From a virus, in IMG/VR virus record IMGVR_UViG_3300030109_000220, positions 1-32,055 of that record: DNA of 32,055 nucleotides. One strand, given 5' to 3'. Below are positions 1-32,055 of this stretch, piece by piece (the first letter of the stretch is position 1; each line of letters opens with the position of its first letter). Under the pieces are notes generated by a model that had not been told where the DNA came from, searched no databases, and saw only the letters and a program-made list of their open reading frames with translations. A program made the translations under genes and the position numbers.

Positions 1-1
1 C

Positions 2-949
2 CACATCTATGATGTAGTCAGAGGCGGGTCTGCTGGCGCACTCTATCCCAACTCAAATGATGTGGAAGATGCATTTGAGAATGGTTTCAACACTTTCGTT
101 GCGGGTGGGTTTTCAACTACTAACACCGACAACTTCTTTTTAAATTCAAACGACAACTCCGCAACGTATGTGGCTTGGTGTATGAAAGCTGGCGGCGCTG
201 TTTCCGCTGGTAATAACACAACTGGAAGCATTGCAACTACTGTATCAGCCGCCGACCACGGCGGGTTTTCTATTGCAACGTGGACGGGGAATGGCAGTGC
301 GGGGGCGACTATTGGTCATGGGTTAAGTCGAAAGCCTGTAATGGGTATTTTCCGGCGAAAATCTCTTGCACAGGATTGGGCGGTATATCACGAAGGTTTA
401 GACCCTTCTGCTCCAGAAGATAAGTTCATTAATCTAAACGGCACAGGTACAAATTTAAGTGTTCAAGATGCTACATGGCTAAACGACACCCCACCAAATG
501 AATCTATATGGACATTGGGTACAAGCGGGTATGTGAATACATCAAGCGAAACTTTTGTGGCGTATAGTTTTGCGAGAACACCGGGTTTGATTGGCGCAGG
601 CACTTTTGAAGGTGTAGCTTCGACTGACGGTGCAAACGTGATTATTAATGACGGGAATTCTGGTTTTAAACCAGCCTTTCTGATAATCAAGAGTATTGAT
701 GCTCAACGATACTGGGTAATGCACGACGGGACGAGAAATCCTTACAATCCGGCATCTTTGCGGTTGCATCCAAACACAAATGAATCTGAAAATGTGTCGG
801 GAACTGCCGCTATCGACTTTTTGGCAAATGGATTTAAACTTCGTAATACTTCTAGCCATTCAGGCGGGTCCGCCGAAACATATATATACCTAGCATTTGC
901 AGAGCATCCATTCGGTGGAGACACTGTAGCACAGGCAAAGGCTAGGTGA
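2..949 (+). CDS. Tail/receptor-binding protein, C-terminal 315 residues (5' end outside window)
   Basis: The frame is open from the left edge and ends at TGA 947-949, so this is the C-terminal part of a larger protein. It contains blocks typical of phage tail proteins of the LamG/DUF7483 type: a WTGNGSAGATIGHGLSRKP block near residue 98, then a later 'GFKPAFLIIKS' block and a 'YIYLAFAEHPFGG' end. These proteins are thought to be surface-exposed and to contact host glycans or receptors. The gene that starts at 31909 has the matching N-terminus of such proteins, so the two pieces may be one gene split by the window edges. The family call rests on recalled sequence pattern, not on a search. Confidence 0.75.
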   Translation, partial: HIYDVVRGGSAGALYPNSNDVEDAFENGFNTFVAGGFSTTNTDNFFLNSNDNSATYVAWCMKAGGAVSAGNNTTGSIATTVSAADHGGFSIATWTGNGSAGATIGHGLSRKPVMGIFRRKSLAQDWAVYHEGLDPSAPEDKFINLNGTGTNLSVQDATWLNDTPPNESIWTLGTSGYVNTSSETFVAYSFARTPGLIGAGTFEGVASTDGANVIINDGNSGFKPAFLIIKSIDAQRYWVMHDGTRNPYNPASLRLHPNTNESENVSGTAAIDFLANGFKLRNTSSHSGGSAETYIYLAFAEHPFGGDTVAQAKAR

Positions 950-956
950 TAAAAAC

Positions 957-1073
957 ATGGCTCAGAGAGTAGCGACTAAGGTTGAGAGAAAGACAATTCG
1001 CCGTAGAAGTAAGCCTGTTTATCTTCGGCACCGAAAGAAGCTGGGTCCAAAGTCGCATATGCGCGTAAGATAG
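957..1073 (+). CDS. Small, very basic 38-residue protein
   Basis: The ORF starts at ATG 957, with AGGTGA about six bases upstream, and ends at TAG 1071-1073. The product is rich in Arg and Lys, with an 'IRRRSKPVYLRHRKKLGPK' core and no acidic patch beyond one Glu. It lies in the short gap between two tail-region genes and reads in the same direction. I do not recognise the family. The composition suggests nucleic acid binding or a small virion accessory protein. It resembles the other tiny basic ORFs at 22156 and 22864 only in composition. Confidence 0.55.
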   Translation: MAQRVATKVERKTIRRRSKPVYLRHRKKLGPKSHMRVR

Positions 1074-1089
1074 AGATTGGAGACGGAAG

Positions 1090-1671
1090 ATGACTTCTAT
1101 TTTTAAAGTGGGCGACCAGACAATCCGGCCCGGACGAGCGTGGAGGGATTCCGATGGGACGCTCCAGCCTAAGAACTGGAATATTTGGTCTGAAGACGAA
1201 AAAAAGGCGGCGGGTATTTCTGAGGTTGTAATGCAGCCGTTTCCTGACGAAAGGCTTTATAGTTCTTCGCACAATGCGGATGGAAGCGTTGCCTCTACAG
1301 CCAAGCCTTTGGCCGACGTTAATGTAGTCGATAAAGACGGGAAAGCTATTCTTGATAGCGACGGGAACCAACTCGTATCGCCTGGGGTAAAAAGTAACCT
1401 TAAGAACGTAGTAAAAGAAAAACAGGCTTCCTTACTTTCCCTAACTGATTGGGCCATAGTGCGGAAAGCGGACAAGGGCACGGCTATACCATCTAACATC
1501 CAAACATGGCGAGACGCCATTCGCACCAAGGCAACAGAGATGGAAACGGCCATTGATAACGCTGCGGACACCGACGCGGTTGAGGCGTTGTTTCTTAAGT
1601 ACACAACGGACAGTGACGGCAAGACTACCAAGTCTGGTATTCTGTACGATTGGCCCGAATTAGGCTCTTGA
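1090..1671 (+). CDS. Phage tail assembly chaperone-like protein
   Basis: This is a 193-residue soluble protein starting at ATG 1090 with GGAGACGG upstream. The C-terminal half (about residues 110-165) has the pattern of phage tail-assembly chaperones: a Lys-rich helix, 'LLSLTDW', a spacer containing 'AIPSNIQTWRDAIR', then a helix. In that family the SDW-x(n)-W-x-x-x-R motif is found in proteins that sit next to tail fibre genes and help fibre folding or attachment. Its position directly after the tail protein fits. The N-terminal half has no motif I recognise. The function is inferred from the motif and from position. Confidence 0.55.
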   Translation: MTSIFKVGDQTIRPGRAWRDSDGTLQPKNWNIWSEDEKKAAGISEVVMQPFPDERLYSSSHNADGSVASTAKPLADVNVVDKDGKAILDSDGNQLVSPGVKSNLKNVVKEKQASLLSLTDWAIVRKADKGTAIPSNIQTWRDAIRTKATEMETAIDNAADTDAVEALFLKYTTDSDGKTTKSGILYDWPELGS

Positions 1672-1702
1672 TAATGCGTGGCCTAATTAAGGTAGGTGTG
1701 TT

Positions 1703-2239
1703 ATTGACCCCTTGACCGTTGCCGCTGCCGTCGCATCCGTTCGCACCTTAGTTAAGAGCGCCCGTGGAGTGCAAGAGATTGTCCACGGACTCGACGGGGT
1801 GTTCCATGCCCAGGATGAGCATAAAAAAAACAAAGACCATAAACCCGGCAACAGCATTGGCGAGAAGAACAAAAGCATCTTGCAGAAGCGCGCCAAGGAT
1901 GATGGCAGTGACGAAAGCATAAGCGCGGCGGCATCTGCTATAATTGAAAAAAAGCAATTAGATCAACAACTTAGCGACCTCAAAGACGAGATTAATCGCA
2001 AGTGGCCGTCTAAGCCGGGTGAGAAAAGTACCTGGGATCAAATTCTAGCTGAACGTGAAAAGCGCATCGCGGAAAAGAAGGAACGTGAAAAGCGCGAAAA
2101 GATTGAGGCTGAAGAACGCGCAGAACGACGAAAGGCAATGCTGATTGAAGTGGCTAAAGGACTTGCCGTAGCCGCCGTTGCTGGTGGTATTGGTTGGTTT
2201 CTCTGGTGGGCATATACAAGTGGGCCAGCGGTGCAGTAA
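1703..2239 (+). CDS. Membrane-anchored coiled-coil protein, probable ATT start
   Basis: The product is a highly charged protein with a long Lys/Glu/Arg helical stretch (about residues 60-150) and one C-terminal membrane segment, 'LAVAAVAGGIGWFLWWAYT'. The first standard start is TTG at 1712. Starting at ATT 1703 gives '(M)DPLTVAAAVAS', which matches the way I recall related marine phage proteins beginning. AAGGTAGG at 1689-1696 is also better spaced for 1703. A stop codon at 1688-1690 prevents any earlier start. The gene ends by overlapping the next start (TAATG). The function is unknown; its place just before the lysis genes suggests an envelope role. Confidence 0.6.
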   Translation: MDPLTVAAAVASVRTLVKSARGVQEIVHGLDGVFHAQDEHKKNKDHKPGNSIGEKNKSILQKRAKDDGSDESISAAASAIIEKKQLDQQLSDLKDEINRKWPSKPGEKSTWDQILAEREKRIAEKKEREKREKIEAEERAERRKAMLIEVAKGLAVAAVAGGIGWFLWWAYTSGPAVQ

Positions 2240-2586
2240 TGGATTTGAAACTTGTGGCCCAAGGGGCTATCATGTTGGCTGGAATCGCAGGCGGCTACGC
2301 TGTAGTTAAGCAACAGCTAACGCGGGTCATATCCGACTTGGACAAGCACATTAAAAGCGCCGATGACAGCCGCGAAAAGTTCGATGCCCGCCTGGATAAC
2401 GCGGAGCAAGAAAGAGGCAAAATTGCCAATCAGGTTTTAACGCTGAAATCCATAAATTCCCCGACTGAGTTAAAGTCTCTAAATAGAGAGCTTGAGGGGC
2501 TTGGCAAAGACGTAAAGTGGCTGACCAAGCAACTTGACCATTTGACCAAAATGCACAACGGCAAACACCCACCTGTTGGAGAATAA
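2239..2586 (+). CDS. Small membrane protein with coiled coil
   Basis: This 115-residue protein starts at ATG 2239, overlapping the upstream stop (TAATG); an in-frame start at 2194 would overlap the neighbour more and is less likely. One N-terminal hydrophobic segment, 'LVAQGAIMLAGIAGGYAVV', is followed by about 90 residues of charged helix with heptad-like spacing, ending 'MHNGKHPPVGE'. The topology of an N-terminal membrane anchor plus periplasmic or cytoplasmic coiled coil resembles inner-membrane spanins and several phage envelope proteins. No family-specific motif was seen. It is the second gene of a tightly coupled run that leads into the lysis genes. Confidence 0.65.
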   Translation: MDLKLVAQGAIMLAGIAGGYAVVKQQLTRVISDLDKHIKSADDSREKFDARLDNAEQERGKIANQVLTLKSINSPTELKSLNRELEGLGKDVKWLTKQLDHLTKMHNGKHPPVGE

Positions 2587-2587
2587 A

Positions 2588-2746
2588 ATGGAAGCCAAAG
2601 ACCTTGTGACTGTGGCTCCCGGCGGCGTGGCTGTTGCCGCAAGTTGGCTGGGATTAGTCGAGACAGGACTGTCTATTCTATTGTTGCTTGCCAGCTTGTG
2701 CTTTCTAGCTTGGCGTTGGCGTCGGGCATTGAAAGAGAAAGCGTAA
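2588..2746 (+). CDS. Small membrane protein (52 aa), holin-like
   Basis: It starts at ATG 2588, one base after the preceding TAA, and ends in a TAATG overlap with the lipoprotein gene. It has an N-terminal Ala/Gly/Val-rich stretch and a strong membrane helix around 'LSILLLLASLCFLAW', followed by a cationic tail 'RWRRALKEKA'. Small size, one or two membrane spans and a positively charged C-terminus are typical of small phage holins, but also of other short phage membrane proteins. The call is by topology and context only. Confidence 0.5.
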   Translation: MEAKDLVTVAPGGVAVAASWLGLVETGLSILLLLASLCFLAWRWRRALKEKA

Positions 2747-3126
2747 TGGTAAGAGTAGCGGTTTTAGTCTTTGCTTTCTTTTTGGCGGCTTGCCAAACGG
2801 ATCAAGCAGTGCATCCGACAGATTTAATGCGGTCTCAAGCCGACCTTGTGAGGCAAGAAATGGAGCTAGACCCACCACTTGATATGCTTCCCCATTGTGA
2901 TATTCACGTTAGAATTGAAGACATGCTGGAACACAAATTTAAAGAACAACCGCTGTTAGCTGGCGGCTATTTAGACGGTTCGGTTATGCAGCTTCACGCT
3001 GGGCCAAACGGCGCTTGGTCTTTGTCCCGCGAGGTCGGCGCGGTGACGTGCATCCTCGCAACCGGGTACGGGTTGCAGATGGTTAATCCGCCAACAAAGT
3101 CAGCGAGGGGCAAAAAGGAGATTTAA
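2746..3126 (+). CDS. Lipoprotein of the lysis region (126 aa)
   Basis: The preferred start is ATG 2746, in TAATG overlap with the gene before; an in-frame start at 2644 would bury the signal peptide. The N-terminus is a clear lipoprotein signal: 'MVRVAVLVFAFFLAAC' with lipobox LAAC at residues 13-16. The mature part has the pattern RIEDMLEHKFKEQPLLAGGY-x-DGSVMQLHAGPNGAWSL, then 'VTCILATGYGLQM'. I associate this with a family common in alphaproteobacteria and their phages (a 'yGE-...-G.v.Evfas..GtWt...T.pdG.sC..a.G' pattern) of unknown function. It may serve as an outer-membrane lysis or exclusion protein. That role is inferred. Confidence 0.65.
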   Translation: MVRVAVLVFAFFLAACQTDQAVHPTDLMRSQADLVRQEMELDPPLDMLPHCDIHVRIEDMLEHKFKEQPLLAGGYLDGSVMQLHAGPNGAWSLSREVGAVTCILATGYGLQMVNPPTKSARGKKEI

Positions 3127-3128
3127 AA

Positions 3129-3185
3129 ATGGTCGGTTTAACGGTGCTTATTTTGCAACTCGTTGTCATTGGCATTCTGCTATAA
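3129..3185 (+). CDS. Putative 18-residue membrane peptide
   Basis: The short ORF MVGLTVLILQLVVIGILL lies exactly between the lipoprotein stop and the endolysin start and is coupled to the latter by TAATG. It is almost entirely hydrophobic and would span a membrane once. There is no convincing ribosome site of its own beyond GGAG at 3117-3120, about eight bases before the ATG. It may be a real micro-protein or simply a coupling device. Confidence is low because of length. Confidence 0.3.
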   Translation: MVGLTVLILQLVVIGILL

Positions 3186-3577
3186 TGCTTTTCGAGCATT
3201 ATAACGACATCCCGGTAAACGGCTGGCCCTACACCTATTTCAAACCGCATGAAATCGCCTGCAAAGGCACGGGGCAACTGTTTATCAACGCCAAGGCTAT
3301 CGGTGCCTTGGATATTTTGCGCTCCCGTTTGGGCCATCCTATCCGTTTATCTTCGGCGTTCCGTTCGACCTACCACAATTCAAAGATCGGTGGGGCACCA
3401 TTATCGGCGCATTCGATTAAGGCGCAAAAAGGGGCGGCAAGCGCGTTCGACATTGTACTAGAGGGCAGGGACAAAGAAACGATCCGTAAAGTAGCGCAAG
3501 ACGTTGGCTTTAAGGGTTTTGGCATGCGGTATCAGACTTTCATCCATATCGACATGGGCCGACGGAGACAGTGGTAA
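3185..3577 (+). CDS. Endolysin, M15-family peptidase (D-Ala-type)
   Basis: This is a 130-residue peptidase that should cleave peptide bonds in peptidoglycan during lysis. The Peptidase_M15 zinc site is visible: His76 in 'SAHSI' and Asp89 in 'SAFDIVL', separated by a slightly enlarged insert compared with the usual SxHxxGxAxD, and His121 in the C-terminal 'FIHIDMG'. The 'LSSAFRSTYHN' segment matches the conserved RSxxxN region. There is no signal peptide, so release needs a holin; a 3TM holin-like gene follows at once. The start is at ATG 3185 in TAATG overlap. Confidence 0.85.
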   Translation: MLFEHYNDIPVNGWPYTYFKPHEIACKGTGQLFINAKAIGALDILRSRLGHPIRLSSAFRSTYHNSKIGGAPLSAHSIKAQKGAASAFDIVLEGRDKETIRKVAQDVGFKGFGMRYQTFIHIDMGRRRQW

Positions 3578-4035
3578 TGATGGACATGATTTTCAGCGTC
3601 TTGACCGGCGGTGCTACCGGCATCCTGGGCAGCGTCTTGGGCAAGGTTTTCAACTTCGCTGATGTTTTCATTGAAGAAAAAAAGGCCAAAGGCGAACATG
3701 AGCGCACAATGGAAATGCACCGGCTGCAAGCGGAATTGAGAGCCGACGAATTGGAAAACGAACGCGCCATCGTAGAGGAGCAATCGGCTGGCGCAGCCCG
3801 TGTGGCATCCTACGGCATGATGACCGGCGTCGAGGTTCCCTACCCGTGGGTCGCCGCAATCTTACGTTTGATGCGGCCAGCGTTGACGATAATGTTGGTT
3901 AGCATCACATGGTATATTTACGCATCAACCGACGACATTGCTCAACAGGAAACAATCATTCAAAGCGTCATTTTTATGAGCAGCACCGCAACGCTTTGGT
4001 GGTTCGGGGACAGAGCTATGCGTCCTAAGAAATGA
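3577..4035 (+). CDS. Holin, GTA-type 3TM family
   Basis: The product has about 152 residues when started at ATG 3577, which overlaps the endolysin stop (TAATG); a GTG at 3571 is an alternative. It has an N-terminal Gly-rich hydrophobic segment, a charged helical middle, and then the pattern of the GTA_holin_3TM family: 'LRLMRPALTIMLVSITWYIY', a short polar loop, and 'FMSSTATLWWFGDRAMRPKK'. It would form membrane lesions that let the M15 endolysin out. It is the last gene of the rightward lysis run; the next gene is on the other strand and begins its stop codon one base later. Confidence 0.75.
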   Translation: MMDMIFSVLTGGATGILGSVLGKVFNFADVFIEEKKAKGEHERTMEMHRLQAELRADELENERAIVEEQSAGAARVASYGMMTGVEVPYPWVAAILRLMRPALTIMLVSITWYIYASTDDIAQQETIIQSVIFMSSTATLWWFGDRAMRPKK

Positions 4036-4203
4036 TTATCCTGACTCTTTGGCCTGTTTTCTCACCAGCTTGGATGCGTGGCTTCTAAGCGACTCCTTGG
4101 CCTCTTCAGTGTCAGGGATATAAACGCACTCCTTACGCAATCCCTTCTTTTTCTGACGGTTGTAGTATGCGGCCTGTTTCTCAGGGTTTGATAATGCAGC
4201 CAT
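4036..4203 (-). CDS. Small basic protein, possible ribbon-helix-helix type (55 aa)
   Basis: The ORF runs from ATG at 4203 down to TAA at 4036-4038, with a good GGGGGGAG ribosome site inside the end of the gene before it and a TGATG overlap. The sequence has an N-terminal 'KQAAYYNRQKKKGLRKECVY' block, then 'IPDTEEAKESLRSHASKLV'. A basic segment, a short strand and two helices is a pattern seen in small RHH-like DNA-binding proteins of phages. It is the last gene of the leftward operon and ends tail to tail with the holin gene. The function is otherwise unknown. Confidence 0.6.
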   Translation of the reverse strand: MAALSNPEKQAAYYNRQKKKGLRKECVYIPDTEEAKESLRSHASKLVRKQAKESG

Positions 4204-4499
4204 CACTCCCCCCTCGCCTTGGCGATTGCGACCTTGATGTCGTCAACAATCAACGCGCCCGGTCGAACTGGAGTGCCGTTGTCGATAAACTTGCAAACGG
4301 CTTCTAACGCCGCAAGCATATCAGGCGCGGCGCAGAGCAAGTCTGCTTCCTGTTTCGTTGCTTTGTCGTAGCCGGTGAAGGCTATGGGTGCGTCGGCCAG
4401 ATTGTCAAAGTCTTCTGGCTTACCCCGCGCAATACAAACAGTCTCGTAAGCGCCCCTATATGAAAATCCGCGAAAGTACGGCCCAAGTGTGTCAGTCAT
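4203..4499 (-). CDS. Early protein with 'LLCAAPDMLAALEAV' motif (98 aa)
   Basis: The start is placed at ATG 4499 because AAGGGGGGAG lies just upstream; an upstream in-frame start at 4520 lacks this. The C-terminal half has the pattern 'A.LLCAAPDMLAALEAVC.FID', very common in small early proteins of temperate phages (as in Ead/Ea22-type proteins), whose function is unknown. It is in a run of small leftward genes and overlaps the next by TGATG. Confidence 0.6.
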   Translation of the reverse strand: MTDTLGPYFRGFSYRGAYETVCIARGKPEDFDNLADAPIAFTGYDKATKQEADLLCAAPDMLAALEAVCKFIDNGTPVRPGALIVDDIKVAIAKARGE

Positions 4500-4509
4500 C
4501 ACTCCCCCC

Positions 4510-4785
4510 TTACGCCGCAAACCGTGGGCGAAAACAATCAGTCAGCTTGCCAGGGTAGACACTCCGGTCGATGTGGTTGGCGATGCCAAAAACATCGTGC
4601 GCGAAATTTGTATCGTCGGCGGCTAGTAGCTCATCAAGTTTGAGCGGGCAAGATTGGTGGACGCCTTGCACGTCCATCATTGCAGTCAGTCGCTTGTACT
4701 TAACGCCGTGGGCGTCGGCCATAGCTTCGGCGCGGTCGGCAATGTCAGCAATCAGATCAAGGTCGTTTTTTAAAATGTCAGTCAT
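4510..4785 (-). CDS. Early protein of unknown function (91 aa)
   Basis: The gene starts at ATG 4785 with a strong TAGGAGAGAGAG site directly upstream. It encodes an acidic soluble protein; the N-terminal part is helical ('LIADIADRAEAMADAHG'), the middle holds 'CPLKLDELLAADD' and the end 'KLTDCFRPRFAA'. I recognise no family. It is one of three leftward genes with the same GGAGAGAGA-type ribosome site, and it is preceded by a hairpin similar to that before its upstream neighbour. Confidence 0.6.
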   Translation of the reverse strand: MTDILKNDLDLIADIADRAEAMADAHGVKYKRLTAMMDVQGVHQSCPLKLDELLAADDTNFAHDVFGIANHIDRSVYPGKLTDCFRPRFAA

Positions 4786-4814
4786 CTCTCTCTCCTAAAG
4801 TTTTCACCGCTAAA

Positions 4815-4853
4815 GCCCCGCGCTGGTGTCGGGGCAATGCGGCGCTGCTGCGC
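4815..4853 (-). promoter_or_regulatory. Intergenic hairpins in leader of the 4785 gene
   Basis: The gap between two leftward genes holds a hairpin with stem GCCCCG (4815-4820) and CGGGGC (4830-4835), and a second one, GCGC-TGCT-GCGC, at about 4842-4853. Read on the minus strand the first hairpin is followed by only three T residues, so it is a weak terminator at best and might be an attenuator or RNA-stability element. A similar arrangement precedes the gene starting at 5172. Confidence 0.45.
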
Positions 4854-4866
4854 GATTGTGTTTGAG

Positions 4867-5172
4867 TTACTCAAGAGCTTCAGCAACAGGCCCGTGTTGC
4901 GAAACCCCATGCGTTTCCATCAGGCGGCGAACCCGCTGGGCGGTGCCTCTCGCTGATGCTTGCAGTCCAAGGCCATAGTCGCCTATGTCCCAGCCTTCGC
5001 CGTGGCAATCAAAATGATAGTCAGCGTCCGAAAGCCATTCGCGTAGCTCCGGCGCGGTGCATTCATACCGAATTGTCCGCGCCAACTCTTTGACCCTAAT
5101 GCCTGTCGGCAAGTCACGGTCAGAATGGTCGATGGCAAAAGTCTTAGGAATGTCGATTGTATAGGTTTTCAT
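4867..5172 (-). CDS. Early protein of unknown function (101 aa)
   Basis: It starts at ATG 5172 with TAGGAGAGAG five bases upstream. The protein begins 'MKTYTIDIPKTFAIDHSDRD' and has a mixed sheet/helix look with a central 'HFDCHGEGWDIGDYGLG' segment containing His, Cys and acidic residues, and a basic C-terminal helix 'GTAQRVRRLMETHG'. I do not recognise it. It belongs to the distal part of the leftward early block. Confidence 0.6.
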   Translation of the reverse strand: MKTYTIDIPKTFAIDHSDRDLPTGIRVKELARTIRYECTAPELREWLSDADYHFDCHGEGWDIGDYGLGLQASARGTAQRVRRLMETHGVSQHGPVAEALE

Positions 5173-5201
5173 TTTCTCTCTCCTAAAAGTTCCTACGCCT
5201 T

Positions 5202-5231
5202 AACCCCGGCCACCTGTTAGGCTCCGGGGCT
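5202..5231 (-). promoter_or_regulatory. Hairpin in leader of the 5172 gene
   Basis: Stem CCCCGG (5204-5209) pairs with CCGGGG (5224-5229) around a 14-nt loop, with A-U and G-U extensions at 5202-5203/5230-5231 on the minus strand. It lies just upstream of the same CTTTTAGGAGAGAG sequence that follows the hairpin at 4815-4835, so the two leaders look related. It is not followed by a T-run long enough for a standard terminator. Confidence 0.45.
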
Positions 5232-5258
5232 GGGCGATACATCGCAAATTTTGGTTTG

Positions 5259-5489
5259 TTAACTAAGTTCCCGTTTTACTGATAACACGTTTCCGTGGAA
5301 CATCAGTTGAGCCTGTTTTGCAATCACGAGACAAAGGCTTTTGCGGGTTGGCAGATTGCGGTCAGCAAGTTCTTCTTGGGCGCGCCGCGCAATGCTGGGG
5401 ATTGAAGATTGGGAGTGCAAATTCCCGTGGAGGAAATCGGACTGAAGGTCTTGTGCGATCTCCATAACTTGGTCTTCAGTAACAAACAT
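5259..5489 (-). CDS. Early protein of unknown function (76 aa)
   Basis: This is the first gene downstream of the promoter/operator at 5513-5545, with ribosome site AAGGAGAGAG before ATG 5489. It is a predicted helical soluble protein (for example 'QVMEIAQDLQSDFLHGNLHS' and 'IARRAQEELADRNLPTRKSL'). No recognisable domain. As the promoter-proximal gene it would be the most directly controlled member of this five-gene group. Confidence 0.6.
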   Translation of the reverse strand: MFVTEDQVMEIAQDLQSDFLHGNLHSQSSIPSIARRAQEELADRNLPTRKSLCLVIAKQAQLMFHGNVLSVKRELS

Positions 5490-5512
5490 TGTCTCTCTCC
5501 TTGTTGCTATGG

Positions 5513-5533
5513 TTATAATCTAACTGATTATAA
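5513..5533. promoter_or_regulatory. Probable operator, palindrome TTATAATC-N5-GATTATAA
   Basis: Perfect 8-bp inverted arms (5513-5520 and 5526-5533) with a 5-bp centre lie over the spacer and -10 region of the leftward promoter, the usual place for a repressor site. The HTH protein encoded upstream at 5721-5933 is a natural candidate ligand. I saw no second copy elsewhere in the window. Confidence 0.55.
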
Positions 5534-5545
5534 TATAACCGTCAA
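5517..5545 (-). promoter_or_regulatory. Sigma-70-type promoter for the distal leftward genes
   Basis: On the minus strand TTGACG (5545-5540) is followed 17 bases later by TAGATT (5522-5517). Transcription would begin near 5510, about 20 bases before the start of the 5489 gene. The -35 box is a 5/6 match to consensus and the -10 box is weaker (4/6). The surrounding DNA is strongly AT-rich. A palindrome overlaps the spacer and -10 box. Confidence 0.6.
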
Positions 5546-5579
5546 GCAGAAAGATTGCCGAAATTAAAATAAATTAGGG

Positions 5580-5644
5580 TGAGCGCGGAGCCGTTTCCGG
5601 CTCTGCTGGACCTTCTGGGAGAGAGCAATCCAGACTCGCGCTCA
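5580..5644 (-). ncRNA. Candidate three-way-junction RNA with anti-Shine-Dalgarno loop
   Basis: The 65-nt segment closes on itself with a perfect 8-bp stem, TGAGCGCG (5580-5587) with CGCGCTCA (5637-5644). Inside are two further hairpins: GAGCCG (5588-5593) / CGGCTC (5598-5603), capped on the minus strand by a GAAA tetraloop, and CTGGA (5606-5610) / TCCAG (5629-5633) with an 18-nt loop. On the minus strand that loop reads UUGCUCUCUCC, complementary to the GGAGAGAG ribosome sites of this phage. Strand is inferred from the neighbours; a plus-strand transcript would instead carry an SD-like loop. No T-run follows, so it is not a simple terminator. Confidence 0.55.
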
Positions 5645-5728
5645 TAATTTGTCGATTAAACCAGACAAAATAAATGGTATAACAAGCAAGGCCATCAGGC
5701 CAAGAGCTTGCAGACAATATTTAATCAT
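5642..5728 (-). CDS. Small membrane protein (28 aa)
   Basis: The ORF overlaps the end of the HTH gene (start ATG 5728, TGA at 5642-5644) and encodes MIKYCLQALGLMALLVIPFI plus LSGLIDKL, a single hydrophobic span. The TGA is the first triplet of the structured element at 5644-5580. Short length limits confidence, but the frame fills precisely the space between the HTH gene and the structured RNA. Confidence 0.4.
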   Translation of the reverse strand: MIKYCLQALGLMALLVIPFILSGLIDKL

Positions 5729-5933
5729 CTTTAACAATCTTCAATGAGTACCCCAACTCCCTAAGTACGGATTCAAAGTTTGGCAATGAGGCGTTGTGAC
5801 GATAGAACCATGCGCTCAGAGTCGCACTTGACACCCCTGCGCTTTGAGCGATGTCGTTTTTGGTGCGACCTGATTCTTGGATAATACTGCCAAGCTCCTC
5901 AACCAGCGGAGAGAATCTTCTTGTGTCGATCAT
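5721..5933 (-). CDS. HTH (XRE/Cro-CI family) DNA-binding protein (70 aa)
   Basis: The region 'GRTKNDIAQSAGVSSATLSAWFYR' (about residues 22-45) is a standard helix-turn-helix of the XRE type, with the recognition helix SSATLSAWF. The short C-terminal part ends 'YSLKIVKDD'. The protein has no oligomerisation or cleavage domain as in CI, so it resembles Cro or a small accessory repressor. It could act at the palindrome 5513-5533 just downstream, giving feedback on the distal genes. Start ATG 5933 overlaps the upstream stop (ATGA). Confidence 0.75.
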   Translation of the reverse strand: MIDTRRFSPLVEELGSIIQESGRTKNDIAQSAGVSSATLSAWFYRHNASLPNFESVLRELGYSLKIVKDD

Positions 5934-6247
5934 CGTAGATTTATCTCTGCCCTGTGAGTTGCTTGTTTAGTACGCCATGCTTCAAAGCGCATTTGGGTTG
6001 CTTCCCATTCGGCCTTGGCAACATTAGCGGCGGTCCTGGCTTCCACCATTTCAACAATGTGCGCCTTGAACCGCTCATGCCGCCTAGCCCAATGTTCGGC
6101 TTTCGAGATAGAGCTTTCGCCAGATTGATTAACCAATTCGGAAAGCAATATTTTTTCCATCTTTTCCAGCATCCGCGCAGCCCCATCCAGTTCCGCTGAT
6201 TTGACTGCTTTAGCTAGTGCGTTGTCACTTGCTCTGTCGATGTCCAT
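5930..6247 (-). CDS. SSB-linked helical protein of unknown function (105 aa)
   Basis: The ORF starts at ATG 6247, with TAGGAG about six bases upstream, and ends in a 4-nt overlap with the HTH gene. The protein is nearly all helix, ending 'MRFEAWRTKQATHRAEINLR'. The 'FEAWR...R...NLR' C-terminus is one I recall from small proteins found next to ssb in alphaproteobacterial phages. Its role is not known to me; co-occurrence with SSB, exonuclease and annealing protein suggests a part in recombination or replication. Confidence 0.6.
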   Translation of the reverse strand: MDIDRASDNALAKAVKSAELDGAARMLEKMEKILLSELVNQSGESSISKAEHWARRHERFKAHIVEMVEARTAANVAKAEWEATQMRFEAWRTKQATHRAEINLR

Positions 6248-6256
6248 GCCGCGCTC

Positions 6257-6688
6257 CTAAAACGGAATCTCATCGTCTAAATCGCCCACTGAGGCGCTTG
6301 GCGCATCTTCCTGGGGTGGTGGGGCATCGGATGAAACAACGGGGTCTTGTGAGGCGTTAGAGCGGCTATCCAGCATTTGCAGGGTAGAGTTGTAAGCTGA
6401 CAAAACAACCTCTGTGGTGTATCGGGTGTTCCCTGATTTGTCATCCCACTTGCGGGTTTGAAGCTGACCCTCAAGATAAACCTTGCTGCCTGACTTTAAA
6501 AACTTCTCAGCCACCTCGATGATCTTTTCATTGAAAATGACTATTTTATGCCATTCGGTTCGTTCCCCTGTTTTCCATTTTTCAGAGGTAGCCAGCGAAA
6601 AGTTCGCTACTTTTTTCCCTGATTGCAGAAAACGAACTTCGGGGTCTCTGCCCAGGTTCCCTACCAGAATAACTTTATTTACACTCAT
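6257..6688 (-). CDS. ssb: Single-stranded DNA-binding protein
   Basis: This is a 143-residue bacterial-type SSB. The OB fold occupies about residues 1-108: '[17 protein letters not shown]', '[10 protein letters not shown]', 'TEWHKIVIF', '[14 protein letters not shown]'. A flexible Ser/Pro linker follows, and the protein ends in the acidic tip DDEIPF that recruits partner proteins. It coats ssDNA during phage replication and recombination. The start overlaps the stop of the exonuclease gene (ATGA), so the recombination set is translationally coupled. Confidence 0.95.
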
Positions 6689-7326
6689 GCTGCACTCTCC
6701 AATTTTATAAGGCGGTCAATTTTCTCGTTCATTTCAAAAAGAAAATCGACAACCATGTTTTCCAGTTCTTGGATGCGCTCCTTGTCGCGCTCCACGCGCT
6801 TGATAAATAACTGGCTTGCGGGTGGCATCCTTGGGTCGAACGAAACAAAGTCGCACCACTCGCGCTTGGTGCAAGCCATCTGCCACTGCATTTGATCTAT
6901 GTATTTTTTAGGGATCGACCCGCCCAACAACGTGTCTATGTGCGTGTGTGTTTGGGGGCATTTGATCTCAACCAGACCATTCTCAACGCCATTTTTCCCA
7001 GCGGCTGACACAAGGCGGTCTGGTGAGCATCCCGCTTGGTCAATGCTTGGGTGATCTACAAAGCCAACCAGTTCCAGTTCCGCATCCGTATAAAAGGCGT
7101 AGGCATCGGCAGCTTGCGGCTCTGTGTCGGTCCCGTGCTGCATTGCAGCATTAGAAAAAGATGGCGTGGGTTCGTGCGTTAGGCTCTCAGCTATCAACTC
7201 CCCCATGTACTTCGCCCGTGATGCGCCCCAGCCTGTCTTGGTCTTGGCAGCGACATCACTAATTCGGGATGCGGTGACTTTTCCCAACCGCGCTTGATGC
7301 CATTCGGGTGATCCTTGCTTCATCAT
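6685..7326 (-). CDS. YqaJ-family recombination exonuclease (lambda Exo-like)
   Basis: The 213-residue nuclease has the YqaJ/lambda-exonuclease signature: N-terminal '[19 protein letters not shown]', '[15 protein letters not shown]' with Glu69, 'GCSPDRLV' with Asp103, the E-x-K pair in 'LVEIKCP' (Glu120, Lys122), and '[12 protein letters not shown]' (the Q-x-Q motif). It should digest one strand of duplex ends to make 3' tails for the ERF annealing protein encoded immediately upstream. The length is typical. Start ATG 7326 (or 7323) overlaps the ERF stop. Confidence 0.9.
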
Positions 7327-7865
7327 TGTGCCGACCCTTTGTTCTTCAAAGCGGCTTCGGCTGCGCCGTATTGGTTTGCTGGAATCTGTGCAAATGATTC
7401 TACTTTCAAATATGCAAGGAACTTTTTCTTGTTAGCGCCCACCTTCTCAGCCAGTTGTTCAAGGTGGGCGGCTTCAGCGGCAGTAATAAGTTGGCCTTGT
7501 GCAATGGCGCTTTCTACCTCACCAGCCGAAGCGTACTCTCCCCCATGCAACCCGAAATTAGCCAACGCTCTGCCAATCGCGGAAGTCTCACAATTTTCCA
7601 GCGCAGACGTTTTATTTACGGGTCCAGCGTTTCGGTCTTCTTCCGCAAGCCCTGTCGCAACAACGTGTTGGTCTTTTGCGATTGTAGCCATAACCCGCAC
7701 AAAAGGGTCAGATGCGGGAAGGACTTCGGTCATTAACGAGTATTCGTGACCAAAGTGCTTTCGGAATATCTCCACCCTTGTTGCAACTTGGGTGTAGCTT
7801 TTCCCTTTAATTTTCACCGTTGGAGCAAGCGTTAGCTCCGCAATGGCTTCTTCAAGCTGGCTCAT
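7323..7865 (-). CDS. erf: ERF-family single-strand annealing protein
   Basis: The 180-residue protein carries the ERF hallmark 'SALENCETSAIGRALANFGL' (about residues 86-105), with upstream sheets ('KSYTQVATRVEIFRKHFG', 'FVRVMATIAKDQHVVATGLA') and a C-terminal helical part. ERF proteins, like P22 Erf, anneal complementary single strands and work with an exonuclease; here exonuclease and SSB follow directly. The ribosome site GGGAGAAAGC before ATG 7865 is a near-match to the complement of the RNA loop at 5618-5628. Confidence 0.85.
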   Translation of the reverse strand: MSQLEEAIAELTLAPTVKIKGKSYTQVATRVEIFRKHFGHEYSLMTEVLPASDPFVRVMATIAKDQHVVATGLAEEDRNAGPVNKTSALENCETSAIGRALANFGLHGGEYASAGEVESAIAQGQLITAAEAAHLEQLAEKVGANKKKFLAYLKVESFAQIPANQYGAAEAALKNKGSAQ

Positions 7866-8031
7866 TGCTTTCTCCCTTATTTAGAATCTTGTTTAGAAGC
7901 TGTTGTGCCTCGCGCAATTCTTCCACACACCCTTCGGGCAGTGGCCCATCGAATTTATCCAAATCTTTCAACACTTGGTTCAGAAGGTAGGCGTCATACT
8001 CAGGGCCGTGGACTTCGTGCAAATTTTCCAT
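7852..8031 (-). CDS. Small acidic protein of unknown function (59 aa)
   Basis: This short frame runs from ATG 8031 (TGATG overlap with the gene before it) to TGA 7852-7854, overlapping the ERF start by 14 bases. It encodes 'MENLHEVHGPEYDAYLLNQV', then 'LKDLDKFDGPLPEGCVEELR' and a final helix. The ERF ribosome site lies inside its 3' end, which suggests coupled translation. The family is not recognised. Confidence 0.6.
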   Translation of the reverse strand: MENLHEVHGPEYDAYLLNQVLKDLDKFDGPLPEGCVEELREAQQLLNKILNKGESNEPA

Positions 8032-8225
8032 CAGCCTAACTCGTCTGCATTTTCATACGCCTTGCAACCTTGACGGTAGGGGGCGGCGTTGAGAAAAATG
8101 TTTTTCGCGTTGGCTGACCGGATAACAGCCCAGGCCAGTTGAATAAGTTGCTCTGAAAACAAATGCGGGTTGCTGATAATTCGTCGAGCGTTGCGTAATT
8201 CACGAATGATGAATTTTTTAGGCAT
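8031..8225 (-). CDS. Small basic protein of unknown function (64 aa)
   Basis: Start chosen at ATG 8225 because it overlaps the upstream stop (TAATG) and has GAGAGG upstream; an in-frame ATG at 8237 would lie inside the neighbour. The product begins 'MPKKFIIRELRNARRIISNP' and contains 'AWAVIRSANAKNIFLNA'. It is basic and helical. No domain recognised. Confidence 0.55.
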   Translation of the reverse strand: MPKKFIIRELRNARRIISNPHLFSEQLIQLAWAVIRSANAKNIFLNAAPYRQGCKAYENADELG

Positions 8226-8518
8226 TATCCTCTCCATACAATTTCGTTGTTGCCGTAGGCATTTGGGCGGCGTTCGCCCGAATCAAAAATGTAATTGTGC
8301 TTCCTTAATTCGGATGTTCGCGGCTGAATGCCGCTGTACGGCCTGTTGAGGCCAGCGGCAAGTTCGCTTGTGGTCATGCCGCGCTCACCGCTGTGCATGA
8401 TTGCGGTGTAAACCTCATGTCGGAGGGTTCCAACCACCAAAGATATGCTTTCTCCCGCCTCTCTAGATGTGTCGGTTTTGCCCGCCGCAACGGGAATGTC
8501 AAAAAGGTCGGGGATCAT
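8225..8518 (-). CDS. Winged helix-turn-helix protein (97 aa)
   Basis: The sequence follows a phage winged-HTH pattern: 'TDTSREAGESI' near the N-terminus, then 'HEVYTAIMHSGERGMTTSEL', then 'GIQPRTSELRKHNYIFDSGE' and 'RRPNAYGNNEIVW'. The T-x-x-E-(L/I)-A helix, the R-x-S-E-L-R recognition helix and the beta wing are visible. Similar proteins are common in early regions of alphaproteobacterial phages; their target is unknown. It is the second gene of the leftward operon and overlaps its neighbours on both sides. Confidence 0.65.
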   Translation of the reverse strand: MIPDLFDIPVAAGKTDTSREAGESISLVVGTLRHEVYTAIMHSGERGMTTSELAAGLNRPYSGIQPRTSELRKHNYIFDSGERRPNAYGNNEIVWRG

Positions 8519-8745
8519 GCGTCATCCCCTCGCGACCAAGCGTCAATGGCGTTGCGAATGTTGTCTCGCGCTTGTGTAAAAAACCAAGCCGTATCGTCAA
8601 CCTCAAGCGAGTCAACCACCACCCTTGTATTTTGTTCAATTTTAACAGCAATGGCTTCCAGCCGCTCGACTAAACGTTCGGCCTCTTCTGCAAGTTTTTC
8701 AGCTTCAATGTAATCGTTAAGGCTAGTTTGGTCTGTGATACTCAT
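8515..8745 (-). CDS. First gene of leftward operon; small acidic helical protein (76 aa)
   Basis: The start at ATG 8745 is supported by GGAGAGAGCAA directly upstream and by the TTGACA/TATGAT promoter 32-59 bases further up; a longer reading from 8787 would begin upstream of the likely transcription start. The protein is strongly helical ('AEKLAEEAERLVERLEAIAV') and acidic. No family recognised. Its ribosome site is the exact 11-nt complement of the loop of the RNA at 5580-5644, so it is the best candidate target if that RNA acts in trans. Confidence 0.65.
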   Translation of the reverse strand: MSITDQTSLNDYIEAEKLAEEAERLVERLEAIAVKIEQNTRVVVDSLEVDDTAWFFTQARDNIRNAIDAWSRGDDA

Positions 8746-8768
8746 TTGCTCTCTCCAAAGCGGTTCTG

Positions 8769-8781
8769 ATGATTCGATCAT
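8769..8781. promoter_or_regulatory. Probable operator ATGAT-TCG-ATCAT
   Basis: A perfect 5-bp inverted repeat with a 3-bp centre overlaps the -10 box and start region of the leftward promoter in the divergent switch. A repressor bound here would block leftward early transcription. Candidate ligands are the Cro-like protein encoded from 8846 and the XRE protein at 5721-5933. It is a short palindrome, so chance remains possible. Confidence 0.45.
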
Positions 8782-8804
8782 AAACATTTTGTGAAACGTG
8801 TCAA
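8777..8804 (-). promoter_or_regulatory. Strong leftward early promoter (pL-like)
   Basis: On the minus strand the consensus TTGACA (8804-8799) is followed by a 16-bp spacer and TATGAT (8782-8777), a 5/6 match. Start of transcription would be near 8770, about 25 bases before the first leftward gene. This promoter should drive the whole recombination operon. Confidence 0.75.
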
Positions 8805-8810
8805 CAGGTC

Positions 8811-8839
8811 TTTACATAAAAAAACAATTTGTGTATAAG
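8811..8839 (+). promoter_or_regulatory. Rightward promoter giving a leaderless transcript
   Basis: TTTACA (8811-8816), a 17-bp AT-rich spacer and TATAAG (8834-8839) make a good sigma-70 promoter. The expected start point, six to seven bases after the -10 box, falls on or next to the ATG at 8846. The direct repeat TTTGTG at 8788-8793 and 8828-8833 flanks the two promoters and could be regulator half-sites. Confidence 0.6.
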
Positions 8840-8845
8840 CAATCT

Positions 8846-9034
8846 ATGACCCATTCTTTATTCATTGAAATTTTGGGCGGGACCACCGCCGTTGCACGGG
8901 CGCTAGACGTTAGCCCTCAGAACGTAACAAATTGGAAGCGAAGGAGTATTCCCTGGAAATACCGCTTTCGCATGGTTCGGATGGCTGAGATAAGGAACGT
9001 CAGAATACCAGATAAATTCATGGAGTCACGATGA
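8846..9034 (+). CDS. Cro-like HTH protein (62 aa)
   Basis: The segment 'LGGTTAVARALDVSPQNVTN' followed by 'WKRRSIPWKYRFRMVRMAE' has the Cro/YdaS-type fold pattern: helix 2 'GTTAVARAL', recognition helix 'SPQNVTNWKRR'. Start at ATG 8846 is preferred over an in-frame GTG at 8798 because the promoter lies in between. There is no Shine-Dalgarno sequence. As the first rightward gene next to a divergent promoter pair it occupies the position of cro in lambdoid phages. Confidence 0.75.
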   Translation: MTHSLFIEILGGTTAVARALDVSPQNVTNWKRRSIPWKYRFRMVRMAEIRNVRIPDKFMESR

Positions 9035-9453
9035 AGAGGTGCAAGCGCGACACTGTGTTCAGCCAGCTTGTGCGGGAGCGGTCTAATTGGACTTGTGAGC
9101 GTTGCGGTTGCTACGTTCCCGAAGGCGAACGCCAGCGGCTTCATTGCAGCCATATCGTTTCGAGAAAATATCGGCGGTTACGGTGGGAACCAATTAACGC
9201 CGTGGCGCACTGCGCTATGTGCCACAGCCACCTAACAGATAGGCCGCATGAGTTTGGTCGGTGGGTCGATGAGACTTTAGGCCGTAGCGTTTCGGATAGG
9301 TTGTCGGAACTGAGCCAGCCCATTGGTAAGTATTCAAAGCCACAGCTTGAAGACATTTATCAGAATTTAAAGGCCAGCCTGAAGCAGATTCAAATGCAAC
9401 GGGCCGACGGCGTTACGGGTCGGCTTGATTTTGAGAGTCCCTATGGAGAATGA
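9031..9453 (+). CDS. HNH/NinG-like zinc-binding nuclease (140 aa)
   Basis: The protein starts 'KRCKRDTVFSQLVRERSNWT', then has CERCG, 'LHCSHIVSRKYRRLRWEP', 'NAVAHCAMCHSHL' and 'RPHEFGRWVD'. Cys-x-x-Cys, a CSH and a C-x-x-CH motif with a central Asn are the pattern of HNH-like and NinG (Rap) proteins. NinG of lambda acts on recombination intermediates. Length and early-operon position fit. ATGA overlap with the cro-like gene. Whether it is a structure-specific resolvase or a general HNH nuclease cannot be told from sequence alone. Confidence 0.7.
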   Translation: MKRCKRDTVFSQLVRERSNWTCERCGCYVPEGERQRLHCSHIVSRKYRRLRWEPINAVAHCAMCHSHLTDRPHEFGRWVDETLGRSVSDRLSELSQPIGKYSKPQLEDIYQNLKASLKQIQMQRADGVTGRLDFESPYGE

Positions 9454-9604
9454 GATTACATGGTGCCAGTGGATTCCGAAAACGGAACCCGAAAGGATTG
9501 CGGAGTACGAGCGTGACGGTTGGGAAGTTCGAGAGGTTAACTGTCACCACGGCCACCATGCGGTGTTAGCGGTGAGATATGAAACAGATGTGTCAGACCT
9601 GTGA
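9443..9604 (+). CDS. Small protein of unknown function (53 aa)
   Basis: The ORF overlaps both neighbours, from ATG 9443 to TGA 9602-9604. Sequence pieces are 'MENEITWCQWIPKTEPERIA' and 'VREVNCHHGHHAVLAVRYET'. It has a Cys/His-rich centre (CHHGHH) that might bind a metal. No recognised family; supported mainly by continuous coupling in a compact operon. Confidence 0.5.
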   Translation: MENEITWCQWIPKTEPERIAEYERDGWEVREVNCHHGHHAVLAVRYETDVSDL

Positions 9605-9791
9605 TGGTGAACGGATTATTTATCGTCCCGTCCGCACTCTCACAGCGGTGCGTGAGCGAGGAACTTATTTTAGCTGGCCTGAAGAGAAGTGGCTCCCAAT
9701 TTTGGTACATGAAGAGTGGGAGATTGGCGGCATTGATGCTTGCCCAGAGTGCCAACAGATGTCGGAAGCAGAGTTCAATGGGAGAGTGTGA
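9579..9791 (+). CDS. Small zinc-ribbon protein (70 aa)
   Basis: Two Cys-x-x-Cys pairs, 'MCQTCDGERIIYRP' at the N-terminus and 'DACPECQQM' near the C-terminus, make a likely four-cysteine zinc site. The middle is aromatic-rich ('YFSWPEEKWLPIL'). Similar DnaJ-like knuckles occur in small phage early proteins. It is coupled to the replication-type gene by TGATG. The role is unknown. Confidence 0.6.
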   Translation: MKQMCQTCDGERIIYRPVRTLTAVRERGTYFSWPEEKWLPILVHEEWEIGGIDACPECQQMSEAEFNGRV

Positions 9792-10135
9792 TGGGCTTTG
9801 AGGATTTTTGGAAAGCATACCCGCGCAAAACTCAAAAGGCGGTGGCGAGGAAAACATTTGAGGAGATCACGGGCGGCGGGAAAATGACCTCTACTTGTGG
9901 TGTAAAGATTTTATCGAAGGCTACGCCAGAGGAACTAATTGAGGCGGCTTTAGCTTTTCGTTGGAAAATGCGGATTGAAGAAGAACAAGAAGAGCGGTTT
10001 ATTCCAATGCCATCGACTTGGTTGAACCAAGCGAGATTTGAGGATATGGACGAAGACGAACGTAGAGAACTGGCTAACAAGATGCGTACTTTGATGGAAC
10101 GCATGGAGAAGCCTCGATTGCGTGTGGTCGGCTGA
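9791..10135 (+). CDS. Replication-type protein, O/DnaT-like C-terminal domain (114 aa)
   Basis: The preferred start at ATG 9791 overlaps the upstream stop. The protein opens with 'FEDFWKAYPRKTQKAVARKT', continues with a helix 'ATPEELIEAALAFRWKM' and then 'RFIPMPSTWLNQARFED'. This combination (FW..YPrK..K..A, fipmP.tWLnq..f.D) is characteristic of phage replication-initiation proteins and host-helicase-loading partners. It is much shorter than lambda O and lacks an N-terminal origin-binding domain. No helicase or polymerase gene is present, so the phage probably depends on host replication proteins. Confidence 0.6.
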   Translation: MGFEDFWKAYPRKTQKAVARKTFEEITGGGKMTSTCGVKILSKATPEELIEAALAFRWKMRIEEEQEERFIPMPSTWLNQARFEDMDEDERRELANKMRTLMERMEKPRLRVVG

Positions 10136-10434
10136 ATAACGGCAGCACACGCGATTTAAAGCCCTACTGTGGGGTTCTGACTAGGGCAAGCCCGGTGCGT
10201 AAGGTGTGGGGGCGTCAGACGGCCAGATAGATGGTCGAAAGCAGACACCGACTAACACGCCTCTATCGGTAGTGTTAGGCCAAAAGCGAAGGCGCGGCTC
10301 CGGGAGTCAAACTTCACGCTTAAGGCTGGCACCGCCTTGGATTTATTCCAGGGTGGTCGTGCTATGCCTTAGCTTCAGACACTCACCAAGAGTCAAACTA
10401 GGGAAGAGGAATAGACTAAGAAGGATATGGTTAA
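10136..10434 (+). ncRNA. Structured non-coding region, probable large phage RNA
   Basis: This 299-base gap has no convincing ORF but many stems: GCCCTA (10161-10166) with TAGGGC (10182-10187); CTAACAC (10252-10258) with GTGTTAG (10272-10278); AAGCGAAG (10284-10291) with CTT-CA-CGCTT (10312-10321), enclosing GGCTC/GAGTC; and a long hairpin 10321-10371 built of TAAGGC/GCCTTA, TGGCAC/GTGCTA and CCTTGGA/TCCAGGG, about 19 pairs. CACAC (10146-10150) and GTGTG (10204-10208) could close the 5' domain. No U-run follows the large hairpin. It is not a tRNA or tmRNA and lacks convincing group I core elements. The strand is inferred from flanking genes. Confidence 0.6.
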
Positions 10435-10677
10435 ATGAGCAAATGGATAAACATTCGGATTAATGCAGATGGCGGCGAAGCAAAGGTTGTTTTGACAGAC
10501 GCTTTTCTTGAGATGGACCCACTGTGGCAAGCAGACATTTTGCAAGATTGTTCGGGCGACATGGACAGACTTTATAAAGAGGCGTTTGAAAGAATGTGGG
10601 CAGATTCAGATAAAAAACGATTCGACGCTGAGACAAACCGTTTAGTTAAAGAATTAGCAGCAATGATTAATTCCTGA
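10435..10677 (+). CDS. Early protein of unknown function (80 aa)
   Basis: The gene starts at ATG 10435, with AAGGA about nine bases upstream at the 3' edge of the structured region. It is an acidic soluble protein ('WINIRINADGGEAKVVLTDA', 'DILQDCSGDMDRLYKEAFER') with mostly helical C-terminal half. Family not recognised. The ribosome site may lie in a weak hairpin formed by GACTA and TGGTT, so folding of the upstream RNA could affect its translation. Confidence 0.6.
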   Translation: MSKWINIRINADGGEAKVVLTDAFLEMDPLWQADILQDCSGDMDRLYKEAFERMWADSDKKRFDAETNRLVKELAAMINS

Positions 10678-10862
10678 TGAGATTAATTTGGGCGAGGTAT
10701 GAAGATGGAAAAGTTGGGATTTGTCTCCAAGGTGAGGGTGAGGATAGGGGTGATTATTCGATGGTCGAAATATCGGCTGACCAAGCTATCCGATTGGCTG
10801 AAGACTTTTTGGTCTTAGCGAGAGAATGCAAGGCGTCGAGGAAATATAATGAAGGCACTTAG
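10677..10862 (+). CDS. Small protein of unknown function (61 aa)
   Basis: The start overlaps the stop before it (TGATG) and the 3' end overlaps the next gene by 14 bases. The sequence 'MRLIWARYEDGKVGICLQGE' continues with 'EISADQAIRLAEDFLVLARE'. It looks like a small alpha/beta protein. No recognised domain. Confidence 0.55.
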   Translation: MRLIWARYEDGKVGICLQGEGEDRGDYSMVEISADQAIRLAEDFLVLARECKASRKYNEGT

Positions 10863-11283
10863 AATCGACCCTGGTGAGCCTGTAGTCATTGAGGAAACCC
10901 CGAAGGCGGGAGTCTACCGGCAGAGGCGGTTAAGTGTATTTGAACGCTGGCAGCGCGAAGGAAAGCTGGAGCCGCGTCATGCCAACGCTGCGAAGATGTT
11001 TAACTTTGATTTTGAGACAGCAAACTTTGGAGACAACTACGCCATTGTGGATTTAGAAAAGGTGGCGAGGGTGATGGCTTCGGATCACATTGCGGTCAAA
11101 ACCCTGGAAGCAAGAAAACGCGTCACCGAAGCAATTAAAGCCGTAGGCGTTATCGGCGGCGGGTATTTGTGGGATTATGTCGGGCTAGAAAAGCCGGTAA
11201 CAAAAAGCGGTCAAGATGTCCGTGAGGTTTTTGGTTCGTTGAGGATTGTTTTAGACCAACTTGCAAATCACTATTCTGTGTAG
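10849..11283 (+). CDS. DUF6456-like protein, candidate late-gene activator (144 aa)
   Basis: The central part, 'VFERWQREGKLEPRHANAAK' with 'FNFDFETANFGD', and the C-terminal 'GGGYLWDYVGLEKPVTKSGQ' plus 'VFGSLRIVLDQLANHY' give the pattern I associate with DUF6456-type proteins in alphaproteobacteria and their phages. These are thought to be regulatory but their biochemistry is unclear to me. Position is informative: it is the last early gene and is followed at once by a promoter candidate and an intrinsic terminator before the late operon, as lambda Q is. The antiterminator role is inferred from that layout. Confidence 0.55.
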   Translation: MKALRIDPGEPVVIEETPKAGVYRQRRLSVFERWQREGKLEPRHANAAKMFNFDFETANFGDNYAIVDLEKVARVMASDHIAVKTLEARKRVTEAIKAVGVIGGGYLWDYVGLEKPVTKSGQDVREVFGSLRIVLDQLANHYSV

Positions 11284-11290
11284 AAAACGT

Positions 11291-11319
11291 TTGGTGGTTG
11301 CAACTGAATGTAGTATAAA
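11291..11319 (+). promoter_or_regulatory. Candidate late promoter (pR'-like)
   Basis: TTGGTG (11291-11296), a 17-bp spacer and TATAAA (11314-11319) lie just after the candidate Q-like gene. The -35 box is poor (3/6), as often seen for activator-dependent promoters. The start would be near 11326, giving only a short RNA before the terminator at 11361-11386. Confidence 0.35.
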
Positions 11320-11360
11320 AAGATATGCTGAGATAAATTACGTCACAAGATATTGAACCC

Positions 11361-11386
11361 GCCCCGCAATCCGTGGGGCTTTTTTT
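11361..11386 (+). terminator. Intrinsic terminator before the late operon (tR'-like)
   Basis: GCCCC (11361-11365) pairs with GGGGC (11375-11379) around a 9-nt loop and is followed by seven T residues (11380-11386). It lies between the last early gene and the first late gene, both on the plus strand, so late expression needs read-through, antitermination or a promoter after it; only 11 bases separate it from the next ATG. Confidence 0.85.
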
Positions 11387-11397
11387 ATGGGAAAATC

Positions 11398-12741
11398 ATG
11401 CAAGGCCACATTCGTGAAATGGCTGCGCTTCTCCAGGGTATGGGGAGGGGTGGCGACACCATCCTAGCTCATATCAATCCCGAAGAGGCCATGTTACTGG
11501 ATGCGGTGACTGATGGCGGGTCGATTAATCCTGTGACGGGTATGCCTGAGTTCTTTATGGACGAATTTGGTGACCCTGAAGAGCTAGGGATTGGAGAGCC
11601 GGGAGAACAAGGCACGGGCGGCGGTGAGCCAGGAGACCCCTACGGTGGGGATGATCCTACAGGCGCACAATTTGAAAATCCTATGTTATCTTATCGTTTA
11701 AATTATGGGATTAGAAATCTAGGAAAAGAAAAAGTTCCGAATCCAAATGTACAACCGCGAGTCGGGGTTGGCTTCGGGTCGGGTGGATACACAAACCCAA
11801 CTATGCCGCAATTACTAGCGTTGCACTCTTACGTTTCAAAAAATCCGTACCAAGCGCCGTCATCGTTTTTAGATACACTAAAGACTGCCGTGACAGGAGC
11901 TTTAGAGATTCCTCCGAATCTTATTGGTTTAGACTTTGAATGGACCGGAAAAGATTTGATTGGTAAAGATTTAAGCCAAACGTTGGCGGGGCGTCCTGGC
12001 AACCAGCCTGCAATGTCGGTAGATGTCAACCCGTTAGGTATAATCGGTGGCGCAGCGGCTGACCTTGCTGGGGCGTTAGTGGGTGGAGCTATTTCCCCAA
12101 CAGTCAATATAGACACAAGCGGAAATATTACAACACACGGCGGGATTGGTAATACTATCGACCAAGTTAGCGATTTTTTAGCCGACCCGCCGGACATTGT
12201 AAGCGACATAACTGATTTGCCAGCCGAAATTGCAGACGCTTTAGGGATAACAACAACTCCCACCGATGAGCAACAAATAGCAAGCAATGCGGCCCCGTCG
12301 CCACTGTCCCTTACAATGGAGCCGCCAACAGAGCCGCCAGAAAATATGCAGCCTCTTGGAAGCCCCGTGGACGTGCAACCCGCACAGACTATGCCAAACA
12401 TGACGCCAATGAATGCTGTGTCGCCGCCAAGTGAAACTGCGCCATATACAGTTGTAGATGAATATTTAGATAAGGCGTATGATGCCGTTCGGGGCATCCC
12501 GGATTTCGTTGCAACCATCCCTGATCGGTTGTCGGTTTCTATACCAGGGCAAAAAGCCTCAACGAATACCGGCCTTCCGCCAGATTATTTTGGGGAAAGC
12601 AACGACCCGTTTTATCAAACACCGTTACAGGTAACTTCTCCACAACAAGTGGCTGAACAGATCATTGCACAGCAAGAGTTAGTGAATGCCTTGACCCAAC
12701 CGGGATACACGAGAGCGGGACAGGGAAGAATTTACCTTTAG
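11398..12741 (+). CDS. Large virion-type protein of unknown function (447 aa)
   Basis: The start at ATG 11398 is used because an in-frame TTG at 11353 would place the terminator inside the gene. The N-terminal region holds 'ILAHINPEEAMLLDAVTDGG' and 'SINPVTGMPEFFMDEFGDPE', a segment I recall from large proteins of marine phages, followed by a Gly/Pro/Asp-rich linker ('GEQGTGGGEPGDPYGGDD'). The middle has a hydrophobic Gly/Ala stretch ('IIGGAAADLAGALVGGA') and the C-terminal third is Pro/Thr/Ser-rich with a Gln-rich end. It is probably a particle or ejection protein, but no specific role can be assigned. Confidence 0.65.
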   Translation: MQGHIREMAALLQGMGRGGDTILAHINPEEAMLLDAVTDGGSINPVTGMPEFFMDEFGDPEELGIGEPGEQGTGGGEPGDPYGGDDPTGAQFENPMLSYRLNYGIRNLGKEKVPNPNVQPRVGVGFGSGGYTNPTMPQLLALHSYVSKNPYQAPSSFLDTLKTAVTGALEIPPNLIGLDFEWTGKDLIGKDLSQTLAGRPGNQPAMSVDVNPLGIIGGAAADLAGALVGGAISPTVNIDTSGNITTHGGIGNTIDQVSDFLADPPDIVSDITDLPAEIADALGITTTPTDEQQIASNAAPSPLSLTMEPPTEPPENMQPLGSPVDVQPAQTMPNMTPMNAVSPPSETAPYTVVDEYLDKAYDAVRGIPDFVATIPDRLSVSIPGQKASTNTGLPPDYFGESNDPFYQTPLQVTSPQQVAEQIIAQQELVNALTQPGYTRAGQGRIYL

Positions 12742-12768
12742 CACCCTTCGGGGCCAGCGGAGATAAAT

Positions 12769-13308
12769 ATGGGTAAGAGAACAACCTTTGAAAAAAGGCC
12801 AAGAGATTTCTATGCTACGCCAGCGGAAGCGGTAAGTCCTGTTGTTATTCATTTAACCAATGGGCAGACGTTTTACGAGCCATGTCATGGTGCCGGTGAC
12901 CTGATCCAGCATTTAAAAAGCTACGGGTATGAATGCTCTGGGTCGGGTGATATAGCCGATGGGCAAGATGCTTTAAGCATAGAAGGCGTTGAGGGTGACG
13001 TATTCATTACTAACCCGCCGTGGACTTGGAAGATACTAAACCCGCTTATTAACCACTTGTCGGGCATGAAGCCCACATGGCTTTTGTTAAATGCCGACCT
13101 AATGCACAACAAAAGAATGGCAAGCCACATGAGGAATTGTCAAAAGGTTGTCTCAGTAGGGCGCATTTCATGGATGCAAAATGGTGTGAGCGGGTTTGAG
13201 AACTGCGCTTGGTTTTTGTTTGATAAGAGGCATAACGGAAACACCGAATTTTATGCACGGGCAAAGGATAGTGAATTATTCCCCACTATAAAAAGCTATG
13301 CTGCGTAA
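12769..13308 (+). CDS. DNA adenine methyltransferase-like protein (179 aa)
   Basis: The class I methyltransferase core shows motif I 'FYEPCHGAGDL' (residues 35-45), which binds S-adenosylmethionine, and motif IV 'NPPW' (residues 82-85), typical of enzymes acting on exocyclic amino groups. The N-terminus 'RDFYATPAEAVSPVV' matches phage Dam-like enzymes. At 179 residues it is short, with no clear target-recognition domain. It sits upstream of ParB-like and Mom-like genes, which suggests a joint DNA-modification role. The last residues, 'KDSELFPTIKSYAA', recur almost unchanged at the end of the Mom-like protein. Confidence 0.75.
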   Translation: MGKRTTFEKRPRDFYATPAEAVSPVVIHLTNGQTFYEPCHGAGDLIQHLKSYGYECSGSGDIADGQDALSIEGVEGDVFITNPPWTWKILNPLINHLSGMKPTWLLLNADLMHNKRMASHMRNCQKVVSVGRISWMQNGVSGFENCAWFLFDKRHNGNTEFYARAKDSELFPTIKSYAA

Positions 13309-13312
13309 AAAC
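13262..13312 (+). repeat. Gene-junction repeat, copy A
   Basis: This stretch codes for the shared C-terminal tail of the methyltransferase-like gene and contains the start codon of the next gene 11 bases before the end of the stop codon. Copy B at 14485-14538 has the same layout. The copies share CAAAGGATAG, ACTATAAA, and ATGC(T/C)GC(G/C)TAAAAA, with a 3-base length difference between them. Confidence 0.65.
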
Positions 13313-13828
13313 ATGGAAGTAATCGAAAAAGAGGTTACGGGGTTAATCCCTTATGCCTCGAACTCACGGACACACGATGACGCCCAAGTGGCTCAGATTG
13401 CCGCGTCGATAAAGGAGTTCGGGTTCAACAACCCTGTGCTTATAGACGAAACGGGTGGCATCATAGCGGGACATGGACGTGTCCTGGCGGCGAGGAAACT
13501 CAGCCTGGATAAAGTGCCAACCATTGAATTGGCGCACCTGACTCCAAACCAACGCAAGGCATACGTCATTGCAGACAATAAGCTGGCGTTAAATGCGGGC
13601 TGGGATGAATTAACATTAGCTTTGGAATTTAAAGCCTTAGACAATGAAGGGTTTGACCTATCCTTAATAGGCTTTGACGCTGACGAATTAGAAACGATTA
13701 TGTACGGCCTAGATTTTGCGCCCGGTACAGAAGATGACCAGAGCAGATTGGACCAAATAGACCCGCAGTGGTGCGAATGCCCAAACTGCGGATTAAGGTT
13801 TGATGCGAGAGAACATGCCAAAAAGTGA
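13298..13828 (+). CDS. ParB/Srx-fold nuclease-domain protein with C-terminal zinc-knuckle (176 aa)
   Basis: The N-terminal ParB-like domain is clear: 'LIPYASNSRTHDDAQVAQIA', 'FGFNNPVLIDETGGIIAGHG' with the G-x-x-x-A-G-H-G-R signature, and 'VPTIELAHLTPNQRKAYVIA'. Such proteins accompany phage DNA methyltransferases and may bind DNA or have CTP/ATP-dependent activity. A later segment, 'DLSLIGFDADELETIMYGL', is also typical of this family. The extreme C-terminus has Cys159, Cys161, Cys164 and His173 ('WCECPNCGLRFDAREH'), a possible zinc site. Start at 13298 overlaps the gene before by 11 bases; ATG 13313 is an alternative. It covers the start of the Mom-like gene. Confidence 0.8.
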   Translation: MLRKNMEVIEKEVTGLIPYASNSRTHDDAQVAQIAASIKEFGFNNPVLIDETGGIIAGHGRVLAARKLSLDKVPTIELAHLTPNQRKAYVIADNKLALNAGWDELTLALEFKALDNEGFDLSLIGFDADELETIMYGLDFAPGTEDDQSRLDQIDPQWCECPNCGLRFDAREHAKK

Positions 13829-14534
13829 GCTAAAGATAGATTGGGCCACGCACCAAGCCGCGAGATATGCATGTTTAAATTGGCATTACTCCAAACGAAT
13901 GCCGCGCTTCAAAACCGTTAAAGTCGGTGCATGGGAAAATGGGCAATTTATCGGTGTCGTATTGTTCGGATGGGGGGCGACGCCCGATCTTGTGAAGAGA
14001 TATGGACTCAAGATGCAGGAGGGTTGTGAATTAACACGGGTCGCATTGAGGGAGCATAAGGCCCCTGTTAGCCGGATAATGGCATTAGCAATAAGATTCC
14101 TCAAAAGGTCAAGCCCGGGACTCCGGCTAATTGTTAGTTTCGCTGATCCAGACCAAGGGCATCATGGAGGGATATATCAAGCAACAAATTGGGTTTATTT
14201 GGGAACATCTGGACCGACTACAATCTGGCTGGATCGAAAGGGCAGGGAATGGCATGCAAGGAATGTTGGAACAGAAGTAAACCCTAAACGCCAGATAATG
14301 GTATCGCGTTCAGAATGTACCCCGATCAAAAAGCCTGGGAAGCACAGATACTTGATGCCTTTAGATGATAAAATGCGGGAGCAAATCAAGCATTTAGCAA
14401 AACCATACCCAACGCGTGAAAAGCAAGCGATGGCCGTTCCATCGGCACAGCGGCGGGGTAGCGCCGACCTTCACGCTCCAAAACCAAAGGATAGCGGGGA
14501 GATTTTCCCGACTATAAAGGCCGATGCCGCCTAA
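13803..14534 (+). CDS. mom: Mom-like DNA adenine modification enzyme (anti-restriction)
   Basis: The 243-residue protein matches the Mom family of phage Mu: 'LNWHYSKRMPRFKTVKVGAW', 'FIGVVLFGWGATPDL', 'CELTRVALREHKAPVSRIMA', 'LRLIVSFADPDQGHHGGIYQ' and 'ATNWVYLG'. Mom is a GNAT-like enzyme that converts adenine in phage DNA to N6-methylcarbamoyl adenine, blocking many restriction enzymes. The start at ATG 13803 has AAGG six bases upstream and overlaps the ParB-like gene; TTG 13800 and ATG 13815 are alternatives. Residues beyond about 200 form a Ser/Pro/Lys-rich tail ending 'KDSGEIFPTIKADAA', shared with the methyltransferase-like gene. No separate com gene was seen. Confidence 0.85.
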   Translation: MRENMPKSELKIDWATHQAARYACLNWHYSKRMPRFKTVKVGAWENGQFIGVVLFGWGATPDLVKRYGLKMQEGCELTRVALREHKAPVSRIMALAIRFLKRSSPGLRLIVSFADPDQGHHGGIYQATNWVYLGTSGPTTIWLDRKGREWHARNVGTEVNPKRQIMVSRSECTPIKKPGKHRYLMPLDDKMREQIKHLAKPYPTREKQAMAVPSAQRRGSADLHAPKPKDSGEIFPTIKADAA

Positions 14535-14538
14535 AAAG
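14485..14538 (+). repeat. Gene-junction repeat, copy B
   Basis: This is the second copy of the junction sequence found at 13262-13312. It encodes the tail of the Mom-like protein and contains the TerS start codon at 14524, placed in the same relation to the stop codon (ATG, five bases, TAA) as the ParB-like start in copy A. Confidence 0.65.
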
Positions 14539-14877
14539 GTCACAAAGCCCACGTTTAAGCCAACGGACGAAGAGCGGAAGCTAGTTGAACAGATGTCGGC
14601 GGTGGGCATACCGCAGTCTAATATAGCGATGGTCATCCGGGATGGGATTGACGACAAGACGCTGAGAAAGCATTTCCGCAAGGAATTGGACACAGCGGCG
14701 ACAAAGGCCAATGCAAAGATAGGCGGCACGTTATTCAACAAGGCCGTCAACGGAGACACGTCAGCGGCTATATTCTGGGCCAAAACACGGATGGGCTGGA
14801 AAGAGACAAGCGTTCAAGAACACGCTGGCGGCGTTGCGGTTAGCATCCAGTTAAATGCAACTAAATCTGGAAATTGA
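14524..14877 (+). CDS. terS: Terminase small subunit-like protein (117 aa)
   Basis: The N-terminal half is a helix-turn-helix ('DEERKLVEQMSAVGIPQSNI', then 'IRDGIDDKTLRKHFRKELDT') for recognition of the packaging site, and the C-terminal half follows the pattern 'ANAKIGGTLFNKAVNGDTSA' and 'AIFWAKTRMGWKET' that I know from small subunits and terminase-linked proteins. It would bind phage DNA and hand it to TerL. The start ATG 14524 lies in the end of the Mom-like gene, and the 3' end overlaps terL by 23 bases. A pac or cos site could not be identified. Confidence 0.8.
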   Translation: MPPKKVTKPTFKPTDEERKLVEQMSAVGIPQSNIAMVIRDGIDDKTLRKHFRKELDTAATKANAKIGGTLFNKAVNGDTSAAIFWAKTRMGWKETSVQEHAGGVAVSIQLNATKSGN

Positions 14878-16162
14878 TTTCCCAGAGGTATTCGCGCCTC
14901 TGATAAAGCCAGCCAGATACAAAGGCGCATGGGGTGGCCGTGGGTCAGGCAAGTCTTGGTTCTTTGGCCTGATGACGGTTATAGCGTTGCTTGAAGGCAA
15001 GCGGGTCGTTTGTCTGAGGGAAGTGCAGAACTCCATCAAGGACTCTGTAAAACAGCTTATTGAAGACGTTATCTTGCGTCACGGGCTGGAGAGTTTGTTC
15101 GATATTACGGAGCAAGAGATACGAGGTCCGCAAGGTTCGACGTGTATTTTTAGGGGGCTGCATAACTCAACGTCAGCGTCGATTAAGTCTTTAGAGGGCG
15201 TTCAGGTGGCTTGGCTTGAAGAAGCCCAGACGATTAGCCAGCGCAGCCTTGATTTGCTAACCCCGACGATACGGGCAGACGGTTCGGAGTTGTGGTTTAG
15301 CTGGAATCCTGTGTCCAGGCTGGACCCGATTGACAAGCTGTTGAGACGGTACACGCCAAAGGATTCGATTATTGTTGAGTCCAATTGGCGGGACAATAAG
15401 TGGTTCCCTGCTTCTCTGAAGGCAGACATGGACCGGGACCGTTCTCAAGACCCGGAGAAGGCGGCTCATATTTGGGATGGTGAGTATGCGTCTGTGACGG
15501 GTGGGGCGTACTATGCCGCGCTCATATCCGATGCAAGAAAAGCGGGTCGGATTGGAAAAGTTGAGTATGACCCTGACTTGCCTGTCAGTAGTGCCTGGGA
15601 CTTGGGCATTGGCGACAGCCTCGCCATTATCTTATGGCAGCAAGTAGGGAACGAGATTAGAGTTATTAATCACTACGAGAACCACAGCCAGCCTTTGCCG
15701 CATTATGTAAAGTGGCTGAAGTCGCTGGACTACAAGGTGGAGCTTGATTGGTTGCCGCATGACGCAAGGGTCAGAGAGCTAGGCACGGGCTTGACCAGGG
15801 TTGAGGTTCTCAGGCGAGAAAAGCGCAACGTGAAAATTGTGCCAGCCCACAAGGTAGACGATGGGATAAACGCTGTTAGGGAACTTCTCCCGATAATGCA
15901 CTTCGACGCTGATAAGTGTGAGTATCTTTTGGAGTGCTTGATGCAGTATCGGGAAGATTACGACGAGCGGCTTTTGACCTTAAAGAGTCGGCCCCTGCAC
16001 GATTGGACAAGCCACTCAAGTGATGCAATGCGGTATATGTGCATGGCGTACCGTGAAGACAGACCGGAGCCTATTCGGAAGGTTCCAGAGTTTATTGAGC
16101 GCGAGCCATTAACAATTAATGAGTTGTTTGAAACCATTGATGAGAAAAGGACAGAGTTTTGA
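14855..16162 (+). CDS. terL: Terminase large subunit
   Basis: This 435-residue packaging motor belongs to the PBSX/Terminase_3 type. The ATPase has Walker A 'GGRGSGKS' (residues 27-34) and Walker B 'VAWLEEAQ' (118-125), with a coupling-type 'LWFSWNP' at about 146-152. The C-terminal RNase H-like nuclease has acidic residues Asp249 ('SAWDLGIGD'), Asp303 ('PHDARV') and Asp390 ('HSSDAMRYM'). It cuts concatemeric DNA and drives it into the prohead through the portal. Length is normal for the family. Confidence 0.95.
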   Translation: MQLNLEIDFPEVFAPLIKPARYKGAWGGRGSGKSWFFGLMTVIALLEGKRVVCLREVQNSIKDSVKQLIEDVILRHGLESLFDITEQEIRGPQGSTCIFRGLHNSTSASIKSLEGVQVAWLEEAQTISQRSLDLLTPTIRADGSELWFSWNPVSRLDPIDKLLRRYTPKDSIIVESNWRDNKWFPASLKADMDRDRSQDPEKAAHIWDGEYASVTGGAYYAALISDARKAGRIGKVEYDPDLPVSSAWDLGIGDSLAIILWQQVGNEIRVINHYENHSQPLPHYVKWLKSLDYKVELDWLPHDARVRELGTGLTRVEVLRREKRNVKIVPAHKVDDGINAVRELLPIMHFDADKCEYLLECLMQYREDYDERLLTLKSRPLHDWTSHSSDAMRYMCMAYREDRPEPIRKVPEFIEREPLTINELFETIDEKRTEF

Positions 16163-16401
16163 GTAATCAATCGGACTTACAGGCAACCATACGAAGTGCG
16201 ACAGGCACAACGCTGGATTTCAATGGTGATTTTATGAAGGAGTTTGCCGATTCCTCGACGGGCGGCGTGACCTTCAACGAAAAGTTATTGGCGTGGATTA
16301 ATGGCGAGTTGAGCGCAAGCCACACCAACATTAATGAGGCAATGCAAGCCTTCGCAGTTTCCAAGAGTCGAAACAACTGGAATGCGGTGACCTCAATATG
16401 A
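16159..16401 (+). CDS. Small head-region protein, paralogue 1 (80 aa)
   Basis: It starts at TTG 16159, overlapping the terL stop as TTGA. The sequence begins MSNQSDLQATIRSATGT and ends 'NWNAVTSI'; the protein at 16451 begins MSNQSLVQQSVRDLTGT and ends 'NWNSVQSI'. Both share a central LLAW-type motif and 'T.(I/L)NEA(M/L)Q'. The pair looks like a tandem duplication. Position between TerL and portal suggests a particle or packaging accessory protein; function unknown. Confidence 0.7.
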   Translation: MSNQSDLQATIRSATGTTLDFNGDFMKEFADSSTGGVTFNEKLLAWINGELSASHTNINEAMQAFAVSKSRNNWNAVTSI

Positions 16402-16454
16402 GTAATCTGTATCAACGGTTCCTGAGAGCCTTTTTCCGTAGGTTTAAGGTATGA
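16398..16454 (+). CDS. Putative 18-residue basic peptide
   Basis: The micro-ORF MSNLYQRFLRAFFRRFKV is joined to both paralogous neighbours by ATGA overlaps. It is amphipathic and cationic. It might be a true peptide, or it may only carry ribosomes across the gap to the next start. It begins with the same MSN as the flanking genes, which could be a leftover of the duplication. Confidence 0.35.
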   Translation: MSNLYQRFLRAFFRRFKV

Positions 16455-16741
16455 GCAACCAATCCCTGGTGCAACAGAGCGTTCGTGACCTGACAGGCAC
16501 GGCACACACCTATATGGGAGATTGGAACGCGCTGTTTGATCTCAACAACATTCCAACGGGATCATTCGCCGGGCGAATGTTGGCGTGGCGCAACAAGATG
16601 CAAAGCGCGTGGGACAACGCAGTGTGGGACCGGGCTGAGTGGGGAGCAAACGCCGAAGGTTATACCAACCTTAACGAGGCGTTACAGTCTATTGCTGACA
16701 AAGAAGGCGTGTACAACTGGAACTCGGTGCAGTCGATATGA
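16451..16741 (+). CDS. Small head-region protein, paralogue 2 (96 aa)
   Basis: This ORF starts at ATG 16451 and ends four bases into the portal gene (ATGA). It is a longer copy of the 16159 protein; an extra 'SAWDNAVWDRAEWGANAEGY' segment in the middle accounts for the difference, and that segment has a short internal W-repeat (AWDNAVWDRAEWG). The N- and C-terminal ends match closely. Function unknown. Confidence 0.7.
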   Translation: MSNQSLVQQSVRDLTGTAHTYMGDWNALFDLNNIPTGSFAGRMLAWRNKMQSAWDNAVWDRAEWGANAEGYTNLNEALQSIADKEGVYNWNSVQSI

Positions 16742-18666
16742 GCGAACAAATTGAAAGCATGGGAGAGTTTGAGGGTTCCGCTGGCATGGCCCGATATTGG
16801 GACATTGAGCTAAACGCGGCGAGTGCGGAAGAAAGAGATTGGCGCGACGAAGGCGAGGAAGTCGTTGACCGCTATCGCGCCGACCCTGAGATGTCTCTTA
16901 TTGGCCGGGAAAAGAAATTTAATATTTTATGGTCGAACACTGAAACCCTAAAGGGTGCGTTGTTCGCAAGGATGGCAAAGCCTGACATTCGCAGACGGTA
17001 TTTAGATCGTGATCCCGCTGGCCGACAAGTGGCTGAGATGCTTGAGAGGGCGTTAGAGTATTCGTCTGATGTTTACGACGAAAGAGAGATTATCGCGGGT
17101 GCGATAGAGGATTACTTGTTACCGGGCCGTGGCGTGGTCTGGGTGGTCAAAGAAGACATTATGATTGATGTCCCGACCTATGACGAGTTTGGTTTTCCAA
17201 CCGGCGAAACCGTTGAGGAAATAGGCGACCAGCGCGTGTTCTTTGAATATGTGCATTGGGAAGATTACAGAGAAAGTCCGTCAAAACGTCCAGAGGATGT
17301 CCGCTGGAAAGCGCGGCGGCATCTGATGACACGGGATGACCTAGAAGAGCTTGCGCCTGACCAAGCAGACAGAGTGCCATTGAATTGGAGTCCGTCAGAC
17401 GGCGGTGACTATGCTTCAGAAGATGTTTTCCGACGCGCAGAGGTGTGGGAAATCTGGTGCGAAGAAACCCGCAAGCAATATTATGTAGTGCAAGGCTACC
17501 CGGCATTATTAGCCGAAGAGGAAGACCCCTACGAGCTTGAAGGGTTTTTTCCAACGCCGAAGCCGATAGTGTCATTTAAAACAAACGGGTCGGGAGTTCC
17601 GATTCCAGAGTTCCGGTTGTATGAAGACCAAGCCGATGAGCTAGACAGAATTACCACACGAATCGCAAAGCTCACGGATGGGTTACGGCGTAGGGGTATT
17701 TATGATGGGTCGGTTCCTGAGTTGGCAAAACTTGCAGAGGCGGCTGACAATACTTTCGTGCCAGCCGATAATTATGCGAATTTGGCTCAAAAGGGCGGTT
17801 TGGCCAATGCGATGCAGACTGAGGACATATCGCAGACGGCTGGCGTATTGTCCGGTCTTTACCAACAGCGGGCGCAGCTTATCCAGACTATTTATGAGGT
17901 CACAGGGATAAGTGACGTTCTTAGAGGAGCAACAAATCCAAACGAAACGGCGACGGCCCAGAGGTTAAAGGGTCAGTTTGGGTCAATGCGCCTTAAGCAG
18001 AGGCAGGACCAAGTTCAGCGGTTTATCCGTGACCTGTACAGAATACGGGCTGAATTAATTGCGGAACACTTCCAGCCCTACATTTTGCAAAACATGACCG
18101 GGCTACAAGTCACGCCTGAGATGCTTCAGATCATGCGCTCCGACAAGTTGCGGTCTTATCGGATTGACATTGAGACAGACTCGACGGTGTTTGAAGACGC
18201 TCAGATGGAACGTCAAAGCCGCATAGAGTTTGTGAATACGCTAGGGTCGTACATGGAGCGGGCGTTAGGCGTTGTTCAAGCGGCTCCCGAATTAACCCCG
18301 ATAGCGTTCCAGGCAATGGAATTTATGGTGCGCGGGTTCAAGATTGGGCGGGAGTTTGAAGACCTCATTGACGAGGCCAAGCAGAACGCCATGCAGTCCC
18401 TACAGATGCAACAGCAACAAGGCCAACAGCCTGACCCGGCCATGATGATGGTTCAGCAAAAGGCGCAGTTGGATCAAGCTGAGTTGCAACAAAAAGGCCA
18501 GTTGAAGTCGGCAGAGATGCAGCAAGATATGCAGATTGAACGGGCGAAGATGAATCAGGAAGCTCAGATCGACCGCGAGAAGATGATAGTCGATGCAGAG
18601 ATTGCCAGAGAGAAGATAATGACCGACGCCGAGGTTGAGCTAATGAAAGGCACGGGGTTGATGTAA
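16738..18666 (+). CDS. Portal protein, P22-like
   Basis: This 642-residue portal forms the dodecameric ring at one capsid vertex through which DNA enters and leaves. Visible P22-type features are an N-terminal helical region, 'LYEDQADELDRITTRIAKLT' in the centre, the stem/wing region 'TGISDVLRGATNPNETATAQ' and the later 'RSYRIDIETDSTVFEDAQME'. The C-terminal 100 residues are a Gln/Met-rich coiled coil with repeated QIDREKM/EIAREKIM-type heptads, like the barrel of long podoviral portals. It is coupled to its neighbours on both sides (ATGA, TAATG). Confidence 0.92.
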   Translation: MSEQIESMGEFEGSAGMARYWDIELNAASAEERDWRDEGEEVVDRYRADPEMSLIGREKKFNILWSNTETLKGALFARMAKPDIRRRYLDRDPAGRQVAEMLERALEYSSDVYDEREIIAGAIEDYLLPGRGVVWVVKEDIMIDVPTYDEFGFPTGETVEEIGDQRVFFEYVHWEDYRESPSKRPEDVRWKARRHLMTRDDLEELAPDQADRVPLNWSPSDGGDYASEDVFRRAEVWEIWCEETRKQYYVVQGYPALLAEEEDPYELEGFFPTPKPIVSFKTNGSGVPIPEFRLYEDQADELDRITTRIAKLTDGLRRRGIYDGSVPELAKLAEAADNTFVPADNYANLAQKGGLANAMQTEDISQTAGVLSGLYQQRAQLIQTIYEVTGISDVLRGATNPNETATAQRLKGQFGSMRLKQRQDQVQRFIRDLYRIRAELIAEHFQPYILQNMTGLQVTPEMLQIMRSDKLRSYRIDIETDSTVFEDAQMERQSRIEFVNTLGSYMERALGVVQAAPELTPIAFQAMEFMVRGFKIGREFEDLIDEAKQNAMQSLQMQQQQGQQPDPAMMMVQQKAQLDQAELQQKGQLKSAEMQQDMQIERAKMNQEAQIDREKMIVDAEIAREKIMTDAEVELMKGTGLM

Positions 18667-18902
18667 TGCGGACAACTTATGTCTATGACAACGGGAAACT
18701 TGTTGAAAAGGGCGCAAGAGAGAGGCGCACAGGTTATTCGGTCATCAGTGACATTGAGCCGTTTACGTCACCGATTGACGGGTCAGTATTGAGTTCACGT
18801 TCTCAAGTGCGAGAGCATGAGCGCAAGCATCAGGTGAGGCAGTGTGGAAACGACTACACCTCATCTGAAAAACCAAGCTGGTGGGATAGTCGGCATGGAT
18901 GA
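18666..18902 (+). CDS. Portal-linked small protein (78 aa)
   Basis: The sequence opens 'MRTTYVYDNGKLVEKG', continues 'YSVISDIEPFTSPIDGSVLS' and 'SRSQVREHERKHQVRQCGND'. This pattern of a short strand, an '(S/T)P.dG..l.SRs..r.H.r.hg..e.GND' block and a basic end is common in small genes directly after portals of podoviruses of proteobacteria. It may be a head accessory protein. It starts at the portal stop (TAATG). Confidence 0.65.
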   Translation: MRTTYVYDNGKLVEKGARERRTGYSVISDIEPFTSPIDGSVLSSRSQVREHERKHQVRQCGNDYTSSEKPSWWDSRHG

Positions 18903-19254
18903 CCGGGAAGCATTGGCCCGTTTGTTATTAGAGCCATTTGACCCGGCAAAGCACAGTCCGCAAGACGTTGGCCTTGGCGGGCTTTCGACAGAATACCTTG
19001 CAACAGATTTAGACCCAGAGGGTGCAGCGTTTAATTTCCCAACCATTTTCTTTGGCGAAGACGGCAAAGCAATTTATTTTGAAGACCCCCGTGCGGCGAT
19101 GGCGCAAGCATTAGCGTATGAAGAAAGAATTGGTCAAAGATTTCCGCGTTTTTCTGATATAGACAGCGCGGTTGAAGCGGCAAGGAATCGGAGCCAAATG
19201 GGCGGTGCCACAACGGTGCCTCTTATGAACTCAGGTTTTGTTCCTATGCCTTAA
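18895..19254 (+). CDS. Conserved virion-region protein (119 aa)
   Basis: Start at ATG 18895 gives 'MDDREALARLLLEPFDPAKH'; an in-frame GTG at 18844 would overlap the neighbour more deeply. The protein contains 'FNFPTIFFGEDGKAIYFED' and 'YEERIGQRFPRFSDIDSAVE' with 'AARNRSQMGG'. The block '(F/Y)PTI.f...G.....d...A...A..yE.rtG..FPRF......A...A..RS' is one I recall from marine phage structural or associated proteins, without a known role. It overlaps the gene before by eight bases. Confidence 0.6.
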   Translation: MDDREALARLLLEPFDPAKHSPQDVGLGGLSTEYLATDLDPEGAAFNFPTIFFGEDGKAIYFEDPRAAMAQALAYEERIGQRFPRFSDIDSAVEAARNRSQMGGATTVPLMNSGFVPMP

Positions 19255-19289
19255 CACCGCGTTAGCGGTATTTACCAACGGAGAAGATA

Positions 19290-20378
19290 ATGGCTGACAG
19301 CACTCCTGAAGAGGAGTCGGCGGGTCAAGACGTGCCTGAAAAGGACACCGCTGACGATAACGTACTTGACGAAATGCTTTCCAAAAGTTTGGATGAAGCA
19401 TATGCGGAGGAACCCGAAGAGCCTCAAGATGACGGGACCACCTCTGAAGAGATAGAGGCTCAAGACGAAGACACCGCCCAGGACGAAGCACCTCCACCCG
19501 AAGACGTAGAGGCCAGCGAGGGCGAAACCGACCATGAAGAAGTGAAAGCGGAAACCCCAGAGGTTCCACCGCTTGATGCACCGCAGCATTGGTCGGCAGC
19601 GGATAAGGAGCGGTTCAAAGCAATGCCGCGTGAGGCACAGGACTATGTGCTGGAGCGTGACAAGTCTATGACTGCCGATTATACGCGCAAGACTCAAGAT
19701 GTTGCCCAAATCCGACAGGCTTACGAACCCCTACATCATGTTTTAAATCCTATGCGTCAGGCTCTCCAGCAGTCTGGAATCAGCGAAGCCGAATATGTAG
19801 CTAGACTGATTCAAGCAGACAGGAATTTACAACAAAACCCGTATGGGGCCATCCAACAGCTTGCGAGGAATGCGGGGATAAATCTTGAAGCCCTTGAACA
19901 ACCACAAGCGGCAACGGTTCAACAGCCTGACCCGCAAGTAAACGCCTTACAACAGCAAGTCCAACAACTTCAAGGATATGTCCAAGGAAATGAAGAACGT
20001 GCCGCGCAAGAGCGTCAGGCCGGTCTTTTAAGCCAAATTGATTCGTTTTCCGCACAAACGGACGCTGACGGGAATGTAGCTCATCCACATTTTGATGCCC
20101 TTCGCATGACGATGGGGCAGTTAATTGAAGCGGGTGCAGCAGCAGACCTTGAAGACGCTTATTCAAAAGCGTTGCGTCTGGATGATACTTTGTATCAGCA
20201 AAGCCTTGAGGCAGAGCGTACAAAGGTCAAAGCCGCTGCGGAAAAACGCAGAAAAGAGGCAGTTGCAAAAGCCAAGAAGGTGCCTTCGCGACGTTCTGCG
20301 AATCCACCGGCTGGCAATATGCAATCAAACAACTTGGATGACATTCTTGGGAATGCTTTAGACAACGCTGGTTTGTAA
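19290..20378 (+). CDS. Head scaffolding protein (362 aa)
   Basis: The gene lies between portal and coat genes, where scaffolds are found, and starts at ATG 19290 with GGAGAAGATA upstream. The first 95 residues are very acidic (Glu/Asp/Ala/Pro-rich). The centre has 'LDAPQHWSAADKERFKAMPR' and 'YTRKTQDVAQIRQAYEPLHH', a pattern common in scaffolds of marine podoviruses. The rest is Gln-rich coiled coil, and the C-terminus is basic ('AKAKKVPSRRSANPP') before a final acidic helix, as expected for coat binding. It would guide prohead assembly and then leave. Confidence 0.85.
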   Translation: MADSTPEEESAGQDVPEKDTADDNVLDEMLSKSLDEAYAEEPEEPQDDGTTSEEIEAQDEDTAQDEAPPPEDVEASEGETDHEEVKAETPEVPPLDAPQHWSAADKERFKAMPREAQDYVLERDKSMTADYTRKTQDVAQIRQAYEPLHHVLNPMRQALQQSGISEAEYVARLIQADRNLQQNPYGAIQQLARNAGINLEALEQPQAATVQQPDPQVNALQQQVQQLQGYVQGNEERAAQERQAGLLSQIDSFSAQTDADGNVAHPHFDALRMTMGQLIEAGAAADLEDAYSKALRLDDTLYQQSLEAERTKVKAAAEKRRKEAVAKAKKVPSRRSANPPAGNMQSNNLDDILGNALDNAGL

Positions 20379-20413
20379 GGATTTGGCAAACTCACGACTA
20401 AGGAGTGTAAGAG

Positions 20414-21367
20414 ATGGCGAGTCCAAACTCTTCCTTTACGGAAATCGTGACTACTACTCTCCAGGGCTATTCAAAAGTCCTGGCGGATAACGTCACGAAC
20501 CATAATGCCCTTATGCGTCACATGGACGAAAAGGGTAACAAGCAACCCGCTACGGGTCGCACCATTGTCCAAGAACTTGAATATGCCGTGAACTCCACTT
20601 CCAAGTGGTATTCGGGTTATGAGGTTCTTGACACGTCACCAAGCGACGTTTTCACCGCTGCGGAGTTTAACTACAAGCAGTTGGCCGGGAACGTGGTCAT
20701 TTCGGGTCTTGAAGAAGTGCAAAACAGTGGCCGGGAAGCCGTTCACAATCTTCTGAAGTCTCGAATCAAAAACCTTGAAAAGTCCCTCAAAAACACCTTT
20801 GCCACAGCGATGTACGCTGACGGCACGGGTACGGACGGCAAGGAAATTGGTGGCCTTCAGAGCCTAGTGGCTGACGCTGGCACGGGTACGGTTGGTGGGA
20901 TTAATTCCTCAACCTATACTTTCTGGAAGAATCAGATTTATGATTTCTCCGCAGAGGGTGTCACGGCATCAGCAACAACGATCCAAAACGCCATGAACTC
21001 GCTTTGGCTGACAACTATCCGTGGTGCGGATAAGCCAGACGTGATTACGGCTGATTCGACTTACTTCAATTTCTACTGGAGTAGCTTGCAGACCAATCAG
21101 CGGTTTGCTTCGGATCGTAAAGCTGCGGCTGGCTTTATGAACTTGCTCTTCATGGACGCCCCGGTGTTCTATGACGATCAAGCGCCTTCGACGCATATGT
21201 ATATGCTGAACACCGATTACTTGTTCATGCGCCCCGCTTCGGGCCGTGAATTTGTGCCTCTCGGTGAGAAGGCTTCTGTCAACCAAGACGCAATGGTAAT
21301 GCCGATGGTTTGGGCCGGGAACATGACTTGTTCCAACCGCTCAGTCCAAGGCGTCATTGTAGCTTAA
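20414..21367 (+). CDS. Major capsid protein
   Basis: This 317-residue coat protein has a very strong AAGGAGTGTAAGAG ribosome site. Features are 'SSFTEIVTTTLQGYSKVLAD' at the N-terminus, 'FNYKQLAGNVVISGLEEVQN' (a strand plus helix region typical of HK97-fold coats in podoviruses), 'SRIKNLEKSLKNTFATAMYA', and the C-terminal domain with 'FMDAPVFYDDQAPSTHMYML' and 'MTCSNRSVQGVIVA'. It comes after the scaffold and before a small head protein and a strong terminator. Confidence 0.9.
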   Translation: MASPNSSFTEIVTTTLQGYSKVLADNVTNHNALMRHMDEKGNKQPATGRTIVQELEYAVNSTSKWYSGYEVLDTSPSDVFTAAEFNYKQLAGNVVISGLEEVQNSGREAVHNLLKSRIKNLEKSLKNTFATAMYADGTGTDGKEIGGLQSLVADAGTGTVGGINSSTYTFWKNQIYDFSAEGVTASATTIQNAMNSLWLTTIRGADKPDVITADSTYFNFYWSSLQTNQRFASDRKAAAGFMNLLFMDAPVFYDDQAPSTHMYMLNTDYLFMRPASGREFVPLGEKASVNQDAMVMPMVWAGNMTCSNRSVQGVIVA

Positions 21368-21380
21368 GGGAGGATTGAAT

Positions 21381-21836
21381 ATGTACCAGTTAGGTATTGA
21401 CGAAACTCTCGTTTCCAGCACTTGCGACTTCAAGTTGGGTCAGTTGGGAATGAATGACGGGAGCGCAGCCGTTTACAAGTGGGTGCAGTACGACACGGGT
21501 TCCGGTTCAGTTGCGGCTGTAGCTGGGAACGTGACTTACTACTACACTTTGGACGGTTATAAGAATAACCAAGTCACCAGTGACTTGTCGGACTCAGTAG
21601 AGATCGGCGCGGGTGTTCTTAAATCGGCTCCTACGGATGGGCAGTATTGCTGGATTCAAATCAAGGGTGCAGCAACTCTGAACACGGCACTAACAGCGGG
21701 TGCGGATGGTGATCCTCTCACTCCCACGGGTTCTTCTGACGGTACGTTGGATGTATCTGGGGCGGTGACGGATAATGTCTGCGCGATTGCTGGCGATATT
21801 TCTGATAAAGAGATCGCTTGCGATTTCCCGTTCTAA
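21381..21836 (+). CDS. Small head protein, possible capsid decoration (151 aa)
   Basis: Start at ATG 21381 is preferred over TTG 21375 because of GGGAGG eight bases upstream. The protein is mostly beta-strand in character, rich in Gly, Ser, Thr and Asp ('SGAVTDNVCAIAGDISDKEI', ends 'ACDFPF'). Size and position right after the coat gene fit a decoration or stabilising protein. No specific family recognised. Confidence 0.65.
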   Translation: MYQLGIDETLVSSTCDFKLGQLGMNDGSAAVYKWVQYDTGSGSVAAVAGNVTYYYTLDGYKNNQVTSDLSDSVEIGAGVLKSAPTDGQYCWIQIKGAATLNTALTAGADGDPLTPTGSSDGTLDVSGAVTDNVCAIAGDISDKEIACDFPF

Positions 21837-21842
21837 CGGATT

Positions 21843-21871
21843 GGGGGGGCTTCGGCTCCCCCTTTTCTTTT
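21843..21871 (+). terminator. Strong intrinsic terminator after the capsid genes
   Basis: An 8-bp GC stem (21843-21850 with 21855-21862, one G-T pair) is capped by TTCG and followed by TTTTCTTTT. The UUCG tetraloop makes it very stable. It would lower expression of the tail genes relative to coat. Confidence 0.92.
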
Positions 21872-21901
21872 GGCGGGTTTCAATAGAAAAAGGTGAGAAA
21901 A

Positions 21902-22156
21902 TTGGCAACCCCGCAGAAAGGTAAAGCAAAGGTCAAGGTTACAAAGAGTGGCAAGCGCGTTTCGTATGGTCAGGCGGGAAAGGCAAAGGGCGGTGGCCCA
22001 AGGGTCAAGCCTGGGACTAAGAAGGGCGATGCCTACTGTGCGCGGTCTGCGGGTCAAATGAAGAAGCACGGCAAAGCTGCCCGTGACCCTAATTCGCCAC
22101 TCCGACTCTCACGCAAGCGGTGGAAGTGTGCAGGAACCAAATCGAGGAAGTCGTAA
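21902..22156 (+). CDS. Basic phage protein, 'SYGQAGKAKGGGPRVKPGT' family (84 aa)
   Basis: The start is probably TTG 21902, about six bases after AAGGTGAG; GTG 21893 is in frame but would overlap the ribosome site. The sequence has 'KVKVTKSGKRVSYGQAGKAK', then 'GGGPRVKPGTKKGDAYCARS' and 'LSRKRWKCAG'. I recall this family (DUF6321-like) as widespread in marine phages, function unknown. The two Cys and many Lys/Arg suggest nucleic acid binding. It is the first of three consecutive small basic proteins. Confidence 0.75.
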   Translation: MATPQKGKAKVKVTKSGKRVSYGQAGKAKGGGPRVKPGTKKGDAYCARSAGQMKKHGKAARDPNSPLRLSRKRWKCAGTKSRKS

Positions 22157-22344
22157 TGGCGCGGACTAAAAAAGAGAAGATTGCAAAGCTCAAGAAACAG
22201 AAGCCGGGGCTGTATAGGAACATTGCTCTCAAAAGCCTGGGCGCGGGAAAGACAAAAACCAAACGCAAGCCGGGAACTAAGGGTGCGCCCACAGCGGCGG
22301 CATTTCGAGCGGCAGCGAAAACTGCAAAGAAGAGAAAGGCGTGA
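22156..22344 (+). CDS. Lys/Arg/Ala-rich small protein (62 aa)
   Basis: The ATG at 22156 overlaps the stop of the gene before (TAATG), so a longer in-frame reading from 22120 is less likely. It begins 'MARTKKEKIAKLKKQKPGLY' and ends 'AAFRAAAKTAKKRKA', with about a third basic residues and a histone-H1-like Ala/Lys tail. It could bind or condense DNA. No family assignment. Confidence 0.65.
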   Translation: MARTKKEKIAKLKKQKPGLYRNIALKSLGAGKTKTKRKPGTKGAPTAAAFRAAAKTAKKRKA

Positions 22345-22877
22345 CGCCCACGGTGGAGTCAGTCCGCAAAGAAATACGATCATGGTCGAGAGAGGTGCTA
22401 GAGGTAGCCAACCCGCATCTATCGGGCATGAAGGCGTGTCCGTTTGCAGAGGCGGGATGGAAGAACGATAAGGTCGAGGTGGTCAAAGGTGACGGGGTGC
22501 AATGCCTCAAGGCGGCAATAACCGGCTTTGACCCATTGTTAAAAGATATGCGGATATGGGTGACGTTTAACCTATCGCGGTATGATTTGTGGGACCGCTG
22601 GGTAACGCTTTGGAATCAAGAAAACGCGAAGAACGATCTGCATCTGATGCTATTCCATCCTGAGTACCCGCCAGAGGATGGCGAGGTATACTTAGTGGAT
22701 AATGATTGGCAACCAGACTTTGATGACGATTATGTTATGGTTTTCATTCAGAGCCTGAGTGCGCTTAACAAGGCAAGCACCGCTCTGGACAAGACAGGTT
22801 ATTACAACAAATTTCCAACCCACGTTTACGATTCACTAGTCCTAGAACGAAGGAGACTACAAAATGGCTATGGGTAA
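22341..22877 (+). CDS. Conserved neck/tail-region protein (178 aa)
   Basis: The gene starts at GTG 22341 with a 4-base overlap (GTGA). It has 'IRSWSREVLEVANPHLSGMK', then a distinctive 'ACPFAEAGWKNDKVEVV' block, 'WNQENAKNDLHLMLFHPEYP' and 'DDYVMVFIQSLSALNKASTA'. The 'CPFA..A' motif also occurs in DUF1415-like and some phage proteins of unknown role. The context between capsid and adaptor genes gives no clear function. Confidence 0.6.
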   Translation: MTPTVESVRKEIRSWSREVLEVANPHLSGMKACPFAEAGWKNDKVEVVKGDGVQCLKAAITGFDPLLKDMRIWVTFNLSRYDLWDRWVTLWNQENAKNDLHLMLFHPEYPPEDGEVYLVDNDWQPDFDDDYVMVFIQSLSALNKASTALDKTGYYNKFPTHVYDSLVLERRRLQNGYG

Positions 22878-22953
22878 AAAAGGCGGCATGAAGCGCGGTG
22901 GCAAAAAGAAGCCGATGAAGTCGATCAAGAAAATCAAAACGAGGAAGAAGTAA
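22864..22953 (+). CDS. Tiny, extremely basic protein (29 aa)
   Basis: The ORF MAMGKKGGMKRGGKKKPMKS plus IKKIKTRKK has 14 Lys/Arg in 29 residues and no acidic residue. It overlaps the end of the gene before (14 bases) and is coupled to the next by TAATG. A DNA- or RNA-binding peptide, possibly packaged with the genome, is plausible. Confidence 0.5.
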   Translation: MAMGKKGGMKRGGKKKPMKSIKKIKTRKK

Positions 22954-23333
22954 TGGCAAAAAATCTCAGAGCAATCTTTTTTGAAGATGAGCGTGGGATT
23001 GTTATGCTTGAGGTGTCAATTGTTGGCGACCCATCAACAGTGGTGAAAAAGCCAACAGACGCCCACAAGCAGCAATTTTCTGAAGAATGGTCAGCATTCT
23101 TGGCGGGCCGCGAAGAGGTGGAGCCAGAAGGCACACCGCTCACAGATGTCAAAGGCATCGGGAAAAAACTTGCCGCAAAGATGAAGTCTAATGGCATCCA
23201 CACGGCAGAGCAACTAGCGGCGGTCAATGATGGCGGCTTGGAAGCTGTTGGCATGAGCGGGTACACGCACCGGCAAGCAGCGCGTGACTTGCTTGGCATG
23301 ACCCCAGAACCTGTGGCTTCTGTCGCACCATGA
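22953..23333 (+). CDS. Helix-hairpin-helix protein (126 aa)
   Basis: The C-terminal half contains a clear HhH-type DNA-binding unit: 'LTDVKGIGKKLAAKMKSNGI' followed by 'HTAEQLAAVNDGGLEAVGM', resembling repeats in RuvA, ligase and ribosomal-protein-linked domains. The N-terminal 60 residues form a small sheet-like region with a Glu/Pro linker. In the head-tail gene block it might help position DNA at the neck or serve as a late regulator. The domain is visible; the role is inferred. Confidence 0.7.
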   Translation: MAKNLRAIFFEDERGIVMLEVSIVGDPSTVVKKPTDAHKQQFSEEWSAFLAGREEVEPEGTPLTDVKGIGKKLAAKMKSNGIHTAEQLAAVNDGGLEAVGMSGYTHRQAARDLLGMTPEPVASVAP

Positions 23334-24046
23334 CGCTGCTCACAATCATAGAAGGCGCAGCGGACGAAATCGGCATTGAGCGACCCGCTACCGTTATATC
23401 AAACACTGATCCTCAAGTGCGTCAGTTGCTTCGTGCGGCTTCGCAAGAGGGGAAGCATTTAGCCAGCGTCTATGATTGGGAGATTTTACAGAAAGAGGGT
23501 TCAGTCACTACAGCGGCACAAGAAAGCCAGGGCGTGATGACCACCATAGCGTCCGACTTTGACCGTTTCTCTAACGACACCATGTGGAATCGGACAACCA
23601 GCGAGAAGATTTACGGGCCGCTGACGGATGTCCAATGGCAAAGGGAAAAGTCTGACGTTACCACGGGGGTCACGAATTACTTCAGAATCAGAGGCGGGAC
23701 GCTTTTATTCACTCCAAACCCTGCGGCAAGCCAATCGGTGAAATTTGAGTATTTCTCTAAAAACTGGGTGGACTTAAATTCGGGTGCTACCCCTGCGGTG
23801 GCTGATGGTTCAGCGTTTAACAACGATGCAAACACGGTTGTCTTTGATGAGGAGCTTATGACCTTGGGCGTCACGTTTAGATGGCTGCAAGGCAGAGGGT
23901 TAGATTTTGCAACCTCGTTCTCTCATTACCGTGAGCGGCTTGAGCTTGTTAGAGGTCAGGACGGCGCGAAGCCTAACATCGACATGGCGGGAATGGACTA
24001 CGGGTTCCTTGGCGTCAATATTCCATCGTCTAATTACGGCACTTAA
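23330..24046 (+). CDS. Head-tail adaptor protein (P22 gp4-like)
   Basis: This 238-residue protein starts with a helical bundle ('LTIIEGAADEIGIERPATVI', 'VRQLLRAASQEGKHLASVYD') of the kind found in podoviral adaptors that ring the portal. 'YDWEILQKEGSVTT' is a typical segment, and the later beta part has 'NYFRIRGGTLLFTPNPAASQ'. It should bind under the portal and accept the tail. It is followed at once by the gp10-like gene, the same order as in P22 (4 then 10). Confidence 0.75.
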   Translation: MTLLTIIEGAADEIGIERPATVISNTDPQVRQLLRAASQEGKHLASVYDWEILQKEGSVTTAAQESQGVMTTIASDFDRFSNDTMWNRTTSEKIYGPLTDVQWQREKSDVTTGVTNYFRIRGGTLLFTPNPAASQSVKFEYFSKNWVDLNSGATPAVADGSAFNNDANTVVFDEELMTLGVTFRWLQGRGLDFATSFSHYRERLELVRGQDGAKPNIDMAGMDYGFLGVNIPSSNYGT

Positions 24047-25558
24047 ATGAGACAGGCACAAGGTACTTCGATCCCCGCACCAATAGGGGGCTGGAACTCC
24101 CGTGATGCGGTGGACATGATGGGGCCAGCGGATGCGGTGGTTTTAGATAACTTCTTCCCAGACGAGAACGAGGTACGTTTAAGGAAAGGCAGTTCGTCAC
24201 ATGCCACAGGTTTGACGCATGATGTTGAGTCTCTTATGTCGTACAAGTCGGGTGCGGCGAGCAAGATGTTTGCTGCTACTACGGGCGGCAATATTTACGA
24301 TGTAACAAGTTCGGGGTCTGTTGGTTCTGCGGCTATCTCAGGCTTATCCAACGGACAGTTTCAATATGTAAATTTTGGGACCAGTGGCGGCAACTTTTTG
24401 TGGATAGCAAACGGAGCGGATGCGCCACGGCACTTTAACGGAACGTCATGGGCTACGCCTACCATCAGCGGTGTGACGGGAAGCACAATAGTCGGCGTTA
24501 CAGCGCACAAAACGCGCTTGTTCTTTGTTTTAACCAACAGCCTCAAGTTTGGCTATCTGCCTGTGGCGAGTATAGCTGGCACGGTTTCAACCTTTGACCT
24601 TGCTTCGATAGCTACGCGGGGCGGCACGTTGTCAGCGATTGGAACTTGGACAAGGGATGGTGGCGACGGGTCGGACGATCTTGCTGTATTTCTTACCAGT
24701 GAAGGCGAGGCCATAGTTTATGCTGGAACCAACCCTAGCAGCGCAGACGCTTGGAAGCTGGTGGGTGTTTTTAACATTGGAAGACCAATAGGGCGGCGTT
24801 GCGTTGAGAAGGTCGGGGCTGACCTTATTGTAACAACGGAAAACGGGTTTTTGCCTTTGTCCAAGGTGCTTCCGTTAGGACTTTCCGCGCCAAGTCAAGC
24901 CATTTCTGACAAAATATCGGGTTCGGTGAAAGAGGCGGCGCGAAACTTTAAGACTACGTTTGGCTGGCAAACGGTTCTCTATCCCAAAGGTGGGTTTGGC
25001 GTGTTTAACGTGCCAAATTCAACGGTTCGGGATTATCACCAGTATGTTGTCAACCTAACCACAGGTTCTTGGTGTAGATTTACCGGGATGAACGGCAACG
25101 CCTGGGTGGTCCACGAAGGAAACTTGTATTTTGGCGGCGACGGCAAGGTGTTTCTGGCAGATACCGGCGCAAACGACTCAGGGACGGCCATAGAGGGCAA
25201 TGGGAAGACATCTTTTCAATACTTTGGGGGTAGGGGGGCGCTGAAACAATTCACCCTTATACGGCCAATTATCGCCTCTGACGGCGCACTGCCCGTGAGC
25301 ATTGGTTTCGACGTTGATTTTAAAGATGGGACGAATGTTTACACGCCGTCATCTGTGACCAGCGAAGGCGCAGAGTGGGACGTTGCGACTTGGGACGATG
25401 CACATTGGGCGTCAGCTTCGGAGCCTATCCAAACGTGGCGGTCTGTGACCGGCGTAGGGTATAACGCGGCGATACGGATTAGAACGTCAACGACAAATCA
25501 GAGTGTTGCGTGGCATGCGGTAGATGTGCAGTACATCCTTGGCACTGGACTTCGATAG
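24047..25558 (+). CDS. Tail hub/stabilisation protein, gp10-like beta-propeller (503 aa)
   Basis: The N-terminus 'TSIPAPIGGWNSRDAVDMMG' with 'AVVLDNFFPDENEVRLRKGS' is a signature of podoviral packaged-DNA stabilisation or tail tube proteins. Repeated beta blades follow, such as 'LFFVLTNSLKFGYLPVASIA', 'DDLAVFLTSEGEAIVYAGTN' and 'WVVHEGNLYFGGDGKVFLAD'. It should cap the adaptor and keep DNA inside. The start ATG directly abuts the preceding stop, with no separate ribosome site. Confidence 0.8.
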   Translation: MRQAQGTSIPAPIGGWNSRDAVDMMGPADAVVLDNFFPDENEVRLRKGSSSHATGLTHDVESLMSYKSGAASKMFAATTGGNIYDVTSSGSVGSAAISGLSNGQFQYVNFGTSGGNFLWIANGADAPRHFNGTSWATPTISGVTGSTIVGVTAHKTRLFFVLTNSLKFGYLPVASIAGTVSTFDLASIATRGGTLSAIGTWTRDGGDGSDDLAVFLTSEGEAIVYAGTNPSSADAWKLVGVFNIGRPIGRRCVEKVGADLIVTTENGFLPLSKVLPLGLSAPSQAISDKISGSVKEAARNFKTTFGWQTVLYPKGGFGVFNVPNSTVRDYHQYVVNLTTGSWCRFTGMNGNAWVVHEGNLYFGGDGKVFLADTGANDSGTAIEGNGKTSFQYFGGRGALKQFTLIRPIIASDGALPVSIGFDVDFKDGTNVYTPSSVTSEGAEWDVATWDDAHWASASEPIQTWRSVTGVGYNAAIRIRTSTTNQSVAWHAVDVQYILGTGLR

Positions 25559-25877
25559 CGCATGGCCCCTCTTAGAGAGGGCCGTGCAGATGGGCGACGG
25601 GATAGAAAGAGAAGAAGTTCGGCAAGCCCTACACACTGGAGAGTTTTCGTTTTTTAGCAGAGAGAACAGCGCGGCAATCGTTGCGGCTGACGGGAACACG
25701 CTTCGGATAGGTTTGGCGGGTGGTGACATCCACGAACTCTTAGAAATCGAAACAGAAATTGAAATCTACGCCAGGGCGGAAGGTTTTAATTGTCTGGAAA
25801 TTATGGGCCGTCCCGGTTGGGAGAGGGTCTTGAAAGGGTATGAAAAAGTGGCTGTTTTATTAAGGAAAGAGCTATGA
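25539..25877 (+). CDS. GNAT-like small tail-region protein (112 aa)
   Basis: The frame overlaps the gene before; the only plausible starts are TTG 25539 and CTG 25545, neither with a clear ribosome site. Homologues as I recall them begin close to 'DFDSAWPLLERAV'. Later blocks are 'EFSFFSRENSAAIVA', 'RIGLAGGDIHELLEIETEIE' and 'CLEIMGRPGWERVLKGYEKV'. Such short GNAT-like proteins are usual in podoviral tail modules and lack an obvious acetyl-CoA loop. They may be structural. Translation is probably coupled to the gp10-like gene. Confidence 0.6.
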   Translation: MALDFDSAWPLLERAVQMGDGIEREEVRQALHTGEFSFFSRENSAAIVAADGNTLRIGLAGGDIHELLEIETEIEIYARAEGFNCLEIMGRPGWERVLKGYEKVAVLLRKEL

Positions 25878-27031
25878 GCTTTATTAAAAACCTATTCTCG
25901 TCACCAAGCCCACCCGCTGCGCCGAATCCAGCGGCGTTAGCTGCGGCACAAGGTGCGGCCAATGCGGAGACTGCGCGTCTGCAAGGCCGAATGAACCGGA
26001 TGGACACGTATACGCCATTTGGGTCTGTGACGTATTCTGACTTGGGGGATGATCGGTATAGCATCACGCAAACGCTATCCCCAGAACAACAAGGGTTGTA
26101 TGACCAGAATGTTGCTATTGGTAAGGGGATGCTTGGTCTGGCACAGGGTGCAATCGGGAACTTCCCAACGGATGCTTTTACATTAGAAGGCGCACCAGCT
26201 TATCAGACGGGAATTGATTACTCAGGGTTAGAGGCCATACCGGGTGCCGGTGATTTTGGGGCCGCAAGCCAAGCGGCATCGGATGCAGCGTTTAACCGTG
26301 TGATGAACAGATTGAATCCTCAGTTCGATCAACAGCGAGAGGCTTTGCAAACACAACTTGCCAATCAAGGGATTGCGCTTGGATCAGAAGCCTACACAAC
26401 GGCAATGGATGACTTTGGAAGACGTAGGTCGGACGCCGGTATAGCGGCGGGTTATGATGCTATTGCTGCGGGTGAGGCTATGAGGCAGGGGCTATTTGCC
26501 AATGCCTTACAGACCAGAGGCCAACAGTTGGGCGAACGCACGTTCGATATGAACGCTATTAACCAAGCTCGACAGAATTATCTCAATGAACAAGTCATGT
26601 CGAGGAACCAACAGATTAACGAGTTGGCGGCACTCTTACAGGGTCAAGGAGCCATCCAAAGCCCAACGATGATGACAGGGCCACAGACGGGCGTAGCGCC
26701 GACAGACGTGACGGGTGCCTATAGTCTGGCTGCGGGTATTGATGCGAACAATTACAACCAGCAAATGGGTATGCAACAAGCCGGTATCGGTGCGCTGGCT
26801 GACTTAGGTGGAGCGGCAATAGCGCAATACTCCGACAGACGATTGAAGAAAAACATCCAGAAAATAGCAAATTGGAAAGGCTTTGACGTTTATTGCTACA
26901 ATTACATCTGGGGTGGTGAAACTCAGATTGGCGTCATGGCTCAAGACGTTCTGGAGAGAATACCAGAGGCGGTTGTGCAAGTCGGTGATTGGCTTGCGGT
27001 GGATTACGGCAAGTTGTGGAGGGCCGCATAA
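25874..27031 (+). CDS. Tail/ejection-region protein with S74-type C-terminal chaperone domain (385 aa)
   Basis: The N-terminal 300 residues are Ala/Gln/Gly-rich and helical ('LNPQFDQQREALQTQLANQG', 'LGSEAYTTAMDDFGRRR'), a pattern common in podoviral virion proteins. From about residue 317 an S74-like intramolecular chaperone signature appears: SDRRLKKNI, then 'YIWGGETQIGVMAQDV' and 'DWLAVDYGKLWRA'. In tail fibres this domain guides trimer folding and is often cut off by itself. Here it ends a non-fibre protein, and the gene is coupled to its neighbours. Confidence 0.75.
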   Translation: MSFIKNLFSSPSPPAAPNPAALAAAQGAANAETARLQGRMNRMDTYTPFGSVTYSDLGDDRYSITQTLSPEQQGLYDQNVAIGKGMLGLAQGAIGNFPTDAFTLEGAPAYQTGIDYSGLEAIPGAGDFGAASQAASDAAFNRVMNRLNPQFDQQREALQTQLANQGIALGSEAYTTAMDDFGRRRSDAGIAAGYDAIAAGEAMRQGLFANALQTRGQQLGERTFDMNAINQARQNYLNEQVMSRNQQINELAALLQGQGAIQSPTMMTGPQTGVAPTDVTGAYSLAAGIDANNYNQQMGMQQAGIGALADLGGAAIAQYSDRRLKKNIQKIANWKGFDVYCYNYIWGGETQIGVMAQDVLERIPEAVVQVGDWLAVDYGKLWRAA

Positions 27032-28392
27032 TGGCACTGGGCATTAAAGGATTTCTGCCGACACGTCCGCAAAGACGGCAGAGGTTTAATTTAACCAACC
27101 CGCAGTACTTATTAGCGCAAGCACTCAAAAAAGGCATTGCAACCGGCCCAGCGCGTGGCGGCATGGTTGAGGGCTTGGCGCGGCTTGGTCAGTCTTTTAT
27201 TGCCAAGCAAGCAAGAGATGAGGCAGAGGAAAAGTTTAAACAAAGGGAAGCTGCCTATGACACAAGGGTAGCGGCTAGGAACGCAGCGCTTCAAAGAGCA
27301 ATGGGGCAAATGCAACCTAGAGAGGTAATGGTGGGTTCTGACGCTCCAAGGATCGGTGCGGTGCCTAAGTATGAAACGCGGTCAGATTTGCCAGCCGCAA
27401 TCCAAACGCTTACTGGCAACCGAGATTTAGCGGAGATGGGGTATCAATTACAAATTAAAGAGATGGATAGGAAAAACGCCCTCGACCAAGCTCTACAAAT
27501 GAGAAAGTTACAGTTAGGAGATAAGCTCGACGAAATTACTTTAAGGGACCGTCTAGCTGGCGAAAGAGACACTCGTAATATAGGTGAACGTGATAGATTG
27601 GCGCGAGAGAGAGACGTACTAAGCGCAAGAAGAGGGTCAGAGTACAGGCAACTGGAAAAAACCAATGCTTTGAGGGTAAGACTGGGTATGAAGCCTCTTA
27701 CATTGGAGCAGTCGTTGGCGAGCGCCCTTCAGAACGGTGTGGGTGCAGCACAGCCCACAGCACAACCAGCAGCAGCACAGCCAGCAGCAGCACAGCCAGC
27801 AGCAGCACAACCACCGGCAGCACAGACAAATGAGCCACGAATGACCATCCCGCAAGCATTGGCTGCGGAGGAAGAACGGACACAGGAAGCAAAATCCGCA
27901 GGAAAGCTGAAAGCTGAAGCAAAATTTAATTTGCCGGTAGTTTTGAGCAATGCAAAATATTTGACTGATCTTGTTGGACAGTTGCAAACCCACCCTGGAA
28001 TGTCGGACGTTGTTGGGCTGAAAAGTGGCGGTGCAGCATTTATGAATTTGCCATTCATAAACGAACCCATTGGCCTTGGGACCGACGCAGACAATTTTGA
28101 TGTTTTGCTGAAACAAGTAGGCGGCAAACAGTTCCTCGCAGCCTTTGAAACATTGAAAGGTGGCGGTCAAATCACAGAAATTGAAGGCAAGAAAGCATCA
28201 GAAGCACAAGCGCGGTTGTCCGCAGCGCAATCGGAAAAAGAGTTCATTAAATCGGCAAAAGAATATCAAAAAGAAATTGCTAAACTTGTTGAACTAGCAA
28301 AAAAGAAAGCGGGGGTTGCCGTGCGGCCAGCTAATGTTTCGCAAGCGATATGGGACGAAATGACTCCCGAAGAAAAGGCTGAGTTCGAATGA
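27031..28392 (+). CDS. Internal virion/DNA-ejection protein (453 aa)
   Basis: The start at ATG 27031 overlaps the stop before it (TAATG). The protein starts 'MALGIKGFLPTRPQRRQRFN', is highly charged and coiled over about residues 60-220, then has an Ala/Gln/Pro repeat linker and a C-terminal domain with 'HPGMSDVVGLKSGG', 'FDVLLKQVGGKQFLAAFETL' and 'KGGGQITEIEGKKASEAQAR'. That last block is common in ejection proteins of podoviruses. It should leave the capsid with the DNA during infection. Confidence 0.75.
   Translation: MALGIKGFLPTRPQRRQRFNLTNPQYLLAQALKKGIATGPARGGMVEGLARLGQSFIAKQARDEAEEKFKQREAAYDTRVAARNAALQRAMGQMQPREVMVGSDAPRIGAVPKYETRSDLPAAIQTLTGNRDLAEMGYQLQIKEMDRKNALDQALQMRKLQLGDKLDEITLRDRLAGERDTRNIGERDRLARERDVLSARRGSEYRQLEKTNALRVRLGMKPLTLEQSLASALQNGVGAAQPTAQPAAAQPAAAQPAAAQPPAAQTNEPRMTIPQALAAEEERTQEAKSAGKLKAEAKFNLPVVLSNAKYLTDLVGQLQTHPGMSDVVGLKSGGAAFMNLPFINEPIGLGTDADNFDVLLKQVGGKQFLAAFETLKGGGQITEIEGKKASEAQARLSAAQSEKEFIKSAKEYQKEIAKLVELAKKKAGVAVRPANVSQAIWDEMTPEEKAEFE
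27760..27819 (+). repeat. Four tandem 15-bp repeats encoding (A)AQPAA linker
   Basis: Four units of GCACA(A/G)CCAGCAGCA lie head to tail inside the ejection protein gene, the last diverged (CCACCGGCA). They code for a flexible Ala-Gln-Pro linker between the coiled-coil part and the C-terminal domain. In-frame 15-bp units allow length change by slippage without breaking the gene. Confidence 0.9.
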
Positions 28393-30443
28393 CTGAAATG
28401 TCCCCTAAACAGAAACAAGCTGTAGCGATAGCAAACGCGAGACTTCGTCTAAAAAACAAAAACCGTGCAGAACAGCCGTTGTCAGAAGCAAAACCAGAAG
28501 TAAGCACTTCAGCGGTTGATGATGTTTTGGGCTACGCAAATAGGTTAGCGCAAAGCACCGCAAGTGGCCTTTCTGGGGGATATATGGATGAGGCGGCGGC
28601 GGCGTTAGACGCACCGTTTGTTGCTGGCTACCGGACACTGGCAGAGGGCCAGCCGTTTGATTTGGGCAGGGCGTATGAAGACAGGAGAGATGTTTACAGA
28701 GGTGAATTAAAAGATTTCCGCAAGGACTACCCCGTCTCTGCATTAACGTCAGAGATTGGCGGCGCTGTAGTTTCTCCCATAAATAAAGTGGCGGCTCCTT
28801 TTAAGATTTCTCAAGCGGCGGGGCTTGGGGGGCGAACATTGCGAAGTGCTGGCGCGGGTGGAGCTATTGGCGGGATTCACGGGTCAGGCCAAGCAGAAGG
28901 TAATTTAATAGATAGGGCCAAGGGCGGCGGCGTAGGTGTTGTTATTGGTGCGGGGGCTGGTGCGGCCTTTACACCTATTCTCGAAGGCATCGCCGCTGTA
29001 GGCCGTGCGGGATTGCAACGGATTCTAGATAGGTCTGGCTCTCTCACAGGCGCAGAAAAAAAAGTTGCCGATGCCATAACTGAATTGGGTGACGGCAATT
29101 TAGAGGCAGGTTTGCAGCGAGTTCAAGAGGGATTGAGGACGGGTGCGTCGAATACGACAATAGGGGACGTGTCAGGTATTGGGGGCCAAAGGTTAGCAAG
29201 AGCGGCAGCAAATGTTCCCGGCCCCGCTTCCAAAGCTGCGGATGATTTTGTGGCAGCGCGGGTAAGTGGTCGGGGAGAGCAACTGCAAGAAGCAGCGGAT
29301 GCCGTGGGTCCAAACAGATTTTATGATGTTCTTGAAAAATTAACGGCTTCGCAAAACAGAGCGTCAAAGCCGTTATATGACGAGGCATTTGCTCCTGTTT
29401 CTGACAAAGCGGGAAGGGTCTATGCCCAATGGGATGAAAGGCTTCAACGGTTTCTTGATGACCCAATTATTCAGCAAGGGATGGCGAAAGGAATTAGGAC
29501 GCAACAGCTTGAGTCTTTGGCTGATGACGTGCCGTTTAATTTCCAAGAATATGCAGTTAAAGGTTTCGATGATGTTGGAAGGCTCATTATCGAAGGAACA
29601 CCTAACCTTCGGGCGATGGACGCGGCAAAGCGGGGGCTTGATGACATATTAGAAAGCTATCGGGATAAATTAACGGGCAAGCTTCAACTAGACGAATATG
29701 GAAGGGCTGTTAATAGGGTTCGCAAGTCATTGGTTAAAAAGCTAGATGACATCACAACGGATGAAACAGGGCGGTCAGCCTATAGAGAGGCGCGGGCTGC
29801 TTATTCGGGGCCAGCTAAGATAAAAGACGCGGCGTTTATGGGGCGGCGTTTTATGAGAGGCGATGAGGAAGTTGGTCGGAAAACATTCGACAAATTATCG
29901 GAGCCAGAACAGCAATCATTTCTGTTAGGGGTAAGGCGCGAACTTTCGGGAATAATTAACAGAGATACCCAAGCGGCAACGGGTAAGTTTGCAGATAAAA
30001 AAGAAGATTTGTGGCAGCGGCTTAAAAATGTTCTCCCCGAAGATAAATATAATGCACTAAAGGGGGGCATGGAAAAAATAACGGGTCAAACTCAGTTTGA
30101 GCGTTTTATAAACCCAAGAGGGGGGTCACAGACTACTCCCCTTAAAGAAGACATTGCCGAATTGGCTACAGTCCCAAGTTTTATGTCTGAAGCGCTAGGA
30201 CAATTAGGCCAAGGGAACGTGGTACGAGGATTAGTCGGAATGCCGTTGGCGGCGGCGCGAGACAGGTTGACTAGGCCAAGTAAAAGCATGGCGCAAGATT
30301 TAAGCGAGATGTTACTTACGACAGACCCCGCACAACAAGCGGCTATTTTGTACAGATTAGGTCAAAGAAGAACGCCAGCACAGATCGTGCCGCAGTTGCA
30401 GAACCCGACGTCGGCCTTGGCTAAAGCGTTAATCGGAAAGTAA
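28389..30443 (+). CDS. Large internal virion/ejection protein (684 aa)
   Basis: The largest complete gene starts at ATG 28389 in ATGA overlap. After a basic N-terminus ('KQKQAVAIANARLRLKNKNR') come Ala/Gly-rich hydrophobic stretches ('GGRTLRSAGAGGAIGGIHGS', 'AKGGGVGVVIGAGAGAAFTP') that could insert in membranes, then a long helical region with 'KPLYDEAFAPVSDKAGRVYA' and 'YRDKLTGKLQLDEYGRAVNR'. This layout matches podoviral ejection proteins that form a conduit for DNA. No lytic transglycosylase motif was seen. Confidence 0.75.
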   Translation: MTEMSPKQKQAVAIANARLRLKNKNRAEQPLSEAKPEVSTSAVDDVLGYANRLAQSTASGLSGGYMDEAAAALDAPFVAGYRTLAEGQPFDLGRAYEDRRDVYRGELKDFRKDYPVSALTSEIGGAVVSPINKVAAPFKISQAAGLGGRTLRSAGAGGAIGGIHGSGQAEGNLIDRAKGGGVGVVIGAGAGAAFTPILEGIAAVGRAGLQRILDRSGSLTGAEKKVADAITELGDGNLEAGLQRVQEGLRTGASNTTIGDVSGIGGQRLARAAANVPGPASKAADDFVAARVSGRGEQLQEAADAVGPNRFYDVLEKLTASQNRASKPLYDEAFAPVSDKAGRVYAQWDERLQRFLDDPIIQQGMAKGIRTQQLESLADDVPFNFQEYAVKGFDDVGRLIIEGTPNLRAMDAAKRGLDDILESYRDKLTGKLQLDEYGRAVNRVRKSLVKKLDDITTDETGRSAYREARAAYSGPAKIKDAAFMGRRFMRGDEEVGRKTFDKLSEPEQQSFLLGVRRELSGIINRDTQAATGKFADKKEDLWQRLKNVLPEDKYNALKGGMEKITGQTQFERFINPRGGSQTTPLKEDIAELATVPSFMSEALGQLGQGNVVRGLVGMPLAAARDRLTRPSKSMAQDLSEMLLTTDPAQQAAILYRLGQRRTPAQIVPQLQNPTSALAKALIGK

Positions 30444-30611
30444 TTAAAGACCCCAACACCCTGTTTTTCGTTTGTGATGAACGAGCAAGCAACCCGTTAT
30501 TGCCAGCATAATAACGGTAAAGGTTGGGGCAAAACTAATGCTTGCGTGAATTACTAAAACCAATGCAGCAAACGCTGCTAGGTTTAAGGCAAAAAGAAGT
30601 AAATTGTTCAT
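30444..30611 (-). CDS. Antisense-oriented small membrane protein (55 aa)
   Basis: The minus-strand ORF from ATG 30611 to TAA 30444-30446 fills the 218-base gap in the late operon and ends directly against the stop of the ejection gene. It encodes two hydrophobic spans ('LLLFALNLAAFAALVLVIHA' and 'TFTVIMLAITGCLLV') with a cationic C-terminus HHKRK. The topology is holin-like or that of a small moron membrane protein. No good ribosome site or promoter is visible, which limits confidence. Confidence 0.45.
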   Translation of the reverse strand: MNNLLLFALNLAAFAALVLVIHASISFAPTFTVIMLAITGCLLVHHKRKTGCWGL

Positions 30612-30622
30612 ATTACTAGTCT

Positions 30623-30643
30623 AGCCCGCTTTGGCGGGTTTTT
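30623..30643 (+). terminator. Intrinsic terminator before the tail fibre gene
   Basis: CCCGC (30625-30629), loop TTTG, GCGGG (30634-30638) with A-T and G-T extensions, then TTTTT. It would end transcripts of the ejection genes; the fibre gene then depends on read-through or its own start signal, though no clear promoter lies in the 18 bases that follow. Confidence 0.75.
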
Positions 30644-30661
30644 AAATAACGGAGTGAAAAC

Positions 30662-31909
30662 ATGGCCTGGAATGGTAGCGGAGCGTTTAGTCGGACAAAC
30701 GGGACTCACACAGGATCGACGGTGTGGACCCAGGACAAGGACGCGGGAACCAAGATTGTTTCTAATAGGCATGATACCCATGACCAAGACCTGAGTGATG
30801 GCATCAACGCCTGTATCGCCAAGAACGGCGAGAACTACATGACGGGTGCGCTTGACCTCAACGGTCAGGTGATAGAGTTGGACGCCGATGCGGATACAAA
30901 GATCGGGGCAACGGCTGACGATAGAATTGACATTACGGTAGGAAATTCAATTACGGAGCGGATTGGACACGATTCCACAAACTCTAGTGCTTTTCACCTT
31001 GTTGCTCCAGCGGCGTTGACGGCGCAAGCGAACACGGCTTATGCACACGTTAATGTGGCCCCTGCGGGGGCCGTTACAGTGCCATCAGGCACCACGGCGG
31101 TGGTTTCCTCCCTGGAGGTAAACGAACCCAATATAACGGCCACAGGGACCGTCACAGCGGCGGCGTCTTTGTATGTGTCTGGCGCACCGTCTGAGGGGTC
31201 AAGCAACTATGCCTTATGGGTCGATGCGGGGAATGTGAAGTTTGATGCCGACCTGACTTTAGGGGCTGGCGCAGAGGCCGACGTTAAAGTGGTCTATGAC
31301 GGGAATGCGAAAGACTTCTATGTAGGTCTGGACGATAGTGCCGATAAGCTGGTGGTCGGGGTTGGTTCGACCGTAGGCACAAACGCCATAATGACCCTGG
31401 ACGATGACTCTGTAACTATTGGTGATGGGGCAGAAGTTGACACCAAGGTCGTATTTGATGGGAACGCTCAAGATTTCTACATAGGGCTAGACGATTCCGC
31501 TGATGACCTTGTGTTTGGTCAGGGGTCAACGGTTGGCACCAATGTGGCGTTTGCAATTGATGAAAACCAAGTTACCAGCTTTAGCCATGCGGCGGTGGGT
31601 TCAACCCAAACAGCCTCAATTTCTGGTAATACCACATTGGATTTCCAAACATATCAGAATTTTGTTTTGACCTTCACGGCCAACGTGACCTTTGACAATC
31701 CATCAACTGAGGCTGTTGGTCAATCTGGGTTTATTATTATTATTCATAATGGGGCTGGAAGAACTCTTGCGTTAGGAACCGATTATGAGACGGCAGGTGG
31801 TGCGGGACTGACACTTTCGTCAGCGGCGTCAGCGGTTGACGTTGTACCGTATGTAGTAAAAGCAGACGCATCCATTCAGTTGGGTGCCGCTCAGTTGGCG
31901 TTCGCATAA
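30662..31909 (+). CDS. Tail fibre-like protein with internal repeats (415 aa)
   Basis: The start ATG 30662 has GGAG eight bases upstream. The sequence is Ala/Gly/Thr/Asp-rich beta material. Two tandem units of about 44 residues are clear: 'DVKVVYDGNAKDFYVGLDDS' + 'ADKLVVGVGSTVGTNA' and 'DTKVVFDGNAQDFYIGLDDS' + 'ADDLVFGQGSTVGTNV'. The N-terminus 'SGAFSRTNGTHTGSTVWTQD' resembles virion-attachment regions of marine podovirus fibres, and the C-terminal 90 residues form a separate beta domain. It is coupled to the next tail gene by TAATG. Confidence 0.75.
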   Translation: MAWNGSGAFSRTNGTHTGSTVWTQDKDAGTKIVSNRHDTHDQDLSDGINACIAKNGENYMTGALDLNGQVIELDADADTKIGATADDRIDITVGNSITERIGHDSTNSSAFHLVAPAALTAQANTAYAHVNVAPAGAVTVPSGTTAVVSSLEVNEPNITATGTVTAAASLYVSGAPSEGSSNYALWVDAGNVKFDADLTLGAGAEADVKVVYDGNAKDFYVGLDDSADKLVVGVGSTVGTNAIMTLDDDSVTIGDGAEVDTKVVFDGNAQDFYIGLDDSADDLVFGQGSTVGTNVAFAIDENQVTSFSHAAVGSTQTASISGNTTLDFQTYQNFVLTFTANVTFDNPSTEAVGQSGFIIIIHNGAGRTLALGTDYETAGGAGLTLSSAASAVDVVPYVVKADASIQLGAAQLAFA

Positions 31910-32055
31910 TGCCTATATGGTCACCAGCGTTTTTCGGGTCCGGTGCGGGATCAACGGGGTATGTTGTTAAGGACGCTATCATGCTTGATGGTGGCGCAGA
32001 TTATCTAGTCCGTGATCCAAGTTCTGCTGGAAACAGAAAGACTTTTACTTTTAGT
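31909..32055 (+). CDS. N-terminal 49 residues of tail/receptor-binding protein (cut by window edge)
   Basis: The gene starts at ATG 31909 (TAATG overlap) and runs off the right edge. The sequence 'MPIWSPAFFGSG' with 'AIMLDGGADYLVRDPSSAGN' and 'RKTFTFS' is the usual N-terminus of LamG-like marine phage tail proteins. The left edge of the window carries the C-terminal part of such a protein on the same strand. Joining base 32055 to base 1 would not keep the frame (one extra base), so some sequence is missing between them. Confidence 0.75.
   Translation, partial: MPIWSPAFFGSGAGSTGYVVKDAIMLDGGADYLVRDPSSAGNRKTFTFS

Follow-up and report, generated by a model that had tools for sequence, protein, structure and literature searches.

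A predicted structured antisense RNA of a marine phage genus, with a loop complementary to ribosome-binding sites of early and accessory genes of the same phage

In a 32-kb IMG/VR virus record, analysed at its full length and referred to here as the window, a three-way-junction RNA element lies at the end of the early operon, and the core of its large loop, CUCUCUCC, is the complement of an octamer, GGAGAGAG, that stands as ribosome-binding site (RBS) before early and accessory genes of the same phage. In our view the element very likely regulates a phage early module as an antisense RNA. In particular, we consider it likely that the element is a phage antisense RNA from the 3' end of the early mRNA, the loop of which blocks the GGAGAGAG RBSs of early and accessory mRNAs. 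The initial annotation of this DNA had described a structured minus-strand RNA with a loop complementary to the phage's own RBSs; this is borne out by stems that covary and by an octamer RBS that is almost confined to carriers of the element, and the coordinates, GAAA tetraloop and 18-nt loop that it gave agree with the sequence and the folds (Table 1).

Table 1. Positions in the window of the element, its parts, the neighbouring features and the candidate target sites.
Feature	Position	Strand	Basis or remark
Structured antisense RNA element (predicted), three-way junction	5580..5644; conserved unit about 5648 to 5578	-	fold, covariance model, pattern
Closing stem, 5' arm, 7 bp conserved	5637..5643	-	two-sided C-G to U-A change in groups C, D
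Stem 2, 5' arm CUGGA	5629..5633	-	two-sided changes in 3/5 pairs
Stem 2, 3' arm UCCAG	5606..5610	-	hand-aligned stems
Anti-ribosome-binding-site loop (by complementarity), 18 nt	5611..5628	-	little or no pairing in folds
CUCUCUCC core, complement of GGAGAGAG	5618..5625	-	groups A, B, C; CUCUCUCU in group D
GAAA tetraloop hairpin, 6 bp	5588..5603	-	two pairs with two-sided changes, loop invariant
Closing stem, 3' arm, and invariant ACC	5578..5587	-	ACC retained in all groups
Early operon promoter TTGACA-16-TATGAT	8777..8804	-	11/12, consensus match only
HTH protein gene, last larger gene of early operon	5721..5933	-	weak Pfam HTH_3 match
28-aa single-TM (membrane-type) small ORF, end of early operon	5642..5728	-	overlaps end of HTH gene
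Possible accessory-operon promoter TTGACG-17-TAGATT, just 3' of element	5517..5545	-	9/12 consensus
Target RBS GGAGAGAG of first early gene (ATG 8745)	8749..8756	-	loop's best of 367 starts, -21.8 kcal/mol (predicted)
Target RBS GGAGAGAG of first accessory-operon gene (ATG 5489)	5493..5500	-	77 nt downstream of element's ACC
Target RBS GGAGAGAG (ATG 5172)	5176..5183	-	octamer count and predicted pairing
Target RBS GGAGAGAG (ATG 4785, DUF6874 protein)	4788..4795	-	octamer count and predicted pairing

Comparison of the copies in related phages confirms, at the level of sequence, that the element is a real structured RNA encoded on the minus strand. The minus-strand fold has an energy of -33.3 kcal/mol (z -4.05), which 0 of 200 shuffles equalled, and the plus-strand fold one of -30.7 kcal/mol (z -2.4). 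Compensatory (two-sided) changes are found in six of the 19 pairs and are spread over all three stems; over ten distinct rows 97.8% of cells are paired, against 20-44% when the partner is slid, and the covariation score was reached by none of 500 shuffles. The alignment was fitted to the model, and the stems, which are ungapped, were also checked by hand; since a MAFFT alignment that included group D put stem 2 in the wrong place, the stems were aligned by hand; one linker G of group D dropped out of that hand alignment, but the group D stems are all present in the sequence. Stem 2, with a conserved part of 5 bp, reads CUGGA/UCCAG in group A, CCGGG/CCCGG in group B and CUAGG/CCUAG in group C. 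Covariation of the stems in related phages had been named beforehand as a test by which the proposal could fail, and the stems do covary. The perfect 8-bp closing stem of the initial annotation holds for groups A and B, two of the four groups, to which the eighth pair (U-A, from 5644) is confined; the stem shared by all is 7 bp. The GAAA hairpin abuts the closing stem with no linker between them, and the group D copy has an additional small hairpin and hence four stems. An AUUA 5' of the closing stem and the ACC 3' of it are retained in all groups and survive replacement of their neighbours, by a 1-kb gene on the 5' side in G009 and by an excisionase-like/integrase cassette on the 3' side in G012, and we therefore take them to be the ends of the unit. 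A tRNA reading was rejected: ARAGORN finds no tRNA here, and the likeness of the 7-bp stem, the ACC end and the abutting hairpin to a tRNA is an analogy only.

Relatives were collected through scans with YqaJ, HTH, terminase and g5930 proteins and with two covariance models, R1 and R2. Twelve contigs, all from a single marine phage genus, carry the element, which was found nowhere else in the searched sets; its copies fall into four sequence groups: A (the window and L002-L005), B (L083), C (G009 and L241-L244) and D (G012). A structure-based pattern run over all IMG/VR contigs returned the same eleven contigs besides the window and no more, and returned none from the genomes of 84,980 bacterial and archaeal species; since it was derived from known members, it may miss strongly diverged copies. 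The exact loop pattern had no matches over viral contigs, a set from which records near the window may be left out, and the matches of a looser pattern were mostly due to chance, R1 finding none convincing among them. R2 gave no match in 76 YqaJ relatives and a single chance-level match (E 0.26) in 35 records whose capsid proteins are more distant. No similar DNA was found in the phage GenBank collection, and a capsid-protein scan of genome contigs found no prophage relative. Several neighbourhoods differ among these phages. In L232 (8712-9942, group D) a small excisionase-like ORF, which starts 2 nt past the element's ACC, and an integrase follow directly; as group D carries this integrase by the element, at least one member is probably temperate. 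In G009 and L243, a 331-aa gene with no Pfam match (L231, 8653-9648) is inserted 5' of the element and has its stop codon inside it. Two contigs, L084 (6001-6216) and L085 (1908-2123), have an HTH gene of 71% identity and no element; in its stead a DNA cytosine methyltransferase-like gene comes directly after the HTH gene.

As an RBS, the octamer is almost confined to genomes that have the element. On both strands of the window, GGAGAGAG is present five times, as four RBSs and the loop's complement, and in the five sizeable element-bearing genomes (154 kb) it is present 25 times, as 21 RBSs and four loop complements. Twenty of these 21 RBSs sit in early or accessory genes, the exception being at position 2090 of G012, before a 57-aa ORF outside the early region, and none of the window's rightward genes uses the octamer. 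Among 76 element-free relatives (719 kb) it was found 0 times as an RBS, and the sister sequences, 239 kb in all, have it twice in that role. Two of the sister records (G010 and G015) are incomplete and seem to be without the early region, and the sister genomes also differ in base composition, a caveat on the comparison. The genes behind GGAGAGAG RBSs in all contigs fall into about 19 families with no detectable similarity to one another, where kinship could be masked for very short proteins; because the families are unrelated, the RBS that they have in common cannot be put down to common descent of the genes.

The octamers expected at 8756, 5500, 5183 and 4795 are present before the named genes, and the site at the start of the ERF gene, GGGAGAAAGCAAUG, matches the loop at 12 of 13 bases, as the initial annotation had it. 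Among the 204-367 candidate starts per genome, the first early gene ranks as the best predicted target of the loop in the window, G004 and G001 and as the second best in G012; the best in G009 is another early gene, and in both G009 and G012 all five octamer sites rank within the top six. Of 2000 shuffled loops per group, 1 (A), 0 (B), 0 (C) and 51 (D) reached the mean duplex energy of the real loop with the GGAGAGAG sites of its own genome; the group D loop, with one G-U within the octamer, fits less well. The CUCUCUCC core is constant in groups A, B and C although their stem sequences differ. The 11-of-11 match to the leader of the gene at 8745 exists in the window, and L083 also has 11, but it is not a conserved feature, as L002, L004 and L005 have an extra A in the loop and match over 9 nt. 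In groups A and B the long match is limited to the first early gene while the remaining sites pair over 8-10 nt, and the conserved pairing core is CUCUCUCC with about one flanking base (8-9 nt). In group C a G-to-U change in the loop is accompanied by a C-to-A change in the RBS. The idea that the loop tracks changes in the RBSs ranks 2 of 24 permutations over the four groups with all sites and 4 of 24 with the first gene; with groups so few, and related to each other, joint change of the loop and the RBS flanks is suggestive only.

The early operon runs on the minus strand from its promoter through ERF-type, YqaJ exonuclease, SSB and HTH genes. The ERF gene of the window has no Pfam match and owes its label to the earlier reader's name and to its position; its counterpart in G009 matches Pfam ERF. 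At the end of the operon, the UGA stop of the 28-aa ORF forms the first three bases of the element, and 12 of the 21 differences between the window and L083 in this ORF fall at third codon positions; it has no match in the phage GenBank collection. Group B also keeps the ORF (MVKYCLQAIGLLALLIIPLILSDLIERL), and other small ORFs occupy its site in groups C (about 39 aa) and D (about 29 aa). On the 3' side of the element come a possible promoter, represented at the equivalent place in group C contigs by TTTACA-17-TATAAT, and then a second operon of small accessory genes from 5489. Repeats of the form GGTTATAT...CTAAC, which look like operators and are differently arranged between relatives, precede this operon at 5511-5540 of the window and in the homologous stretches of L004, L005, L083 and L232. 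A YdaS/Cro-type regulator (8846-9034, plus strand) is divergent from the early operon promoter. The early operon had been put forward as the target of the RNA, and the site of its first gene stands; the reach appears wider than this operon, since three of the four sites in the window belong to the accessory operon next door.

Based on these observations, we propose the following model. Minus-strand transcription, presumably from the early promoter, would yield the mRNA of the early (recombination) operon. The element would form the 3' end of this mRNA and would be released from it, perhaps by RNase P as for the C4 RNA of phage P1. With its CU-rich loop the element would then pair over 8-11 nt with the GGAGAGAG RBSs of early and accessory mRNAs of the phage itself and occlude them, so that ribosome binding is blocked. 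We infer repression as the outcome because occlusion of Shine-Dalgarno (SD) sequences has been shown for C4 and for NfeR1 (PMC5320573, PMC10746234). The RNA could act either released from the early mRNA or within it. With the loop blocking GGAGAGAG mRNAs, early transcription would hold down translation of the early mRNA itself and of the accessory operon, a negative feedback; action on the accessory operon's own transcripts would be in trans, as their promoter seems to lie 3' of the element. Judging from the sequence, the RNA probably switches off translation of the GGAGAGAG-bearing early genes together.

A rival reading is an RNA that acts only in cis. The loop of such an mRNA element would pair with RBSs on the same long transcript with no free small RNA, its partners being the first gene at the 5' end or, on read-through, the accessory gene about 77 nt downstream. 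The element and its targets do share one strand, the accessory RBS is close behind the element, and a promoter scan of the window found no separate minus-strand promoter just upstream of the element, as a cis element would have it. However, a promoter of the accessory operon appears to lie 3' of the element, and transcripts that start there would not contain the element; moreover, group D has a 1.3-kb integrase cassette between the element and the accessory operon and has nevertheless retained the octamer RBSs. We therefore hold a purely cis-acting element to be unlikely. We think it very unlikely that the element is an intrinsic terminator or 3' stabiliser of the early operon with incidental complementarity. 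Its position at the operon end, its strong closing stem and the A+T-rich sequence behind it in groups A and B would suit such a role, but groups C and D have no U-tract, so that a stem followed by a U-run is found neither in these groups nor by the terminator scan of the window, from which the element is absent. In addition, an ORF begins 2 nt past the ACC in group D, and termination would leave the conserved loop and the co-restricted RBS octamer unexplained.

CU-rich loops fit many SD sequences to some degree, and the element could in principle be a structured RNA of another function, for example in protein binding or as a processing signal, with GGAGAGAG merely an RBS preferred by the host. 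Given that the structural genes of the same phage do not have GGAGAGAG, and that neither do relatives, we regard this as highly improbable. The least probable reading in our judgement is the one that the initial annotation had offered for the other strand, a plus-strand RNA with a GGGAGAGAGCAA loop serving as a ribosome-binding-site decoy. The complement folds too, but all four one-sided pair changes are G-U on the minus strand and become A-C mismatches on the plus strand, which argues against a decoy; the plus-strand folds of the L083 and L229 copies deviate from the consensus, with 24 of 200 shuffles doing as well, and there is no plus-strand gene or clear promoter at the element.

To our knowledge, only a few phage RNAs act at the RBS to control translation of phage genes, and each of the best-studied ones serves a single operon. 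That the RNA and the octamer are restricted to the same genus, where the octamer stands before about 19 families, suggests that one RNA tunes an entire early module, into which new cargo plugs through its RBS. We would give roughly even chances to the fuller form of this idea, a translational regulon in which one processed RNA controls early and accessory modules through the octamer and unrelated cargo joins by carrying it, a C4-like arrangement with permuted hairpins and many targets instead of one operon. If this is true, a C4-like system has been scaled from one target operon to many. The pairing of element and octamer also provides a motif by which comparable pairs could be sought in other phages.

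Among known RNAs, none of 4227 Rfam families matched the window or the element regions above the gathering threshold, and the element regions of the window, L083, L231 and L232 gave nothing relevant at E up to 10, RF01695 (C4) included; as a positive control for this model, P1 c4 scores 68.8 bits. The alphaproteobacterial ar14 family (NfeR1) likewise silences mRNAs at the RBS with a CU-rich anti-SD loop, but carries CCUCCUCCC in three hairpins (PMC10746234), whereas the element has a single CUCUCUCC loop in a three-way junction and no hairpins with CCUCCUCCC. The cuckoo RNAs CcsR1-4 arise by cleavage of an mRNA for a small protein, from its 3' UTR (PMC10253847, PMC8625941). In contrast to the ar14 and cuckoo RNAs, the element is phage-borne, aimed at phage genes and without an Rfam match; of its upstream neighbours the HTH gene was scanned, and it has no match to DUF1127, the partner of the CcsR type. 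DicF of the Qin prophage is also a prophage sRNA from an operon transcript that pairs with mRNA and blocks translation (PMC12197685), but it is 53 nt long, targets the host's ftsZ and other mRNAs, and has no structural or sequence likeness to the element.

The closest parallel is the C4 RNA of phages P1 and P7, the tested precedent, in P1, for an antisense RNA that occludes RBSs (PMC5320573). C4 too is a phage RNA of about 65-77 nt with a closing stem, one tetraloop hairpin and one larger-loop hairpin, between a U/A-rich 5' flank and a 3' ACC (UUAU-GG...CCACC in P1, UUAU-GAG...CUCACC in the element). Its target RBS is just downstream on the same strand, the b2 site of P1 at about 33 nt and that of the element at about 77 nt, and the element's loop is complementary over 8-11 nt to the RBS of such a phage mRNA. 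C4 is described as cut by RNase P at the 5' side of its stem (PMC5320573, citing Hartmann 1995), and by analogy the 5' end of the element may be processed in the same way. The two differ in that the tetraloop hairpin precedes the larger-loop hairpin in C4, whereas the antisense-loop hairpin precedes the GAAA hairpin in the element; in the closing stem, about 17 bp in C4 and 7 bp in the element; and in their targets, the single icd/ant operon as opposed to many octamer-sharing mRNAs for one loop. No sequence similarity between them was detected. As the element does not match the RF01695 model and has the hairpin order reversed, we conclude that it most likely works like C4 but is not a C4; C4 is its nearest known relative by function, a likeness that may stem from descent from a rearranged C4 as well as from convergence. 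A true C4 antisense RNA (72.9 bits) does lie at 12404-12489 (plus strand) of L335, the sister phage G030, directly upstream of a BRO-N-like gene labelled from its sequence, with an isrK match beside it (12323-12406). The capsid protein of G030 is 68% identical, and the early regions of G030 and the window have no detectable protein similarity. The presence of this C4 in a sister phage indicates that related phages use such RNAs.
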